A stretch of 64,000 bases of DNA from Streptomyces aquilus (GTDB lineage: Bacteria > Actinomycetota > Actinomycetes > Streptomycetales > Streptomycetaceae). Location of the stretch: NCBI RefSeq assembly GCF_003955715.1, contig NZ_CP034463.1:5208001-5272000 (forward strand), written 5' to 3'. A program made the translations under genes and the position numbers. The notes under the pieces are model-generated. The model was not told where the DNA came from and did no database searches. It saw only the letters and a program-made list of their open reading frames with translations. Positions 1-64,000 of this stretch are shown piece by piece (positions within the stretch are counted from its first letter, which is position 1; the number at the start of each line of letters is the position of its first letter).

Positions 1-1
1 C

Positions 2-604
2 CACGACTCCCGGGTCACCCAGCGCTACCTGGAACGCATGAAGAACGTCCACGTCCTCGACGACGGCCGCGCCGAGACCGTCGCCGGGCTGCGCTTCGCG
101 GGGCTGGGCGATCCCCAGTTCACGCCCGACCGCAGCGAGAAGTCCGGCGCCCAGGAGACCCAGGAGGCGGCCGGCGCCCGGCTCGCGGCGTCGCTGCGGG
201 ACTGGACGACCGCCGGGAAGCCCGTCGACGTCGCCGTGATCCACGAGCCCTCCGCCGCCCGCGAGGTCGACGGCTCGGTCCCGCTGGTCCTCTCCGGGCA
301 TCTGCACCACGAGGAGACGGAGGTCATGAGCAACGGCACCCGGCTGCGCGTCGAGGGCTCCACCGGCGGCAGCGGGCTGCGCGCGGTCGAGGGCAAGTAC
401 CCGGACCCGATCGAGGCCTCGATCCTCTACTTCGACCGCGACACCCGCCGCCTCCAGGCCTGGGACTCGATCGAACTGGGCGGCCTCGGCCTGACGACCG
501 CCGAGGTCAGCCGCCATCTCCCGGAGGAGAACCTGCCGGGCGCGACCCGCACGCCGACCCCCTCCCCGACCCCGCCCTCCACCCCTTCCGGCCGGGCTCC
601 CTAA
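2..604 (+). CDS. Metallophosphoesterase, C-terminal part (5' end outside window)
   Basis: The reading frame is open from the first bases of the window, so the N-terminus lies upstream. The visible 200 residues contain the phosphoesterase motif GHLHHE, preceded by a VIHEP segment that matches the metal-binding His region of calcineurin-like phosphoesterases. It probably hydrolyses a phosphoester with two bound metals; the substrate cannot be judged. The last 25 residues are a Pro/Thr/Ser tail (TPTPSPTPPSTPSG), typical of a disordered or wall-associated end in Streptomyces. The gene ends 80 bp before a tRNA cluster. Confidence 0.8.
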   Translation, partial: HDSRVTQRYLERMKNVHVLDDGRAETVAGLRFAGLGDPQFTPDRSEKSGAQETQEAAGARLAASLRDWTTAGKPVDVAVIHEPSAAREVDGSVPLVLSGHLHHEETEVMSNGTRLRVEGSTGGSGLRAVEGKYPDPIEASILYFDRDTRRLQAWDSIELGGLGLTTAEVSRHLPEENLPGATRTPTPSPTPPSTPSGRAP

Positions 605-683
605 ACCGTTTTGGCGATACCTCCCGGCATCCCATATGCTTCTCACGTCCCCGACGCGCTGCGAAGCGCAAGGCGGGCCGATA

Positions 684-756
684 GCCCTCATCGTCTAGCG
701 GCCTAGGACGCCGCCCTTTCAAGGCGGTAGCACGGGTTCGAATCCCGTTGGGGGCA
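684..756 (+). tRNA. tRNA-Glu (TTC)
   Basis: A 73-nt cloverleaf. The acceptor arm pairs GCCCTCA with TGGGGGC, including one T-G wobble. The anticodon loop CTTTCAA gives TTC, and the T-arm GGGTTCGAATCCC is canonical. No CCA is encoded, as is common in Streptomyces. First gene of a three-tRNA cluster. Confidence 0.95.
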
Positions 757-794
757 CGCAACACCGTGTGCGACACTGTCGTACGCAACAGCTT

Positions 795-869
795 GGTCCT
801 GTGGAGCAGTTTGGAGTGCTCGCCACCCTGTCAAGGTGGAGGCCGCGGGTTCAAATCCCGTCAGGACCG
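795..869 (+). tRNA. tRNA-Asp (GTC), copy 1
   Basis: A 75-nt cloverleaf with acceptor GGTCCTG/CAGGACC and anticodon GTC in the loop CTGTCAA. It is identical to the tRNA at 6900-6974, so the two form a direct repeat 6.1 kb apart. Confidence 0.95.
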
Positions 870-892
870 CTGAGGTTTCCTTGAAGCCTCGT

Positions 893-966
893 GGCTGGGT
901 AGCTCAGTTGGTACGAGCGATCGCCTGAAAAGCGATAGGTCGCCGGTTCGACCCCGGCCCCAGCCA
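893..966 (+). tRNA. tRNA-Phe (GAA)
   Basis: A 74-nt cloverleaf with acceptor GGCTGGG/CCCAGCC, anticodon GAA in the loop CTGAAAA, and discriminator A. Last of the Glu-Asp-Phe cluster, followed at once by a strong hairpin terminator. Confidence 0.95.
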
Positions 967-973
967 CTCAGTA

Positions 974-1009
974 CGAAAACCCCCACCGGACAACCGGTGG
1001 GGGTTTTCG
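974..1009 (+). terminator. Terminator of the Glu-Asp-Phe tRNA cluster
   Basis: A perfect 16-bp stem (974-989 with 994-1009) closed by the 4-nt loop ACAA. The descending arm ends in TTTTCG. It lies 8 nt after tRNA-Phe and insulates the next gene. Confidence 0.9.
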
Positions 1010-1037
1010 TCGCTCACAGAGAGCCTGAGGGGGGTTC

Positions 1038-2669
1038 TTGAGACGCATCACCAGGGGAATCGTGACCGCTGCGGCTGTCATGTTCTCCACATTCGCGATT
1101 CCCGGCACCGCACACGCCGCCGGACCCAACGTCAAAGAGGCGTACGGCGACCAGGCCGACTGGTCGGTGCTCGACGTACGGCTCAACTACAGCGGTGAGA
1201 TCGACAAGATCACCGCGTCGCTGCGGCCCGTCGGCAGCGACGCGTCGGACGCTCCGGTCGCGACCGTCACCGACTTCAAGCTGACGTACTACGTGAGTCC
1301 CTGGGAAGGTGTCTGGTCCTCCCAGCCCATCCACCTGGACACCCTCGGCGACTACACGGTCGACATCGAGGCCACGAACACCGCCGGTGAGACCACCGTC
1401 CAGCAGGACGCGGGCAAGCTGCACTACCAGAAGCAGCCCGTGATCAGCGGCTTCGCCGTCACGCCGGAACAGCCGGACATCGAGCACAAGACCGTCACCG
1501 CCACCGGCGACATGGTGGTCCGCGACCCGCGCACCCGCGAGACGGTGCCGCTGCCCGGCGCCACCGTGGACCTCACGTTCGACCAGAACCAGGACGCGAC
1601 CACCGTCACGGACGACGCCGGCCACTTCTCCGCCTCCCACGAGACGACGGCGGGTGGCTGGACCTTCGCCCAGTATGAGGGCGATCTCGGCTTCGCGATG
1701 AGCCCTTGGATCGACGTCCGGCCCAAGGCGGCGCCGACCCGCTTCGTCCTGGACCGGAGCAGCTTCCACGTCGTCGCGAACGAGAAGGTCGCGGTCACCG
1801 GCACCCTCCAGTACCAGAGCGGCGACTCGTCGTGGAAGCCCTTGCCCGGCATCCCGCTGGAGATGGACTACAAGGACTGCACCACCTGCAACCCGGCCGA
1901 GGCGACCACCGACGCCGACGGCCGCTTCTCGCTCGAGAAGTACCCGTGGGGCAGCAAGTCCACGTTCGAGGTGGCCTTCACGCCGTACCCGTACAACCCG
2001 TTCATCCAGCGCACCACCACCGCGGACGTCAGCGTGGCGGTCACGGCCACGACCAAGTTCACCGAGTTCACGGCGGCGATGGACAAGTACGCGCAGCTGG
2101 AGATCACCGGCAGCCTCGACGCCATCGGGCGGGACACCAGCGACCAGGTCAGCGTCGACATCCAGTACTCGGCCAACGGCACCAGCGGCTGGACCACGCA
2201 GAAGACCGTGAAGACCCGCTTCGGCTCCCAGTTCGTCGTCGAGAAGCTGCCCGGCTACACGGACGGCTACTGGCGCCTGCGGTACGCCGGGTCCACCACC
2301 AAGGACATCAAGGGCACGGTCTCCAAGAGCCTGCGCAAGAACCGGGCCGTCACCCGCGTCAAGGACGCCAACGCCTCCCCCGAGCCCGTATACAAGGGCC
2401 GGACGATCACGGTGAAGGGCATCCTCCAGGACCGCCAGCCCGGCTCGTCCACGTGGAAGGCCTACGGCGGCAAGAAGGTGCAGATCCTCTTCCGGCCCAA
2501 GGGCCAGACCACCTGGTACCTGATGGCCACCGTCACCACCAAGACCAACGGTTCCTTCAGCAAGGGCTTCACCGCCAAGCAGGACGGCACCTGGGTCCCG
2601 GTCCACCTGTACCCGGACAGCAGGCACTTCGTGGGAAGCGGCCGAGAGGACTACGTGGACGTGCGCTGA
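1038..2669 (+). CDS. Secreted Ig-like/beta-sandwich repeat protein
   Basis: The start is TTG at 1038, placed 3-4 nt after the purine run GAGGGGGG. Residues 1-27 form a Sec signal peptide: MRRITRG, a hydrophobic core, then a PGTAHA-A cleavage site. The mature part (about 515 residues) is rich in Thr, Val and Gly and contains several segments of the type 'PGATVDLTF...TTVTDDAGHFS', the pattern of Ig-like or carboxypeptidase-regulatory beta sandwiches. There is no catalytic motif, LPxTG anchor or terminal membrane helix, so it should be released or wall-bound. Such proteins are common in Streptomyces and mostly uncharacterised. It stands alone between a tRNA terminator and the helicase gene. A role in adhesion or surface structure is inference only. 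Confidence 0.85.
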   Translation: MRRITRGIVTAAAVMFSTFAIPGTAHAAGPNVKEAYGDQADWSVLDVRLNYSGEIDKITASLRPVGSDASDAPVATVTDFKLTYYVSPWEGVWSSQPIHLDTLGDYTVDIEATNTAGETTVQQDAGKLHYQKQPVISGFAVTPEQPDIEHKTVTATGDMVVRDPRTRETVPLPGATVDLTFDQNQDATTVTDDAGHFSASHETTAGGWTFAQYEGDLGFAMSPWIDVRPKAAPTRFVLDRSSFHVVANEKVAVTGTLQYQSGDSSWKPLPGIPLEMDYKDCTTCNPAEATTDADGRFSLEKYPWGSKSTFEVAFTPYPYNPFIQRTTTADVSVAVTATTKFTEFTAAMDKYAQLEITGSLDAIGRDTSDQVSVDIQYSANGTSGWTTQKTVKTRFGSQFVVEKLPGYTDGYWRLRYAGSTTKDIKGTVSKSLRKNRAVTRVKDANASPEPVYKGRTITVKGILQDRQPGSSTWKAYGGKKVQILFRPKGQTTWYLMATVTTKTNGSFSKGFTAKQDGTWVPVHLYPDSRHFVGSGREDYVDVR

Positions 2670-2812
2670 CGCACGCACCGCAGGGGTGGGGGGCGACGGC
2701 ACGCCCGACGTCCCCCACCCGCCGGGACCCGGACGGCGCCGCGCGGCCGCCCGGGACACCGCGGCAAAAGCGTTAGCCACGAATTTCCCGGGGATGAGAT
2801 CCTGGATCGCGT

Positions 2813-5800
2813 ATGTCTACGCATCCTGCCCCCGCCCCCGGCGCCTCCGACGCCCCGAGCCTCGGCGCCCTCGCCCCCCGCCTGAGCGAGCTGTCCCTGC
2901 GCGACGCGCACCGGATCGGCCGCCGGCTCGAAGGTGCGCGCAAGATCCGCAAGCCGGAGGCCCGTGCCGCCGTGCTCGCCGAGATCGAGGGCGAGGTCGC
3001 GAAGGCCGAGGAACGCATGGCCGGGCGGCGCTCCCGCGTGCCCGCCGTCAGCTATCCCGAGCAGCTCCCGGTCAGCCAGAAGAAGGACGAGATCGCGGAC
3101 GCCATCCGTGATCACCAGGTCGTGATCGTGGCCGGTGAGACCGGGTCCGGCAAGACGACGCAGATCCCGAAGATCTGCATGGAGCTGGGGCGTGGCGTCC
3201 GCGGCATGATCGGGCACACGCAGCCCCGTCGTATCGCCGCCCGGACCGTCGCCGAGCGCGTGGCCGAGGAGCTGAACACCCCCCTCGGCGAGGCCGTCGG
3301 CTGGAAGGTGCGGTTCACCGACCAGGTGAACCCGGACGCCACCTTCATCAAGCTGATGACGGACGGCATCCTGCTCGCCGAGATCCAGACCGACCGCGAG
3401 CTGCGCGCCTACGACACGATCATCATCGACGAGGCCCACGAGCGGTCCCTCAACATCGACTTCCTGCTCGGCTACCTCGCCCAGCTGCTGCCGAAGCGCC
3501 CGGACCTCAAGGTCGTGATCACCTCCGCGACCATCGACCCCGAGCGCTTCTCCCGGCACTTCGGGGACGCCCCGATCGTCGAGGTCAGCGGCCGGACCTA
3601 CCCGGTGGAGGTGCGCTACCGCCCGCTGCTCGAAGAGGACTCCGACGACGCCGACCGCGACCAGATCACCGCGATCTGCGACGCCGTCGAGGAGCTCCAG
3701 GCCGAGGGCAAGGGCGACATCCTGGTCTTCCTCTCCGGCGAGCGGGAGATCCGCGACACCGCGGACGCGCTCAACAAGAGGAACTACCCCCGCGCCGGAG
3801 GCGCCAATGGGCAGGGCACGGAAGTCCTCCCCCTCTACGCCCGGCTCTCGCACGCCGAGCAGCACCGCGTCTTCCAGCCGCACACCGGCCGCAGGATCGT
3901 TCTGGCGACGAACGTCGCCGAGACCTCGCTGACCGTCCCGGGCATCAAGTACGTCATCGACCCGGGCTTCGCCCGTATCTCCCGCTACAGCCACCGCACC
4001 AAGGTCCAGCGGCTCCCCATCGAGGCGATCTCGCAGGCCAGCGCCAACCAGCGCAAGGGCCGCTGCGGCCGTACGTCCGACGGTGTCTGCATCCGGCTGT
4101 ACAGCGAGGACGACTTCCTCGCCCGCCCGGAGTTCACCGACGCGGAGATCCTCCGCACGAACCTCGCCTCCGTCATCCTCCAGATGACCGCGGCCGGCCT
4201 CGGCGACATCGAGAAGTTCCCCTTCATCGACCCGCCGGACCACCGCAACATCCGCGACGGCGTGCAGCTCCTCCAGGAGCTCGGCGCGCTGAACCCGGCC
4301 GAGAAGGACCCGCGCAAGCGGCTCACCGACACCGGCCGCAAGCTCGCCCAGCTGCCCGTCGACCCGCGGCTGGCCCGCATGGTCCTGGAGGCCGACAAGA
4401 ACGGCTGTGTCCGCGAGGTCATGGTCATAGCGGCGGCGCTGTCCATCCAGGACCCGCGTGAGCGCCCCGCCGACAAGCAGACCCAGGCCGACCAGCAGCA
4501 CGCCCGCTTCCGCGACGAGACCAGTGACTTCCTCGCCTATCTGAACCTGTGGCGGTACGTCCGCGAGCAGCAGAAGGAGCGGGGTTCGAGTTCCTTCCGC
4601 CGGATGTGCAAGCAGGAGTACCTCAACTTCCTGCGCATCCGCGAGTGGCAGGACATCTATACGCAACTGCGTACCGTCGCCAAGCAGATGGGCATCCATC
4701 TGAACGAGGAGGACGCGCCGGACCAGTCCGTCCACGTCTCCCTCCTCGCCGGCCTTCTCTCCCACATCGGGATGAAGGACGTGAAGGACGGCAACAAGAA
4801 CGAGTACCTGGGCGCCCGCAGCGCCAAGTTCGCGATCTTCCCGGGCTCGTCGCTCTTCAAGAAGCAGCCCCGTTTCGTCATGTCGGCGGAACTGGTGGAG
4901 ACTTCACGCCTCTGGGCCCGCGTCAACGCCAAGATCGAGCCGGAGTGGGTCGAGCCGCTCGCCGAGCACCTGCTGAAGCGGACGTACTCCGAACCGCACT
5001 GGGAGAAGGACCAGGCGGCCGTGATGGCGTACGAGAAGGTCACGCTGTACGGCGTACCGATCGTCGCCCAGCGCAAGGTCAACTACGGCCGGATCGACCC
5101 GGAGACATCCCGCGAGCTTTTCATCCGCAACGCCCTGGTCGAGGGTGACTGGCGCACGCACCACAAGTTCTACGCCGACAACCGCAGGCTGCTGAGCGAG
5201 GTCGAGGAGCTCGAACACCGGGCCCGCCGCCGGGACATCGTCGTGGACGACGACACCCTCTTCGACTTCTACGACCAGCGGGTGCCCGAACACGTCGTCT
5301 CCGGCGCCCACTTCGACTCCTGGTGGAAGCGCAAGCGGCACGAGCAGCCCGACTTCCTCGACTTCGAGCGGGAGATGCTCATCCGGGAGTCGGCGGAGGC
5401 GGTCACCAAGGCCGACTATCCGGACTCCTGGCGGCAGGGGCAGCTGAAGTTCCGGGTCACCTACCAGTTCGAGCCGGGCGCGGACGCCGACGGTGTCACC
5501 GTCCACATCCCGCTCCAGGTCCTCAACCAGGTCACGGACGAGGGCTTCGACTGGCAGATCCCGGGCCTGCGCGAGGAGGTCGTGACGGAGCTGATCCGCT
5601 CCCTCCCCAAGCCGATCCGCCGCAACTACGTCCCGGCGCCGAACTTCGCCAAACGCTTCCTGGACACGGCGGTCCCCCTCCAGGAGCCGCTGACGACCAC
5701 CATGGCCCGCGAGCTCAAGCGCATGGTCGGGGTGCCCTTCGAGGCCGAGGACTTCGACTGGTCGAAGATCCCGGACCACCTGCGCATCACCTTCCGGATC

Positions 5801-6805
5801 GTCGACGAGCGGCGCCGCAAGCTGGCCGAGGACAAGGATCTGGAGGCGCTGAAGCTCCAGCTGAAGCCGAAGGCGCGCAAGGCCCTCTCGCAGGCCGCGG
5901 CGGCCACCGCCGAGCGCCAGGGGGGCGAGTCCCTGGAGCGCAAGGGCCTCACGGACTGGACGATCGGCACGCTGACGCGGGTCTTCGAGACGCGCCGGGC
6001 GGGTCAGCCGGTGAAGGCGTACCCGGCCCTCGTGGACGACGGCGACACCGTCTCGGTCCGCCTCTTCGACACGGAGGCGGAACAGGCGGAGGCGATGTGG
6101 AAGGGCACGCGCAGGCTGGTGCTCCGCAACATCCCGGTGAACCCGGCGAAGTTCGCCAGCGATCACCTGACGAACGCCCAGAAGCTGGCGCTCTCGGCCA
6201 ACCCCCACGGCACGATCCAGGCCCTGTTCGACGACTGCGCGATGGCGGCGGCGGACAAGCTGATCGGCGACTTCGGGGGGCCGGCGTGGGACGAGGAGTC
6301 GTACCGGAAGCTGTACGACAAGGTCCGCGCGGAGATCGTCGACACGACGGTGCGTACGGTCGGACAGGTGCAGCAGGTGCTGGCCGCCTGGCAGGCCTGT
6401 GAGCGGCGTCTGAAGGGCGTACGCAGCCCCGCGCTCCTCGCGAACCTGACGGACGTGCGCAAGCAGCTGGACGCCCTCGTGAAGCCGGGCTTCGTGACGG
6501 CGACGGGGCTGCGCCGGCTGCCGGACCTGATGCGCTACCTGGTCGCCGCCGACCGTCGCCTCCAGCAGATGCCGACGGCCGTGCAGCGGGACACCACGCG
6601 CATGGAGAAGGTCCACGAGATGCAGGACGAGTACGCCTGGCTCCTGGAGCAGATGCCGCAGGGCCGCCCGGTGCCGACCGCCGTCCTGGACATCCGCTGG
6701 ATGATCGAGGAGCTCCGGGTCAGCTACTTCGCCCACGCGCTGGGCACGGCGTACCCCATCTCGGACAAGCGGATCGTGAAGGCGATCGACGCGGCCGTAC
6801 CGTAA
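2813..6805 (+). CDS. hrpA: ATP-dependent RNA helicase HrpA
   Basis: This is a 1330-residue DEAH-box RNA helicase, the usual length for actinobacterial HrpA. Visible motifs in order are Walker A GETGSGKTT (residues 108-116), the DEAH box in IIIDEAHERSLN, SAT in ITSATIDPERF, and motif VI QRKGRCGR. The C-terminal half is the HA2/OB-fold region plus the DUF3418 extension typical of HrpA. It uses ATP hydrolysis to remodel RNA or ribonucleoprotein. E. coli HrpA resolves stalled or collided ribosomes; whether the Streptomyces enzyme does so is not shown. It starts at ATG with only weak Shine-Dalgarno complementarity. It is monocistronic, between the secreted protein and tRNA-Asp copy 2. Confidence 0.95.
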   Translation: MSTHPAPAPGASDAPSLGALAPRLSELSLRDAHRIGRRLEGARKIRKPEARAAVLAEIEGEVAKAEERMAGRRSRVPAVSYPEQLPVSQKKDEIADAIRDHQVVIVAGETGSGKTTQIPKICMELGRGVRGMIGHTQPRRIAARTVAERVAEELNTPLGEAVGWKVRFTDQVNPDATFIKLMTDGILLAEIQTDRELRAYDTIIIDEAHERSLNIDFLLGYLAQLLPKRPDLKVVITSATIDPERFSRHFGDAPIVEVSGRTYPVEVRYRPLLEEDSDDADRDQITAICDAVEELQAEGKGDILVFLSGEREIRDTADALNKRNYPRAGGANGQGTEVLPLYARLSHAEQHRVFQPHTGRRIVLATNVAETSLTVPGIKYVIDPGFARISRYSHRTKVQRLPIEAISQASANQRKGRCGRTSDGVCIRLYSEDDFLARPEFTDAEILRTNLASVILQMTAAGLGDIEKFPFIDPPDHRNIRDGVQLLQELGALNPAEKDPRKRLTDTGRKLAQLPVDPRLARMVLEADKNGCVREVMVIAAALSIQDPRERPADKQTQADQQHARFRDETSDFLAYLNLWRYVREQQKERGSSSFRRMCKQEYLNFLRIREWQDIYTQLRTVAKQMGIHLNEEDAPDQSVHVSLLAGLLSHIGMKDVKDGNKNEYLGARSAKFAIFPGSSLFKKQPRFVMSAELVETSRLWARVNAKIEPEWVEPLAEHLLKRTYSEPHWEKDQAAVMAYEKVTLYGVPIVAQRKVNYGRIDPETSRELFIRNALVEGDWRTHHKFYADNRRLLSEVEELEHRARRRDIVVDDDTLFDFYDQRVPEHVVSGAHFDSWWKRKRHEQPDFLDFEREMLIRESAEAVTKADYPDSWRQGQLKFRVTYQFEPGADADGVTVHIPLQVLNQVTDEGFDWQIPGLREEVVTELIRSLPKPIRRNYVPAPNFAKRFLDTAVPLQEPLTTTMARELKRMVGVPFEAEDFDWSKIPDHLRITFRIVDERRRKLAEDKDLEALKLQLKPKARKALSQAAAATAERQGGESLERKGLTDWTIGTLTRVFETRRAGQPVKAYPALVDDGDTVSVRLFDTEAEQAEAMWKGTRRLVLRNIPVNPAKFASDHLTNAQKLALSANPHGTIQALFDDCAMAAADKLIGDFGGPAWDEESYRKLYDKVRAEIVDTTVRTVGQVQQVLAAWQACERRLKGVRSPALLANLTDVRKQLDALVKPGFVTATGLRRLPDLMRYLVAADRRLQQMPTAVQRDTTRMEKVHEMQDEYAWLLEQMPQGRPVPTAVLDIRWMIEELRVSYFAHALGTAYPISDKRIVKAIDAAVP

Positions 6806-6899
6806 CCGCCCCTGCACACTGGGTGAGTTCGCGCAGGAGGCACACCCTCCTGTAGAGTCCTTCTCGCAGCGCAACGCAGCAATAAGCGCCGCGAAACCT

Positions 6900-6974
6900 G
6901 GTCCTGTGGAGCAGTTTGGAGTGCTCGCCACCCTGTCAAGGTGGAGGCCGCGGGTTCAAATCCCGTCAGGACCG
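6900..6974 (+). tRNA. tRNA-Asp (GTC), copy 2
   Basis: Base-for-base identical to 795-869 (75 nt, anticodon GTC). It is transcribed alone from the short gap after hrpA and is followed 7 nt later by its own hairpin terminator. Confidence 0.95.
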
Positions 6975-6981
6975 CAGTTAC

Positions 6982-7011
6982 AGAAGCCCGGATCTTCGGA
7001 TCCGGGCTTCT
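6982..7011 (+). terminator. Terminator of tRNA-Asp copy 2
   Basis: A perfect 13-bp stem (6982-6994 with 6999-7011) with a stable TTCG tetraloop, followed by TTGTTGT. Confidence 0.9.
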
Positions 7012-7101
7012 TGTTGTGCACAGTGCCGTCTTGACGGCGCCCCCTTCGGTCGGTACCCAGAAACCAGGGCCCCTTCCCTGCGTGGCCCCTGGAGGTGGCG
7101 T

Positions 7102-7293
7102 ATGGCGGCTTCGGTCAGGCACGAGACGCGGGCGCTGCTCCGTGCGCATCTGTCGGCCGCCTCCTCATATCGCCATCTGACGCGCCACTGCCCGATCTGC
7201 CATCAGCTGCTGCGGCTGGCCATGGACTCCGCCCCGAGAGGCCCACAGGACACCGGAGAGCCCGCGGAGGACGAAAGTCCCGCCGGCGCGTGA
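7102..7293 (+). CDS. Small conserved Streptomyces protein with CPIC motif (DUF6274-like)
   Basis: A 63-residue protein starting at ATG 7102, preceded by the strong ribosome site GGAGGTG. The frame is open further upstream, but no other start has a ribosome site. The sequence has a basic N-terminal helix (MAASVRHETRALLRAHL) and the motif RHCPICHQLL, a CxxC pair with flanking His residues that could hold a metal. The last 18 residues are acidic and probably disordered. I recall it as a DUF6274 family member usually found beside bldC in Streptomyces; that name is from memory. Function unknown. Confidence 0.75.
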   Translation: MAASVRHETRALLRAHLSAASSYRHLTRHCPICHQLLRLAMDSAPRGPQDTGEPAEDESPAGA

Positions 7294-7753
7294 CCAACGG
7301 CGGCCCCAACACCCGTACCGGCGTGGGACGGTGGGACGCGTGGCTCCTCTAGCGCACATGAGTCAGAGGCAACAAGGACTCTGGCATGTGACGGGTGTCA
7401 CCGCATGAGTTTCTGAAACCGCGGTACTTACGCCTCACCTACAACTGGTCAATTTAATATGTGCAATTGCACCAGCCCGGAGGGGGCGTCCACAGGAGAT
7501 CCGACACCCCTCCCCAGACTCCGACAAGCCCGCTCACAGAGCCGGGAGCGAGACTCCCCGCGCGCACAAAAAAGATCGCGCTGGACCCGGCGGAGTCCAG
7601 CGCGATCGACGACGCACCCTGCGATGTTCTTGGGATGAGCTTGGGCGTGGGCCCCGTTGGGGCGGAACCCGCGTCGCTTGGAGCTTGTGAAGCGGTGTCA
7701 CGGGCGTATCGGCACGTTGGGGGACCTGCCGGTTTGCCCGTTATTCAGTTGGT
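7294..7753. other. Intergenic region between the DUF6274-like gene and bldC (convergent)
   Basis: A 460-bp gap between two converging genes. It holds the bldC terminator (7567-7607) and about 146 bp of bldC 3' untranslated sequence. It also holds an AT-rich patch near 7449-7472 that ends in the 12-bp palindrome GTGCAATTGCAC (7461-7472). No protein with a credible ribosome site was found. Confidence 0.6.
7567..7607 (-). terminator. Intrinsic terminator of bldC
   Basis: Read on the minus strand: a 13-bp perfect stem (7595-7607 with 7574-7586), an 8-nt loop, then six T residues (7568-7573). This is one of the few textbook hairpin-plus-U-tract terminators in the window. It lies about 146 bp beyond the bldC stop codon. 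Confidence 0.9.
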
Positions 7754-7960
7754 TCAGGCCTCGCTGCGCTGCTGCGGGATGCCCGCGAGCAGTGCACGGA
7801 CCTCCGCCTCGCGGTAGCGGCGGTGCCCGCCGAGCGTACGGATGGAAGTAAGCTTCCCGGCCTTCGCCCACCGCGTGACCGTCTTCGGGTCCACACGGAA
7901 CATGGTGGCGACCTCAGCCGGGGTCAGCAGCGGCTCGGCATCAGGGGTGCGAGCGGTCAT
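7754..7960 (-). CDS. bldC: Developmental transcription factor BldC
   Basis: A 68-residue protein made of a single MerR-type winged helix-turn-helix domain (LLTPAEVATMFRVDPKTVTRWAK, then the wing TLGGHRRYREAEVRALL). It lacks the coiled-coil dimerisation helix and effector domain of full MerR proteins. The length and sequence match BldC of Streptomyces, which binds direct repeats as head-to-tail oligomers and controls the timing of entry into development. It starts at ATG with upstream GAGGAGGC on the minus strand. It is monocistronic, with a 525-bp leader region upstream and a strong terminator downstream. Confidence 0.97.
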   Translation of the reverse strand: MTARTPDAEPLLTPAEVATMFRVDPKTVTRWAKAGKLTSIRTLGGHRRYREAEVRALLAGIPQQRSEA

Positions 7961-7976
7961 GAGCGGCCTCCTCGGG

Positions 7977-7998
7977 AGAACCGAACCTTCTCGGTTCT
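7977..7998. promoter_or_regulatory. Inverted repeat just upstream of bldC
   Basis: AGAACCGA (7977-7984) and TCGGTTCT (7991-7998) form a perfect 8-bp inverted repeat with a 6-nt spacer, 17-38 nt before the bldC start codon. It could be an operator or a leader hairpin. AT-rich sequence containing CTAAATTC follows immediately. Confidence 0.5.
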
Positions 7999-8198
7999 TT
8001 CCTCTAAATTCTGCACCTTGACCCGCGTTGCCCGAAATGGCGGACGCGAGTCGAGTCGGTTATAGGACGAACGGCTTGTCCTCGGCACTACAACTACACC
8101 ATCTGTCCAGCCTCGTCGGCCAAACCGATGGAATTGCCCCCCAGGTGTTCATCGGCGACAGAGGCCGATGGACCATGCCATAGCGGACAGTCACGCCA

Positions 8199-8217
8199 CT
8201 GTGACGATCAGTCACAG
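8199..8217. promoter_or_regulatory. Perfect inverted repeat resembling a CRP/FNR-type or GntR-type operator
   Basis: CTGTGAC (8199-8205), spacer GATCA, GTCACAG (8211-8217). The half-site TGTGA...TCACA is like the CRP/FNR class, but the spacing is 7 rather than 6. Extra copies of CAGTCAC lie at 8188-8194 and nearby. It sits about 240 bp upstream of bldC. Confidence 0.45.
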
Positions 8218-8485
8218 GACGATCAGGAGTCACCAGACCCCCCAAAGCGGAACCTCCCCCGGGCCCCTTGTCCTATTTTGGCATGAGGAGGGGGAAGAGA
8301 CGCAAGGGCCAGGTACGTGCGGTCCATCACGCTTGACCGCACTTGAGCCTCAGTTGAGATGAAAGCCCGGATCGTGACGTACGTCCCATGTCGGGGGAAC
8401 CTCAAGCTCCGCAGGCAACTCAGTGCGAGGACAAAACCCCAAAACGAGCGTCACGTCAAACACCCGTTCGTGACCTAAGCCTCAC

Positions 8486-9328
8486 TCAGTTCGCCGAGCG
8501 CCGGTCCCTGACCGACCGCCAGCGCTCCACGAGCCGCCCGTAGGCCTCCCCCGCGGCCGCCCCGTCACCCCGGCGCAGCGCCTCGATGCCCTCGGCCACG
8601 TCCGCCGCCGAGTGGTCGTCCTCCAGCTCGCCGGCCGGCAGCGTGTGCACCAGGCCGCCGTAGTCCAGCTCGACGAGCGAGCGCGGGTGGAACTCCTCCA
8701 GCCAACGCCCCACGTCCACCAGGCCGTCGATGAGCGGCCCCTCGTCGAGGGTGTCCTTCAGCGTCCTGAGGGCCCGCGCCACCCGCCGCCGCGCCTGCAC
8801 CATCGGCGTCCGGTAGCGCAGCATCGCCGGGATCTCCCCGGACCCCTTGTCGAAGGACCGCTCCTCGTCGCCGACCAGCACGAACCAGTGCAGCGGCACC
8901 TGCCAGGTCGAGGAGCGGATCCAGGGGCGGGCGTCCGGGTTCCGGATCAGCCACCGCTCGTAGTCCTGCGCCGCCTGCCGCCGTACGACCTCCGGCAGCA
9001 CCGCGTCCAGGACCGGCTTCGGCAGCTCCTCGCCCAGCTCCCCCAGGGCCTGCCAGCCGCGCAGCCGGGTCCGCCAGGGGCAGACGCAGACCACGCCGTC
9101 CACGTCCAGCACGAAGGCGTCGCTGCTCTCGTGCACCGGCACCGCCACCGGCGGGGTGGGCAGCAAGTCGGCCAGGGAGCGGCGCAGTTCGTCCTGGTAC
9201 GAGGGGCGGTCGGGGCGGCGGGCGTAGCGCGCCCAGTGGCCGCGCTCCGGCTCCGGGAAGGCGGCCAGCGGCTCGTACACGCGGAGATAGGTCGGATACG
9301 GGACGACCACCGAGGACACCTTGGGCAC
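8486..9328 (-). CDS. Conserved Streptomyces protein of unknown function
   Basis: A 280-residue protein. I chose GTG at 9328 because GGGAGGGAG lies at proper distance before it; a longer frame to 9379 lacks a ribosome site. The protein is soluble-looking and Trp/Arg rich, with no signal peptide or membrane helix. Features are an N-terminal [19 protein letters not shown] segment, a central [19 protein letters not shown], and a conserved-looking [12 protein letters not shown] do not recognise a characterised domain. It is divergent from valine dehydrogenase and lies upstream of bldC, an arrangement I recall as conserved in Streptomyces. Confidence 0.75.
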
Positions 9329-9550
9329 GCCTGCTCCCTCCCCCGCCCGCTGCCAGGAAAACCTTCGGAACCCGCTCACAAACGGGCGCGAAATCTATGC
9401 AAATCGTCGCACGGGGGTACTCCGTGCGTAGGTGATCCTGAGCACGGCGAGGTGGGCGGGTCCGGTCAGGCTCTAATCTCGTGCCCACAGCGCCCGCCAC
9501 CCTTACGGGAGCTGGTCCCAACCGCCGCTACGCATCCAGGAGTCACCACC

Positions 9551-10648
9551 GTGACCGAAGTATCAGCCGGCGTCCTGCACACCCTGTTCCACTCGGACCA
9601 GGGCGGTCATGAGCAAGTCGTGCTCTGCCAGGACCGTGCCAGTGGCCTGAAGGCCGTCATCGCCATCCACTCCACCGCGCTGGGCCCCGCCCTCGGCGGC
9701 ACCCGCTTCTACCCGTACGCGACCGAGGAGGAGGCCGTCGCCGACGCCCTGAACCTCGCACGCGGGATGTCGTACAAGAACGCCATGGCCGGCCTGGACC
9801 ACGGCGGCGGCAAGGCCGTGATCATCGGCGACCCGGACACGGTCAAGAGCGAGGAGCTGCTGCTCGCCTACGGCCGGTTCGTGGCCTCGCTCGGCGGGCG
9901 CTACGTCACGGCCTGCGACGTCGGTACGTACGTCGCCGACATGGACGTCGTCGCCCGTGAGTGCCGGTGGACGACCGGGCGTTCGCCCGAGAACGGCGGC
10001 GCCGGCGACTCCTCCGTGCTCACCGCGTTCGGCGTCTACCAGGGCATGCGGGCCTCCGCCGAGCACCTGTGGGGCGACCCCTCGCTGGCCGGCCGGAAGG
10101 TCGGCATCGCGGGCGTCGGCAAGGTCGGCCACCACCTGGTGACCCACCTGCGCGAGGAGGGCGCCGAGGTCGTCATCACGGACGTCCGCGAGGAGGCCGT
10201 GGGCCGCATCCTGGCCGCCCACCCGACCGGCGTCACGGCCGTCGCCGACACCGCCACCCTGATCCGCGCCGAGGGCCTCGACATCTACGCCCCCTGCGCG
10301 CTGGGCGGCGCCCTGAACGACGACACCGTGCCCGCGCTGACCGCGAGGATCGTCTGCGGCGCGGCCAACAACCAGCTCGCCCACCCGGGTGTGGAGAAGG
10401 ATCTCGCCGACCGCGGCATCCTCTACGCGCCGGACTACGTGGTGAACGCGGGCGGGGTCATCCAGGTCGCCGACGAGCTGCACGGCTTCGACTTCGACCG
10501 GTGCAAGGCGAAGGCGGCGAAGATCTACGACACCACGCTCGCCATATTCGCACGTGCGAAGGCGGACGGTATCCCGCCGGCCGCCGCGGCCGACCGGATC
10601 GCCGAGCAGCGGATGCATGAGGCGGCGGTGGCGCACCGGGCGCGCTGA
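9551..10648 (+). CDS. vdh: Valine (branched-chain amino acid) dehydrogenase
   Basis: A 365-residue NAD-dependent dehydrogenase of the Glu/Leu/Phe/Val family, matching the length of Streptomyces Vdh. GTG 9551 follows AGGAG; the open frame extends far upstream but the homology starts here. Catalytic-domain motifs are [10 protein letters not shown], the substrate-binding Lys76 in MSYKNAMAG and the catalytic Lys88 in HGGGKAVI. The C-terminal Rossmann domain has GVGKVG and later GAANNQL and [11 protein letters not shown]. It converts L-valine and related amino acids to 2-oxo acids, feeding acyl-CoA precursors for branched fatty acids and polyketides. It is transcribed alone and divergently from the preceding gene. 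Confidence 0.95.
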
Positions 10649-10941
10649 CCGTCGTAGCGGCGCATGGCCGGTACCCGTCGGCGGGCACTTAGAGAGAACT
10701 CTCACGTTCGTCGGCGGGTCGGCCGCCAAGAAGTGGTTAAAATCGCGGTTGACCAGCGGGGACAGGGCGCCTCGCGGGTTCTGGGGCCAGGCCCGTCCTG
10801 CGGGCGACGTACCGTATGGGCGTGGGCTCAGGTACCGTGGAAGCCCTACGGGCCGGTCTCTCTGCGGAGAGCCCGTTCCAGATCATGAACGCGTGTCAAG
10901 ACTCTGGGGCCATCGAGCCCCGTCACCGAGGGGGTCGAGCC

Positions 10942-11196
10942 ATGGGGCGCGGCCGGGCAAAGGCCAAGCAGACGAAGGTCGCCCGCCAGCTGAAGTACAG
11001 CAGCGGCGGGACTGACCTGTCGCGTCTGGCCAATGAGCTGGGCGCTTCGACTTCGCAACAGCCGCCGAATGGCGAGCCGTTCGAAGACGACGATGAAGAC
11101 GACCCGTACGCCCAGTACGCGGATCTCTATAACGACGACGATGAGGACGAGGACGACGAGTCCGGTCCGTCGTCGCAGCAACGCCGCGGCGCTTGA
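10942..11196 (+). CDS. DUF3073 small acidic protein
   Basis: An 84-residue protein. ATG 10942 is preceded by GAGGGGGT, and the DUF3073 signature (MGRGRAKAKQTKVARQLKY) begins exactly there. The N-terminus is strongly basic, followed by DLSRLANELG, then a very acidic tail (EDDDEDDPYAQYADLYNDDDEDEDDE). The basic/acidic polarity suggests a nucleic-acid or protein-binding partner, but no function is known for the family. It converges on purM across a shared terminator. Confidence 0.85.
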   Translation: MGRGRAKAKQTKVARQLKYSSGGTDLSRLANELGASTSQQPPNGEPFEDDDEDDPYAQYADLYNDDDEDEDDESGPSSQQRRGA

Positions 11197-11212
11197 CGCT
11201 CCAGCAGTGCGC

Positions 11213-11253
11213 AACCCGGTCCGGTAGTGGTCCACACCACCGGACCGGGTTTT
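11213..11253. terminator. Bidirectional terminator between DUF3073 gene and purM
   Basis: A 13-bp stem (11213-11225 with 11239-11251) ending in TTTT on the plus strand. It lies between two convergent stop codons. Confidence 0.85.
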
Positions 11254-11278
11254 GCGCTGCCAGTCAGCGGCGGCCTGC

Positions 11279-12343
11279 TCAGGCGTAGTCCCCGACCAGC
11301 TCCGCGCCCGTGGCGTGGTCGCCGCGGTCGGTGATCTCGCCGGCTACCCAGGCCTCGACCCCGCGGTCGGCCAGCGTCGCGAGTGCCACGTCCGCCGACT
11401 CTTCGGGGACGATCGCGATCATGCCGACGCCCATGTTCAGGGTCTTCTCCAGCTCCAGACGCTCGACCGAGCCGGTCCTGCCGACGAGGTCGAAGATCGG
11501 GGCCGGGGTCCAGGTGGAGCGGTCGACGATCGCGTGCAGGTCGTCGGGGATCACGCGGGCCAGGTTGGCGGCGAGGCCACCACCGGTGACATGCGAGTAG
11601 GCGTGCACGTCGGTGGTGCGCATCAGCGCCAGGCAGTCCAGCGAGTAGATCTTGGTGGGCTCCAGGAGCTCCTCGCCGAGCGTGCGGCCCAGCTCCTCGA
11701 TCCGTGCGTCCAGGGACAGGCCCGCCTGGTTCAGCAGGACGTGCCGGACGAGCGAGTACCCGTTCGAGTGAAGACCGGAGGCCGCCATGGCGATGACCGC
11801 GTCACCCGTACGGATGCGATCGGGGCCGAGCAGCCGGTCGGCCTCCACGACGCCCGTACCGGCGCCGGCGACGTCGAAGTCGTCCGGGCCCAGCAGGCCG
11901 GGGTGCTCGGCCGTCTCGCCGCCGACCAGGGCGCAGCCGGCGAGGACACAGCCCTCGGCGATGCCCTTGACGATCGCGGCGACCCGCTCGGGGTGGACCT
12001 TGCCGACGCAGATGTAGTCGGTCATGAACAGCGGCTCGGCGCCGCACACCACGATGTCGTCCATGACCATCGCGACCAGGTCGTGGCCGATCGTGTCGTA
12101 GACGCCCAGCTGGCGCGCGATGTCCACCTTGGTGCCCACGCCGTCGGTGGCGGAGGCGAGGAGGGGACGCTCGTAGTTCTTGAGGGCGGAGGCGTCGAAG
12201 AGGCCGGCGAAACCGCCGAGGCCGCCGAGGACCTCGGGGCGCTGGGTCTTCTTGACCCACTCCTTCATGAGTTCTACGGCGCGGTCGCCCGCCTCGATGT
12301 CGACGCCCGCGCTCGCATAGCTGGCACCAGTTGTCTCAGACAT
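11279..12343 (-). CDS. purM: Phosphoribosylformylglycinamidine cyclo-ligase (AIR synthetase) PurM
   Basis: A 354-residue PurM. It closes FGAM to aminoimidazole ribonucleotide with ATP, step 5 of purine synthesis. ATG 12343 was chosen because the family N-terminus (MSETTGASYASAGVDIEAGDR) starts there. Motifs include ASATDGVGTK, GHDLVAMVMDDIVVCGAEP, GCALVGGETAEHPG and VTGGGLAANLARV, all ATP/FGAM-binding segments of the family. It lies 32 bp downstream of purF and is very likely co-transcribed with it. Confidence 0.97.
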   Translation of the reverse strand: MSETTGASYASAGVDIEAGDRAVELMKEWVKKTQRPEVLGGLGGFAGLFDASALKNYERPLLASATDGVGTKVDIARQLGVYDTIGHDLVAMVMDDIVVCGAEPLFMTDYICVGKVHPERVAAIVKGIAEGCVLAGCALVGGETAEHPGLLGPDDFDVAGAGTGVVEADRLLGPDRIRTGDAVIAMAASGLHSNGYSLVRHVLLNQAGLSLDARIEELGRTLGEELLEPTKIYSLDCLALMRTTDVHAYSHVTGGGLAANLARVIPDDLHAIVDRSTWTPAPIFDLVGRTGSVERLELEKTLNMGVGMIAIVPEESADVALATLADRGVEAWVAGEITDRGDHATGAELVGDYA

Positions 12344-12375
12344 GGGGTGAGAACTTTCGTGTCGTACTACGGGGC

Positions 12376-13905
12376 TTACGGGCGACGGATCGCGTCGGCC
12401 GCCGCCGTGGCCGCGGGACCCGCGGCCAGTTCGGTCTCCAGGAGCTGCTTGCCGAGCAGCTCGGGGTCCGGGAGCTCCATCGGGTACTCGCCGTCGAAGC
12501 AGGCGCGGCAGAGGTTCGGCTTGGCGATGGTGGTCGCCTCGATCATGCCGTCGATGGAGATGTAGGCGAGGGAGTCGGCGCCCAGGCTGGTGCCGATCTC
12601 GTCGATCGTCATGCCGTTGGCGATGAGCTCCGCGCGGGTGGCGAAGTCGATGCCGAAGAAGCAGGGCCACTTGACCGGCGGCGAGGAGATCCGGATGTGG
12701 ACCTCGGCGGCGCCCGCCTCGCGGAGCATGCGGACCAGGGCGCGCTGGGTGTTGCCGCGCACGATCGAGTCGTCGACGACGACCAGGCGCTTGCCCTTGA
12801 TGACTTCCTTCAGCGGGTTCAGCTTCAGACGGATGCCGAGCTGCCGGATCGTCTGGGAGGGCTGGATGAACGTACGACCGACGTACGCGTTCTTCACCAG
12901 GCCCGCGCCGAACGGGATGCCGGAGGCCTCCGCGTAGCCGATGGCGGCCGGGGTGCCCGACTCCGGAGTCGCTATGACCAGGTCCGCCTCGACCGGGGCT
13001 TCCTTCGCCAGCTTGCGGCCCATCTCCACGCGGGAGAGGTACACGTTGCGGCCGGCGATGTCGGTGTCGGGGCGCGCGAGGTAGACGTACTCGAAGACAC
13101 AGCCCTTGGGCTTCGCTTCCGCGAATCGGGAGGTGCGCAGGCCGTTCTCGTCGATGGCGACGAACTCGCCCGGCTCGATCTCGCGGACGTAGGACGCGCC
13201 GCAGATGTCGAGGGCGGCGGACTCCGAGGCGACGACCCAGCCGCGCTCCAGGCGGCCGAGGACCAGCGGGCGGATGCCCTGCGGGTCGCGGGCGGCGTAG
13301 AGCGTGTGCTCGTCCATGAAGACGAGGGAGAACGCGCCGCGCACCTGCGGAAGGACCGTGTGAGCGGCCTCCTCGATGGTCAGCGGCTTGCCGTCCTCGT
13401 CGACCTGGGCCGCGAGGAGCGCGGTGAGCAGGTCGGTGTCGTTGGTGGCCGCGACGCGGGTCGAGCGGCCGTTGGTGTCCTTCGGGAGGTCGGCGACCAT
13501 CTCGGCGAGCTGCGCCGTGTTGACCAGGTTGCCGTTGTGGCCGAGCGCGATCGAGCCGTGCGCGGTGGCACGGAACGTCGGCTGGGCGTTCTCCCACACG
13601 GAGGCACCGGTGGTCGAGTAGCGGGCGTGTCCGACCGCGATGTGACCCTGGAGCGAACCGAGAGAGGTCTCGTCGAAGACCTGGGACACGAGGCCCATGT
13701 CCTTGAAGACGAGGATCTGGGAGCCGTTGCTGACCGCGATACCCGCGGATTCCTGGCCCCGATGCTGGAGGGCGTAGAGCCCGAAGTAAGTGAGCTTGGC
13801 GACCTCTTCACCCGGAGCCCAGACACCGAAGACGCCACACGCGTCCTGGGGGCCTTTCTCGCCGGGGAGCAGATCATGATTGAGTCGACCGTCACCACGT
13901 GGCAC
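12376..13905 (-). CDS. purF: Amidophosphoribosyltransferase PurF
   Basis: A 509-residue enzyme for the first committed step of purine synthesis: PRPP plus glutamine gives phosphoribosylamine. Cys23 (in DACGVFGVW) becomes the N-terminal nucleophile after removal of the propeptide; the glutaminase domain also shows RHRGQESAG and GHNGNLVN. The C-terminal phosphoribosyltransferase domain has the PRPP loop VVVDDSIVRGNT. It starts with GTG at 13905. First gene of purF-purM. Confidence 0.97.
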   Translation of the reverse strand: MPRGDGRLNHDLLPGEKGPQDACGVFGVWAPGEEVAKLTYFGLYALQHRGQESAGIAVSNGSQILVFKDMGLVSQVFDETSLGSLQGHIAVGHARYSTTGASVWENAQPTFRATAHGSIALGHNGNLVNTAQLAEMVADLPKDTNGRSTRVAATNDTDLLTALLAAQVDEDGKPLTIEEAAHTVLPQVRGAFSLVFMDEHTLYAARDPQGIRPLVLGRLERGWVVASESAALDICGASYVREIEPGEFVAIDENGLRTSRFAEAKPKGCVFEYVYLARPDTDIAGRNVYLSRVEMGRKLAKEAPVEADLVIATPESGTPAAIGYAEASGIPFGAGLVKNAYVGRTFIQPSQTIRQLGIRLKLNPLKEVIKGKRLVVVDDSIVRGNTQRALVRMLREAGAAEVHIRISSPPVKWPCFFGIDFATRAELIANGMTIDEIGTSLGADSLAYISIDGMIEATTIAKPNLCRACFDGEYPMELPDPELLGKQLLETELAAGPAATAAADAIRRP

Positions 13906-13966
13906 GTCCCCGAGTGTAGGCGAGGTCGTCCACTGGTCCGAATTGGGGATACGGACCTTTACGGGA

Positions 13967-14725
13967 TCACTCGGCCGCGACCGCGTTGGTGGTTTTTCCG
14001 TTTTCGCTGGTCAGCGTGAGGGCTCGATGATCCAGTGCGTACTTCACCGTGCCGTCGAAGAGGCCCAGGAGGGTCTTCTCCGTCTTCATGAGTGAGGTGT
14101 CGCACACCATTCGGGTGGTGGCGGGGGCGCCCAGGGTGATATGTCCGTCGCGGACCGTGGCGGTCGCCGTGACCTTGTTGCAGCCGAGGCTGCCGGTGAC
14201 CTTGCCGGTCCTCCGGTCGAAGACGAGGTGGGCGTCGCCGGTGGGACTCGGTGAGGTGATGTCCCATTTCGTGCCGTACAGCGGGGCGTCCGGTTCCTCG
14301 GTGAGGCGGACGGTGTCGCCGTCGTCGGTGGTGAGGGTGAGCCGGTGGTCGGTGACGTCGGTCTTCAGGGCGCCGGCGGTGAGGGTGCGGGCGAGGGTCC
14401 GTTCGAAGGCCATGGGGCGTTCCCCGCAGGCCATCTCGGTCGTCGTGGTGTCGCTGAGCCGGAGGGCGCCGTCCTCGAAGGCGACCTTGGCGTTGAAGTG
14501 GTTGCAGCCGTAGTCGCCGGCCGCCTTGCCGTCCTCGATCGTGACGTTCGCCCCGGCGGGGGCCCGGTGGGTGGTGCCGTCCACGGTGACGCTGTCGACG
14601 CTCCAGTGGATGCCGGTGACGGATCGCTCGGCAGCCACCGAACCGCCGTCGGCCTGCTCGGTTCCGCAGGCCGCGGCGAGCGGGAGGACGGTCAGGACGG
14701 CGAGGGTCATTCGCTGTTTGTCCAT
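13967..14725 (-). CDS. META-domain lipoprotein
   Basis: A 252-residue protein with a lipoprotein signal peptide; the lipobox LAAAC places the lipidated Cys at residue 20. The rest holds two META (HslJ-like) domains. Both show the family pattern of a Trp near the start (IHWSVDSV and TKWDITS), a GCNHF or GCNKV turn, and a Met-Ala-Cys/Met-Val-Cys segment (TEMACGERP, TRMVCDTSL). Domain 1 is about residues 40-130, domain 2 about 145-245. META proteins are linked to stress or outer-layer stability in other bacteria, but no precise function is established. It is a single gene after purF. Confidence 0.85.
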   Translation of the reverse strand: MDKQRMTLAVLTVLPLAAACGTEQADGGSVAAERSVTGIHWSVDSVTVDGTTHRAPAGANVTIEDGKAAGDYGCNHFNAKVAFEDGALRLSDTTTTEMACGERPMAFERTLARTLTAGALKTDVTDHRLTLTTDDGDTVRLTEEPDAPLYGTKWDITSPSPTGDAHLVFDRRTGKVTGSLGCNKVTATATVRDGHITLGAPATTRMVCDTSLMKTEKTLLGLFDGTVKYALDHRALTLTSENGKTTNAVAAE

Positions 14726-14774
14726 GGCGGTGGGACGGGTGGGGCGGAGGACCGGTTCCTCAACCGTGTGCGGA

Positions 14775-15572
14775 TCAGCCCATCAGGGGCAGCAGACTGC
14801 CCAGATCCGCCCGCTCCCCGCTCGCACTCACCTTGGCGTCCTCGACCGCGTCCTTCCAGGTCAGCCGCCCGGTCGCGAGCCTGATCCAGGTCAGCGGGTC
14901 GGTCTCGACGACGTTGGGCGGGGTGCCGCGGGTGTGCCGGAGGCCCTCGACGCACTGCACCACGGCGTACGGCGGGATCCGCACCTCGGTCGAGCCGCCG
15001 GGGGCCTTCACGGCGAGCGCGTCGGCGAGCAGCCGGGTGCAGGCGGCCAGGGCCTGGCGGTCGTACGGGATGTCGAGGCCGGGGACGGCGGCGTTCAGGT
15101 CGTCGGTGTGGACGACGAGTTCGACGGTCCGGGTGACCAGGTAGTCGGCGAGGGTCATGGCGCCGGTGCGGCTGCCGATGAGGCGGTCGTCGGGTGCCTG
15201 GTCGAGGCTCTGGATGAAGCGTTCCTCGGTGCGGGCGTAGAGGGCGTCGAGGTCGGGGTTGTCCTGGGCCAGCCGCCGGGTGCCGTCGTCGATGTCGGCG
15301 CCTCGGGACGCGGTGGTGGCGGGCCAGTCCAGGAGAGCGAGGGCGCGCTTCGGCGGCTCCTCGGCCTCCAGGGCGTTGCTGATGGCGCCGACGGCCATGG
15401 TGAGGTGCGCGGCCAGGTCGCGGACGGTCCAGTCGCCGAGGCGGGTGGGGCCGGCCAACTGCTCGGGGGTGAGGGTGCGTACGGCCTGTCGTACGGTCCC
15501 GAACTGGGTGAGCACCGCGGTGCGGATCTTGGCGGGGTCGTAGCTGCGAGCGCGCTTCTTGGCCGGTGGCAT
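14775..15572 (-). CDS. Maleylpyruvate isomerase family (mycothiol-dependent/DinB-like) protein
   Basis: A 265-residue protein. The N-terminal MDMPI/DinB-like four-helix domain is recognisable from the LGDWTVRDLAAHL segment and later TVELVVHTDDL, which supply His metal ligands. The C-terminal part (from about residue 175) resembles the small SCP2-like domain of this family (GGSTEVRIPP). Related enzymes use mycothiol, the actinobacterial thiol, in isomerisation or conjugation. The substrate is unknown. Its stop lies 49 bp beyond the start of the META gene, and its start is 10 bp from the TetR stop, so it may be read from the TetR promoter. Confidence 0.85.
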   Translation of the reverse strand: MPPAKKRARSYDPAKIRTAVLTQFGTVRQAVRTLTPEQLAGPTRLGDWTVRDLAAHLTMAVGAISNALEAEEPPKRALALLDWPATTASRGADIDDGTRRLAQDNPDLDALYARTEERFIQSLDQAPDDRLIGSRTGAMTLADYLVTRTVELVVHTDDLNAAVPGLDIPYDRQALAACTRLLADALAVKAPGGSTEVRIPPYAVVQCVEGLRHTRGTPPNVVETDPLTWIRLATGRLTWKDAVEDAKVSASGERADLGSLLPLMG

Positions 15573-15582
15573 GGGGGTCAGC

Positions 15583-16230
15583 CTAGGCCTGTCGGACGGC
15601 GTAGCCGGAGAGGCCCCCGGCCACCAACGCGAAGGCCCGCTCGGCTCGTTCGGCGGCGTCGGCGGCGACCTCGTCCACGCTCTCGCCGGCGTCGATGCGC
15701 AGGTGGTGCTCCTCGACCAGGGCCTGGCGGACGTGGGTGAGGGTGGAGGCGGCGATCAGGGCCAGGGTGCGGTCGCCGGTCTCCTCGGTGAGCAGGCCGG
15801 CGAGTTCGAGGGCGCCCTTCTCGGCCGAGACGTAGGCCCGGTCCCGCAGCACCGGCGTCGCCATGATCACCGAGCGGATCCGGCGCGCGAAGGGCTCGGC
15901 GTTCAAGCCGATCGAGGGGTCACGGCCGTCGATCATCTCCAGGAACTGCCGGCGTACGGCGTCCACGGCGGACTCGCCCGGCTTCCGGTCGCGCACCGCG
16001 CGGGCCGGATCGGAGAAATGGTTCTCCATGGGCTTGAAGACCAAGTCCTCTTTCGTGCCGAAGTAGTTGAAGACGGTCATCTTGGAGACCTCGGAGGCGT
16101 CGGCGATCTCCTGCACGGAGACGGCGTCGAAGCCCTTCTCGTCGAACAGCGCCACCGCGGTCCGGTAGATCCGCATCGCCGTCTGGAGCTTCTTGCGCTC
16201 GCGCAGCCCCATGCCCTCAGCAAAAGCCAT
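15583..16230 (-). CDS. TetR-family repressor, probably of the divergent MFS gene
   Basis: A 215-residue TetR regulator starting at ATG 16230. The N-terminal helix-turn-helix reads VSVQEIADASEVSKMTVFNYFGTKEDLV, classic for the family; the C-terminal ligand domain is variable. It is divergent from a 14-helix MFS exporter 78 bp away, the usual arrangement of a drug-responsive repressor and its pump. Near-repeats in the gap (16246-16276) may be its operator. The ligand is unknown. Confidence 0.88.
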   Translation of the reverse strand: MAFAEGMGLRERKKLQTAMRIYRTAVALFDEKGFDAVSVQEIADASEVSKMTVFNYFGTKEDLVFKPMENHFSDPARAVRDRKPGESAVDAVRRQFLEMIDGRDPSIGLNAEPFARRIRSVIMATPVLRDRAYVSAEKGALELAGLLTEETGDRTLALIAASTLTHVRQALVEEHHLRIDAGESVDEVAADAAERAERAFALVAGGLSGYAVRQA

Positions 16231-16245
16231 GCCGTCACTGTACCA

Positions 16246-16276
16246 AGATGAAACTTGATCCCAGATGAAACATTGA
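16246..16276. promoter_or_regulatory. Near-identical direct repeats between TetR and MFS genes
   Basis: AGATGAAACTTGA (16246-16258) and AGATGAAACATTGA (16263-16276) lie in the 78-bp divergent gap. They are the only repeated element there and are placed where a TetR dimer pair would cover both promoters. Confidence 0.45.
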
Positions 16277-16308
16277 CTCAGTACATGATTCTCGGGCATG
16301 GTGCTGCC

Positions 16309-17733
16309 ATGACCGAAACCCAGCGCAAGATCGGCTTCCTCGTCTGCCTCGCCACGATCGTGCTGGCCGTCCTGGACATGCAGATCGTGTCCGCGGCGAC
16401 CGTCCCGATCGTCCGGGACCTCGACCCCGCGCACGGCATCGACAAGATCCCGTGGCTGGTCAGCGCCTTCTCGCTGGCCTCGGCCGCGGTGCTCCCGCTC
16501 TACGGCAAGCTCTGCGACACCCTCGGCGCCAAGCAGGTCTTCCTCGGGGCCGTCGGCACCTTCCTGTTCGGCTCGGCGCTGTGCGGGGCCGCCCAGTCGA
16601 TCGGCCAGCTGATCGCCGCCCGGGCGGTGCAGGGCATCGGCGCCGGCGGGCTGATGAGCGTGACGATGGTGGTGATCGCCCAGCTCAAGGGGCCCGGCAA
16701 GGAGAAGGACAGCAAGGGCGCCGGCATGGGCGGCATCGTCGCGGGCGGCGGCATGGCGCTCGGTCCGTGGATCGGCGGAGTGCTCTCCGACCACGCGAGC
16801 TGGCGCTGGATCTTCTACGTCAACCTGCCCATCGGCATCACGGTCCTCGCCGTGTCCGCGCTGGTCCTGAAACTCCCCCGGCACACCGAGCGGCACCGCA
16901 TCGACTTCCCCGGCGCGGCCCTCGCCGCCGGCTTCTCCACCACGCTGCTGCTGGTCACCGAGTGGGGCGGCAAGGCGTACGACTGGACGTCCCCGCAGGT
17001 CATCGGAGTGGCGCTGGCTTCAGCCGCCTCGCTCGCGCTGTTCCTGCGCCGGCAGAAGACCGCCGCCGAGCCGATCCTGCCGCTGTCCATGTTCCGGGTC
17101 CCGGAGCTGCGCTGGGGCTTCGCCATCCAGGGGCTCGTCGGCGCGGCCATGGTCGGCTCGATGTACTACGTGATGGTCTATCTCCAGGTCGTCCGCTCCA
17201 TCGCGAGCTCCTCGGCGGGCCTGTACCTCATCCCCATGGCGATCGGCATGACCGTGGTCGGCGTCGTCACCGGCAAGCTCACCGAACGCGGCTGGTCCGA
17301 GCGGACGTTCGTGATCACCGGGTCCGCCGTCACCGCGGTCGCCTTCCTGCTGCTGGCCACCACCGGCACCCACACCTCACTGTGGTGGCTGCGCGCCGAA
17401 CTGCTCCTCGTCGGCGCCGGGTTCGGCCAGCTGATCGGCCAGCTCATCCAGCTCGTCCAGTACGCGGCACCCCGCCACCAGCTCGGGGTCGCCACCACCG
17501 GCATCCGCTTCTTCCAGACCCTCGGCACGGCCCTGGGCGCCGCTCTGTTCGGCACCCTGATCAGCAGGCTGAGCGACGGCACGGACATGCCGTCGTACGT
17601 CTCCGCCATGGACGCGGTGTTCCTGTGCGGGGCCGCGCTGATGGGGCTCGGGGTGGTGCTGGCGCTGCGGCTGCCGAAGGCGGGGCCCGCGTCCTCGGAG
17701 CGCGTCCCCGCTCCCGTGCCGGTCGGGAACTGA
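16309..17733 (+). CDS. MFS drug/proton antiporter, DHA2 (14-helix) type
   Basis: A 474-residue membrane exporter. The ATG at 16309 gives the usual short cytoplasmic start (MTETQRKIGFLVCLATIV); an upstream ATG at 16255 would leave only 24 bp of divergent promoter. Family motifs are LDMQIVSAATVPIVRDL (helix 1), PLYGKLCDTLGAKQ (motif A) and RAVQGIGAGGLMSV with GPWIGGVLSDH (motif C). About 14 membrane segments can be counted. It likely expels a toxic compound and is paired with the divergent TetR gene. The stop codon lies inside a 22-bp tandem duplication (17721-17764). Confidence 0.88.
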   Translation: MTETQRKIGFLVCLATIVLAVLDMQIVSAATVPIVRDLDPAHGIDKIPWLVSAFSLASAAVLPLYGKLCDTLGAKQVFLGAVGTFLFGSALCGAAQSIGQLIAARAVQGIGAGGLMSVTMVVIAQLKGPGKEKDSKGAGMGGIVAGGGMALGPWIGGVLSDHASWRWIFYVNLPIGITVLAVSALVLKLPRHTERHRIDFPGAALAAGFSTTLLLVTEWGGKAYDWTSPQVIGVALASAASLALFLRRQKTAAEPILPLSMFRVPELRWGFAIQGLVGAAMVGSMYYVMVYLQVVRSIASSSAGLYLIPMAIGMTVVGVVTGKLTERGWSERTFVITGSAVTAVAFLLLATTGTHTSLWWLRAELLLVGAGFGQLIGQLIQLVQYAAPRHQLGVATTGIRFFQTLGTALGAALFGTLISRLSDGTDMPSYVSAMDAVFLCGAALMGLGVVLALRLPKAGPASSERVPAPVPVGN

Positions 17734-17764
17734 GAGCGACTCGGTCGGGAACTGAGAGCGACTC
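17721..17764. repeat. 22-bp exact tandem duplication at the MFS stop codon
   Basis: The unit GGTCGGGAACTGAGAGCGAC plus TC occurs twice in a row (17721-17742 and 17743-17764). The first copy carries the codons for the last residues and the TGA stop; the second is non-coding. A recent replication-slippage event is likely. Confidence 0.9.
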
Positions 17765-17774
17765 GGCCACGCAT

Positions 17775-17808
17775 GAAGGCCCCGGCCGTCGCAACGGCCG
17801 GGGCCTTC
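17775..17808. terminator. Bidirectional terminator between MFS gene and purL
   Basis: A perfect 15-bp stem (17775-17789 with 17794-17808) with a 4-nt loop, between the convergent stops of the MFS gene and purL. Confidence 0.88.
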
Positions 17809-17824
17809 ACAGGCGTGTCACCGA

Positions 17825-20083
17825 CTACGCGAGCAGCGCCGGGATCGTCTCCTCGTGGGCCTTCTTCAGCTCCTCCAGGGAGAGCGCGAACTCGCCCTGG
17901 ATCTCCACGGTTTCGCCGTCGACGACACCGATGCGGGTGACCGGCAGGCCCCGCGCACCGCACATGTCGTTAAAGCGGACCTCCTCGGAACGCGGCACGG
18001 CGACGACCGCGCGGCCCGCCGACTCGGAGAAGAGGAAGGTGAAGGCGTCGAGCCCGTCCGGGACGACCAGACGCGCGCCCTTGCCGCCGAGCAGCGCCGA
18101 CTCCACGACCGCCTGGATCAGGCCGCCGTCGGACAGGTCGTGCGCCGAGTCGATCATGCCGTCGCGGGAGGCCGAGATCAGGATCTCCGCGAGGAGGCGC
18201 TCACGCTCCAGGTCCACCTTCGGGGGCAGACCGCCCAGGTGGTCGTGGACGACCTGGGACCAGGCCGAGCCGCCGAACTCCTCACGCGTGTCGCCGAGGA
18301 GGTAGAGCAGCTGGCCCTCCTCCTGGAAGGCGACGGGCGTGCGGCGGGCGACGTCGTCGATGACGCCGAGCACCGCGACCACGGGGGTCGGGTGGATGGC
18401 GACCTCGCCGGTCTGGTTGTAGAGCGAGACATTGCCGCCGGTCACCGGGGTGCCCAACTGCTGGCAGGCGTCGGCGAGTCCACGGATGGCCTCCGCGAAC
18501 TGCCACATCACGGCCGGGTCCTCGGGCGAACCGAAGTTGAGGCAGTCGGAGACGGCGAGCGGCTTGGCACCGGTGGTGGCGACGTTGCGGTACGCCTCCG
18601 CCAGCGCCAACTGGGCGCCGTGGTACGGGTCCAGCTTGGCGTAGCGGCCGTTGCCGTCCGTCGCGATGGCGACGCCGAGGCCGGTCTCCTCGTCGATGCG
18701 GATCATGCCCGAGTCCTCGGGCTGGGCCAGCACCGTGTTGCCCTGCACGAAGTGGTCGTACTGGGACGTGATCCACTTCTTGGAGGCCTGGTTCGGGGAC
18801 GACACGAGCTTCAGGACCTGCTGCTTCAGCTCGTCCGAAGTCGCGGGCCGAGGAAGCTTGTTGGCGTCATCGGCCTGGAGCTCGTCCTGCCAGGACGGGC
18901 GGGCGTACGGGCGCTCGTAGACCGGGCCGTCGTGCGCGACCGTGCGCGGGTCGACGTCGACGATCTTGCCGCCGTGCCAGTAGATCTCCAGCCGGTCGCC
19001 GTCGGTCACCTCACCGATGACGGTGGCGATGACGTCCCACTTGTCGCAGATCTCCAGGAACCGGTCGACCTTCTCCGGCTCCACGACCGCACACATCCGT
19101 TCCTGCGACTCGCTCATGAGGATTTCCTCGGGAGAGAGCGTCGAGTCACGCAGGGGGACGTCGTCGAGGGTGACGCGCATGCCGCCGGAACCGTTGGAGG
19201 CCAGCTCGGACGTGGCACAGGACAGACCGGCCGCGCCGAGGTCCTGGATGCCGACGACCAGCTTCTCCTTGAAGGCCTCCAGGGTGCACTCGATGAGGAG
19301 CTTCTCCTGGAAGGGGTCGCCGACCTGGACGGCCGGACGCTTCGAGGGCTTGGCGTCGTCGAAGGTCTCGGAGGCCAGGATCGAGGCGCCGCCGATGCCG
19401 TCGCCGCCGGTCCGGGCCCCGTACAGGATGACCTTGTTGCCCGCGCCGGACGCCTTGGCGAGGTGGATGTCCTCGTGCCGCATGACGCCGATGGCACCGG
19501 CGTTGACCAGCGGGTTGCCCTGGTAGCAGGCGTCGAAGACGACCTCGCCGCCGATGTTGGGCAGGCCGAGGCAGTTGCCGTAGCCGCCGATGCCGGCGAC
19601 GACACCCGGCAGGACGCGCTTGGTGTCGGGGTGGTCGGCGGCGCCGAAGCGCAGCGGGTCGACCACGGCCACCGGGCGGGCACCCATCGCGATGATGTCG
19701 CGGACGATGCCGCCGACACCCGTGGCCGCGCCCTGGTAGGGCTCGACGTAGGAGGGGTGGTTGTGCGACTCGACCTTGAAGGTCACGGCGTAACCCTGGC
19801 CGACGTCCACGACGCCCGCGTTCTCGCCGATGCCGACGAGGAGGGCGTCGCTCTGCGGGGCCTTCTCGCCGAACTGGCGGAGGTGGACCTTGGAGGACTT
19901 GTAGGAGCAGTGCTCGGACCACATGACCGAGTACATGGCCAGTTCCGCGCCGGTGGGGCGGCGGCCGAGGATCTCGACGACCCTCTCGTACTCGTCCTTC
20001 TTGAGACCGAGTTCGGCCCAGGGCAGCTCGACGTCGGGGGTCGCGGCCGCGTGCTCGACCGTGTCCAGAGGCGTCCGGCTCAT
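17825..20083 (-). CDS. purL: Phosphoribosylformylglycinamidine synthase subunit PurL
   Basis: A 752-residue small-type PurL (not the 1300-residue fused form), which needs PurQ and PurS. It uses ATP and ammonia from PurQ to convert FGAR to FGAM. ATG 20083 overlaps the purQ stop (ATGA), and the protein begins [20 protein letters not shown]. Motifs seen are [35 protein letters not shown], and in the second half [17 protein letters not shown] with [11 protein letters not shown]. Third gene of the purS-purQ-purL operon. Confidence 0.97.
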
Positions 20084-20760
20084 GCGTTGACCAGCTTCTT
20101 GAGGATCGAGGTGAAGAAGGGGAGGCCGTCGGTGCGGCCCGACCCGATGAGCGGCTCGACGGCGTGCTCCGGGTGCGGCATGAGGCCCACGACGTTGCCG
20201 GCCTCGTTGGTGATGCCGGCGATGTCGCGCAGCGAGCCGTTGGGGTTGAAGTCCACGTACCGGAAGGCGACGCGGCCCTCGGCCTCGAGCTTGTCGAGGG
20301 TGTACTCGTCGGCGACGTACCGGCCGTCCATGTTCTTCAGCGGGATGTGGATCTCCTGGCCCGCGCTGTAGTCGACCGTCCACGCACTGGAGGTGTTCTC
20401 CACCCGCAGCTTCTGGTCGCGGCAGATGAAGTGCAGGTGGTCGTTGCCGAGCATCCCGCCCGGGAGGAGGTGGGCCTCCGTGAGGATCTGGAAGCCGTTG
20501 CAGATACCGAGGACCGGGAGGCCGGCCTTCGCCTGCTCGATGACCGTCTCCATCACCGGCGAGAAGCGGGAGATGGCGCCGGCCCGCAGATAGTCGCCGT
20601 AGGAGAAACCACCCGGGAGGACGACCGCGTCCACCTGGTGGAGGTCCTTGTCCTTGTGCCAGAGGGCGACCGGTTCGGCGCCCGCGAGGCGGATCGCGCG
20701 CTGGGTGTCCCGGTCGTCGAGACTCCCCGGGAAAGTGACGACGCCAATACGAGCGGTCAC
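20080..20760 (-). CDS. purQ: Phosphoribosylformylglycinamidine synthase glutaminase subunit PurQ
   Basis: A 226-residue class I glutamine amidotransferase. The nucleophile is Cys87 in LGICNGFQ; the His/Glu partners are in [10 protein letters not shown]. It supplies ammonia to PurL. The GTG start at 20760 overlaps the purS stop (GTGA), and its own stop overlaps the purL start (ATGA), so the three are translationally coupled at equal dose. Confidence 0.97.
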
Positions 20761-21020
20761 TTCGCGGCCTCCGCGACTTCTTCCACCTTCACCGTGAAGT
20801 CCTCGATCACGGTGTTGGCGAGGAAGGATTCCGCAAGATCATGGATGCGGGCGAGCGCGGCCTCGTCGACCGGCCCGTCAACTTCCAGTTCGAAACGCTT
20901 TCCCTGACGGACGTCCGAGATGCCTTCGAAACCCAGACGCGGCAGTGCGCGCTGCACCGCCTGGCCCTGGGGGTCGAGGATCTCCGGCTTGAGCATGACG
21001 TCGACTACGACGCGTGCCAC
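20757..21020 (-). CDS. purS: Phosphoribosylformylglycinamidine synthase subunit PurS
   Basis: An 87-residue PurS, the small structural subunit that joins PurL and PurQ. GTG 21020 is preceded by GGGAG at 5 nt; a second GTG six bases upstream (21026) is possible but lies too close to that site. The sequence [19 protein letters not shown] is the family hallmark. First gene of the purSQL operon, divergent from the Lsr2-like gene. Confidence 0.95.
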
Positions 21021-21246
21021 TGGCACTCCCGGTGTGTGGTGCTGAGCAAGGTTCCTGCGGGTGTCCTCCAACAGGCACCTTCAGACTACCCGCACAAAAT
21101 TTCTACGCGCGTTGACTTGTAGGAAGCTACGTGACCCCAGTCACGATCCGGCATCAGGGGCGGCGTTCACCAAAATTTCCAGGAAAGATCCGCGATCGAC
21201 ACCCGATACCTATTGCGCTCGGACACGCCAAAGGATTTAGTCGGGC

Positions 21247-21293
21247 TTCACAATGCATTGTCGGGCACTGTACAAATGAATTGACAAAGTGCC
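21247..21293 (+). promoter_or_regulatory. Candidate promoter and inverted repeat upstream of the Lsr2-like gene
   Basis: TTCACA (21247-21252) and TACAAA (21271-21276), spaced 18 nt, form a possible promoter. GGCACT (21264-21269) and AGTGCC (21288-21293) form an inverted repeat around the -10 region. The whole stretch is unusually AT-rich for this genome, as expected for a self-regulating Lsr2-type protein. Confidence 0.35.
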
Positions 21294-21313
21294 GTACGAA
21301 GGGACCGATATTC

Positions 21314-21631
21314 GTGGCGCAGAAGGTCGTGGTCACTCTCTTTGACGACATCGACGGCTCGGAAGCGGCGGAAACCATCGCCTTCGGACTCGACGGCAAG
21401 TCGTACGAGATCGACCTGAATCAGGTGAATGCCGAGAAACTGCGTAAGGCCCTCGAGCCCTACGTGGAAGCCGGCCGGAAGCGCTCCCGGTCCGGCAAGG
21501 CGTACAAGCAGACCGAGGTCGCTCCCGACCCGGCGGCGGTCCGCGCCTGGGCCCAGGCGAACAAGATGGACGTGCCGGCCCGCGGCCGCATCCCCAAGAA
21601 GGTCTACGAGGCGTTCGCCGAGGCGCAGTAG
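21314..21631 (+). CDS. lsrL: Lsr2-like nucleoid-associated protein (LsrL type)
   Basis: A 105-residue Lsr2 family protein starting at GTG 21314 behind GAAGGGA. The N-terminal dimerisation domain reads AQKVVVTLFDDIDGSEAAETIAFGLDGKSYEIDL. The C-terminal DNA-binding domain has VRAWAQANKMDVPARGRIPKKVYEAF, whose RGRIP is the AT-hook-like minor-groove motif. Lsr2 proteins silence AT-rich and acquired genes. Streptomyces carries two; the copy beside purSQL is, by recalled gene order, LsrL rather than the main Lsr2. Its promoter region is AT-rich. Confidence 0.92.
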   Translation: MAQKVVVTLFDDIDGSEAAETIAFGLDGKSYEIDLNQVNAEKLRKALEPYVEAGRKRSRSGKAYKQTEVAPDPAAVRAWAQANKMDVPARGRIPKKVYEAFAEAQ

Positions 21632-21753
21632 CCCCGTCGACGCCCGGTCACCCGCCCCTCGGGACAACCGACTTGCGCTGCACCCCTCCTGGTCGGCTAG
21701 AGTCTGGAGCACGCCGAGGGGCGAGGCCGGAAGGCCCAGCTCACGGAGTACAT

Positions 21754-21825
21754 GCGGGTGTAGTTCAGTAGCAGAACATCCCCCTTCCAGGGGGAAGGCG
21801 CAGTGTGCAATTCCTGTCACCCGCT
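21754..21825 (+). tRNA. Atypical tRNA-Gly (TCC) with broken T-arm
   Basis: A 72-nt gene with perfect acceptor GCGGGTG/CACCCGC, D-stem GTTC/GAAC, anticodon stem TCCCC/GGGGA and anticodon TCC. The D-loop is AGTAGCA, without the adjacent G18G19. The T region reads CAGTG-TGCAATT-CCTGT: in standard register only one Watson-Crick pair forms, and the invariant T55 is G (GTGC instead of GTTC). A shifted 3-4 bp stem CAG/CTG with a 10-nt loop is possible. So the G18-Psi55 contact is lost on both sides. It may be a non-elongator tRNA or a decaying gene; see findings. Confidence 0.85.
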
Positions 21826-21905
21826 CTGCATCACCGGTCTGGTCCCTCTTGTGGATCAGGTAGGATGGTGCTCGCGCCGGTCGGTGAGAGCTGACCGGAG
21901 GCAAT

Positions 21906-21978
21906 GCGAACGTAGCTCAGTTGGTAGAGCGCAACCTTGCCAAGGTTGAGGTCGCGAGTTCGAACCTCGTCGTTCGCT
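21906..21978 (+). tRNA. tRNA-Gly (GCC), copy 1
   Basis: A canonical 73-nt cloverleaf with acceptor GCGAACG/CGTTCGC, D-loop with GG, anticodon GCC and T-arm CGAGTTCGAACCTCG. Identical to the copy at 25676-25748. Followed by a terminator. Confidence 0.95.
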
Positions 21979-21986
21979 CTTGATGA

Positions 21987-22014
21987 AAGCCCCCCGGCTT
22001 CTGCCGGGGGGCTT
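21987..22014 (+). terminator. Terminator of tRNA-Gly genes
   Basis: A perfect 12-bp stem (21987-21998 with 22003-22014) with a TTCT loop, followed by CTTCGT. Confidence 0.88.
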
Positions 22015-22045
22015 CTTCGTGTGCGGAGTGGTTGCGGGGTGCCTC

Positions 22046-22072
22046 TGACATTTGTCATGCCGAGTGATGACA
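22046..22072. promoter_or_regulatory. DesR/LiaR-type inverted-repeat operator before the ABC/two-component operon
   Basis: TGACA-TT-TGTCA (22046-22057) is followed by ATGACA (22067-22072), so the central TGTCAT also pairs with ATGACA across 8 nt. NarL-family regulators bind this kind of TGACA/TGTCA element. It ends 43 nt before the ATPase start codon. The operon's own response regulator is the likely ligand; that is inference. Confidence 0.6.
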
Positions 22073-22115
22073 GCGCGCACTCCTTCCGGGTCCCCGGCGC
22101 CGGGACGCTTGCACC

Positions 22116-23045
22116 ATGGACACGAACACGAACGTGATTGAGGTCACCGACCTGCGACGCGTCTACGGGGGCGGGTTCGAGGCGGTCCGCGGAATCAGCT
22201 TCTCCGTGGCCCGCGGCGAGGTCTTCGCTCTGCTCGGCACCAACGGGGCCGGCAAGACGTCCACGGTCGAGCTGCTGGAAGGGCTCGCGCCACCGGCCGG
22301 GGGCCGGGTGCGGGTACTCGGGCACGATCCCTACGCCGAGCGGGCCGCCGTACGGCCGCGGACCGGCGTGATGCTCCAGGAGGGCGGGTTCCCGTCCGAG
22401 CTGACCGTCGCCGAGACCGCCCGGATGTGGGCGGGGTGCGTGAGCGGGGCCAGGCCGCCCGTCGAGGCGCTGGAGCTCGTCGGGCTCGCGCGCCGGAGCG
22501 ACGTACGCGTGAAGCAGTTGTCCGGGGGTGAGCGGCGGCGGCTGGATCTCGCGCTCGCGCTGCTCGGGCGGCCCGAGGTGCTGTTCCTGGACGAGCCGAC
22601 GACCGGGCTCGACGCCGAGGGGCGCCGGGACACCTGGGAGTTGGTGCGGGCGCTGCGCGACGGCGGCACCACGGTGCTGCTGACCACGCACTATCTGGAG
22701 GAGGCCGAGGGCCTCGCCGACCGGCTCGCCATCCTGCACGAGGGGCGGATCGCGGTCACCGGGACGCCCGCCGAGGTGACGGCCGGGCAGCCCTCGCGGA
22801 TCTCCTTCGAGCTGCCCCAGGGGTACTTCGTGGGCGATCTGCCACCGCTCGGGGAGCTGGGGGTGCTCTCCCACGAGGTCGACGGACGGGTCGTACGGCT
22901 GCGGACGCGGGAGTTGCAGCGGGTGGCCACCGAAGTGCTGGTGTGGGCGTCCACGGCGGGGGTCGAGCTGCGGGGGCTCGATGTGCGGTCGGCCTCGCTG
23001 GAGGAGGCGTTCCTGGGGATCGCGGCTCAGGAGGTCAGGGCATGA
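22116..23045 (+). CDS. ABC transporter ATP-binding protein (ABC-2 exporter)
   Basis: A 309-residue ATPase with Walker A GTNGAGKTS (residues 41-49), signature LSGGER (135-140), and Walker B LFLDEPTTGLD. The C-terminal 90 residues (ISFELPQGYFVGDL onward) are the extension found in drug and antibiotic exporters of the DrrA/CcmA type. It energises export by the next gene's permease, which it overlaps by ATGA. First gene of a four-gene operon (ATPase, permease, sensor kinase, regulator). Confidence 0.93.
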   Translation: MDTNTNVIEVTDLRRVYGGGFEAVRGISFSVARGEVFALLGTNGAGKTSTVELLEGLAPPAGGRVRVLGHDPYAERAAVRPRTGVMLQEGGFPSELTVAETARMWAGCVSGARPPVEALELVGLARRSDVRVKQLSGGERRRLDLALALLGRPEVLFLDEPTTGLDAEGRRDTWELVRALRDGGTTVLLTTHYLEEAEGLADRLAILHEGRIAVTGTPAEVTAGQPSRISFELPQGYFVGDLPPLGELGVLSHEVDGRVVRLRTRELQRVATEVLVWASTAGVELRGLDVRSASLEEAFLGIAAQEVRA

Positions 23046-23821
23046 GCGCCGTGGTCGACCGGATGGCGGTGGGTCGGGTGAAGGCCCTCGCGCGGGCCGA
23101 GCTGACGCTCTTCGGGCGCAGCAAGGGAATGATCGTCACCGCGGTGTTCGTGCCGCTGGTGCTGCCGTTGAGTGTGCGGACCGTGGCCGAGGACATGGAT
23201 CTGAAGGGCACCGGGCTCAGCGTCGGGACGGTGCTGCTGCCGGGGGCGATCGGGTTCTCGCTGCTGTTCGCGGTGTACTCGGCGCTGGTCGGCGTCTTCG
23301 TCGGGCGGCGCGAGGAACTCGTCCTCAAGCGCCTGCGGACGGGAGAGCTGCGGGACGGCGAGATCCTCGCCGGGACCGCGCTGCCGGCCGTGACGACGGG
23401 GCTCGTGCAGTCCCTGGTGCTGGCCGCGGCCTGCACCGCCCTGCTCGACATCCCGGCCCCGAGGGCACCGCACCTCGCCGTCCTGGGCCTGCTGCTCGGG
23501 CTCGCGGTGAGTGCCCTGCTGGCCGCCGTCACCGCGGCGTTCACCCGGACCGTGGAGAGCGCTCAGGTCACGGCGTTGCCGCTGGTGATGGTCGCCATGG
23601 TGGGGTCGGGGATCGCCGTCCCGCTGGAGCTGCTGCCGGACCGGATGGCCTCGGTGTGCGAGCTGCTGCCGCTGACCCCGGTGATCACCCTGATCCGCGG
23701 CGGCTGGACCGGCGAGCTCAGCGTGTACGAGACGATCGGGCCGGTGCTGACCGCGCTGGCCTGGGCGGCGGCGGGGGTGTTTGCTGTAGGGCGGTGGTTC
23801 CGGTGGGAGCCGAGGCGCTGA
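23042..23821 (+). CDS. ABC-2 type permease
   Basis: A 259-residue membrane protein with about six hydrophobic segments and the ABC-2 layout: an N-terminal cytoplasmic helix (VKALARAELTLFGRSKG), then paired helices and the final LLPLTPVITLIRGGWTG segment typical of the family. The start overlaps the ATPase stop. It forms the membrane channel of the exporter; the cargo is unknown. Confidence 0.9.
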   Translation: MSAVVDRMAVGRVKALARAELTLFGRSKGMIVTAVFVPLVLPLSVRTVAEDMDLKGTGLSVGTVLLPGAIGFSLLFAVYSALVGVFVGRREELVLKRLRTGELRDGEILAGTALPAVTTGLVQSLVLAAACTALLDIPAPRAPHLAVLGLLLGLAVSALLAAVTAAFTRTVESAQVTALPLVMVAMVGSGIAVPLELLPDRMASVCELLPLTPVITLIRGGWTGELSVYETIGPVLTALAWAAAGVFAVGRWFRWEPRR

Positions 23822-23835
23822 GGTACGGGGAGAGC

Positions 23836-25047
23836 ATGCGCAAGCCGGGGAGCTGGTGGGGGCGGAAGAGCACGCCGGCCAAGGTCGAGACGTACACCCG
23901 ATGGTCGTTCCACTTCTTCGCGGTGATCGAGGCGGTCACGGTCGGGCTGCCGCTCCTCGGTGCGATGACGCCCTGGCTCGCCGCTCCGCTGCTGACGCTG
24001 GTGACCGTGCACGCCGTCACCTGTGCCGTGACCGCTTCCCGGGTGCTCGACTGGACGCGCGGGCGGCGCGAGCGGCCCGTCCCCATGCTGTGGACACTCG
24101 GCACGGTGACCGCCGTCGTCGCCGTCACGGCCCTCGGCGTCGCGGAGCGCGGGCCGGGCGGGGACGACGTCCAGACCGCGGCCGGCAGCGTCTTCGGGGT
24201 CATCCTGATCTTCGGTGCCGGCGTCATCGCGATGGGCGTGCGCGAGCGGCGCCGGGTGTACGGCGTCGTCGCCGGGTTCGCGGCCGGGGCGGGGATCGTG
24301 GCCCTCCCGCTGGGGCTGCCCGCGCCCGCCACCCTGGTGACGATGCTGGTCGTGCTGCTCGGCGGCGGGTTCATCGCCTTCACCTCCGCCTTCTCCGTCT
24401 GGCTCCTCAACGCCGTGTACGAACTCGACGAGGCCCGCGAGACCCGGGCGCGGCTCGCCGTCGCCGAGGAACGGCTACGGTTCGGGCGCGATCTGCACGA
24501 CGTCATGGGCCGCAACCTCGCGGTGATCTCGCTGAAGAGCGAGCTCGCCGTGCAGCTGGCCAGGCGCGGGCGGCCCGAGGCCGAGGAGCAGATGATCGAG
24601 GTGCAGCGCATCGCGCAGGAGTCGCAGCGCGAGGTGCGGGAGGTCGTACGCGGCTATCGGGAGGCCGACCTGGGGGTCGAACTCGGCGGCGCCCAGGGCG
24701 TGTTGGCGGCGGCCGGGATCGAGTGCACGGTCAGCGGGGAGGCGGCCGGGCTGCCGCTGGACGTGCAGTCGGCGCTCGGCTGGGTGGTCCGGGAGGCGAC
24801 GACGAACGTCCTGCGGCACGGGGACGCCAAGCGGTGCACGGTGGCCGTGCGGAGGTCGGAGGACGATGTGGTGCTGACGGTGGAGAACGACGGGGCCGCC
24901 GGTCCGTCCGGGCCGGGCGGGTCCGGGCTCGCCGGGCTGCGGGAGCGGCTGGCGGCGGTGGACGGGACGTTGGAGGCGGGGACCGTGCGGGAGGGTGTGT
25001 TCCGTTTGGTGGCACAGGTGCCGATGGTGACAGAGGTGACTCCGTGA
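23836..25047 (+). CDS. Two-component sensor histidine kinase, DesK/NarX-like
   Basis: A 403-residue kinase. Residues 25-195 hold about five to six membrane helices with almost no extracytoplasmic domain, so the signal is probably sensed in the membrane. The HisKA_3 box has phospho-accepting His221 in RDLHDVMG, and the HATPase region includes VREATTNVLRHG and GSGLAGLRERL. ATG 23836 is preceded by GGGGAGAG, 14 bp after the permease stop. It likely senses membrane stress or the exporter's substrate and phosphorylates the next protein. Confidence 0.92.
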   Translation: MRKPGSWWGRKSTPAKVETYTRWSFHFFAVIEAVTVGLPLLGAMTPWLAAPLLTLVTVHAVTCAVTASRVLDWTRGRRERPVPMLWTLGTVTAVVAVTALGVAERGPGGDDVQTAAGSVFGVILIFGAGVIAMGVRERRRVYGVVAGFAAGAGIVALPLGLPAPATLVTMLVVLLGGGFIAFTSAFSVWLLNAVYELDEARETRARLAVAEERLRFGRDLHDVMGRNLAVISLKSELAVQLARRGRPEAEEQMIEVQRIAQESQREVREVVRGYREADLGVELGGAQGVLAAAGIECTVSGEAAGLPLDVQSALGWVVREATTNVLRHGDAKRCTVAVRRSEDDVVLTVENDGAAGPSGPGGSGLAGLRERLAAVDGTLEAGTVREGVFRLVAQVPMVTEVTP

Positions 25048-25652
25048 CCGTGCGGCTGTTGCTGGCCGACGACGAGCATCTGATCCGCGGGGCGCTGGCC
25101 GCGCTGCTCTCGTTGGAGGACGATCTGGCGGTCGTCGCCGAGGCCGCGTCCGGGCCCGAGGCGCTGGCGATGGCCCGGGCGCACGAGCCGGATGTGGCGG
25201 TGCTCGATCTGCAGATGCCGGGGGCCGACGGTGTGAAGGTCGCCACATCGCTGCGGGCCGAACTGCCCGGCTGCCGGGTGCTGATCGTGACCAGTCACGG
25301 CCGGCCCGGCCATCTGAAGCGGGCCCTTGAGGCGGGTGTGCGCGGGTTCGTCCCCAAGACGGTGAGCGCGCAGAAGCTCGCCGAGATCATCCGCACGGTG
25401 TACGCCGGAAACCGTTACGTCGACCCCGAGTTGGCCGCCGACGCGATCTCCGCCGGGGACTCGCCGCTGACCGCGCGCGAGGCCGAGGTGCTGGAACTCG
25501 CCGCCGACGGGGCGCCCGTCGCGGAGATCGCCGAGCGGGCCGCGCTGTCCCAGGGGACCGTGCGGAACTATCTGTCGTCGGCCGTCTCGAAGCTCGGGGC
25601 GGAGAACCGGCACACCGCAGTACGTCTCGCGCGCGAGCGAGGTTGGGTATAG
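25044..25652 (+). CDS. NarL/DesR-family response regulator
   Basis: A 202-residue regulator. The receiver domain has the acidic pair in LLLADDEH, phospho-acceptor Asp55 in VAVLDLQMPG, and Lys in FVPKTVS. The C-terminal LuxR-type helix-turn-helix is SPLTAREAEVLELAADG...SQGTVRNYLSSAVSKL. Its GTG start overlaps the kinase stop (GTGA). Last gene of the operon and the likely reader of the inverted repeat at 22046-22072. Confidence 0.95.
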   Translation: MTVRLLLADDEHLIRGALAALLSLEDDLAVVAEAASGPEALAMARAHEPDVAVLDLQMPGADGVKVATSLRAELPGCRVLIVTSHGRPGHLKRALEAGVRGFVPKTVSAQKLAEIIRTVYAGNRYVDPELAADAISAGDSPLTAREAEVLELAADGAPVAEIAERAALSQGTVRNYLSSAVSKLGAENRHTAVRLARERGWV

Positions 25653-25675
25653 TAGGCATCGCGCTTCGGCGCAGT

Positions 25676-25748
25676 GCGAACGTAGCTCAGTTGGTAGAGC
25701 GCAACCTTGCCAAGGTTGAGGTCGCGAGTTCGAACCTCGTCGTTCGCT
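25676..25748 (+). tRNA. tRNA-Gly (GCC), copy 2
   Basis: Identical over 73 nt to 21906-21978 (anticodon GCC). It lies 23 bp after the response regulator, so the ABC/two-component operon sits between two identical tRNA genes. Confidence 0.95.
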
Positions 25749-25755
25749 CCACTTG

Positions 25756-25784
25756 AAAGGCCCCGGTCATCGACCGGGGCCTTT
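25756..25784. terminator. Terminator between tRNA-Gly copy 2 and purC
   Basis: A perfect 13-bp stem (25756-25768 with 25772-25784) with a 3-nt loop, between tRNA-Gly on the plus strand and the purC stop on the minus strand. Confidence 0.88.
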
Positions 25785-25793
25785 GTCGTGCCG

Positions 25794-26693
25794 TCAGCTC
25801 CAGCTCGTGCCCGTCAGGCGCTCGTATGCCTCGATGTACTTGGCGCGCGTGCGGTCCACGACCTCCTGCGGCAGCGCGGGCGGCGGCTGCTCGCTCTTGC
25901 GGTCCCAGCCGGAGGCCGCCGAGGTCAGCCAGTCCCGCACGAACTGCTTGTCGTACGACGGCTGCGCGTGCCCCGGCTCCCACGACTCGGCCGGCCAGAA
26001 GCGGGAGGAGTCCGGGGTGAGGACCTCGTCGCCGATGACGAGGGTGTCGCCGTCGAAGCCGAACTCGAACTTGGTGTCCGCGAGCAGGATGCCCCGGTCG
26101 CGGGCGATGTCCCGGCCGCGGGTGTAGACGGCGAGGGTGGCCTGGCGCAGCTGGGCGGCGGTGTCGGCGCCGACCTGGCGGGCGACCTCCTCGTACGACA
26201 CGTTCTCGTCGTGCTCGCCGACCGCGGCCTTGGTGGCCGGGGTGAAGATCGGGGCGGGCAGCTCGCTGCCGTCGGACAGGCCCTCGGGGAGGGCGAGGCC
26301 GCAGACCGTACGCGACTCGTTGTACTCCACGAGGCCGGAGCCGGTGAGGTAGCCGCGGGCCACGCACTCGACCGGGACCATCTGGAGCGACTTGCAGACC
26401 ACCGTGCGGCCCGCCCAGTCGGCGGGGGCGCCCTCGGGGACATCGGTGCTGATGATGTGGTTCGGGATCAGGTCGGCGAGCTGGTCGAACCACCACAGGG
26501 AGAGCTGCGTGAGGACCCGGCCCTTGTCCGGGATCTCGGTGGGCAGCACCCAGTCGTACGCGGAGATGCGGTCGCTGGCGACCATCACGAGGTCGCCCGC
26601 CTCGTTCTGGTACAGCTCGCGCACCTTGCCGGTGTGGAGATGCACCAAGCCCGGCACCTGGATCGGCTCGGGCTTTTCTACGAATCCGGACAC
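25794..26693 (-). CDS. purC: SAICAR synthetase PurC
   Basis: A 299-residue phosphoribosylaminoimidazole-succinocarboxamide synthase, which joins aspartate to CAIR with ATP. Motifs are GKVRELYQNEAGDLVMVASDRISAYD at the N-terminus, VECVARGYLTGSG and LADTKFEFGFD, all family hallmarks. It is longer than the 240-residue enterobacterial form and matches the actinobacterial form. It is separated from the next minus gene by 68 bp. Confidence 0.97.
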   Translation of the reverse strand: MSGFVEKPEPIQVPGLVHLHTGKVRELYQNEAGDLVMVASDRISAYDWVLPTEIPDKGRVLTQLSLWWFDQLADLIPNHIISTDVPEGAPADWAGRTVVCKSLQMVPVECVARGYLTGSGLVEYNESRTVCGLALPEGLSDGSELPAPIFTPATKAAVGEHDENVSYEEVARQVGADTAAQLRQATLAVYTRGRDIARDRGILLADTKFEFGFDGDTLVIGDEVLTPDSSRFWPAESWEPGHAQPSYDKQFVRDWLTSAASGWDRKSEQPPPALPQEVVDRTRAKYIEAYERLTGTSWS

Positions 26694-26761
26694 GGTTCCT
26701 CCCCGTGGTTCTGTCCAACGGGTTGATTGTCCCTTATAGGCGGCTGACCTCGGACCTCGGG

Positions 26762-28264
26762 TCAGTCACGCTTGCAGATGCGGTCCAGGAGGTTGGCGGT
26801 GGCGCGCTGGACGCGGGGGTCCACATGGCCCGGGCGGTCCAGGGACGGGGACCAGGCGAACGTCCCCGACGCGAAGACCAGGGCGCCCGAGGGGGCACGG
26901 TAGAGGGACGTCTCCTGGTGGCGGAGGGCGCCCTCGGTGTCGGTGTACGGGGAGTGTGCGAGCAGGATGCGGTCGTCGTGGGCGGGCAGCGGGGTGCGCG
27001 GGAAGTAGCGGTCGGCCTCACCGGCGACCAGGCCCTCGATGGCGTCGCCCTCATGGGCGCCGGTCGCCTCCCACAGCCAGTGGTCGGCGTTGCGCACGAT
27101 CAGCGGATGGGGCTCGGGGACCTGGCCCGCGTACTGGATGCCGATCAGCTCCTGCTCGGGGCGGTCGATCTCGCGCCACAGCACCGGGCGGCCGGGGCCC
27201 CGGCGCTTGCGGCAGGTCAGGAGGCGGTCGGGGACGCCGGACGGGGACGGGCCCAACTCCACCTGCCAGTACATGGTGTTGGCGGAGAGGAAGACGAGGG
27301 AGGTGCCGTGGTCGCGGGCGCGCTCCACGGTGCGGCGCATGTTCGCCGACCAGTACTCGTCGTGGCCCGGGAAGACCAGACCGCGGTACCGGGTGGGGTC
27401 GACGCGGCCGGAGTTCAGATCGCGGGCGTCGGCGTAGGCGAGGTCGTAGCCGTAGCGCTCGGCCCAGCGGATGAAGTCGTAGGCGTGGCCCACGTGCAGG
27501 GGCAGGCCCGCGCCCGCGTACGGGCGGTCGAAGGAGACCGTCGTCGCGGCGTCGGACTCGCCGAGGAGACGGCCGTCCTCGTCCCACGCGTGGTAGAGGC
27601 TCGCGCCGGTGTGGCCGTCCTCCGGGTAGAGGTTGTACGCCTGCCACGTCACGTCCGGCAGGAGCAGGAGCAGGTCGGCCGGCTGGTCGTGGCGGACCGT
27701 GAACGGGACGTGGGAGCGGTAGCCGTCGGCGGTGGTGAGGACGGCCACGTACGCGCCGATGCTCCAGTACGAGGGGATCTGGAGGCGCCAGCTCAGCCAC
27801 CAGTGATGGCAGGAGACCGTGCGGTCCGCGGTGAGGGGCGGGGGCTGGACGATGCCGGAGAGACGGGGGCTGGTGGTGATCTTCGCGGCGCCGTCGCCGC
27901 CGTAGTGGCCGATGCGGTAGACGTCGACGCTGAATTCCTGGGGCGGGTCGACCGTGATGTGGAAGTCGACGGCCTCGCCGGGGGCGACCGCGCCGGTGGA
28001 GGCGAAGCCCTTGATCTGGCGGCGCACGTCGTCGGCCGCGCGGGGGCCGCCGGAGGAGGAGCGGGGGGTGGGGATACGGGCGCCGGTGGCGCCGGCCGGG
28101 GGTGGTGGCGGGGTGCCGTCCACATACCAGGGGACGACCTGGCCCGTGTCGTCGAAGTAGGTCTCGCTGCCCCGGAGCCAGGGGAGAGGGCCCTGGCCGA
28201 AGGGGTCCGTCACGGCGTGCGCCAGGGCTCCCGACTCCCAGCGGCGGATCGGCTCCGAAGCCAT
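26762..28264 (-). CDS. N,N-dimethylformamidase beta-subunit-like protein
   Basis: A 500-residue protein starting at ATG 28264 behind GGAGGGGAG on the minus strand. The sequence resembles the large-subunit C-terminal domain of N,N-dimethylformamidase: VDVYRIGHYGGDGA near the start, TWQAYNLYPEDGHTGASLY in the middle, then VFPGHDEYWSANMR and NTMYWQVEL. The N-terminal RWESGALAHAVTDPFGQGP is a conserved lead-in in Streptomyces copies. In the known enzyme this domain is glutaminase-like and binds iron. Hydrolysis of a small amide is plausible but unproven here. No signal peptide. Single gene. Confidence 0.8.
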   Translation of the reverse strand: MASEPIRRWESGALAHAVTDPFGQGPLPWLRGSETYFDDTGQVVPWYVDGTPPPPPAGATGARIPTPRSSSGGPRAADDVRRQIKGFASTGAVAPGEAVDFHITVDPPQEFSVDVYRIGHYGGDGAAKITTSPRLSGIVQPPPLTADRTVSCHHWWLSWRLQIPSYWSIGAYVAVLTTADGYRSHVPFTVRHDQPADLLLLLPDVTWQAYNLYPEDGHTGASLYHAWDEDGRLLGESDAATTVSFDRPYAGAGLPLHVGHAYDFIRWAERYGYDLAYADARDLNSGRVDPTRYRGLVFPGHDEYWSANMRRTVERARDHGTSLVFLSANTMYWQVELGPSPSGVPDRLLTCRKRRGPGRPVLWREIDRPEQELIGIQYAGQVPEPHPLIVRNADHWLWEATGAHEGDAIEGLVAGEADRYFPRTPLPAHDDRILLAHSPYTDTEGALRHQETSLYRAPSGALVFASGTFAWSPSLDRPGHVDPRVQRATANLLDRICKRD

Positions 28265-28426
28265 GGCTGCTCCCCTCCCTCGTACCCCCGTGTGGTCGGC
28301 GTGTCTTATGTCGCAAGCCCTTGCCATGTGCGCGATCGGTCCCAGCACATCACATAACGCGCGCAGGCTGTCACTATTCGTTGCGAATTCGCCGAAAGTG
28401 GAATCAGGTGTTCCGACACGGCTGCC

Positions 28427-30184
28427 TCAGACCAGGCGGAGCGGCTTCTCCGGGCGTATGCCTGCCTGGGTCAGCCAGTGGCGCAGGGGGACGGGGTCGC
28501 CGTCCTCGATGAGGCTGAGGACGCCCGGAGCGAGGTCCGGGGTCCGCTCTCCGTTGATGAGGAGGGTCGGGCCGTCCAGCCAGTCCAGGCCGGGGGTGGC
28601 GCCGGCGGTGTCCATCGCGGCGCAGCAGACCATCGCCGTGACGTGGTCGGTGAGGAGTTCGCGGGCGGTGCGAGGGGGTTGGAGCGGGAAGAGGGGGAGG
28701 GTGGCGTCGTCCCAGGGCAGGGGTGGGGGCTGGGTGTCGGGAGCCTTTGCCTCGGGGGCCGTGGACTCCTCGCGGGCGAGCTCGGTGGTGAGGGCTGCGG
28801 CGAGGGTGTGGGTGCGTTCGCTGCCGGGTTCGGACTCGCCGTCGGCTTCGGCATCGACATCGACATCGGCGGGGGCGGGGGCCGGGGCGGCTGCGGTGTT
28901 CGGCGGAGTGGCCAAGTAGTCCAGGACCCTCGACAAGGTGGGGCCCGCTGTGGCCGGGGTGGTGGGGTCCGGGGTGTGGTGGATGCCCTGGGCGTCCAGG
29001 ACTCGGTGGAGGCGGGCCGCGTCCAGGCGCCACTTTCGGTCCACGACCTCTTCCGGGTACTCCTGCCAGGTGACCGGGGCCCAGTCCGGGCCCGGTTCGG
29101 CGGGGCCGCCGTGGAAGAGGCGGGCGGCGAGGAGAGAGGCCGCCTCGTCGATCGCGCCGGGTTCCTCCAGGAGGTCGCAGGCCGGGCGCTCGCCCAGGCG
29201 GGAGGCGAAGCCCTCGGCCAGTCGGTCGCGGCGGGACAGCTCCGTGAGGGCGGCCACCACGCCGGCGTCCAGTCGGGAGGGCCAGCGGCCCATGCGCCAG
29301 GCGGGCAGCGCGACGCGGGTCAGGAGCCGGTCCCAGCCCGCGTACGCCAGGCCCACCTGTTCCTGCGCGACGATCCGCAGTCCGTAGTCCACCGCCTGTG
29401 CGCGCTCGGCGGCCGCGGCGGCCACCCCGCGCTCCATCAGCGCCGCGTGCTCCCGGCAGCTGCGCAGCAGCAGCCGCGCCACCCAGCCGACGGCCGCGCA
29501 CACCCCGCGGGTCAGCGGGCAGCGGCCGGACGTCGAGGAGACGGCCACCGCGGCGTCCAGACCGCGCACGAAACGGCGGGCCGCGGCTATGTCCGGGTGG
29601 GCCGAGGGGCCCGTACCGGCGACGACCGGGGCGAGGACGGCGCGGAGCTCGCCCACGCGCATCCACCACAGGAACGGGGAGCCGATGACGAGGACGGGGG
29701 CCGCTGTCGTACGGCGGTGCGCGCCGGGGGCGCCGGTGAGCTCGTCACGGTCGGTCCGCGGGGGCGGCCCGTGGGCCGGGTGGGTGCGGTCCTCCAGCCA
29801 GCTGTCGCAGTCCGGGGTGAGCGCTATCGCGGAGGGGGCGGGGACGTCGAGGCGGTCGGCCAGGTCGCGGACCATGCGGTACAGGTCCGGGGCGGACTCC
29901 TCGGCGATCGGGACCGTCGGGCTCACCGCGGGGCGGGCGCGCGCCACGACCAGGGCGATGCCGGCGGCCGCGAGCAGGACGAGGGCGGCGAGCGGGGCGA
30001 CGGTCCAGCGGGCGGCATGCCAGCCGGGGCCCACCAGATGGCCGGTGGTGTCGCCCGCGTACAGCACCACGGCGACCGCGGCGGGCAGCAGTGCGACGGC
30101 CAGCGCGCGGCTGCGGATGCGCAGCACGGCGAGAGCCCGGGAACGAGCGGCCTGTGCTCCTGCCTCCACACCCATACCGGTCAC
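28427..30184 (-). CDS. M48-peptidase-like membrane protein without the zinc motif
   Basis: A 585-residue protein; GTG 30184 follows GGAGGGGG at about 12 nt, and ATG three codons later is an alternative. Residues 27-43 and 60-82 are membrane helices. The segment around 100-200 follows the plan of M48 peptidases (DLYRMVRDLADRLDVPAPSAI, then VLVIGSP...GELRAVLAPVVAG). The expected HExxH is replaced by PVVAG at residues 186-190, so it should not be an active zinc protease. The C-terminus (about 400-585) is Pro/Thr rich and acidic in the middle, then ends in a folded-looking tail. A regulatory or scaffold role is inference. Confidence 0.75.
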   Translation of the reverse strand: MTGMGVEAGAQAARSRALAVLRIRSRALAVALLPAAVAVVLYAGDTTGHLVGPGWHAARWTVAPLAALVLLAAAGIALVVARARPAVSPTVPIAEESAPDLYRMVRDLADRLDVPAPSAIALTPDCDSWLEDRTHPAHGPPPRTDRDELTGAPGAHRRTTAAPVLVIGSPFLWWMRVGELRAVLAPVVAGTGPSAHPDIAAARRFVRGLDAAVAVSSTSGRCPLTRGVCAAVGWVARLLLRSCREHAALMERGVAAAAAERAQAVDYGLRIVAQEQVGLAYAGWDRLLTRVALPAWRMGRWPSRLDAGVVAALTELSRRDRLAEGFASRLGERPACDLLEEPGAIDEAASLLAARLFHGGPAEPGPDWAPVTWQEYPEEVVDRKWRLDAARLHRVLDAQGIHHTPDPTTPATAGPTLSRVLDYLATPPNTAAAPAPAPADVDVDAEADGESEPGSERTHTLAAALTTELAREESTAPEAKAPDTQPPPLPWDDATLPLFPLQPPRTARELLTDHVTAMVCCAAMDTAGATPGLDWLDGPTLLINGERTPDLAPGVLSLIEDGDPVPLRHWLTQAGIRPEKPLRLV

Positions 30185-30512
30185 GACCGGAGTCGCCCCC
30201 TCCCTGCTGTCCGTGCGTTGCTCATTCCCCCACTGTGGCACCCGCCACCGACATCGCAATGCCGGTGGGCCAAGTGCCGGAACGCTTGCGCCGCACCCTA
30301 GTTGGGCCCTCGGTCCCCGTCAGCCGTTAAAGACACCGGTCACTCGATGGAATGGCTTTGGGGAAAGGTGGATGACGGACAGCGATGATCAGGCCTTGGA
30401 TCTTGACTTGGATTCAGTCATCTTCGAGGCGAGCGAAAGCCGCAGGCCCCGAATCCAGAGACGGATTCGGGGCCTGCTCGGTTCATCGGGTCCCGGGCCG
30501 GGCTGCGCCGGT
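30185..30512. other. Intergenic region between purD and the M48-like gene
   Basis: A 328-bp gap. It contains the purD terminator at 30442-30477 and the promoter region of the M48-like gene. A plus-strand frame starting at ATG 30371 behind AAAGGTGG encodes MTDSDDQALDLDLDS and runs on without a stop through purD antisense, so it is not accepted as a gene. Confidence 0.5.
30442..30477 (-). terminator. Terminator of purD
   Basis: A perfect 15-bp stem (30442-30456 with 30463-30477) with a 6-nt loop, 36 bp after the purD stop codon on the minus strand. Confidence 0.8.
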
Positions 30513-31766
30513 TCAGGCGCCGGACGCGGCCTTCGCGGCGATGTCCGTGCGGTGCTGGGAGCCGTCGAGGTGGATGCGGCCGACGGCGGTGTACGCGCGG
30601 TCGCGGGCCTCGTGGAGGTCCTTGCCGGTCGCGGTGACGGACAGGACGCGGCCGCCCGCGCTGACCACGGCGTCGCCGTCGTGCCGGGTGCCCGCGTGCA
30701 GGACGTAGGCGTGCGGGGCGTCCTCGGCGGCCACCGCGTCCAGGCCCGTGATCGGGTCGCCGGTGCGCGGGGTGCCGGGGTAGTTGTGCGAGGCGATGAC
30801 CACGGTGACCGCGGCGTCCTCGCTCCAGCGCAGCGGCGGCAGGTCGGCGAGGTCGCCCTTGGCGGCGGCCAGCAGCAGGCCGGCGAGGGGGGTCTTCAGA
30901 CGGGCCAGGACCACCTGGGTCTCGGGGTCGCCGAAGCGGGCGTTGAACTCGATGACGCGGACACCGCGCGAGGTGATCGCGAGACCGGCGTAGAGGAGCC
31001 CGGAGAAGGGGGTGCCGCGCCGGCGCATCTCGTCGACGGTCGGCTGGAGGACGGTGTCGAGGACCTCCTCGACCAGCTTCGGGTCCGCCCACGGCAGCGG
31101 GGAGTACGCGCCCATGCCGCCGGTGTTGGGACCCTCGTCGCCGTCCAGCGCGCGCTTGAAGTCCTGGGCGGGCTGGAGGGGGACGACGGTCTCGCCGTCG
31201 GTGACGGCGAAGAGGGAGACCTCGGGGCCGTCGAGGAACTCCTCGATGACGACGCGGTCGCAGGCGTTGGCGTGCGCCTTGGCGGCCGCCAGGTCCGGGG
31301 TGACGACGACGCCCTTGCCGGCGGCGAGGCCGTCGTCCTTGACCACGTACGGAGCGCCGAAGGCGTCGAGGGCCTCGTCGACCTCCTCGGGTGTCGTGCA
31401 GACGTAGGAGCGGGCGGTCGGCACTCCGGCGCCGGCCATCACGTCCTTGGCGAAGGCCTTGGAGCCCTCGAGCTGCGCGGCCTCCTTGGAGGGGCCGAAG
31501 ACCGGGATGCCCAGCTCGCGCACGGCGTCGGCGACACCGGCGACGAGCGGTGCCTCCGGGCCTACGACGACCAGCTCGGCGTCGAGCTCACCGGCCAGCG
31601 CGGCGACGGCCTTGCCGTCCAGGGCGTCGACCTGGTGCAGCTCGGCGACCTCGGCGATGCCGGCGTTGCCGGGGGCGCAGTACAGCGCGGTGACGTCGGG
31701 GTCGAGGGACAGGGAGCGGCACAGGGCGTGTTCGCGGGCGCCGCTGCCGATGACGAGGACCTTCAC
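30513..31766 (-). CDS. purD: Phosphoribosylamine-glycine ligase PurD
   Basis: A 417-residue ATP-grasp enzyme making glycinamide ribonucleotide, step 2 of purine synthesis. The start is [19 protein letters not shown], and motifs include [49 protein letters not shown] and [13 protein letters not shown]. It begins with a GTG or ATG codon 178 bp downstream of dnaX and ends before a terminator, so it is probably transcribed alone or with dnaX read-through. Confidence 0.97.
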
Positions 31767-31852
31767 GGGGTTCAGGGTAACCGGCGCAGAGGGTGCGGCT
31801 TTGTGCGGGTTGCCGAGGGGAGGGGCGTGAGGGGCCTGTACGTTCCTCTGAA

Positions 31853-31892
31853 TTCTTGCCCGGTCCCTTCTTGCCCGACCCCTTCTTGCCCG
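31853..31892. repeat. Short 15-bp tandem repeat between dnaX and purD
   Basis: TTCTTGCCCG occurs at 31853-31862, 31868-31877 and 31883-31892, exactly 15 bp apart, in the 178-bp gap upstream of purD. It may reflect slippage; no operator is recognised. Confidence 0.7.
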
Positions 31893-31944
31893 GCGTCGAG
31901 GTCGGCGGCCCTAGGTGCGTGCTGCCGACTTGCCGTTCGCGGCC

Positions 31945-34359
31945 CTACTCGTTCGTGAACTCCTCCACCACCGTCGCCCCCAGCTCCCGCACGATCAGTT
32001 CACGGCCGGAGAGGGCCGACTCGTTGAGGTCGGGGTCGTCGTCCTCCGGGATGTCGTCCTCGGGGGCGACCGGGGGCGGTTCCGGGGCGGAGGGCCGGGG
32101 TGCCGGGGTGGGGGATGCCGACGGAGGAGGTGTCGACGGGGTCGGGGCGGCGGGGGCCGCGGGGGTGGGCTGGGGGGACTGCGGGCGTTGCGCGGGGGCG
32201 GCCGGGGTGCCGTACGTGCTGGGGGCGCCGCCACCGCCGTAGCCGCCGTTGAAGTTCTGTGCGCCGCCGGTCGGCGCCGGTGCCGAGCCGCCCGACGCGT
32301 CGACGATCGCCTCGATCTTCCACTGGACGCCGAACTGTTCGCCCAGCGCCTGCTTCAGGACGTCCTCGCTGCCGCTGCTGACGAAGTTGTCACGGGCGCC
32401 GGCGTTGACGAAGCCGAGTTGGAGGGTGGTGCCGTCGAAGCCGGCCACCTGGGCGTTCTGACTGAGCAGGATCCAGGTGAAACGGCGGCGGTTCTTGACG
32501 GCCTCCAGGATGTTCGGCCAGAGCATGCGGGGGTCGAGGCCGCCGGCCGGGGGTGCGTAGGCCGCCGCGGCCGCGGGGGGTGCGGACTGCGGGGCGGGTG
32601 CCGGAGCGGCGGTGGGCTGGGGTGCCGCGGGGGCGCCGGCGCCGGGCGCGGCCGCGGGGGGCTGGCCGCCGCCGCCCGCCGGGGTGGCCGTGGGCCAGCC
32701 GCCGGGGCGCCGGCCGCCACCGGCGGGGGTGGCGGTGGGCCAGGCGCCGGGGGCGGACGTGCCGGTGGAGGCAGGGGCGGTGGGCTGGGCGGTGGGCGCG
32801 GAAGCGGCCGGGGGCTCTTGAGCCGGTGGCTGGACCGGCGGCGCCGATGGTGCGGAGGGGGCGGGCTGAGCTGCCGGGACGGGCTGACCCGGGTGGCCCG
32901 GGTGGCCCGGGTGGCCCGGCTGCCCATGTTGGCCCTGCTGCACGGGGTGCCCCTGCTGCACCGGCTGGCCCGCGGGCCCTCCCGCTCCGGCTCCCGTTCC
33001 CGCTGCTCCCGCTCCCACGGGCCCAGCGCCTACGCCTCCCCCACCGCCTCGTACCGCCGCTCGCGCCGCCGCCGCGCCGCCGCCGGGCGGGATCGGTGCG
33101 GCAGCCGCGGGGGCGGGGGCTTGGGCGTGGGCGTCGGGGCCGGGGACGTAGCCCATCGCGGGTGCGCCCAGGCCACCGGAGGCGTTGCCGCCGGAGAAGT
33201 TGACGCCTCGCTCCAGGCGGTCGAGGCGGGCCATCACGGACCGTTCGTCGCCGTAGGCGGCGGGCAGCAGTACGCGGGCGCAGATCAGCTCGAGTTGCAG
33301 CCGGGGAGACGTGGCGCCCCGCATCTCGGTGAGGCCCTCGTTGACGAGGTCGGCGGCGCGGCTGAGCTCCGCCGGTCCGAAGGTGCCTGCCTGGGCCTGC
33401 ATCCGTTCCAGGACGTCGGCGGGGGCGTCGATGAGCCCCGTCTCGGTGGCGTCCGGGACGGCGGCGAGGATCACGAGGTCACGGAGGCGCTCCAGCAGGT
33501 CCGCGACGAAGCGACGCGGGTCGTTGCCGCCCTCGATGACCCGGTCCACGACCTCGAAGGCGGCGGCGCCGTCACCGGTGGCGAAGGCCTCGACTACGGA
33601 GTCCAGGAGCGAGGCGTCCGTGTAGCCGAGGAGGGAGGTGGCCATGGCGTAGGTCACACCCTCCTCCCGGGCGCCGGCGAGGAGCTGGTCCATGACGGAC
33701 ATGGAGTCACGCACGGAACCCTGGCCGGCACGGACGACGAGCGGGAGCACGCCCTCCTCGACCGGGATGCCCTCCTTGCCGCACACCTCACCGAGGTACT
33801 CGCGCAGCGTCCCCGGCGGCACGAGCCGGAAGGGGTAGTGATGGGTCCGGGACCGGATCGTCCCGATGACCTTCTCGGGCTCGGTGGTGGCGAAGATGAA
33901 CTTGAGGTGCTCCGGGGGCTCCTCGACGACCTTCAGCAGCGCGTTGAAGCCCGCCGACGTGACCATGTGGGCCTCGTCGATGATGTAGATCTTGTACCGG
34001 CTGCCGGCGGGGCCGAAGAAGGCCTTCTCACGCAGGTCACGGGCGTCGTCCACACCACCGTGGGACGCGGCGTCGATCTCGATGACGTCGATGGAACCCG
34101 GGCCGTTCCTGGCCAGGTCCCGGCAGGACTGGCACTCGCCGCACGGGGTCGGCGTGGGACCTTGCTCACAGTTCAGACAGCGGGCCAGGATGCGCGCGCT
34201 CGTCGTCTTGCCGCAACCGCGCGGACCGCTGAACAGGTACGCGTGATTGACCCGGTTGTTCCGCAGCGCCTGCTGCAACGGGTCGGTGACATGCTCCTGC
34301 CCGATGACCTCGGCGAACGACTCCGGGCGATAGCGGCGGTACAGCGCGAGAGACGACAC
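31945..34359 (-). CDS. dnaX: DNA polymerase III gamma/tau subunit DnaX
   Basis: An 804-residue clamp-loader subunit. GTG 34359 opens SSLALYRRYRPESFAEVIGQEHV, the family N-terminus; TATAAC lies 11-16 nt before it and no clear ribosome site does, so the message could be nearly leaderless. The AAA+ part has Walker A GPRGCGKTTSARI, a zinc knuckle (CLNCEQ...CGECQSC) and DEAHM. Residues about 400-640 are a Pro/Gly/Ala linker with repeats (GHPGHPGHPGQP; two copies of WPTATPAGGG). The C-terminal tau-like domain (LDPRMLWPNILEAVKNRRR) follows. It loads the sliding clamp and links the replisome. Confidence 0.95.
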   Translation of the reverse strand: MSSLALYRRYRPESFAEVIGQEHVTDPLQQALRNNRVNHAYLFSGPRGCGKTTSARILARCLNCEQGPTPTPCGECQSCRDLARNGPGSIDVIEIDAASHGGVDDARDLREKAFFGPAGSRYKIYIIDEAHMVTSAGFNALLKVVEEPPEHLKFIFATTEPEKVIGTIRSRTHHYPFRLVPPGTLREYLGEVCGKEGIPVEEGVLPLVVRAGQGSVRDSMSVMDQLLAGAREEGVTYAMATSLLGYTDASLLDSVVEAFATGDGAAAFEVVDRVIEGGNDPRRFVADLLERLRDLVILAAVPDATETGLIDAPADVLERMQAQAGTFGPAELSRAADLVNEGLTEMRGATSPRLQLELICARVLLPAAYGDERSVMARLDRLERGVNFSGGNASGGLGAPAMGYVPGPDAHAQAPAPAAAAPIPPGGGAAAARAAVRGGGGGVGAGPVGAGAAGTGAGAGGPAGQPVQQGHPVQQGQHGQPGHPGHPGHPGQPVPAAQPAPSAPSAPPVQPPAQEPPAASAPTAQPTAPASTGTSAPGAWPTATPAGGGRRPGGWPTATPAGGGGQPPAAAPGAGAPAAPQPTAAPAPAPQSAPPAAAAAYAPPAGGLDPRMLWPNILEAVKNRRRFTWILLSQNAQVAGFDGTTLQLGFVNAGARDNFVSSGSEDVLKQALGEQFGVQWKIEAIVDASGGSAPAPTGGAQNFNGGYGGGGAPSTYGTPAAPAQRPQSPQPTPAAPAAPTPSTPPPSASPTPAPRPSAPEPPPVAPEDDIPEDDDPDLNESALSGRELIVRELGATVVEEFTNE

Positions 34360-34431
34360 GCATACGAGGTTATAGGCGCCCACTGACAACCCGGGCCCCG
34401 CGGAGGCTCCACCCGCCCCGGAAACGCAAGC

Positions 34432-34517
34432 GCCCCCCACGCACCCGCCAGAGCCGACCTACCCTTGCTGCCTTCCGGCCCTGGGGGAGTTCAGTCAGAT
34501 AGCGCCGCGTGAGGGGC
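34432..34517 (-). ncRNA. ffs: Signal recognition particle RNA (4.5S type)
   Basis: Read on the minus strand, the ends pair (GCCCCTCACGC with GCGTGGGGGGC), and the apical loop is the SRP domain IV consensus AGGGCCGGAAGGCAGCAAGGG, which binds Ffh. The size of about 86 nt fits the short scRNA of Streptomyces, which is known to lie upstream of dnaX. End positions are estimated from the terminal helix. Confidence 0.9.
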
Positions 34518-34593
34518 TGCCCAAACAGTACCCGATGGCCGGGGGTGGGAACGAGTTCGCGAGCACTCCTCAACGTCTTGTATTGTTTGCGGC

Positions 34594-34678
34594 GGAGGAT
34601 TCGCCTAGAGGCCTAGGGCGCACGCTTGGAAAGCGTGTTGGGGGCAACCCCTCACGAGTTCGAATCTCGTATCCTCCG
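34594..34678 (+). tRNA. tRNA-Ser (GGA)
   Basis: An 85-nt class II tRNA with acceptor GGAGGAT/ATCCTCC, anticodon GGA in CTTGGAAA, a long variable arm (TTGGGGGCAACCCCTC) and T-arm GAGTTCGAATCTC. It is divergent from the SRP RNA. Confidence 0.95.
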
Positions 34679-34685
34679 CCAGCCA

Positions 34686-34719
34686 AGAGGGCCGGACCAT
34701 GAAAGTGGTCCGGCCCTCT
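34686..34719 (+). terminator. Terminator of tRNA-Ser (GGA)
   Basis: A perfect 14-bp stem (34686-34699 with 34706-34719) with a 6-nt loop. Confidence 0.88.
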
Positions 34720-34834
34720 GGCGTTCAGCTGGCACGCGTACTCGTCCCGCGTCCACGGCGTGGTGCCCGCGTAGGACTCGGGGCCGGACCGTTAAAGCGG
34801 TCCGGCTCGCCGACGGCTGTGGGGCTCGGCCGGG

Positions 34835-36325
34835 TCAGGTCGCCGATGCCGGTGCCGGTGCTGATTCCTGTCCCTGTCCCTGAACCTGACCCTGTTCCTG
34901 TTCCTGTTCCTGACCCTGTCCCTGTTCTGGGCGGCGTTGGGTCGGCAGGGAGATGTCCTGGCGCTCCCAGGCCCTGGTGGTGCGGAGGTAGCCGTAGATG
35001 ACGGAACCCATCGCCAGCAGGATCAGCGGGCCGTACAGCCACGGAAGGCGGGCCAGTTCTGTCGGGAGGTAGCGGTACGACAGGAGGAGGGCCGTGAAGA
35101 TGATCGTGCCGTAGGTGACCAGGTGGGTCGCCGAGCGGTCCCAGCCGCGGGCCTGGGCGCGCAGGGCCGCCTCGATCGTGAGCGTGAAGACCACGCCGGC
35201 GACGAGGTCGGTGCCGTAGTGCCAGCCGAAGCCGAGGGTCGCCGCGAGGGTGGCGATCAGCCAGAACGTGCCCGCCCAGCGCAGCACGCGCGGGCCCCGG
35301 CGGGAGTGGATGAAGATCGCGGTGGCCCAGGCCGTGTGCAGGCTCGGCATGCAGTTGCGCGGGGTGAGCTCGTCGAACGGGATCGCGTGCGGGTCCGTGA
35401 GCGGGGGTGGTGTGTTCGGCCAGAAGTCGCCCACCGACCACTGCGCGGTGGCGGGCGTGTGGGTCCACAGGCCGACCGGCTGCCAGTGCTCGATGCCCGT
35501 GCCGTAGGCGAAGATCGGGCCGACCACCGGGAAGATCATGTAGATGCCCGGTCCGAGCAGGCCGATGACCAGGAACGTGCGCACCAGGTGGTGGCGCGGG
35601 AAGCGCCGCTCGGCCGCCACGTTGCGCAGCCCGTACAGGGAGACGACGACGGCGGCCACGGCGAGCTGGCCGTAGACCAGGTCGAGGACGTGGGCGCCGA
35701 GCGGGCCGGTGGCCTTGAGCATGCGGCCCGCCACCCAGGACGGGTCGCCCAGCGCGCGGTCGGCGACCGCGAGGTACGGGTCGAGGACCGTCGGGCGGGC
35801 CTTGGCGGTGATGAGCAGCCAGGTGTCGCCCGTCTTACGGCCGGCCACCAGGAGCAGCGCGAGGCCCACGCCCTTCAGCAGCAGGACGCGTTCGGCGCCG
35901 GTACGGCGGGTCAGCGCGATGACCCCGTAGCCCAGGACGACCCACAGCGCGCCGTTGCCGAACGGGTGGCCGCCGTGCAGGCCGGTGCCCGTCGCCCAGC
36001 GCACCAGCAGCAGAACGGCGTCGATACCGAGGGCGACACCGAGTGCGCGGAAGCGCTCCCGCCGGGTGAGCACCACCATCATCAGCGCCATGGCGCCGTA
36101 CAGCAGGAAGCCCGACTTGGGCGGCAGGATCACCTCCTTGACCTGGGTCGTCAGCGGTCCCGGCAGGCCGTAGTGGCGTGCCGTGAGCTCCATCGCGATG
36201 AGGAAACCGAGGGTCACCGCACCGGCCGCGGTCCACAGGATCGTCTGTGGACGGCGCCACGCGGCGGACGTGGTTCTTCGTCGTATTCGCGGGAGCGGGT
36301 GGTCCCGCGGCTCTCCAGGTATCAA
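34835..36325 (-). CDS. PAP2-family phosphatase/inositol-phosphotransferase-like membrane protein
   Basis: A 496-residue multi-helix membrane protein. It has the PAP2 superfamily signature in order: KARPTVLDPYLA, NCMPSLHTAWA and FGWHYGTDLVAGVVF, where PSLH and HxxxD supply the catalytic His residues. This form is typical of actinobacterial lipid phosphatase or phosphotransferase enzymes acting on prenyl or phosphatidyl substrates. About 11 helices are visible. The C-terminal 30 residues are a Gln/Glu/Gly run (EQGQGQEQEQEQGQVQ) then APAPASAT, encoded by a CCTGTT/CCTGAC hexamer repeat (34867-34925). Single gene. Confidence 0.85.
   Translation of the reverse strand: MIPGEPRDHPLPRIRRRTTSAAWRRPQTILWTAAGAVTLGFLIAMELTARHYGLPGPLTTQVKEVILPPKSGFLLYGAMALMMVVLTRRERFRALGVALGIDAVLLLVRWATGTGLHGGHPFGNGALWVVLGYGVIALTRRTGAERVLLLKGVGLALLLVAGRKTGDTWLLITAKARPTVLDPYLAVADRALGDPSWVAGRMLKATGPLGAHVLDLVYGQLAVAAVVVSLYGLRNVAAERRFPRHHLVRTFLVIGLLGPGIYMIFPVVGPIFAYGTGIEHWQPVGLWTHTPATAQWSVGDFWPNTPPPLTDPHAIPFDELTPRNCMPSLHTAWATAIFIHSRRGPRVLRWAGTFWLIATLAATLGFGWHYGTDLVAGVVFTLTIEAALRAQARGWDRSATHLVTYGTIIFTALLLSYRYLPTELARLPWLYGPLILLAMGSVIYGYLRTTRAWERQDISLPTQRRPEQGQGQEQEQEQGQVQGQGQESAPAPASAT
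34867..34925. repeat. Hexanucleotide repeat encoding a Gln/Glu tail
   Basis: About nine imperfect CCTGNN units on the plus strand, including three consecutive CCTGTT, encode alternating Gln, Glu and Gly in the 3' end of the PAP2 gene. Length should vary between strains by slippage without a frame change. Confidence 0.8.
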
Positions 36326-36493
36326 TGGGCCGGCCGATTTCTTGGACGTGGTGCGGGCGGACGGGGGTGCGGGCGGACGTCGGACGGGCGTCGTGCGGTG
36401 TTGGGCCGCCGCTCATCGTAAGTTCAAAGACCCCCACCCTTCAGAGGGCCCAGCCCGGAAACCGGTTCGATTCCGCCGCGTCCGTGCGGTCGC

Positions 36494-37237
36494 TCACGTC
36501 AGATTCAGGCCACCGTCCAGCACGATCACCTCGCCGGTGAGGTAGCTGCCGGCGATCAGGGCGGCCACCAGGTCGGCCACGTCGGCGGGCCGGGCGGGGC
36601 GGTGCATCGGGGCGCGTTCGCGCCAGAGTTGGTGGGCCTCGGCCCAGTCCCTCGTCATCGGGGTGTCCACCAGACCGGGCGCCACCGCGTTGACCCGGAC
36701 CTCCGGCCCGAGCGCGGCGGCGAGGAGGCGGGTGACGTGGTTCAGCGCGGCCTTGCTCGCCGCGTACGGGACGGACGAGCCCTTGGGGCGCACCCCGGCG
36801 TGGCTGGTGATGTTCACCACGCTGCCGCCGCCGGGTGCCTCGCGGAGCGCCGGGAGCGCCTCCGTGCACAGCACCCAGGGGGCGATCAGGTTGACCTCCA
36901 GCAGCCGGCGCCAGTCCGCCGGGGTCGCGGCGGCCAGGTCGGCGTGCGGGACGGGCCAGCTGATGCCCGCGTTGTTCACCAGGACGTCGAGGCGGCCGAG
37001 GCGGTCGAGGGCGGTCCCCACCAGGGCCCGCGTCTCGTCCTCGACCTCCAGGTCCGCCCGTACGTACGTCCCGCCGAGCTCCGCCGCCAGGGCCTCGCCG
37101 GCGTCGGTGCTGCGCCGCGAGTGCACGACGACCCGCATCCCGTCCCCGGCCAGCCGCCGGGCCACGGCCTCGCCGATGCCGGACGTGGAGCCGGTGACCA
37201 GGGCCACGGGGCAGTCCTGTGCTGCTGCTGTTCCCAT
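36494..37237 (-). CDS. Short-chain dehydrogenase/reductase (SDR)
   Basis: A 247-residue classical SDR with cofactor motif VTGSTSGIGEAVA, NNAGISW, Ser in NITSHAG and catalytic YAASK (YxxxK). Arg at HSRRSTDAG after beta-2 suggests NADPH preference. ATG 37237 follows AGGA at 9 nt; a start at 37255 is possible. It ends IVLDGGLNLT, a common SDR end. Substrate unknown. Confidence 0.88.
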   Translation of the reverse strand: MGTAAAQDCPVALVTGSTSGIGEAVARRLAGDGMRVVVHSRRSTDAGEALAAELGGTYVRADLEVEDETRALVGTALDRLGRLDVLVNNAGISWPVPHADLAAATPADWRRLLEVNLIAPWVLCTEALPALREAPGGGSVVNITSHAGVRPKGSSVPYAASKAALNHVTRLLAAALGPEVRVNAVAPGLVDTPMTRDWAEAHQLWRERAPMHRPARPADVADLVAALIAGSYLTGEVIVLDGGLNLT

Positions 37238-37310
37238 GCGGGTGGATCCTGCCATCGGCGCCGGGCGGCTGCTCGGGCCGGTGGACCGCCGCCGGGGTCC
37301 GGCGGGTCCG

Positions 37311-37517
37311 TCACTTGCCCTCGGCCAGGGTGTGCGCCACCAGCGCGTTCGCGTGGCCGTGGCCCAGGCCGTGCTCCGTCTTGAGCCAGGTGACGAGCTG
37401 CATGTGCCGGGTCAGCGGGGAGCTGCGGATCAGTTCCACCCATTCCTCGATCGGGCGGCCGTACTTCTTCTCGATGGAGGGGAAGTAGCTGGCGGGGCCC
37501 TTCACCGGCTCGGTCAT
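37311..37517 (-). CDS. DUF4287 small protein
   Basis: A 68-residue soluble protein. ATG 37517 stands 10 nt after AAAGGA; a GTG at 37526 would be too near that site. The sequence PASYFPSIEKKYGRPIEEWVELIRSS with HGLGHGHANALVAHTL is the DUF4287 pattern, found alone or beside DUF5655 in actinobacteria. The function is unknown. Upstream of the SDR gene by 74 bp on the same strand, so they may be co-transcribed. Confidence 0.85.
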   Translation of the reverse strand: MTEPVKGPASYFPSIEKKYGRPIEEWVELIRSSPLTRHMQLVTWLKTEHGLGHGHANALVAHTLAEGK

Positions 37518-37589
37518 GTGACTCACGTCCTTTCGTGCCGTCGGTGTCGCCTTCCATGACCGTGGCCGACGGCGGAACTCATCGGTGGG

Positions 37590-38966
37590 TCACCGGTCGT
37601 CTCCGCCCAGCAGTCGGCGGGTTGTCGCCACGCCCCACTGGTCCAGCGACAGCAGCCGGTCGCTCGACGCCATCAGGCCGCCGGTCGCCTCGACGTGTGC
37701 CGCCCAGCGTTCGCGGGTCTCCACGGCCGGGCGGGCCATCAGGCAGTCGGGGTCGTTGACCCAGAGGCGGCCGTGCTGCCACTGGCGTCCGGTGCCGGTG
37801 AACTCGGCCGGGTCCTGGCCGGGTTGGCTGTAGTCGTCGGCCTCGGGGCGGCGGTGCGGGGCCGTGTCCGGGCTGACCCGCATGGCGTCGAAGAGGCCGA
37901 TGGAGGGGAGGATCGGGGCGCCGCAGCCCAGGAGGTAGGCGTCCTCGCCGATCGCCGCACGGATGAGGCGTATGCCGTCCCGGTACGCCGTGAGCGCGTC
38001 CGTGCCGGAGTGCCGCACGCCCTCCAGCGCGTCCACCTCGGAGTGCCCGCCCTCCCGCGCGTCCACCGACGCGTGCCGCACGCCCTCCAGCGCCCCCGCA
38101 TACAGGAAGTCGACCTTGAAGTAGTCGTAGCCCTCGGCGCGCAAGGTCCGGAACACCGACGTCAGGTACTCCGCCGCCTCGGGGTGGGTCGTGTCCAGGA
38201 CGCTCAGGTCGTGGCCCCAGTTGCGGCCGGCGTGCAGGAAGCCGCCGGCGGGGTCCTTCACCAGCCAGTCGGGGTGTTCGGCGGCCAGGTCGCTCGCCGG
38301 GTCGACCAGGAAGGGGGCCGTCCAGATGCCGGCCCGGCGTCCCCGGGCGCGGATGGTGTCGGCGATGCCCGCGCGGGAGCGGAAGCGGCCGGAGAGGGTG
38401 AGCCAGTCGCCGAGGGCCTTCTGGTAGCCGTCGTCGATCTGGACGACCTCGATGGGCAGGTCGAGGGTGTCCATCGCGCGCAGGTTCTCGTGGATGTCGT
38501 CCTCGGTGACCTCGGTGAAGTACTCGTACCAGGAGCACCAGACGGTGGGCGCCGGGCGGGGCGGCCGGACGGCGAGGGACGCGGCCCACTCCTCCAGTAC
38601 CGCCTGGATGCCGGTCCCCGTCCACTCCTTCACCGGGCCGTCGGCGCTCACCTGGGCGACGGCTCCGTCCACGACGAGCCTGATGGACGGGACCTCGCGG
38701 ACCGGGTCGGGGGCCGCCCAGAGGCGGACCGGGGTGCCGTCGCCGGGGTCCAGGGCCAGCAGCCCCTCGCCCTGGAAGGTGCCCTCCGGGACGGTGACGC
38801 CGGGGCGGTAGCAGACGGTCGCCCAGTTGGCGTTGGCCGGGCGGTACGGCTTGTCGCCGAGGGCGTAGCTGCCGCTGGGGCTCCAGGACTGCCAGCCCTC
38901 CTCGTGGACACGGGCGCCGGCCGGGTCCACGGGCACGGAGGCGACCGGGGTGAAGGCGTGGGACAC
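37590..38966 (-). CDS. Glycoside hydrolase family 36-like alpha-galactosidase
   Basis: A 458-residue enzyme. GTG 38966 follows GAAAGAG at 7 nt; an ATG at 39009 is an alternative. A beta-sandwich N-terminus (EEGWQSWSPSGSYALGD) precedes the TIM barrel: TVWCSWYEYFTEVTEDDI, VVQIDDGYQKALGDW, then the nucleophile Asp286 in DYFKVDFLYAG and the acid/base region DAMRVSPDTAP. It would release alpha-galactose from oligosaccharides in the cytoplasm; no signal peptide is seen. Residues 293-324 are three imperfect 10-11-residue repeats not expected in the family. Confidence 0.85.
   Translation of the reverse strand: MSHAFTPVASVPVDPAGARVHEEGWQSWSPSGSYALGDKPYRPANANWATVCYRPGVTVPEGTFQGEGLLALDPGDGTPVRLWAAPDPVREVPSIRLVVDGAVAQVSADGPVKEWTGTGIQAVLEEWAASLAVRPPRPAPTVWCSWYEYFTEVTEDDIHENLRAMDTLDLPIEVVQIDDGYQKALGDWLTLSGRFRSRAGIADTIRARGRRAGIWTAPFLVDPASDLAAEHPDWLVKDPAGGFLHAGRNWGHDLSVLDTTHPEAAEYLTSVFRTLRAEGYDYFKVDFLYAGALEGVRHASVDAREGGHSEVDALEGVRHSGTDALTAYRDGIRLIRAAIGEDAYLLGCGAPILPSIGLFDAMRVSPDTAPHRRPEADDYSQPGQDPAEFTGTGRQWQHGRLWVNDPDCLMARPAVETRERWAAHVEATGGLMASSDRLLSLDQWGVATTRRLLGGDDR
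37995..38090. repeat. Triplicated 30-33-bp unit in the alpha-galactosidase gene
   Basis: Three in-frame units encode LEGVRHASVDA, REGGHSEVDA and LEGVRHSGTDA. A 20-bp block (TGCCGCACGCCCTCCAGCGC) is exact at 38011-38030 and 38074-38093, 63 bp apart. The units follow the catalytic Asp by six residues. Confidence 0.85.
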
Positions 38967-39106
38967 GGTGGTTCTCTTTCGGTTGTGCAGGGCCGAGATG
39001 ATCGGCATGTTCTCACCGGTGGAGATGAGGACGATGGCCCAGCGTGTTCCCGAAGCAGTGCGGCAGGTCGGCAGGTCCGGCCGTCGGACGCCCTGCCGGT
39101 GACCGG

Positions 39107-40882
39107 CTACCCGATCTCGACCTTGTTCGTCTCGCTGACCTGGTCGGTCTCGGAGATCCGCACGGTCGTCCGCATCGTCCAGGTCCCGGCGATGGGCAGG
39201 GTGAAGTCGCTGGTGCCCCAGTAGCCGCCCTGGTCGGTGAGCCGGGCGTCGAGGGGGCCGATGTCCTGGGACGGCAGGGTGAAGGTCAGCCGCAGCTCGG
39301 GGACGGTCGCGAAACCGCCGTCGGCGCCGTAGACGATCGCCTGCACCTGGTTCTGGCCGACCCGGCCCGGGTCGAGGGTGATCTGCACGGTGCCGCGTCC
39401 GGCGGGGCCCATGTCGAAGGGCACGTTCGTGACCGAGGCGACGGGCAGTCCGCCGCCCGGGGTCGCCGTGGCCGCATCCTCCGCCGCCCGCCCGGGCAGC
39501 GTGCCGGTCAGCACGGTCGTGAGGACCAGCACCACGACACCCACGGTGATCTCGACGGCCACGGACCGCCGCAGCCCGCGCCGGTACCCGTCGTCGCCGG
39601 GGGCGTCCGCGGTCTTCTCGGGCGCGGGCAGCGGCGGCCCGCCCACCGGCTCGGGCACCCGCTCCCGCTCCTTTACGACGCTCTCGGCGTCCACCGTGAC
39701 CAGCCGTGCCGTCCACTGCCGTGACAGCCCGGCCGCGCCGAGCAGCACGAGCACCGCCGCGAGCTTGAAGAGCAGGAGACGGCCGTACGACGTCCCCGTC
39801 AGCGCCGCCCAGGAGCCGAGGCCGCGCCAGGACTGGTAGACGCCGGTCACGACCAGGACGGTCACACAGGCGAAGGCGAGGCGGGAGAAGCGGGCGACCG
39901 TGGCGGCCTCGACGACGGGGGCCCGGTACAGGGTGGTGACCAGGGCGGTGAGGCCGCCCAGCCAGGCCGCCATCGCGAGGACGTGCAGCACGGAGGCGGT
40001 CATCGCCACCGGCACCTGGATCCCGGCGGAGGCGTGCTCACCGGCGGCCCAGGTGAGGGCGAGGGCGACGGCGAGGACACCGCCGGCGATCCGGGTGCCC
40101 TTGGCGCTCCACGCCTTGCGCACCCAGCGCAGGTACAGCGCGGTGAGCGCGAGCAGCGCCAGCCGGGCGAGGAGGACCTGCCCGGGACGGGTCGTCAGCG
40201 TCCGGTCGAAGCCGTCGAGGGCCGGGGCCGTGCCCGTCTCGTACGAGGCCCGCAGCAGCAGCTGGGCGACGGTCGCGGCGGCCAGGATCCCCCAGCCCGC
40301 CCACAGCAGCCGGGGCAGCACGGTCGCGTCCGCGGGGCGGCAGGCGGCGAGGAAGACGGCCGTGCCGATGAGGAGGGCGGCGGCGAGATAGGCGAGATAG
40401 CGGGCGATGTTGTAGAGCGTGGCCGTCGTCGGGTTCTCCACCGGGCCGGGGTCCACGACCGCCGAGGTGACCGAGGGCTTGCCCACCGAGAACGTGAACG
40501 CGCCCGACACCGGGTGGCTGTCCGCCGAGACGACCCGCCAGGCCACGGTGAAGGTGCCCTCGCCGAGACCCTTCGCGGGCAGCGTCACGCGGGCCGTGTC
40601 GGAGCGGCCCGGCACATGCTCGGGTTCGCCGGTGCGGACCCGCCGGTTGTCCGGGTCCAGGACGCGGAAGGAGTCGTCGAGCAGGCCGACGGACTCGGTG
40701 AAGGTCAGGGTGAGATGGCGGGGCGCGGACTTGAGGACGCTTCCGTCCTCGGGGTCGCAGGCGCGGAGGGCGGCGTGGGCGGACGCGGGTCCCGCACCGC
40801 CGAAGAGGAGCAGGACCAGCACGGTGCCCAGCAGCACCAGCCCTTGAAATCGCCGCCGTCCTCGGCCACCGTCACGCTCCAC
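39107..40882 (-). CDS. CopC-CopD fusion copper transport/resistance protein
   Basis: A 591-residue protein. GTG 40882 is preceded by GGAG at 7 nt; the open frame reaches 40942 without a ribosome site. A signal peptide (to about residue 35) ends ASA-H, leaving His36 as the free N-terminal residue that binds Cu(II) in CopC. The CopC domain runs to about 130 and includes HPVSGAFTFSVG. Then eight membrane helices make the CopD domain (about 155-450), and a C-terminal periplasmic-type YtkA-like domain starts near FDMGPAGRGTVQITL. It probably imports or handles copper at the membrane. It lies 60 bp after an SDR gene in an iron-box-led run of genes. Confidence 0.88.
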   Translation of the reverse strand: MERDGGRGRRRFQGLVLLGTVLVLLLFGGAGPASAHAALRACDPEDGSVLKSAPRHLTLTFTESVGLLDDSFRVLDPDNRRVRTGEPEHVPGRSDTARVTLPAKGLGEGTFTVAWRVVSADSHPVSGAFTFSVGKPSVTSAVVDPGPVENPTTATLYNIARYLAYLAAALLIGTAVFLAACRPADATVLPRLLWAGWGILAAATVAQLLLRASYETGTAPALDGFDRTLTTRPGQVLLARLALLALTALYLRWVRKAWSAKGTRIAGGVLAVALALTWAAGEHASAGIQVPVAMTASVLHVLAMAAWLGGLTALVTTLYRAPVVEAATVARFSRLAFACVTVLVVTGVYQSWRGLGSWAALTGTSYGRLLLFKLAAVLVLLGAAGLSRQWTARLVTVDAESVVKERERVPEPVGGPPLPAPEKTADAPGDDGYRRGLRRSVAVEITVGVVVLVLTTVLTGTLPGRAAEDAATATPGGGLPVASVTNVPFDMGPAGRGTVQITLDPGRVGQNQVQAIVYGADGGFATVPELRLTFTLPSQDIGPLDARLTDQGGYWGTSDFTLPIAGTWTMRTTVRISETDQVSETNKVEIG

Positions 40883-40942
40883 GTCAGTACTCCGCTCCGT
40901 GCCGCCGCTCCGGGACATGTACGTACGCGAGCCGCGGAACAC

Positions 40943-41701
40943 TCACCAGGTCGGGCGCGCCGACACCCCGCCGTCGACGACCAGGTCCTGCCCGGTGATC
41001 CAGGAGGCGAGCGGGGAGGCGAGGAAGGCGCAGGCGTCGCCGATGTCCTCGGGGCGGCCCAACCGGCCCAGGGGAGCGGCCTGTTCCCAGCGCCGCACGC
41101 CCTCCGGCCAGGCCTCGGCCAGCCCGTCCCGGTCGATCAGGCCCGGGGAGACGCTGTTGACGCGGATGCCGCGCGGCCCGTACTCCAGGGCGGCGGACCG
41201 TGCGTGCATGACGACGGCGGCCTTCGCGGCGGAGTAGTGGGCGTGCCCGGCGGCGGGGGCGTGGGCCTCGATCGAGGCGATGTGCGTGACGGACCCGCCC
41301 CCCTCCATCGCCTCGGCCGCCGCCTGCGTGCACGCGAACACGCTCGACAGGTTGGCGTCCACGACCTCCCGCCACTCCTCGGCGGTCATCCCGGGCAGCC
41401 CCTGGACCGGTTGCACACCCGCGTTGTTGACCAGCGCGTCCAACCGCCCGCCACCCCACTCGGCGGCCTCCCGGACCAGCCGCCGGCACTCCTCCTCGTC
41501 CCGCAGCTCGGCCCGCAGCACGACGGCCCGGGCCCCCGTCTCCCGTACCCGCGCCGCCACTTCCTCCGCCGCCGTCACCGACGTACGGCAGTGGACCGCG
41601 ACCGCCGCCGCGCCCCGTTCGGCGAACCGCAGGGCGATGCCCCGGCCGATGCCGCCGCCCGCGCCGGTAACCAGGGCGACCTGTCCTTCGAGGAGTCTCA
41701 T
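40943..41701 (-). CDS. Short-chain dehydrogenase/reductase (SDR)
   Basis: A 252-residue classical SDR. ATG 41701 overlaps the preceding cupin stop (ATGA). Motifs are VTGAGGGIGRGIA, NNAGVQPV, Ser in THIASIEAHA and catalytic HYSAAK (YxxxK). The end VVDGGVSARPTW is typical. Translational coupling places it in the acylase-acetyltransferase-cupin operon; the substrate is unknown. Confidence 0.88.
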   Translation of the reverse strand: MRLLEGQVALVTGAGGGIGRGIALRFAERGAAAVAVHCRTSVTAAEEVAARVRETGARAVVLRAELRDEEECRRLVREAAEWGGGRLDALVNNAGVQPVQGLPGMTAEEWREVVDANLSSVFACTQAAAEAMEGGGSVTHIASIEAHAPAAGHAHYSAAKAAVVMHARSAALEYGPRGIRVNSVSPGLIDRDGLAEAWPEGVRRWEQAAPLGRLGRPEDIGDACAFLASPLASWITGQDLVVDGGVSARPTW

Positions 41702-42165
41702 GGACGGCACAGTCCCGCGATCCGGTCGGCCTGGGCGGGATAACGCGCCAGCAGCGTCTCCGGGTCGCCGTGCTCGTACCCCCCGTAGGTGAACCCCGGA
41801 GCCATCGTGCACCCGAAGAACGTCCAGGCGCCGAGGCTGCGGCCGCCCATCCAGGTGCCGGCGGGGACGGTCAGCTGCACCGACTGTCCGGCGAGGACGT
41901 CCGGGCCGAGGACCGCCGTGCGGGACGTGCCGTCGGGGGCGAGCAGGAGCAGTTCCAGGGGGTCGCCGAGGTAGTGGTGCCAGATCTCGTCGGCGGGCAG
42001 GCGGTGCAGGGCCGAGTAGTCGTCCGCGGTGAGGAGGGCGACGATGGCCGTGCCCTCCGGGCCGCCGTCCGCGCGCTCGGGCCCCTCCCAGGTGCGGCGG
42101 AACAGGCCTCCTTCGCGCGGGATCGGTTCCAGTCCGTAGTGGGCGACGAGGTCATCCGGGGTCAC
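41698..42165 (-). CDS. Cupin domain protein (DUF985)
   Basis: A 155-residue cupin. Its GTG start overlaps the acetyltransferase stop (GTGA), and its stop overlaps the SDR start. The cupin core shows EIWHHYLGDPLELLLLAPDG with the metal-type His residues, and PAGTWMGGRSLGAWTFFGCTMAPGF, where TMAPGF is the DUF985 signature. Members bind small sugars or metals and few are characterised. Confidence 0.88.
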   Translation of the reverse strand: MTPDDLVAHYGLEPIPREGGLFRRTWEGPERADGGPEGTAIVALLTADDYSALHRLPADEIWHHYLGDPLELLLLAPDGTSRTAVLGPDVLAGQSVQLTVPAGTWMGGRSLGAWTFFGCTMAPGFTYGGYEHGDPETLLARYPAQADRIAGLCRP

Positions 42166-42758
42166 CCGGGGAACACTACCTCCCGGTGCAGGAAGGCCAG
42201 TTGGGCATGCTTCTCGGGCAGATACACGTCCGGGAGGTCGATCTCCGGCAGCACGACCCGCTCCCCCGCCACGAACCCCTGCCGCAGGAAGCGGGCGATC
42301 GCCTTCTCGTTGCGCACGTCGGGATCGACGACGACCCGGCGACGGTCGAGGACCACCAGGACGTAATGCGCGACGGCGCCCAGCAGCGCCGCCGACCAGC
42401 CGGAGCGGGCGCCCGAGGTGGGGTCGGCGGGCCCGAGGAGCAGGTGGACGCCGATGTCGCCGGCCTGCACGGCGTAGCACTCGCTGACCCGGTCGGCCTC
42501 GGGCTCGTAGGTCTGGAGCAGGCCGACCGGTTCGCCGTCCTTCTCCAGGAGGTAGGCGTGGTGGGTGTCGAGGGTGTCCATGTGGGCGTAGATGTCGGCC
42601 ACTTGGTCCTGGGTGAGCCCGTTCATGCCCCAGAAGGCGGCGCGTTCCTCACGGACCCAGCCGTGCACCAGCCCGGCGTCGGCCTCGGCGTCGAGCCGGC
42701 GGACGGCGACGGTGCCGAAGCCGTCGACGTCCTGCTGGTGCACATAGAGGTCAGACAT
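42162..42758 (-). CDS. Siderophore-biosynthesis-type GNAT acetyltransferase (AlcB/IucB-like)
   Basis: A 198-residue acyltransferase. ATG 42758 follows AAGGAGAG, a strong ribosome site, and overlaps the acylase stop by 8 nt. FWGMNGLTQDQVADIYAHM and DIGVHLLLGP with RVVVDPDVRNEKAIARFLRQGF match the AlcB/IucB/RhbD group, which acylate N-hydroxy amines of hydroxamate siderophores. An iron box heads the operon, which supports a siderophore role. Acetyl-CoA as donor is expected from the family, not shown. Confidence 0.85.
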   Translation of the reverse strand: MSDLYVHQQDVDGFGTVAVRRLDAEADAGLVHGWVREERAAFWGMNGLTQDQVADIYAHMDTLDTHHAYLLEKDGEPVGLLQTYEPEADRVSECYAVQAGDIGVHLLLGPADPTSGARSGWSAALLGAVAHYVLVVLDRRRVVVDPDVRNEKAIARFLRQGFVAGERVVLPEIDLPDVYLPEKHAQLAFLHREVVFPG

Positions 42759-44802
42759 CGCTCTCCTTGCTGAGCTGTTCGAAGTCGGTGACGACCGGGA
42801 CCAGGTCGCCGCCGAGCCACAGGGGCTGTTGATCACGGTGGTGGGGCGAGCCGGGCACCCCGCAGGCGCCGAACGGCACCACCCAGCGGCTGTCCGCACG
42901 CCGGGCCAGGTCCCAGACGTACCGCGCGGCGGGTCCGCGCGCGGCCAGGTCGGTCAGCCCCGGGAGCGCCGAGGTGCACAGCACGCAGTCGTGGTCACCG
43001 GAGAGCCCCGGTGCGTCGTACGACGGGTCCGGCAGCGCCCGCCACGGCACCAGGCGGTGCGTCTCGCCCCACGTCGTGGCCGACCCCGCCAGGGCCACCT
43101 CCTCGACGGCCGCACGCACCTCGGCCGGCCGGTCGATGCCGTACAACTCCTCGGCCCGCAGCAGGTGTTCGAGCGCGTAGCCGATGCGCGGGGTGAGCGC
43201 GAGCCAGGGCAGGAGGACCTCCGGGTAGGCGGGCGGGGTGGTGAGCGCGGCGAAGGCGGGGTGCGCGGCGAGCCGTCGTACGAGTGCGGTGCGCACCGCC
43301 GCGAACAGCGCCGCGGCCGAACTGTCCGCGTCCATACGGCGGTTCCAGGCGAGGAGGGTCGCCCTGAGCTCGGTGGCCGCCGGGCTCAGGTCCGTGAGGG
43401 CCGCCAGGTGGTCCAACAGGGGCCCGGCGGAGGCGAGATGGGTGTCCATGTGGATGGCCGGCATGTCGGCGGCCGTCCACTTCTCCTTCCCGGCGAGCAG
43501 TTCGGCGATGCGGTCGGCGCGGTGCGGCGGCGCGAACTCGACGCCGAGCGGTGCGGCCGGGCCGCGCTGGTTGGCCATCACGGCGACGCCGTCGGTGAGG
43601 CCGGCGCGGGGCATGTCGTGCCAGCCGGTCCACTCGTGCCCGGCCTCCCAGGCGGGCACCACCCGGGTGCGGTTGGCGGTGGACCGTACCGGCACCCGGC
43701 CCGCGACGCGGTGCAGCAGCCCGCCCTCGGTGTCGGCGGCCTGCACGACGTTGACCGGCTCGGCCCACTGGTCGAAGGCCCGGTCGACGTCCGCGATCCG
43801 GCGGGCGCGCAGCAGGGGGAGGAGGGTGCTGAAGCCCAGGTCGCCGGTGACCCGGGGCGGGGTGCGCAGGCTGAGGGCGAGCGGGGTGCCGTCGTCGAGG
43901 CCTTCCGGGCCGCCGGCGATCACCGGGCCGCGCGCGGTCTCGATGACCTCGACCTCCACCGGTTCCTCGCCCGCGATCGCGATGGTCTCGGTGTGCCGGG
44001 AGGCGCGCCGCCATGTCCCGTCCGGGTCGAGGGCTTCCACCCCGGCCCCGGTGCGGCGCAGCTTCTCGCGGTAGAGGTCCTGGTAGTCGGCCATGGCGTT
44101 GGTGATGGCCCAGGCGACCGTGCCGGTGTGACCGAAGTGGGCGATGCCGGGGACGCCGGGCACGGCGAGTCCGATGACGTCGAACTCCGGGCAGGACAGG
44201 TGGATCTGCTGGTAGACGCCGGGGTCCTCGATGAAGCGGTGCGGGTCGCCGGCGATGACGGCCCGGCCGGTCGCGGTCCGCTCGCCGCTCACCAGCCAGC
44301 CGTTGCTGCCGGACGTGCCGGGGCCGTCGGTGGCGAACAGTCCTACGGCCTCCTCCCCGAGGTGCCGGACGGCCTGCTCGCGCCAGAGCTTCGCCGGGAA
44401 GCCCGCGAAGAGGACGTGGGTGGCGAGCCAGACGCCGAGCGGGGTCCAGGGCTCCCAGCGGCCGGGGGCGCCGAGCGGGAGTTCGGCGCCGGTGAGGCCT
44501 TCGTTGACGCCGTCGACGTACGCCCGTACCCAGTCGGCCGTCTCGGGGTCTTTCACGGAGAGGTCGGCGAAGCAGCGTCTCGCGGTGTCGTCGAGGCGGG
44601 CGCGTCTGACGAAGCGGTCCCAGGGGAGGGCGTCGACGCCGAGGACGGCGGCCGAGGTGCCGCGGGCGCGGTGCCGTTCGACCTCCAGCTGCCAGGCGCG
44701 GTCGCGGGCGGTGACCAGACCCTGGGCACGGGCGAGTGCGCGCACGCCGTCCGCCCGCAGATGCGGGATGCCCCAGGCATCTCGGTAGATCTCGGCGCTC
44801 AC
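42751..44802 (-). CDS. Penicillin-acylase-family Ntn-hydrolase
   Basis: A 683-residue precursor that should self-cleave to two chains. The beta-chain N-terminus is Ser166 in GTSGSNGW, matching the SNxW of penicillin acylase and PvdQ. Other marks are IYRDAWGIPHLRA at the N-terminus, GIAHFGHTGTVAWAITN and NQRGPAAPLGVEF. It has no signal peptide, so it should be cytoplasmic. GTG 44802 lies 20 nt from a perfect iron box. By analogy with PvdQ, which deacylates pyoverdine precursors, it may remove an acyl group from a siderophore; this is inference. Confidence 0.88.
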   Translation of the reverse strand: MSAEIYRDAWGIPHLRADGVRALARAQGLVTARDRAWQLEVERHRARGTSAAVLGVDALPWDRFVRRARLDDTARRCFADLSVKDPETADWVRAYVDGVNEGLTGAELPLGAPGRWEPWTPLGVWLATHVLFAGFPAKLWREQAVRHLGEEAVGLFATDGPGTSGSNGWLVSGERTATGRAVIAGDPHRFIEDPGVYQQIHLSCPEFDVIGLAVPGVPGIAHFGHTGTVAWAITNAMADYQDLYREKLRRTGAGVEALDPDGTWRRASRHTETIAIAGEEPVEVEVIETARGPVIAGGPEGLDDGTPLALSLRTPPRVTGDLGFSTLLPLLRARRIADVDRAFDQWAEPVNVVQAADTEGGLLHRVAGRVPVRSTANRTRVVPAWEAGHEWTGWHDMPRAGLTDGVAVMANQRGPAAPLGVEFAPPHRADRIAELLAGKEKWTAADMPAIHMDTHLASAGPLLDHLAALTDLSPAATELRATLLAWNRRMDADSSAAALFAAVRTALVRRLAAHPAFAALTTPPAYPEVLLPWLALTPRIGYALEHLLRAEELYGIDRPAEVRAAVEEVALAGSATTWGETHRLVPWRALPDPSYDAPGLSGDHDCVLCTSALPGLTDLAARGPAARYVWDLARRADSRWVVPFGACGVPGSPHHRDQQPLWLGGDLVPVVTDFEQLSKESDV

Positions 44803-44821
44803 TCTGCGGCTCTCCCGTGCT

Positions 44822-44840
44822 TTAGGTTAGGCTCACCTAA
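44822..44840. promoter_or_regulatory. Iron box (DmdR/DtxR operator)
   Basis: TTAGGTTAGGCTCACCTAA is a full match to the 19-bp iron box bound by DmdR1/IdeR/DtxR-Fe(II) in actinobacteria. It lies between the divergent acylase (start 44802) and siderophore-interacting protein (start 44880), so iron should repress both. Confidence 0.95.
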
Positions 44841-44879
44841 GTATGTCGGGTGGAATCGTACGCGAGGGGTGAAGAGGCG

Positions 44880-45584
44880 ATGGGGCAGGGGCACGGCTGG
44901 GAGGGCGCGGTCCTCAGACTGCTGCGCGCGAAGGACTTCGTCCTGACGGTGACCGGCGCCGAGGACGTCACCCCGCACTACCGGCGGCTCCACTTGAGCG
45001 ACGGCGGCCTGCTCGCCGCGACCGGCGTGCACCCGACGATGTGGGTCCGCCTCTGGTTCTCCGACGCGGGCAAGCCGCACCAGCGGGCGTACACCCTCGT
45101 CGACCCGGACCCGGCGGCCGGCACCTTCAGCCTGGAGTTCGCGCTGCACGAGGGCGTGGCCAGCGACTGGGCGCGCGCGGCGAAGCCCGGCGACACGATC
45201 GAGGCCACGGTCCACGGCACGGCCTTCGAACACCCCGACCCGGCCCCGACCCATGTCGTCGCGATCGGCGACCCGGCCTCCCTGCCCGCGATCAACTCCC
45301 TCCTGGCCGCCCTGGACTCGTCCCCGGCGACGATCTGGTTCGAGGGCGCCCGCGACGGCCTCCCGTTCCGCACGGACGCGTCCCGCCACGACGTCCGGGC
45401 CTCCTCCGCGCTCGTCGACGAGGTGAAGAGGGACCTGCCCGACCTCCTCAAGGCCCACCCGGACGCGTACGTCTGGATCGCCTGCGACACCCGCACCACC
45501 CGCACCCTCTCCGCCTACGTCCGCAAGGAACTGGGCGTGCCGAAGGACCGGATGCACGCGCTCGGCTACTGGCGGGCGGCCTGA
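44880..45584 (+). CDS. Siderophore-interacting FAD-binding protein (ferric-siderophore reductase)
   Basis: A 234-residue SIP protein. ATG 44880 follows GAAGAGG; an upstream GTG at 44850 has no ribosome site. FAD site RAYTLVDPDPAAGTFSLEF (the RxYT motif), then VVAIGDPASLPAINSLL for NAD(P)H and the C-terminal end VPKDRMHALGYWRAA. It reduces Fe(III)-siderophores taken into the cell, releasing iron. Iron box in its promoter. Confidence 0.95.
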   Translation: MGQGHGWEGAVLRLLRAKDFVLTVTGAEDVTPHYRRLHLSDGGLLAATGVHPTMWVRLWFSDAGKPHQRAYTLVDPDPAAGTFSLEFALHEGVASDWARAAKPGDTIEATVHGTAFEHPDPAPTHVVAIGDPASLPAINSLLAALDSSPATIWFEGARDGLPFRTDASRHDVRASSALVDEVKRDLPDLLKAHPDAYVWIACDTRTTRTLSAYVRKELGVPKDRMHALGYWRAA

Positions 45585-45609
45585 CCCGGTACGCGGCATG
45601 ATCGGGGTC

Positions 45610-46203
45610 ATGGACGTCACCCTGCACCTCGCCCAGGACCCCGAGGCCGACGCACTCCTCGGACGTTCCCCGCTCGCCGCGCTCGTCGGGATGCTGCTGG
45701 ACCAGCAGGTCCCGATGGAGTGGGCGTTCAAGGGGCCGCGGACGATCGCGGACCGCCTCGGCGGCGACGACCTCGACGCCCACGAGATCGCCGCCCAGGA
45801 CCCGGAGGCCTTCGCGGCCCTGCTCTCCGAGAAGCCGGCGGTCCACCGCTACCCGGGCTCCATGGCCAAACGCGTCCAGCAGCTGTGCCAGTACCTCGTC
45901 GAGCACTACGACGGGAACGCCGAGCTGATCTGGAAGGGCGTGCCGGACGGCCGCGAACTCCTCCGCCGCCTGGAGGAACTCCCCGGCTTCGGCAAGCAGA
46001 AGGCCCAGATCTTCCTGGCGCTGCTGGGCAAGCAACTGGGCGTCACCCCGAAGGGCTGGCGGGAGGCCGCGGGCGCGTACGGCGAGGCCGGGTCCTTCCG
46101 GTCCGTCGCCGACATCAAGGGCCCCGAGTCCCTGACCAAAGTGCGGGCGCACAAGCAGGAGATGAAGGCCGCGGCCAAGGCGGCGAAGGCCGCCAAGCAG
46201 TAA
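45610..46203 (+). CDS. HhH-GPD-fold DNA repair-type protein (TIGR03252 group)
   Basis: A 197-residue protein; ATG 45610 begins the family N-terminus MDVTLHLAQDPEADALLGRSP, though 45598 is possible. It has the glycosylase core LVGMLLDQQVPMEWAFKGP and hairpin LPGFGKQKAQIF. The residue where EndoIII-type enzymes carry the catalytic Asp falls in GVTPKGW, which has no acid. The basic C-terminal tail (KAAAKAAKAAKQ) could bind DNA. Listed families call it an uncharacterised HhH-GPD protein. It may bind rather than cut damaged DNA. Confidence 0.82.
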   Translation: MDVTLHLAQDPEADALLGRSPLAALVGMLLDQQVPMEWAFKGPRTIADRLGGDDLDAHEIAAQDPEAFAALLSEKPAVHRYPGSMAKRVQQLCQYLVEHYDGNAELIWKGVPDGRELLRRLEELPGFGKQKAQIFLALLGKQLGVTPKGWREAAGAYGEAGSFRSVADIKGPESLTKVRAHKQEMKAAAKAAKAAKQ

Positions 46204-46258
46204 CCCGGTCGGCTCAGCCCGCCTCGCACGGCGGCCGCCCGCGGTCCCAGCATGGACC

Positions 46259-46915
46259 ATGACCGAGGCACCGAGCGGCTCCTCCTGGAGCCCGGAGTAC
46301 GACGACCGCAAGGTCCACGCCCAGCGGCGGACCGCCGAGCCGGAACCCCCCTTCGAGGGCCCCCTCCACGCCCTGTCCAAGGCGGCCTGGCAGGTGGTCC
46401 TGATCACCGGCCTCGCCTCCCTCGTCCTCGGCGTCCTCGTGCTGGTCTGGCCGGGCTCCACACTCCTCGCCACCGGCATCCTCTTCGGCGTCTACCTCGT
46501 CGTCAGCGGCGTCTTCCAACTGGTCTCCGCCTTCGGCACGCACAGAACGACCGGCCTGCGCGTCCTCGCCTTCATCAGCGGCGCCCTGTCGATCCTGCTG
46601 GGCCTGTTCTGCTTCCGCGGCCCCATGCAGTCGATCCTGCTGCTCGCCCTGTGGATCGGCATCGGCTGGCTGATCCGCGGCATCACCCAGACCCTGGCCG
46701 CCGCCTCCGACCCGTCGATGCCCGCCCGCGGCTGGCAGGTCTTCCTCGGGATCATCACGTTCGTCGCCGGCATCGTCCTCATCGACTCCCCCTTCGAGTC
46801 GGTCGCCGTCCTCACCGTGGTCGGCGGGATCTGGCTGGTCGTCGTGGGCGTCGTCGAGATCGTCACGGCGGTACGGATGCGGGGGCGGGCACGCCGGGTG
46901 CCGCGCGAGGTGTGA
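46259..46915 (+). CDS. HdeD-family membrane protein
   Basis: A 218-residue protein with six predicted helices after a 45-residue charged N-terminus. The paired-helix repeats (LVLGVLVLVWPGSTLLATGILFG, GIVLIDSPFESVAVLTVVGGIWL) fit the DUF308/HdeD family, linked to acid resistance in E. coli. In Streptomyces no role is known. Single gene. Confidence 0.88.
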   Translation: MTEAPSGSSWSPEYDDRKVHAQRRTAEPEPPFEGPLHALSKAAWQVVLITGLASLVLGVLVLVWPGSTLLATGILFGVYLVVSGVFQLVSAFGTHRTTGLRVLAFISGALSILLGLFCFRGPMQSILLLALWIGIGWLIRGITQTLAAASDPSMPARGWQVFLGIITFVAGIVLIDSPFESVAVLTVVGGIWLVVVGVVEIVTAVRMRGRARRVPREV

Positions 46916-46988
46916 GCGGGTAACCCGTGCGGGCGGATCTGACGGACGACGCGATGGACCCCGTACTCCCCGGGGCAGACCAGCAATC

Positions 46989-47285
46989 ATGAGCAGCACC
47001 CGAACCTGGCTCCGCGCCTTCGTCCTGCTGCTCGCGCTGCTCGTGCCGGTCGCACCCGCCGGGGCGCCCGCCGCCGCCGTGCCGGTCGCGGCCGGTGAGG
47101 TCGCCGAGTACGACGTGCTCGACACCGTCCTGCGACCGGCCGACCGGCAACCCGTCGCCCCGCCGCGTCCCGCGCCCCGCGTCGAGCCGGCCTCCCCCGT
47201 CGCCTCGGAGGGCACACCGCTCCCTGCGCCGCCGCACCCCTCGTCTCGCCTGCTCGCCCTCCGCACGGTGGTCCTGCGCTGCTGA
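46989..47285 (+). CDS. Small secreted Pro-rich protein
   Basis: A 98-residue protein with a Sec signal peptide (MSSTRTWLRAFVLLLALLVPVAPAGA, cleavage near PAAA). The remainder is Pro/Arg/Val rich and disordered-looking, ending in VVLRC. No domain is recognised. It is followed 54 bp later by a 43-residue open frame with its own ribosome site. Confidence 0.6.
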   Translation: MSSTRTWLRAFVLLLALLVPVAPAGAPAAAVPVAAGEVAEYDVLDTVLRPADRQPVAPPRPAPRVEPASPVASEGTPLPAPPHPSSRLLALRTVVLRC

Positions 47286-47339
47286 CCGGCCCTCGCGACC
47301 GAGGCCGTTTCAGCAGCGAACGCAAGGAGCACGACCACC

Positions 47340-47471
47340 ATGCCCGTCGACCCGTACGCCGTCCTGCGCGCCCTCCTGCGCGCGGAAGCCGCCCGCAGCG
47401 CGCCCAAGCCGCAGGTCCCGCAGGTCCCGCAGGCACAGAAGCCGCCGGTGAAGGAAGGGAAGCGCGGCTGA
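47340..47471 (+). CDS. 43-residue small protein
   Basis: ATG 47340 follows AAGGAG at 10 nt. The product begins with a short amphipathic helix (DPYAVLRALLRAEAARS), then PKPQVPQVPQAQKPPVKEG, and is basic at the end. It is too short for usual gene callers but has good codon bias and a ribosome site. Function unknown. Confidence 0.5.
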   Translation: MPVDPYAVLRALLRAEAARSAPKPQVPQVPQAQKPPVKEGKRG

Positions 47472-47507
47472 GCCAGTGGCGGAGGCGGGGCCTCCGGGTG
47501 ACCGGGG

Positions 47508-49109
47508 TTACCGCCTCCGCTTGGCCGTGCCGAAGATCGAGCGGGTGATCTCACGGCCGATCTGGGTGCCGAGGGAACGCGCGAGGGACTTGAACATGCC
47601 GCTGCCGACGACCTGTTCGACGACGGAGGGCTCCTCCTTCGGGGCGGCCTTCTTGGCGGCGGTCTTCTGGGGCGGGGCCGTCTTCATCTCGTCCGGGCCC
47701 TTCGCCCCGCGGGACGCGGTCAGCCTCTCGTACGCCGATTCTCTGTCCACAGCCTGTGCGTAACGTCCGTGCAGCGGCGAGGCCCCGACGGCCTCGTCGA
47801 GGGCGGTGGGCTCGATCGGGCCCATCAGGGACTCGGGGGCGCGCAGCCGGGTCGCGGCGACGGGGGTGGGGGCGCCCTTCTCACTGAGGACCGTCACCAC
47901 GGCCTCACCCGTGCCGAGCCCGGTGAGCAGCTCCTCCAGGTCGTACGCCGAGTCGGGGAACGTCTTCACCGTCGCCTTCAACGCCTTCTGGTCGTCCGGA
48001 GTGAAGGCCCGCAGCGCGTGCTGCACGCGATTGCCCAACTGGGCGAGGACATCGGACGGTACGTCCTTCGGGGTCTGCGTCACGAAGAAGACGCCGACCC
48101 CCTTCGAGCGAATCAGCCGGACGGTCTGCGTGATGGAGTCAAGGAACGCCTTCGAGGCGTCGTGGAAGAGCAGATGCGCCTCGTCGAAGAAGAAGACGAG
48201 CTTCGGCTTGTCCGCGTCCCCGACCTCCGGCAGATCGTGGAAGAGGTCGGCGAGGAGCCACATCAGGAACGTCGAGAACAACGCCGGTTTGTCCTGCACG
48301 GCGGGCAGTTCGAGGACGGAGACGATGCCGCGCCCGTCGGACGCCGTGCGCATCAGGTCCGCGGTGTCGAACTCCGGCTCACCGAAGAAGTCGGCCATGC
48401 CCTGCGCCTCGAAGGCGGTGAGCGAGCGCAGGATCACGCCGGCCGTGGCGGTGGAGAGGCCTCCGATGTTCCTCAGCTCGGGCTTGCCCTCGTCGGAGGT
48501 CAGGAAGGTCACGACGGCCCTGAGGTCCTTGAGATCGACGAGTTCGAGCCCCTTCTGGTCGGCGTAGTGGAAGATCAGGCCGAGGGACTGCTCCTGGGTC
48601 TGGTTGAGCTGGAGGACCTTGGAGAGCAGCAGCGGGCCGAAGTCGGTGATCGTGGCCCGTACGGGGATGCCGTGGCCGATGCCGCCGAGGGCGTAGAACT
48701 CGGCCGGGAAGCCGGTCGCCGCCCACTGCTGATGGACGTCCCGCGCACGTTCCTGGACTTTCTCGTTCGGCCGGCCCGGCGCCGAGATCCCGGACACGTC
48801 CCCCTTGATGTCCGCGAGGAACACCGGCACGCCCTGCGCGGAGAGCTGCTCGGCGATCAGCTGGAGCGTCTTGGTCTTGCCGGTGCCGGTGGCGCCCGCG
48901 ACGAGTCCGTGCCGGTTCAGCATCGGCAGCGGAATCCTGACCTGCGCGTCCGGCAGACACGCCCCGTCCCACAGCAGCGCGCCGAGATCGAGGGCCGGCC
49001 CGGCGAAGGCGTACCCGGAGGCGATCTCCAGGGCCTCCTTCGGGAGCGCGGGGGCACTGCCCGGCGCCTCGGGAGCGGTGGCCGGCGGCATGGTCTCGCT
49101 GTCACTCAT
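47508..49109 (-). CDS. HerA-like/DUF853 P-loop ATPase
   Basis: A 533-residue ATPase starting at ATG 49109 behind AGGTG (ATG 49175 is an alternative). Walker A is GATGTGKTKT near residue 75, Walker B is KLVFFFDEAHLLFHDA, followed by FVTQTPKDVPSDV. The protein matches DUF853 HerA/VirB4-like ATPases, which bacteria carry as stand-alone genes. It has no membrane helix. The last 60 residues are Lys/Ala rich and end in GTAKRRR. A role in DNA or protein translocation is possible; not established. Confidence 0.88.
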   Translation of the reverse strand: MSDSETMPPATAPEAPGSAPALPKEALEIASGYAFAGPALDLGALLWDGACLPDAQVRIPLPMLNRHGLVAGATGTGKTKTLQLIAEQLSAQGVPVFLADIKGDVSGISAPGRPNEKVQERARDVHQQWAATGFPAEFYALGGIGHGIPVRATITDFGPLLLSKVLQLNQTQEQSLGLIFHYADQKGLELVDLKDLRAVVTFLTSDEGKPELRNIGGLSTATAGVILRSLTAFEAQGMADFFGEPEFDTADLMRTASDGRGIVSVLELPAVQDKPALFSTFLMWLLADLFHDLPEVGDADKPKLVFFFDEAHLLFHDASKAFLDSITQTVRLIRSKGVGVFFVTQTPKDVPSDVLAQLGNRVQHALRAFTPDDQKALKATVKTFPDSAYDLEELLTGLGTGEAVVTVLSEKGAPTPVAATRLRAPESLMGPIEPTALDEAVGASPLHGRYAQAVDRESAYERLTASRGAKGPDEMKTAPPQKTAAKKAAPKEEPSVVEQVVGSGMFKSLARSLGTQIGREITRSIFGTAKRRR

Positions 49110-49213
49110 CTCAGGCACCTGTTCCGGTTTGCCCCCGTTTACGGCATCTTTTCCAGCATCACACTCCGTCGCCATGGCTGCGCCCGGAAGGTCTTGACCG
49201 GTAGGCTTTCCGT

Positions 49214-49510
49214 GTGATCTTCAAGCGCATCGGAAACGGCCGGCCGTACCCCGACCACGGCCGGGAAAGCACCCGGCAGTGGGCGGACGTCGCGCCGCGC
49301 CCGGTCCGCCTCGATCAGTTGGTGACGACCAAGGGGCAGCTCGACCTGGAAACCCTGCTCGCCGAGGACTCCACGTTCTACGGCGACCTCTTCGCGCACG
49401 TCGTGAAGTGGCAGGGCGACCTGTACCTCGAGGACGGGCTGCACCGCGCGGTGCGGGCGGCGCTCCAGCAGCGCCAGGTGCTGCACGCGCGTGTGCTGGA
49501 ACTGGATTGA
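49214..49510 (+). CDS. Conserved actinobacterial 98-residue protein, ParB-like core
   Basis: A 98-residue soluble protein starting at GTG 49214. The stretch VRLDQLVTTKGQLDLETLLAE and YLEDGLHRAVRAALQQRQVLHARVLELD resembles the short ParB/sulfiredoxin-like core, where a D-G-x-H-R turn binds nucleotide. I recall database entries naming it a VapB-type antitoxin, but no toxin gene is adjacent and the match looks weak. Divergent from the HerA-like gene by 104 bp. Confidence 0.75.
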   Translation: MIFKRIGNGRPYPDHGRESTRQWADVAPRPVRLDQLVTTKGQLDLETLLAEDSTFYGDLFAHVVKWQGDLYLEDGLHRAVRAALQQRQVLHARVLELD

Positions 49511-49609
49511 GTGACCACCCGGTGAAGGGTTGGCCCTTTCGGGTTCTCCTGCCCGGTATCCAATGATCATTTAGTAGGAATCGCCGCCGCGGCGCACTAC
49601 GCTGCGCCC

Positions 49610-50251
49610 ATGAGCATGCTGACTCCCCCAGGCATGGGCGGCAAGTACCGGATCACGGGGGACAAATACCCACGCATGCGCCGCCCCCGGCGGCGCGGCA
49701 GGCTCGTGGTCGCGCTGGTGGCGTCCGTCGCCGCGCTCGGTCTGGTCGGCTGGGGCACGTTGCAGCTCATCGGCATCTTCACCGGCAACGACGAGAAGGC
49801 GTCGGCGGCGGGTCCCAAGGCGGACTGCGCGACGAAGGCGTCCCCTTCGGCCTCGGCGTCCGCCTCCGCGTATCCGAAGCCGTCGCAGATCATCGTCAAC
49901 GTCTTCAACGCCACGCCCCGCGCCGGGCTCGCCAAGGAGACGGCCGACGTGCTCAAGAAGCGCGGCTTCAAGATCGGCGACGTGGGCAACGCGACCAAGG
50001 AGTTCGACAAGAAGGTCAAGGGCGCGGGGCTGTTGCTGGGGCGTACGTCGGCCATGAGCACGTCGCTGGAGGTGCTGGGCACGCAGGTGGCGGGGGCCGA
50101 GGCGCGGGCGGACGGGCGCAAGGGTGCCGACGTGGACCTGATCATCGGCACGGGGTTCAAGTCGCTGGCGAAGAAGGCGGACGCGGACAAGGCGCTGGCC
50201 GCGCTGGGGAAGCCGCAGCCTGCGCCGACGTCGTCGAAGAAGAGCTGTTGA
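49610..50251 (+). CDS. LytR C-terminal-domain membrane protein
   Basis: A 213-residue protein with a short basic cytoplasmic start (MRRPRRRGR), one membrane helix (residues 31-57), a Ser/Ala linker and an external LytR_C domain (IIVNVFNATPRAGLAKETADVLKKRGFKIGDVGN, ending GADVDLIIGTGFKSL). It lacks the LCP catalytic domain of LytR-CpsA-Psr proteins. LytR_C is thought to bind cell-wall partners. Single gene upstream of a convergent upp. Confidence 0.88.
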   Translation: MSMLTPPGMGGKYRITGDKYPRMRRPRRRGRLVVALVASVAALGLVGWGTLQLIGIFTGNDEKASAAGPKADCATKASPSASASASAYPKPSQIIVNVFNATPRAGLAKETADVLKKRGFKIGDVGNATKEFDKKVKGAGLLLGRTSAMSTSLEVLGTQVAGAEARADGRKGADVDLIIGTGFKSLAKKADADKALAALGKPQPAPTSSKKSC

Positions 50252-50275
50252 GGTTCGCGCCTTCTCGCCGTAGGG

Positions 50276-50367
50276 GTGCGGTTGTTGTGCGGCTGCGGGC
50301 CTGTTGTGGCTTGTCGCGCCCCGCGGCGGAGCCGCATGTTGATACGGCCCCGCGCCCCTTGAGGGCG
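50276..50367. repeat. Common Streptomyces intergenic repeat-like element
   Basis: The stretch with GTTGTGCGGCTGCGGGC, CGCGGCGGAGCCGCATGTTG and GGCCCCGCGCCCCTTGAGGG resembles a family of GC-rich intergenic elements that I recall in many copies in Streptomyces chromosomes. It can form hairpins (GCGGCGGAGCCGC). It fills the gap between the convergent LytR_C gene and upp and may act as a terminator. Confidence 0.55.
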
Positions 50368-50369
50368 TT

Positions 50370-51005
50370 TTACTCAGCGGCGCCGTAGAGGCGGTCGCCC
50401 GCGTCTCCCAGGCCCGGCACGATGTACCCGTGCTCGTTCAGGTGGTCGTCGACCGCTGCCGTCACCACCGTCACCGGCGTCCCCGCCAGCTCGCGCTCCA
50501 TGAGCTCCACGCCCTCGGGGGCCGCCAGCAGCACCACGGCCGTCACATCGTCCGCGCCGCGCTTGATGAGCTCACGGATCGCCGCGACCAGCGTGCCGCC
50601 CGTCGCCAGCATCGGGTCGAGGACGTACACCTGACGCCCGGAGAGGTCCTCCGGCATGCGCGTGGCGTACGTGGACGCCTCCAGCGTCTCCTCGTTGCGG
50701 ATCATGCCGAGGAAGCCCACCTCGGCGGTCGGCAGCAGGCGGACCATGCCGTCGAGCATGCCGAGGCCGGCGCGGAGGATCGGCACGACCAGGGGGCGCG
50801 GGTAGGACAGCTTCACGCCGGTGGTCCGGGCGACCGGCGTGTTGATGTCGACCTGCTCGGTGCGCACGTCGCGCGTGGCCTCGTAGGCGAGGAGGGTGAC
50901 CAGCTCGTCGGCGAGACGGCGGAAGGTCGCGGAGTCGGTGCGCTGGTCGCGCAGCGTGGTGAGCTTGTGGGCGACCAGGGGGTGGTCGACGACGTGGAGA
51001 CGCAT
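50370..51005 (-). CDS. upp: Uracil phosphoribosyltransferase Upp
   Basis: A 211-residue enzyme that salvages uracil to UMP with PRPP. ATG 51005 starts [23 protein letters not shown], the family N-terminus. PRPP loop [16 protein letters not shown] and the C-terminal uracil-binding segment [16 protein letters not shown] are present. The frame is open further upstream but without homology. Confidence 0.97.
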
Positions 51006-51145
51006 GTCCACAACAGTAACCGGGCCCGCTGGGCCCGTCGTCCCGGCGATCCCCAAACCCCTGGGGAACACCAGTCACCCGCCCGCTGGCATCAAACCCC
51101 CCGTCGGAGGGAAAGTGGGAGGGACGTGACCGGGGTGGTGTGCCT

Positions 51146-51340
51146 ATGCCAGTGCCTGTGCCCGAGCAGGAGCCGGGGCCGGAACCACAACAGGAGACCG
51201 ACGCCGAGCGCCGTCGGCGGCGCGCCCAGTTCCTGCGCGATCTCGCCGAGGCCCGGGAGCTGCGGGACCGTGTCCAGCCCCGGCGCGCCAAGGTCGCGCG
51301 GCTGCGCCACGCCATGCGCATGCGCACCTTCCGCTGGTAG
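51146..51340 (+). CDS. Small basic coiled-coil-like protein
   Basis: A 64-residue protein; a start at ATG 51146 or GTG 51140 is possible, with GGGGTG before it. After a Pro/Glu/Val N-terminus it is a single highly charged helix (ERRRRRAQFLRDLAEARELRDRVQPRRAKVARLRHAMRMRTFRW). I recall similar short proteins ending MRTFRW in other Streptomyces. Function unknown; nucleic-acid binding would fit the charge. Confidence 0.65.
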   Translation: MPVPVPEQEPGPEPQQETDAERRRRRAQFLRDLAEARELRDRVQPRRAKVARLRHAMRMRTFRW

Positions 51341-51572
51341 GCCTTGAGGCGTTCTTGGACCGCCTGATGCGTGTGCCACGGCGGGAGCCGCGTACGATCC
51401 CGCTGGTGGACGATCAAAACGGGCGGACACAGGGAGCCGAAGACGTCCCCTGATCGCTTCGTTTCTGCCACGATTCCGAGTGGGTGGGGCTCGGAGCCAA
51501 AGCCTCCCCGCCCGCAGACCTCCGCCGGGGGGACCCCCAACCGGCACGCCTATGACCAGTGGGAGAGTCACG

Positions 51573-52103
51573 GTGTACTTCGCCGCACTGCTCGCGCGCA
51601 CCGAAGACGGGTGGGAAGCGAGCGACACAGAGCTCGACGATGTGGAGACCCTGTCGGATCTGGCCGAACTGGCCCGTGAAGCCTCGCCCGAGGACGACAC
51701 GGTGCTGGTGCTCATCGAGCAGGAGGACGCCTGGTTCGGCGTCGTCCGGATCGACGGCGAGGACGACCCCCGTATCTACGTCTCGGACGCCGCCGCCGCT
51801 GCCCGCAGCAGTTACGGCGAGATCCTGCTCACCGACGAACTGCTCGGAAGGGAGCCCGGCGAGGACGACGCCGACCTGGAATCCCTCGACCTCGACGGCA
51901 CCGAGGACGGCGAGGACGAGGACGACGACGACAGCGAGGGCGGCGGCTCCGCCGAGGCCGTGCCGCACGGCCCGGTCGGCGACCCCGAGATCCTCGACGA
52001 CCTGGGTGTCAGCCAGAAGGAACTGAAGGCCCTGTCGGAGGACGCGCTCACCGAGATCGCCGAGGCCCTGGGCGCCTCGGAGGTCCTGGAGACCGTCCGC
52101 TGA
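51573..52103 (+). CDS. tRNA adenosine deaminase-associated protein
   Basis: A 176-residue acidic protein. GTG 51573 follows GGGAG at 7 nt and begins YFAALLARTEDGWEASDTELDDVETLSDLAELARE, the family N-terminus. A very acidic region lies in the middle (TEDGEDEDDDDSEGGG), and a helical end follows (ILDDLGVSQKELKALSEDALTEIAEALGA). It always precedes tadA in actinobacteria, here 14 bp away, and presumably acts with it; no activity is known. Confidence 0.88.
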   Translation: MYFAALLARTEDGWEASDTELDDVETLSDLAELAREASPEDDTVLVLIEQEDAWFGVVRIDGEDDPRIYVSDAAAAARSSYGEILLTDELLGREPGEDDADLESLDLDGTEDGEDEDDDDSEGGGSAEAVPHGPVGDPEILDDLGVSQKELKALSEDALTEIAEALGASEVLETVR

Positions 52104-52117
52104 CCGGGGGCGTCCCC

Positions 52118-52585
52118 GTGGGGTCCCCGGACCCGGTACGCGACCGCTGGCGGGCCGCGATGCGGCTCGCCCTGGACGAGGCCGGGAAGGCCGGTGCGGA
52201 CGTGCCCGTGGGGGCCGTCGTACTGGCCCCGGACGGCACCACCGTCCTCGGCGCCGGCCACAACGAACGCGAGGCGGTCGGTGATCCGACCGCCCACGCG
52301 GAGGTCCTGGCGATCCGCCGGGCGGCGGCCGAGCTCGGCGAGTGGCGGCTGACCGGCTGCACGCTGGTCGTCACCCTCGAACCCTGCACGATGTGCGCGG
52401 GCGCCCTCGTGCAGTCCCGGGTGGACCGGGTCGTCTACGGCGCCCGCGACGAGAAGGCCGGCGCGGCCGGCTCCCTCTGGGACGTCGTCCGCGACCGCCG
52501 CCTCAACCACCGCCCCGAGGTGATCGAGGGCGTCCTCACCGAGGAGTGCGCGGCGCTGCTCACCGAGTTCTTCCGCGCCCGCTGA
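52118..52585 (+). CDS. tadA: tRNA-specific adenosine deaminase TadA
   Basis: A 155-residue zinc deaminase converting A34 to inosine in tRNA-Arg(ACG). Zinc ligands are His60 in HAE with Glu62 as the proton shuttle, and Cys90 and Cys93 in EPCTMC. GTG 52118 is used. It follows the deaminase-associated gene and precedes tRNA-Ser(CGA). Confidence 0.95.
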   Translation: MGSPDPVRDRWRAAMRLALDEAGKAGADVPVGAVVLAPDGTTVLGAGHNEREAVGDPTAHAEVLAIRRAAAELGEWRLTGCTLVVTLEPCTMCAGALVQSRVDRVVYGARDEKAGAAGSLWDVVRDRRLNHRPEVIEGVLTEECAALLTEFFRAR

Positions 52586-52640
52586 GGGGCCCCGGATACC
52601 GATTTCAGAGCATGCCCCACCTTGCTGTAAGGTCTCCCTC

Positions 52641-52725
52641 GGTAGCGTGTCCGAGCGGCCGAAGGAGCTCGCCTCGAAAGCGAGTGTGGCGCAAGTCACC
52701 GAGGGTTCAAATCCCTCCGCTACCG
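52641..52725 (+). tRNA. tRNA-Ser (CGA)
   Basis: An 85-nt class II tRNA with acceptor GGTAGCG/CGCTACC, anticodon CGA in CTCGAAA, a long variable arm (TGTGGCGCAAGTCACC) and T-arm GGGTTCAAATCCC. Confidence 0.95.
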
Positions 52726-52730
52726 CTTGA

Positions 52731-52760
52731 GAAGGGCCCCGTCGAAAGACGGGGCCCTTC
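52731..52760 (+). terminator. Terminator of tRNA-Ser (CGA)
   Basis: A perfect 13-bp stem (52731-52743 with 52748-52760) with a GAAA tetraloop. Confidence 0.9.
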
Positions 52761-52892
52761 GTGCGTGCCGAGGCGTGAGAGAGGCGAGAAGGCCTGAGCC
52801 TGCGGGCCGTTGGTCCTTAAATACGACGTGAAGTTACACTCGCCGCTGGCACACCAGTCCCAAAGAGCACCTCAGTCACGGGGGAGGCCGCG

Positions 52893-53069
52893 ATGGCGGT
52901 GAATTCGAAGAAGGCCGCCGTCTATCTGCTCGTGGTCTTCGTGCTGTACGTGATCATCACGGACCCGGCCAAGGCCGCCGACTACGTCCAGATAGGGTTC
53001 GAGGGCATATCGGACGCCGCCAAGGCGATCGGCGACTTCTTCACCTGGCTCGCCGACGGGGCGCAGTAA
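52893..53069 (+). CDS. 58-residue single-helix membrane protein
   Basis: ATG 52893 follows GGGGGAGG. The product has a membrane helix (KKAAVYLLVVFVLYVIIT, residues 6-23), then an amphipathic segment (ADYVQIGFEGISDAAKAIGDFFTWLADGAQ). It was found by reading the gap; it is missed by length cut-offs. Conserved small membrane proteins of this shape occur in Streptomyces. Next gene starts 20 bp later, so they may share an operon. Confidence 0.8.
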   Translation: MAVNSKKAAVYLLVVFVLYVIITDPAKAADYVQIGFEGISDAAKAIGDFFTWLADGAQ

Positions 53070-53088
53070 GCAGTCACCAGGAGTGCTC

Positions 53089-53382
53089 ATGATCCGCCAT
53101 CTCGTCCTGTTCAAGCTCAACGACGGTGTCGAGCGCGACGACCCGCGCGTCGAGGCGGGTGTCGAGGCCTTCCGGACGCTGGAGGGGAAGATCGACGAGA
53201 TCCGGTTCTGGGAGCTGGGGTGGAACCTCAGCGACCGGCCCATCGCCTACGACTTCGCCATCAACTCGGGGTTCGAGGACGTGGATGCGCTGCGCCGTTA
53301 CGTCGAGCACCCGGAGCACCAGGCGGGGGTGGGGCTCTGGAAGGAGTTCGCCACCTGGGTGATCGCGGACTACGCCTACTGA
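53089..53382 (+). CDS. Dabb (stress-responsive A/B barrel) protein
   Basis: A 97-residue alpha/beta barrel monomer. ATG 53089 follows AGGAG at 5 nt. MIRHLVLFKLNDGVERDD and DFAINSGFEDVDALRRYVEHPEHQ are typical Dabb sequence, with the conserved C-terminal His-Pro-x-His. Dabb proteins are dimeric and range from stress proteins to polyketide cyclases; the role here is unknown. Confidence 0.9.
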   Translation: MIRHLVLFKLNDGVERDDPRVEAGVEAFRTLEGKIDEIRFWELGWNLSDRPIAYDFAINSGFEDVDALRRYVEHPEHQAGVGLWKEFATWVIADYAY

Positions 53383-53522
53383 GTCCAAGGCCCACCTCGT
53401 TCGGCCCCTCGTCGGAACGGCGGGGGGCTTTCGTGCGTCTTCCGCCTCAACTCTTCCCTCAACACGGGGTTATGAGGTGCTTGCACACAGTGCACATGTC
53501 TTGTGATGCTATGACCGCTTTT

Positions 53523-53552
53523 GACGGATGAGTTGACCGATGTAGACCGATG
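53523..53552 (+). promoter_or_regulatory. Three 8-bp direct repeats before sigF
   Basis: GACGGATG (53523-53530), GACCGATG (53535-53542) and GACCGATG (53545-53552) lie within 50 nt of the sigF start. They could be a regulator site in the leader; no known motif is assigned. Confidence 0.4.
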
Positions 53553-53569
53553 AAGAGGTGGCGTTGACC

Positions 53570-54442
53570 GTGTCGGCCAGTACTGCGCCGCCCCAGGAAG
53601 AGGCGCCCGTTCAGACCCCCGCGCCCGTCCAGGCTCCGGTGTCCCTCCAGCCCCCGGCGCCCGCCACCCCCCAGCGCAGCCGCGGAGCGGACACCCGGGC
53701 GCTCACCCAGGTGCTCTTCGGCCAGCTCAAGGGGCTCCAGCCGGGCACGCCGGAGCACAACCGGGTGCGCGGGGCGCTCATCGAGGCCAACCTCCCGCTC
53801 GTGCGGTACGCGGCCGCCCGTTTCCGCTCCCGCAACGAGCCGATGGAGGACGTCGTCCAGGTCGGCACCATCGGGCTCATCAACGCCATCGACCGCTTCG
53901 ACCCGGACCGCGGTGTGCAGTTCCCGACGTTCGCGATGCCGACGGTCGTCGGCGAGATCAAGCGGTACTTCCGGGACAACGTACGGACCGTGCACGTGCC
54001 GCGCCGGCTGCACGAGCTGTGGGTGCAGGTCAACAGCGCGACGGAGGACCTGACCACGGCCTTCGGACGCACCCCCACCACCGCCGAGATCGCCGAGCGG
54101 CTGCGCATCGGCGAGGACGAGGTGCTGTCCTGCATCGAGGCCGGGCGGTCGTACCACGCGACCTCACTGGAGGCCGCCCAGGAGGGCGACGGACTGCCGG
54201 GCCTCCTCGACCGGCTCGGCTACGAGGACCCCGCCCTGGACGGCGTGGAGCACCGGGATCTCGTACGGCATCTGCTGGTGCAACTGCCCGAGCGGGAACA
54301 GCGCATCCTTCTTCTGCGCTACTACAGCAATCTCACCCAGTCACAGATCAGCGCGGAACTCGGCGTCTCCCAGATGCATGTCTCGCGGCTACTCGCGCGT
54401 AGCTTCCAGCGGCTGCGGTCCGCGAATCGCATCGAGGCCTGA
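53570..54442 (+). CDS. sigF: Sporulation sigma factor SigF (SigB/F type)
   Basis: A 290-residue sigma factor; GTG 53570 follows AGAGGTGG at 8 nt, and GTG 53558 is an alternative. After a Pro/Val/Gln leader, region 2 has [37 protein letters not shown], region 3 the [14 protein letters not shown] helix, and region 4 [33 protein letters not shown]. Gene order, paired with sigN, and the sequence match S. coelicolor SigF, which acts late in spore maturation and depends on early whi genes. Confidence 0.93.
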
Positions 54443-54745
54443 GACTGGAGCTCCGGTCGGGAATCGGACGAGGCCCAACCGAATGCACAAGCGATAGATC
54501 ACCTTCGCGAGCGAATCGCTCACCAGCACGGATCCCCACGGTTCTGCGCCGAAAAACCGTCAGACCCCCTTTATCCAGGGCGTATTCACGTCTCGCATGT
54601 CGACATGTCACTACAGCGTGTTGCCGACATGTGACATTCTGCCGGAAGCGCGTTTGCCGGGGCTTCGGCGCCGGTATTCAGGTGAAGGCTGACGTTCCTC
54701 GACGGAACGCCGGCCGCGACCGTCCCGCGACCCAGAGGGGGTGGC
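54443..54745. other. sigF-sigN intergenic region
   Basis: A 303-bp gap that holds the sigN control region: a 12-bp palindrome CATGTCGACATG (54596-54607), a second CGACATGT at 54625-54632, and a SigB-type promoter candidate at 54652-54677. No gene with a ribosome site was seen. Confidence 0.6.
54652..54677 (+). promoter_or_regulatory. Candidate SigB/F/N-type promoter of sigN
   Basis: GTTT (54652-54655), 16 nt, then CGGTAT (54672-54677) closely fits the GNNT-N14-16-GGGTA consensus of SigB-family promoters in Streptomyces. It lies 68 nt upstream of the sigN start, so self-activation is plausible. Confidence 0.5.
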
Positions 54746-55636
54746 ATGTCCGCAGACCAGGGCAGCTCGAAGGTGCTCACGCTCACGAAGAGCGAGTCCG
54801 CGCCCGCGCTCGACGCCGTAACCGCTGTCGAGGCCGCGCCGGCCCCGGCTCTCCCGGCCCCCGCGGCCTCGGGAGCCATCGACACCCGCACCCTGTCCCG
54901 CTCCCTCTTCCTGCGGCTCGCCGCACTCGACGAGAACAGCCCCGAGCGTGCCTACGTCCGGGACACCCTGATCGAGCTCAACCTCCCGCTGGTGCGGTAC
55001 GCCGCCGCCCGGTTCCGCTCGCGCAACGAGCCGATGGAGGACATCGTCCAGGTCGGCACCATCGGCCTGATCAAGGCGATCGACCGCTTCGACTGCGAAC
55101 GGGGCGTGGAGTTCCCGACGTTCGCGATGCCGACGGTCGTCGGTGAGATCAAGCGGTTCTTCCGCGACACCTCGTGGTCGGTGCGGGTCCCGCGCCGCCT
55201 CCAGGAGCTGCGGCTCGCCCTCACCAAGGCCAGCGACGAGCTCTCGCAGAAGCTCGACCGCTCCCCGACCGTCGCCGAACTCGCCGCGGTTCTCGGGGTG
55301 TCGGAGGAGGACGTCGTCGACGGCCTCGCGGTCGGCAACGCCTACACCGCCTCCTCGCTGGACTCCCCGGCCCCGGAGGACGACGGCGGCGAGGGCTCCC
55401 TCGCGGACCGCCTCGGCTACGAGGACACCGCCCTGGAGGGCGTCGAGTACCGCGAGTCCCTGAAGCCGCTGCTCGCCAAACTGCCGCCCCGCGAGCGGCA
55501 GATCATCATGCTGCGGTTCTTCGCCAACATGACCCAGTCGCAGATCGGCGAGGAGGTCGGCATCTCCCAGATGCACGTCTCCCGGCTGCTGACCCGGACC
55601 CTGGCGCAGCTGCGGGAAGGCCTCATCTCCGACTGA
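54746..55636 (+). CDS. sigN: SigB/F-type sigma factor SigN
   Basis: A 296-residue sigma factor starting at ATG 54746 behind GAGGGGGTGG. It is a close paralogue of SigF (the 31-residue region 2 block [16 protein letters not shown] and on is nearly the same), with the leader [21 protein letters not shown] and region 4 [33 protein letters not shown]. In S. coelicolor SigN is active in the aerial-hypha subapical stem and has an autoregulated promoter (recalled literature). The next gene follows at 40 bp. Confidence 0.93.
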
Positions 55637-55675
55637 GGTCTTCATAATTGACGGAGTGTCAGCCACCATGGCCCG

Positions 55676-56389
55676 ATGCTCCGTACGACACCGGGCACGA
55701 CACCGAGTACGACATGGACGTATGGCCGTCGAGGCGCCCTGATCGGCGCATCGGCGGCCGTCGTCTGTCTGGGCGTGGCGCTGACCTCGTGCGGCAGCAC
55801 GGGTGAGGGCTACACGGCCGTCGGGCCGCCGGCCGGCCCGCCCTCGTCCGTGCAGCCGACGGGGGACGTGCGGGTGGTGCCGCTCGAGAGCGGTGCGGCA
55901 AGCACCGGCGTCGGCAACTCCCGTGACCACACGGACGGTTCACCGGATCCGGACCTCCCGGCGCCGAGCGCCCACCCGTCCAGGGCCCGCGCGTCGGGTG
56001 CCCACCCGACGAGCGGCGCCAAGTCCGGTCCTACGGCGTCCGGTTCACCGTCCCCGACGGCGTCCTCCCGTCGTACGACCGCGCCCGCCGCGCTCACCTG
56101 GGACGCTCCCGTGCGGACGGCCACCGACCGGCGGTGGTGCGAGGACGTGACGCTCGTGTTCCGCAACTCCGGGGACGCGGCGGTCCGTTCGGGGACCGCG
56201 CGGTTCGGGACGCACGTCATCGGGGCGCTCGGGGTCGACTGGGGGACCGTCGAGTCGGAGGTGGCGCTTCCGGCGCCGGTCGGGGGCGGCGCGCGGAAGG
56301 AGCGGACGTGGACGGTGTGCGTCGAGGCGTGGCGCGTGCCGCTCGGCATGCACATCGAGACGCGGGACGTCGACGTCCGCTGGGAGTGA
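55676..56389 (+). CDS. Secreted lipoprotein of unknown function
   Basis: A 237-residue protein. The lipobox LTSC with Cys39 follows a membrane-type signal (GALIGASAAVVCLGVALTSC). Residues 45-140 are Pro/Ser/Thr rich linker; 140-237 form a folded domain (RRWCEDVTLVFRNSGDAAVRSGTARFGTHVIGALGVDWGTVE...WTVCVEAWRVPLGMHIETRDV) with two Cys that could pair. No family is recognised. It directly follows sigN and might be read with it. Confidence 0.75.
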   Translation: MLRTTPGTTPSTTWTYGRRGALIGASAAVVCLGVALTSCGSTGEGYTAVGPPAGPPSSVQPTGDVRVVPLESGAASTGVGNSRDHTDGSPDPDLPAPSAHPSRARASGAHPTSGAKSGPTASGSPSPTASSRRTTAPAALTWDAPVRTATDRRWCEDVTLVFRNSGDAAVRSGTARFGTHVIGALGVDWGTVESEVALPAPVGGGARKERTWTVCVEAWRVPLGMHIETRDVDVRWE

Positions 56390-56398
56390 CCCCGGGAA

Positions 56399-56602
56399 CT
56401 ACTTGAGCGCCAGCCAGGCCACCGCCGCGACGATCGCCACGGCGACGACGACACCGACGATCAGGCCGATGCGCGGGCCGGAGGAGGTGGGGGCGGCGGC
56501 CGCCTGCTGGCGGCCCTGCGGGCCCTCGTCGACGAACGCGCGGAACATCTGGGTGCTGCCGGCGGGGTCGTAGTTGCCCTGGGGGTCCTGGGTGTTAGCC
56601 AT
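56399..56602 (-). CDS. 67-residue single-helix membrane protein
   Basis: ATG 56602 begins MANTQDPQGNYDPAGSTQMFRAFVDEGPQ. The N-terminal 40 residues are soluble, and the C-terminal helix (GLIVGVVVAVAIVAAVAWLALK) is a tail anchor. It is conserved in Streptomyces by recollection. Convergent with the lipoprotein gene; the stop codons are 9 bp apart. Function unknown. Confidence 0.75.
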   Translation of the reverse strand: MANTQDPQGNYDPAGSTQMFRAFVDEGPQGRQQAAAAPTSSGPRIGLIVGVVVAVAIVAAVAWLALK

Positions 56603-56694
56603 GCCCCGAGACACTAGCGAATCCGCCGTGTCGGCCCAAGTGCGGGGCAGGGACCTGCTCCAACGCCTCTCACATGCGCGTTTACGCTCGCAAT

Positions 56695-56770
56695 ACTTGC
56701 CTTTGCCAAGTTTTTATGCGGCCCTCACCCGTTTTATTTGCCTGTAGCAACCAACCTCTCCTATGGTTGC
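56695..56770 (+). promoter_or_regulatory. MarR promoter with two inverted repeats
   Basis: ACTTG-N7-CAAGT (56695-56711) and GCAACCA-N10-TGGTTGC (56747-56770) flank a candidate promoter TTGCCT (56738-56743) with TATGGT (56762-56767), spaced 18 nt. The second repeat covers the -10 region, as for an autorepressing MarR. Confidence 0.55.
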
Positions 56771-56796
56771 CCCAAGCAACGAATACGGGAGGTGGC

Positions 56797-57282
56797 ATGG
56801 CCGGTCAGCCGCAGTACGAGGAGCTGATGCGCCAGTTCAGTGCCTTCGGTGCCGTGAAGCGGGAGATGGGGCGGATCCTGCCGTCCGACTGCCCGAGCGG
56901 TTCCGCCGCCGTGCTGACGCTGCTCGCCCGCCACGGGGACATGCGCATGAGCAAGCTCTCGGAGCTGCTCGCCGTGGACATGTCGGTGACCAGCCGCCAT
57001 GCGGCGCACCTCGCCGAGCGCGGCTGGATACGGCGCTCCCCCGACCCGGCGGACAAGCGCGGTCGCATCCTGCACCTCACCCCGGCGGGCCTGGCCCGGC
57101 TCGACGAACTGTCGGAGCGGACCTGCCGGATGCTCGCCGAGCGGCTCAGTGACTGGAGCGACGACGAGGTGGCCCAGTTGAGCCGGCTCATGGCCCGGCT
57201 CCGGGCGAGCTTCGACGACGGCCGCGCCCCCGCCGCCCCTCCTGTGTTCGAAGAGACCACCCGTACACCCGCGACCACTTAA
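56797..57282 (+). CDS. MarR-family transcriptional regulator
   Basis: A 161-residue MarR protein. ATG 56797 follows GGGAGGTGG. The winged helix is KLSELLAVDMSVTSRHAAHLAERGWIRRSPDPADKRGRILHLT, with the conserved D-x-R wing. It is followed by the MFS gene 13 bp downstream and has an inverted repeat across its own promoter, so it likely represses the operon and responds to a compound the pump exports. Confidence 0.92.
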   Translation: MAGQPQYEELMRQFSAFGAVKREMGRILPSDCPSGSAAVLTLLARHGDMRMSKLSELLAVDMSVTSRHAAHLAERGWIRRSPDPADKRGRILHLTPAGLARLDELSERTCRMLAERLSDWSDDEVAQLSRLMARLRASFDDGRAPAAPPVFEETTRTPATT

Positions 57283-57295
57283 GAGAAGGAAGCCC

Positions 57296-59800
57296 ATGGC
57301 AACGACCACACCAGCCGGTGTGCGGGCTCATGCCAAGCACGGGGGAGGCGCCGAGCATGCCCCGATGACGCACCGGCAGATCATGGAGGCGCTCTCCGGG
57401 CTGCTGCTCGGGATGTTCGTGGCGATCCTGTCGTCCACGATCGTCTCGAACGCCCTCCCGGAGATCATCGGTGACCTCGGCGGCGGCCAGTCCGCCTACA
57501 CCTGGGTCGTCACCGCCGCCCTGCTGTCGATGACGGCCTCCACTCCCCTGTGGGGCAAGCTCGCCGACCTCTACAGCAAGAAGGCGCTCGTCCAGATAGC
57601 GCTCGTCATCTACGTGCTGGGATCGGCCGCGGCCGGACTCTCCCAGAACGCCGGCATGCTGATCACCTTCCGCGTGGTCCAGGGCATCGGCGTCGGCGGG
57701 CTCTCCGCCCTCGCGCAGATCGTGATGGCGGCGATGATCTCCCCGCGCGAGCGCGGCCGGTACTCCGGCTACCTCGGCGCGACCTTCGCCGTCGCCACCG
57801 TCGGCGGCCCGCTGCTCGGCGGTGTCATCACCGACACCTCGTGGCTCGGCTGGCGCTGGTGCTTCTACGTCGGTGTGCCCTTCGCCGTGATCGCGCTGAT
57901 CGTGCTGCAGAAGACCCTGCACCTGCCGGTCGTGAAGCGGGACGTGAAGGTCGACTGGGCCGGCGCGTTCTTCGTCGCGGCGGCGGTGTCGCTGCTGCTG
58001 ATCTGGGTCACCTTCGCCGGTGACAAGTACGACTGGGTGTCCTGGCAGACCTACGCCATGGTCGGCGGCTCGATCGCGCTCGCCCTGATCTTCGTGCTGG
58101 TGGAGTCCAAGGCCTCCGAACCCCTCATCCCGCTGCGGCTGTTCCGCAACCCGACCATCACTCTGTCGTCGATCGCGTCGATGTTCGTCGGCACCGCGAT
58201 GTTCTCCGGCACGGTCTTCTTCGCCCAGTACTTCCAGCTGGCCCGCGACAAGTCCCCGACCATGTCCGGCGTGCTGACCATCCCGATGATCGGCGGTCTG
58301 TTCGTCTCCTCCACCGTCTCCGGGCAGTTCATCACCCGCACCGGCCGCTGGAAGGCCTGGCTGGTCAGCGGTGGCGTGCTCATCACGGCGGGCCTCGGCC
58401 TGCTCGGCACCATCCGCTACGACACGGACTACTGGAAGACCGCGATCTTCATGGCCCTGCTGGGTCTCGGCATCGGCATGATGATGCAGAACCTGGTGCT
58501 GTGCACGCAGAACCAGGTCGAGCCCAAGGACCTCGGTTCGGCGTCCTCCACGGTCACCTTCTTCCGGTCCCTCGGCGGTGCGATGGGCGTCTCGGTGCTC
58601 GGTGCCGTGATGGCCGACAAGATCACCGACTACGTCAGGGACGGCCTGACCGACCTCGGCCCCAAGTACGCCTCCCTCGCCTCCGGTTCGAACGGCTCCA
58701 GCGAGATCCCGGACATGGACAAGCTGCCCGCGCCGCTGCGCACGGTCATGGAGAGCGCGTACGGCCACGGCATCGCGGACGTGTTCCTGATCGCCGCGTG
58801 CCTGGCCGCGGCGGCCTTCCTGATCACGCTGTTCATCAAGGAGGTCCCGCTGAAGACCAAGGGTGCGCTGGCCCAGGCGGCGTCCGAGTCCGAGGCCGAG
58901 AAGGCTCCGGTGGAGGCTGTTACGGAGGCGCCGGTCGCCGAGGAGCGGGTGCCCAGCTGGGCCACCGCCGAGCCGGTCGCCGACGGCACCCAGCGGCTCG
59001 CCGCCGTGGCGACCGTCGAGGCCCCGGTCGCACCGTCCGGCGGCATCCCGGTCCGCGGTCACGTCCGCGGCGCCGAGAGCGCGCCCGTCCCGCAGGCCGC
59101 GGTCACGCTGATCTCGCTCGCGGGACGGCAGCTGGGCCGGTCGGTGACGCAGGCGGACGGTTCCTACGGGGTGGAGGCGCCCAGCGTCGGCTCGTACGTC
59201 CTGATCGCCTCCGCGGACGGCTTCCAGCCGCAGGCGTCCACCGTCGTGGTCAACGGCGAGCCGGTGGCGTACGACATCCTACTCAGCGGCACGAGCGGGC
59301 TGAGCGGGGTCGTGCGGGCCTCGGACGGCGCGCTGCCGGTGAAGGACGCCATGGTCATCGTGACCGACGTCCGCGGTGATCTGCTGGCCACCGGGACCAC
59401 CGGTGAGCAGGGCGAGTTCGGCTTCGCCGAGCTGGTGCCGGGTGCCGTGACCGTCGCGGTGAACGCCGCCGGGTACCGGCCGCGCGCACTGCCCGTCGAG
59501 GTCGGCGGCACGGGGGTCACCCGGATCGAGGTGGAGCTGGACTCCGGCGCCCAGGTCCAGGGCGTCGTACGCGCGCCGCACGGTCCGCTGGCCGACGCAC
59601 GGGTGACCCTCGTGGACGCGGCCGGCAACGTGGTCGGCACCGCCACCACCGGGTCGGACGGGGCGTACGCCTTCACCGACCTGGGCGGCGGCGAGTACAC
59701 GGTCATCGCGACGGGCTACCCGCCGGTCGCGACGGCCCTGACGGTGACCGGGCAGGGGACCGACGGTCACGACATCGAGCTCGCGCACCCCGGCGAGTGA
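57296..59800 (+). CDS. MFS exporter (DHA2) fused to three beta-sandwich repeats
   Basis: An 834-residue protein. Residues 1-530 are a 14-helix drug/proton antiporter (LSSTIVSNALPEII, TPLWGKLADLYSKK, VVQGIGVGGLSALAQ). After an acidic Ala/Glu linker come three repeats of about 78 residues each (start near 583, 667 and 754), with the pattern V-x-G-V-V-R...P...A-x-V-T/I-V...T...G-x-F/Y-x-F-x-x-L...Y...A-x-G-Y of carboxypeptidase-regulatory domains. The predicted side of the membrane is cytoplasmic if the 14 helices hold. The fusion is unusual for the superfamily. It follows marR directly. Confidence 0.9.
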   Translation: MATTTPAGVRAHAKHGGGAEHAPMTHRQIMEALSGLLLGMFVAILSSTIVSNALPEIIGDLGGGQSAYTWVVTAALLSMTASTPLWGKLADLYSKKALVQIALVIYVLGSAAAGLSQNAGMLITFRVVQGIGVGGLSALAQIVMAAMISPRERGRYSGYLGATFAVATVGGPLLGGVITDTSWLGWRWCFYVGVPFAVIALIVLQKTLHLPVVKRDVKVDWAGAFFVAAAVSLLLIWVTFAGDKYDWVSWQTYAMVGGSIALALIFVLVESKASEPLIPLRLFRNPTITLSSIASMFVGTAMFSGTVFFAQYFQLARDKSPTMSGVLTIPMIGGLFVSSTVSGQFITRTGRWKAWLVSGGVLITAGLGLLGTIRYDTDYWKTAIFMALLGLGIGMMMQNLVLCTQNQVEPKDLGSASSTVTFFRSLGGAMGVSVLGAVMADKITDYVRDGLTDLGPKYASLASGSNGSSEIPDMDKLPAPLRTVMESAYGHGIADVFLIAACLAAAAFLITLFIKEVPLKTKGALAQAASESEAEKAPVEAVTEAPVAEERVPSWATAEPVADGTQRLAAVATVEAPVAPSGGIPVRGHVRGAESAPVPQAAVTLISLAGRQLGRSVTQADGSYGVEAPSVGSYVLIASADGFQPQASTVVVNGEPVAYDILLSGTSGLSGVVRASDGALPVKDAMVIVTDVRGDLLATGTTGEQGEFGFAELVPGAVTVAVNAAGYRPRALPVEVGGTGVTRIEVELDSGAQVQGVVRAPHGPLADARVTLVDAAGNVVGTATTGSDGAYAFTDLGGGEYTVIATGYPPVATALTVTGQGTDGHDIELAHPGE

Positions 59801-59886
59801 GTCACTGAGAACCCCGGCCCGTGGAGCGCGTCCCGAGCGGAGGCGCGCCCCACGGGCCGGACCCGTGTGAGGAGAGAAGAGCTGAG

Positions 59887-60711
59887 ATGGGACTGACCGC
59901 GAGGATCCGTACCCGGGACGGATGGGCCGTGTCGCACGCGGTCGTCACGGTGACGGACATGACCGGCACGCAGGTGCTGCGGGCCGAGGCCGACGAGGAG
60001 GGCGCGGTACGCGACCCCGAGCCGCTGGCGCCCGGCGCGTACACCGTCATCGTCACCGCCGTCGGCTACGCGCCCGCCGCGTCGAGCGCGATCGTCACGG
60101 CGAGCGGCCGGGCCGAGGTCGGCACGGTCACCCTGGCCCGCCAGGGCGGCACCGAACTCCCGCCGCCGGGACCGTGGACCATCGACCCGGTGCACTCCAG
60201 CGTCGGCGCGGTCGCCCAGCACCTGGGCATCTCCAGCGTGCACGGCCGCTTCACGGACTTCGCCGGCACGATCGAGATCGCGCCGGACGACGTCACCAAG
60301 TCCCGGGTGGCGGCGGTGATCCGGGCCGCGTCCATCGACACGGGGAACGCGATGCGCGACGGCCATCTGAAGTCCGCCGACTTCCTGGACGTCGAGGTGC
60401 ACCCCGAGATCACCTACCGGTCGACGGGCATCTCGCTCGCGGGCACCGACCGCTGGACGGTCCACGGGGAGCTGGGCATGCACGGTGTCGTACGCCCCGT
60501 CGACCTGGACCTCGCCTACCTCGGCACCGGCGCCGACCCGTGGGGCGGGACGCGGGCGGCGTTCCGGGCGACGACCGAACTGCGGCGGGACGACTTCGCG
60601 ATGAACTACAACCAGGTCGTGCAGGCGGGGATCGCGGCGATCGGCACGACGCTGAAGGTGGAGCTCGACATTCAGGCGGTACAAGGGGAGTCCCTGCCTC
60701 CGCAGGCCTAG
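59887..60711 (+). CDS. YceI-family protein with N-terminal beta-sandwich domain
   Basis: A 274-residue protein; ATG 59887 follows GGAGAGAAGAG. Residues 1-85 are a carboxypeptidase-regulatory-like domain of the same type as in the preceding MFS gene (VTVTDMTGTQVLRAEADEEGAV...YTVIVTAVGYAPA). Residues 97-270 are YceI: WTIDPVHSSVGAVAQHLGISSVHGRFTDFAGTIEI and GMHGVVRPVDLDL, a lipocalin-like fold that binds isoprenoid lipids in other bacteria. No signal peptide, so it stays in the cytoplasm. Confidence 0.92.
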   Translation: MGLTARIRTRDGWAVSHAVVTVTDMTGTQVLRAEADEEGAVRDPEPLAPGAYTVIVTAVGYAPAASSAIVTASGRAEVGTVTLARQGGTELPPPGPWTIDPVHSSVGAVAQHLGISSVHGRFTDFAGTIEIAPDDVTKSRVAAVIRAASIDTGNAMRDGHLKSADFLDVEVHPEITYRSTGISLAGTDRWTVHGELGMHGVVRPVDLDLAYLGTGADPWGGTRAAFRATTELRRDDFAMNYNQVVQAGIAAIGTTLKVELDIQAVQGESLPPQA

Positions 60712-60720
60712 GGTGGGGCC

Positions 60721-61194
60721 ATGGCACCGAGCATCGCTACCAACACCCGTGTTTCCCTCGACGAGTTGCTGGACTTCGTACGGCCCCGGCACAAGGCCCT
60801 GCTGCTGACCCGCCGGGCGGACGGCAGCCCGCAGGCGTCCCCGCTGACGTGCGGGGTCGACGACTCCGGGCGGATCGTCGTCTCCACCTACCCGGAGCGG
60901 GCCAAGACGCGCAACGCCAAGCGCGACGAGCGGGTCAGCCTCGTCGTGCTGAGCGACGACTGGAACGGGCCGTGGGTCCAGATCGACGGCACCGCCGAGG
61001 TCATCGACTCGCCCGACTCCGTCGAGCCGCTCGTGGAGTACTACCGGAACATCGCCGGGGAGCACCCGGACTGGGACGAGTACCGGGCCGCGATGCTCAA
61101 GCAGGGCAAGTCGATCATCCGGATCACACCGGAGAAGTGGGGTCCGGTGGCGACGGGGGGCTTTCCGGCCCGACTCGTCACGCCGGACGCCTGA
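60721..61194 (+). CDS. PPOX-class F420/flavin-dependent oxidoreductase
   Basis: A 157-residue split-barrel protein with the family start RVSLDELLDFVRPRHKALLLTRRADGSPQASPLTCGVDDSGRIVVST and RNAKRDERVSLVVL. Streptomyces members of this class often use F420; the cofactor is not decided by sequence. ATG 60721 lies 9 bp after the YceI stop, so it probably shares its message. Its 3' end overlaps the convergent TetR gene by 17 bp. Confidence 0.9.
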   Translation: MAPSIATNTRVSLDELLDFVRPRHKALLLTRRADGSPQASPLTCGVDDSGRIVVSTYPERAKTRNAKRDERVSLVVLSDDWNGPWVQIDGTAEVIDSPDSVEPLVEYYRNIAGEHPDWDEYRAAMLKQGKSIIRITPEKWGPVATGGFPARLVTPDA

Positions 61195-61942
61195 CCATCG
61201 CCTCGATCCCCGCGATCAGCAGATCGAGGGCGAAGTCGAAGTCCCGCTCCCACATCTCCTCGACCGTGTCGCCGCCCCGCGCCGCCATGATGTCCTCCGC
61301 CTCCTTGACGAGGTCGGCGGTCTGCGGGGCCTGGCTCACCGCGCTCATCGCGTCGCGGAAGTACTCGTCGGGGGTCATGCCGACCTGGACGGAACGGGCG
61401 TTGAACTGGCCCTCGATGGTGCCGAAGCCGTACACGAACTGGAAGACCGCGGAGATGGCCGCCGCCAGGCCGTGCGCGGGCAGGCCGGTGCGGCGGATGA
61501 CGCCGTGGATGAACCGGGAGAAGACCAGGCTGTTCGGCCCGATGTTGAGAAACGTGCCGACCAGCGAGGACATCCAGGGGTGCCGGACCAGCAGGGAACG
61601 GTAGCCCCGGGCCAGCACGCGGAGTTGGTCGCGCCAGTCCTCGCCGTCCGCCTCCGGGTCGGGGAGGTCCAGTTCGCCGTAGGTGGCGTCGAGGGCGAGT
61701 TCGAGGAGGTCGTCCTTGGTGTCGACGTACCAGTAGACGGACATCGCGGTGACGTTCAACTCGGCGGCCAGCCGCCGCATGGAGAACTTGGCCAGCCCTT
61801 CACTGTCGAGGAGCCGGACGGTGGCCGAGGTGATGCGCTCACGGTCGAGCCCGGTGGGCTGACCGCCACCCCGGGCACTCCGCCGCGCCTTCCCTTCCAG
61901 CCACACACTGGTACGCGCAGCCCGCTGACCGGCCTTCTCCAT
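61178..61942 (-). CDS. TetR-family regulator of the following MFS gene
   Basis: A 254-residue TetR protein. ATG 61942 follows GGAAGGTG. The helix-turn-helix is AAELNVTAMSVYWYVDTKDDLLELAL after a 30-residue basic leader; the C-terminal domain is the TetR_C type with FDFALDLLIAGIEAM. It lies on the same strand 55 bp downstream of an MFS pump and would repress it. The 3' end overlaps the PPOX gene. Confidence 0.9.
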   Translation of the reverse strand: MEKAGQRAARTSVWLEGKARRSARGGGQPTGLDRERITSATVRLLDSEGLAKFSMRRLAAELNVTAMSVYWYVDTKDDLLELALDATYGELDLPDPEADGEDWRDQLRVLARGYRSLLVRHPWMSSLVGTFLNIGPNSLVFSRFIHGVIRRTGLPAHGLAAAISAVFQFVYGFGTIEGQFNARSVQVGMTPDEYFRDAMSAVSQAPQTADLVKEAEDIMAARGGDTVEEMWERDFDFALDLLIAGIEAMVRRPA

Positions 61943-61997
61943 GGCGCACCTTCCTAGCTTTGCGATCAACGATCACCTTAAGCGCCCTCTCAGCGGC

Positions 61998-63473
61998 CTA
62001 GGCACTTTCTCCCCGCTCAGCCCGCCTCAACAACGCGGCGGCAACCAGCCCACCGGCCAACACCGCAACGGCCCCCACCAGCAAACTGCTCTCCAGCCCA
62101 GAAGAGAACGCCTCCGTGAGACGCACCCGCTCCGCAGCCGACCGCGCCTCGGCCAACGCCGCCGGCAAGGACTCCGCCGCGAACCGCGAAGTCAGCACCG
62201 CGCCGAGCACCGCCACCCCGAGCCCCTGCCCGAACTCCGCCACCGTCCCGTTGATACCCGCTCCGATCCCCGCCTTCTCCCGCGGAATGGAGCTCATGAT
62301 GGCGTGCGCCATCGCCGGGCTGGCGATCGCCGCCCCCGCCCCGATGAGCAGCAGCCCGATCAGCGTCCCGGCGTAACCGCCGGAGGCGAGCGTCGCGATG
62401 GACGCCAGCCCGGCCGCCATCAGCGCCATGCCCACTCCGATGGCGGTCGGGGTGCCCAGCTTCGTCGCCGCTTTCGCCGCCAGGCCCGAGAAGTTGAGGG
62501 CGACGATCGTCAGGGCGAGCGGCGCGGTGCGCAGACCGGCCTCCAGGGGGCCGTAGCCGAGGACGAACTGCATGTGCTGGGTGAGCAGGAAGAGCGAGCC
62601 GCCCATGCCGAAGGTGATCAGCACCGCGCCCGCGATGGCGCCCGTGAAGCGGCGGTTCCTGAAGAAGTGCAGGTCGAGCATGGGGTGTTCGATCCGGGTC
62701 TCCCAGTACCCGAACCCGCCCAGGACGGCCACCGCGACGGCCGCCGTCAGCAGCACCCGGCCCGACGTCCAGCCGTGCTCCGGACCGGAGATGATCGCGA
62801 AGACGAGCGCCGCCATACCGATCGTCGACAGCAGCGCGCCCAGCAGGTCGGGACGGTCTCCTCGCGGGCTCTTCGACTCCGGCACCAGCGTCACCGCGGC
62901 CACCAACCCCACCGCCGCGACCGGCAGGTTGATCAGGAAGATCGCGCCCCACCAGAAATGGTCCAGCATGAACCCGCCGAGCAGCGGACCGCACGCGAAC
63001 CCGAGGGCGTTGACGGCCGCCCAGATGCCGATGGCCTTGGCGTGCTCCTCGGGCGCGAAGATCTGCATCACGACGGCGAGGGTGGTGGTCAGCAGCAGCG
63101 CGCCGCCGACGCCCATCCCGGCCCGCGCCGCGATCAACTGGCCGGTGCTGTCGGCCAGTCCGGCGACCAGCGAGCCGATGCCGAACAGGCTCAGGCCGGC
63201 GATCAGCATCTTCTTGCGGCCGTAGCGGTCGGCGGCGCTGCCCGCGGTGAGCAGCAGCCCGGACTGCACCAGGGAGTACGCGTTGATCATCCACTGGATG
63301 TCCGAGGTGGCCGCGCCCAGTTCACGGGTGAGCGAGGGGATCGCGACGTTCAGCACGGTGTTGTCGAGGACGACGGTGAGCTGGGCGAGGCAGATGACAC
63401 CGAGGATGAGCCAGCGTTGGGGGTGGCTCTGGGCGACGGCGGCGGGTGCGGGAGCGGGAGCGGGAGCAGACAT
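61998..63473 (-). CDS. MFS drug exporter (DHA2)
   Basis: A 491-residue, 14-helix antiporter starting at ATG 63473. It has LDNTVLNVAIPSLTREL (helix 1), GSAADRYGRKKML (motif A), RAGMGVGGALLLTTTLAVV and GPLLGGFMLDHFWWGAIFLINLPV (motif C). The upstream frame to 63605 is low-complexity repeat sequence and is not included. An 'ideal' operator with TTGTAC...GTACAA lies just ahead, and the TetR gene follows. Confidence 0.9.
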   Translation of the reverse strand: MSAPAPAPAPAAVAQSHPQRWLILGVICLAQLTVVLDNTVLNVAIPSLTRELGAATSDIQWMINAYSLVQSGLLLTAGSAADRYGRKKMLIAGLSLFGIGSLVAGLADSTGQLIAARAGMGVGGALLLTTTLAVVMQIFAPEEHAKAIGIWAAVNALGFACGPLLGGFMLDHFWWGAIFLINLPVAAVGLVAAVTLVPESKSPRGDRPDLLGALLSTIGMAALVFAIISGPEHGWTSGRVLLTAAVAVAVLGGFGYWETRIEHPMLDLHFFRNRRFTGAIAGAVLITFGMGGSLFLLTQHMQFVLGYGPLEAGLRTAPLALTIVALNFSGLAAKAATKLGTPTAIGVGMALMAAGLASIATLASGGYAGTLIGLLLIGAGAAIASPAMAHAIMSSIPREKAGIGAGINGTVAEFGQGLGVAVLGAVLTSRFAAESLPAALAEARSAAERVRLTEAFSSGLESSLLVGAVAVLAGGLVAAALLRRAERGESA

Positions 63474-63474
63474 G

Positions 63475-63510
63475 TTGTACACCGTAGAGCGGTCGCTATA
63501 CACCGTACAA
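63475..63510. promoter_or_regulatory. Operator-like repeats upstream of the MFS gene
   Basis: TACACCGTA occurs at 63478-63486 and 63499-63507, 21 bp (two helical turns) apart, inside the outer inverted pair TTGTAC (63475-63480) and GTACAA (63505-63510). It starts two bases before the MFS start codon and is the natural site for the adjacent TetR protein. Confidence 0.6.
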
Positions 63511-63513
63511 CGC

Positions 63514-63567
63514 GATTTCTCGCCGTCCCGCGATTTCTCGCCGTCCCGCTGTTTCTCGCCGTACGAC
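63514..63567. repeat. 18-bp tandem repeat, 2.5-3 units
   Basis: GATTTCTCGCCGTCCCGC is exact at 63514-63531 and 63532-63549, and degenerate at 63550-63567. It lies between the MFS operator and the terminator of the next gene. Confidence 0.85.
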
Positions 63568-63569
63568 GA

Positions 63570-63603
63570 GAAGGGCGGCGACCTCCACCGGTCGCCGCCC
63601 TTC
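63570..63603 (-). terminator. Terminator of the GT39-like gene
   Basis: A perfect 13-bp stem (63570-63582 with 63591-63603) with an 8-nt loop, 11 bp after the stop codon of the minus-strand gene at the window edge. Confidence 0.85.
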
Positions 63604-63614
63604 ACCGCGTCACG

Positions 63615-63998
63615 TCAGCTGCTCGCCTTCTGCGTCAGGTCGTAGAAGGTCGACGAACCCACCGTCACCTTCTTGAAGTTGGCCTCGACCCAGGAGGTGA
63701 TCTGCGAGGACGTGCCGCTGCCGCCCATGCCGCCGCCGGAGCCGGACGAGATGAAGTAGTGGATCTTGCCGTCCTCGACGTACTGCTTGAACTGGGCCAG
63801 CGTCGGGGACGGGTCGGTGCCGTTGAAGCCGCCGATCGCCATCACCGGTTCGCCCGTGGAGAGTTGGTAGCTCGCCGCGTTCTGGGCGCCGATGGCCGCC
63901 GCGGCCCACGTGTAGTCGTCGGCGTCGGTCTCCAGCAGCTTCTTGGCCTCGTCGGAGACGGTCGCGCCGTTCAGCAGGCCGCCGACGCCACCGCCGCC
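63615..63998 (-). CDS. Glycosyltransferase 39-type protein, C-terminal end (5' end outside window)
   Basis: Frame open to the right edge; 127 residues are visible. The start is a Gly-rich linker (GGGGVGGLLNGATVSDEAKKLLE), followed by YTWAAAAIGAQNAASYQLSTGEPVMAIGGFNGTDPSPTLAQFKQYVEDGKIHYFI and a Gly-rich GGGMGGSGTS loop. This is the C-terminal domain of YkcA/YkcB-like ArnT-type mannosyltransferases common in Streptomyces, which act on cell-surface glycans with polyprenyl-phosphate sugars. The catalytic N-terminal half is not seen. Confidence 0.75.
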   Translation of the reverse strand, partial: GGGGVGGLLNGATVSDEAKKLLETDADDYTWAAAAIGAQNAASYQLSTGEPVMAIGGFNGTDPSPTLAQFKQYVEDGKIHYFISSGSGGGMGGSGTSSQITSWVEANFKKVTVGSSTFYDLTQKASS

Positions 63999-64000
63999 AC

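Follow-up and report, generated by a model that had tools for sequence, protein, structure and literature searches.

The window, the whole 64-kb stretch of DNA that was analysed, contains a non-canonical tRNA-Gly(TCC) gene at 21754-21825 on the forward strand. The gene is 72 nt long, does not encode the CCA end, and scored 51.1 bits against the Rfam tRNA family (RF00005, cut-off 29), which bears out the tRNA-Gly(TCC) gene that the initial annotation had placed here. ARAGORN called nine tRNAs in the 64-kb window, and the odd tRNA-Gly(TCC) was not among them. Its upstream neighbour is a gene of 105 aa with a GTG start (21314-21631, forward strand), which we take to be lsr2-like, and a homologue of this gene adjoins the odd tRNA in all eight loci that were checked. 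The downstream neighbour at 21906-21979 (forward strand) is an ordinary tRNA-Gly(GCC) found by both ARAGORN and Rfam. Inspection by eye of the window from 17500 to 25600 recognised no fem or mur genes, which counts against a cell-wall reading, and no synthetase gene was recognised by eye beside the odd tRNA. ARAGORN also reported a 95-nt tRNA-Asp at 26129-26223 of the window, which has no Rfam support and is probably a false call.

A promoter-like sequence, TTGCGC-19-TAGAGT, occupies 21673-21703 on the forward strand, and about 45 nt of leader separate it from the gene. The pattern is conserved upstream of other copies of the odd tRNA: TTGnnn-15..20-TAnnnT was found in 101 of 123 non-tandem copies (mean of 0.4 in 20 shuffles), and TAnnGT lay in the expected stretch in 115 of the 123 (mean of 1.8 in 20 shuffles), where both counts leave out copies with a tandem copy upstream and related sequences are not independent. 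These counts support a putative promoter upstream of the odd tRNA. Among the DasR sites given in the accessible part of PMC4398421 are glyS and a tRNA-Gly that lies upstream of SCO3679, which is not shown to be the odd gene.

The acceptor, D and anticodon stems of the odd tRNA are perfect, as had been noted before. The anticodon TCC (21786-21788, forward strand) is preceded by T33 and followed by A37, and it is unchanged in 126 loci that were fetched by BLAST or model via a match to the odd tRNA, a few of which are the same place twice. When set in register with the canonical tRNA-Gly(TCC) of the same genome (L005), the D-loop AGTAGCA at 21767-21773 (forward strand) reads A14 G15 T16 A18 G19 C20 A21. 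The D-loop of the canonical sister is AATGGTA, and G18 alone is replaced in the odd tRNA, with A18 at 21770 and the retained G19 at 21771 (forward strand). The initial annotation had described a D-loop without G18G19; the loss of G18 stands, but G19 and its partner C56 are both retained. The T-loop reads T54 G55 C56 A57 A58, and GTGC does take the place of GTTC, with TGC rather than TTC in the loop. The G18-U55 elbow pair of canonical elongators is absent, since A18 and G55 stand there, whereas the 19:56 pair could still form. An elbow contact removed on both sides was thus too strong a claim.

The T-arm, GCAG(T)G-TGCAATT-C-CTGT at 21800-21817 (forward strand), has a five-pair stem with a bulged U at 21804: G49.U65, C50-G64, A51-U63 and G52-C62 are followed by the bulge and then by G53-C61, and G55 and C56 of the loop are at 21807 and 21808. 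The T-stem is indeed broken in the standard register, as had been described, but five pairs form once a single U is bulged out. In an alignment of 45 distinct 72-nt odd-tRNA sequences (A2), 99.6% of the T-stem cells pair with the bulge vs 40.0% in the standard register, and the standard register was rejected on these values. Canonical elongators have a regular, bulge-free five-pair T-stem, which was not found in the odd tRNA. Among relatives, C is the bulged letter in L208 and the bulge is one pair lower in L177. In the bulged register, 51:63 is A-U in 45/45 distinct sequences, whereas the canonical sister has G51-C63; 49:65 is A-U in six of the 45 and G.U in the other 39, as it is in the window copy. 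Two-sided changes were observed at eight pairs of the acceptor, D and anticodon stems in the 45 sequences, against a shuffle mean of 4.8. The T-stem of the same sequences has no two-sided compensatory change, its sole change being G.U to A-U in the six, and the 13 further pair types are not above shuffles (447 of 500). Folded without constraints, the bare transcript (-30.8 kcal/mol) has a short hairpin in place of the T-arm, as compared with -24.9 kcal/mol for the bulged cloverleaf and -17.2 kcal/mol for the standard register. Because the unconstrained fold prefers another hairpin, the proposed T-arm structure rests on comparison. The glycine identity elements G1-C72, C2-G71, U73, C35 and C36, as listed in the accessible text of PMC9976931, are all in the odd-tRNA sequence.

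The own genome of the odd tRNA (10.39 Mb, one contig) has 74 Rfam tRNA matches; this list is incomplete, as one copy of a second odd type (L063 type, C1:9258345) is missing from it. The other glycine tRNAs are three GCC, one CCC, one canonical TCC and the L063-type odd TCC. The canonical tRNA-Gly(TCC) (L005, C1:3765243) shares with the odd tRNA the anticodon, the acceptor stem type and U73. On the other hand, L005 is 71 nt long and has G18G19, a TTC loop and a regular T-stem with G51-C63, and its neighbour is tRNA-Pro(TGG), unlike the lsr2-like neighbour of the odd tRNA. A second, canonical tRNA-Gly(TCC), whose presence was to be checked, thus exists in the own genome and also in 13/13 family genomes examined, i.e. 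in all 14 genomes checked. Two other features of the tRNA set were seen in passing. Within about 6 kb at C1:8578850-8584944 (L050, L062) lie Arg(GCG), Glu(CTC) and Trp(CCA) tRNAs that score a low 44-58 bits and have an odd D-arm, cagaggcag, common to all three. Identical tRNA-Ile(TAT) genes at C1:8544-8617 and C1:10385371-10385444 (L043, L044) lie in mirror positions close to the two ends of the chromosome and probably belong to terminal inverted repeats.

Conservation of the odd form extends through the genus and to the larger part of the family. The odd tRNA was matched in 150/150 genomes of the genus, the own genome included, with a best match in each at E <= 8.6e-16, while the nearest ordinary tRNA-Gly in the own genome reached 43.7 bits with the same query; 23 of the 150 are identical over 75 nt, and the odd-tRNA sequence itself was read in 50 of the 150. 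A covariance model (R1) gave at least 94.5 bits in 44/44 genus members of the class sample, and no comparable score in the 349 class genomes outside the genus (best 74.9 bits). R1 is not specific at the default E-value, where 393/393 class genomes match, and the score gap alone was used. The class search scored 12 first-look candidates per genome under strict filters, which a far-diverged relative outside the family could escape. At a threshold of 87 bits (lowest 87.0), the odd tRNA is present in 90 of the 121 family genomes, spread over 15 of the 17 genera. Among the 31 family genomes without it, 20 were listed: 16 in genus g135, three in g132, and G559. We did not count G559 as a true loss; its sister G548 has the tRNA, but the lsr2-like orthologue is also missing from G559, and the absence may be an assembly gap or a loss of the whole place. 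In several genomes the odd gene is repeated in tandem, with two or three copies spaced at about 115-160 nt (L096-L101, L122, L125, L132, L219). In a phage collection, the best 20 of 211 records matched solely the downstream tRNA-Gly(GCC). The lone match in the plasmid collection, from a Nonomuraea record, reads as an ordinary tRNA-Gly(CCC). A phage or plasmid origin of the window gene was dropped on the records examined.

This distribution bears on whether the gene is a decaying tRNA pseudogene. Its low score, the missing ARAGORN call and the non-standard T-arm would fit decay. Against it are the 150/150 matches with 23 genomes identical over 75 nt, the two-sided stem changes and the conserved promoter-like site. 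Conservation contradicts a pseudogene, and neither drift nor a broken stem was found. We therefore rejected decay as highly improbable. The earlier remark that the gene is not simply decayed holds up on the genus-wide matches, the compensatory stem changes and the promoter-like site.

Comparison of copies within the family points to an order of changes. An extraction pattern that fixes G19, C56, A58 and TTCCA matched 122 of the 126 loci, and the remaining four, read by eye (L127, a place already counted, and L215-L217, with C16), have A18 G19 G55 C56. Counting as different copies those with different upstream DNA, after removing any whose upstream DNA was shorter than 140 nt or repeated one already counted, we obtained 138 copies: A18 occurs with G55 in 131 and G18 with U55 in seven, and no copy is mixed. 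All seven G18/U55 copies come from Yinghuangia and Embleya (g123 and g126), where the bulge of the T-stem and A51-U63 are already present. A FemX tree of 30 genomes has g123 and g126 as its basal members, with support of 88/99 for the grouping of all others; this tree was rooted with a distant paralogue whose branch is long, and 8 of its 28 inner branches are strongly supported. Since the basal Yinghuangia and Embleya have the bulge and A51-U63 together with G18/U55, the T-stem probably changed first, and the 18:55 pair later on one branch. Because the 18:55 change is one event on the tree, we can only infer selection on the pair itself.

In g132 and g135, two tRNA-Gly(GCC) genes come next after the lsr2-like gene in 7/7 regions (L258-L264), which were chosen for their tandem tRNA-Gly(GCC), and no R1 match above that of the tandem tRNA-Gly(GCC) was found in the seven. 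It is likely that a second tRNA-Gly(GCC) replaced the odd tRNA in these two genera. In the FemX tree, g132 and g135 group together with weak support, next to g124, a genus in which the odd tRNA is present. As the two form one group, a single replacement fits best.

The odd tRNA could also be a slow but working GGA elongator, in which the odd elbow and the bulged T-stem are tolerated or tune decoding while the canonical TCC gene is dominant. The decoding parts are intact (T33, TCC, A37 and a paired anticodon stem), G19, C56, U54 and A58 are retained, and genera without the odd tRNA have the canonical TCC gene and an elongator tRNA-Gly(GCC) at the same place. However, with a canonical TCC gene in 14/14 genomes checked, a redundant copy would be expected to retain or regain G18-U55 and G51-C63, yet the deviating states hold in the copies read. 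We consider such an elongator unlikely. Structure and evolution support a putative non-elongator role for the odd tRNA.

Streptomyces peptidoglycan has a single glycine bridge, which is added by FemX. Four FemAB-family proteins are encoded in the own genome. We take the one at C1:5372781 to be FemX from its alr-like neighbour, a synteny that we recall, and another, at C1:786839, adjoins genes that look by eye murF-like and sensor-kinase-like and is presumably VanK-like. A FemX orthologue is in 30/30 family genomes tested, including 10/10 tested without a detected odd tRNA (one of them, G559, being maybe an assembly gap). Of the 158 class genomes searched, 75 encode a FemX-like protein (E <= 1e-40); as 14 of the 75 belong to the genus, 61 of 144 genomes outside it have one. 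In three FemX-bearing class genomes outside the genus, 12 low-scoring tRNAs were read of 137, and none was a glycine tRNA. A requirement of the odd tRNA for FemX is contradicted by the 10/10 relatives and by the 61/144 genomes outside the genus, where the class search gave no comparable tRNA score. Since FemX occurs without it, the odd tRNA is an added feature of one family that lies outside the basic FemX reaction; judged by these distributions, it is at most a lineage-specific dedicated supply and not a FemX requirement. By the initial annotation, the idea of a dedicated donor of bridge glycine would fall if the gene were the sole tRNA-Gly(TCC) of the genome or if the T-arm decay were confined to this strain, and at the sequence level neither is so. 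The idea is favoured by the canonical TCC gene elsewhere, the conserved odd form and the A51-U63 parallel described below, but not in its dependence on FemX. The FemX link itself is no more than plausible.

A non-elongator Gly-tRNA may instead serve a glycyl transfer or regulation other than FemX, such as natural-product Fem-like or tRNA-dependent ligases, VanK-like enzymes, or glycine-supply sensing. FemX presence does not track the odd tRNA, and the three further FemAB-family proteins in the own genome, one of them the protein beside the murF-like and sensor-kinase-like genes, would offer partners. A partner should nevertheless be about as widespread as the tRNA (150/150 genus genomes), as FemX is. 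tRNA-dependent antibiotic pathways are patchy in distribution. That Gly-tRNA serves antibiotic pathways in Streptomyces and relatives is described, for Orf11 of BD-12 and for DhpK, in the portion of PMC12945691 that was available. We regard a partner other than FemX as quite unlikely.

The closest known parallel to the non-elongator reading comes from staphylococci. Their cell-wall tRNA-Gly has GTGC in the T-loop, and the S. aureus bridge has five glycines, where that of Streptomyces has one. According to the accessible sections of PMC4052509, the non-proteinogenic tRNA-Gly of S. aureus has A49-U65 and A51-U63 in place of G49-U65 and G51-C63, and UU or CU in place of GG at 18-19. One S. aureus cell-wall tRNA-Gly is described, in the available text of PMC8007984, as having D- and T-loop variations, efficient charging, poor recognition by EF-Tu and a role in bridge synthesis. 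As far as these partial sources describe it, the S. aureus tRNA-Gly(UCC) shares with the odd tRNA an extra copy beside a canonical one, a changed position 18, A51-U63, glycine identity and a T-loop variant. By the same sources, other features count against the parallel: where the S. aureus type has A49-U65, the window copy has the strong pair G49.U65, and the odd tRNA keeps G19 and C56 where S. aureus has UU or CU at 18-19. Unlike the S. aureus type as given there, the odd tRNA has a bulged U in the T-stem and a linked A18 and G55. In our analysis, A51-U63, together with A49-U65 in 6/45 distinct relatives, supports a staphylococcal parallel stronger than the one drawn earlier. Because S. aureus is in a different phylum, the odd tRNA most likely has an independent origin. 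The tRNA-ProX mistranslation tRNAs, in the accessible text of PMC10365949, are also non-standard tRNAs of streptomycetes; they have a changed anticodon on a Pro body and a partner ProRSx, whereas the anticodon and body of the odd tRNA are both glycine. No description of the odd tRNA-Gly(TCC) of Streptomyces was found in the open-access literature, as far as its available text extends.

The own genome has a second odd tRNA-Gly(TCC), the L063 type, at C1:9857361-9857433 (reverse strand) and C1:9258345-9258415 (forward strand). This type has G55 (loop TGCAAGG), a regular T-stem and GG in the D-loop, which are also found in L271-L282 and L311-L315, and the copies read appear by eye to have their own promoter-like box and a terminator-like hairpin. 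It occurs in 23 of 61 genus genomes, with up to five copies at scattered places, and in 71 plasmid records at 137 places; no record of the phage collection matched. A search for a partner gene among frames of at least 90 aa in 17 regions found four groups common to at least three regions and none that is general (for L296 and L298, in which no tRNA core could be located, the tRNA was taken to lie in the middle). The largest group is in five of the 17 regions, 1.7-7.6 kb from the tRNA. Another, in three regions at about 130 nt from the tRNA, is probably the element's own DNA read as a frame. Five annotated plasmid regions with the L063 type have no gene in common, and an IS5 transposase lies within 4 kb of it in two.

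Returning to the window gene, its odd shape suggests a job besides protein synthesis, with cell-wall glycine as the most likely one. The ordinary GlyRS would be expected to charge it, because the glycine identity elements are kept. The weaker pair A51-U63, the T-stem bulge and the A18/G55 elbow would then lower its EF-Tu affinity or its use by the ribosome, weak EF-Tu binding being predicted, and the Gly-tRNA pool spared in this way would be available to Fem-type transferases, above all FemX. The reading that we favour, with roughly even confidence, is that the odd tRNA is a lineage-specific tRNA-Gly(UCC) paralogue under selection in Streptomycetaceae, which would stand off the ribosome and supply Fem-type transferases. 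More tentatively, it is possible that in Streptomycetaceae a tRNA-Gly(UCC) was withdrawn from translation in two stages. The T-stem would first have acquired its bulge and A51-U63, and a concerted swap of G18-U55 for A18-G55 would have followed, which kept the L-shape while barring use by EF-Tu or the ribosome. The tRNA would then serve as a glycine supply of its own for the cell wall and for other transfers off the ribosome. The plasmid-borne, dispersed second tRNA-Gly(UCC) with G55 would have reached a similar state independently.

To our knowledge, the only example of Gly-tRNA kept for wall bridges apart from translation is that of staphylococci. ARAGORN can overlook a tRNA that has a match in all sampled genomes of a genus, as it did in this window. 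The second lineage with its different anatomy, the intermediates in Embleya and Yinghuangia, and the genera in which the tRNA appears to have been replaced would make the question of a separate Gly-tRNA in Streptomycetaceae open to comparison and deletion.
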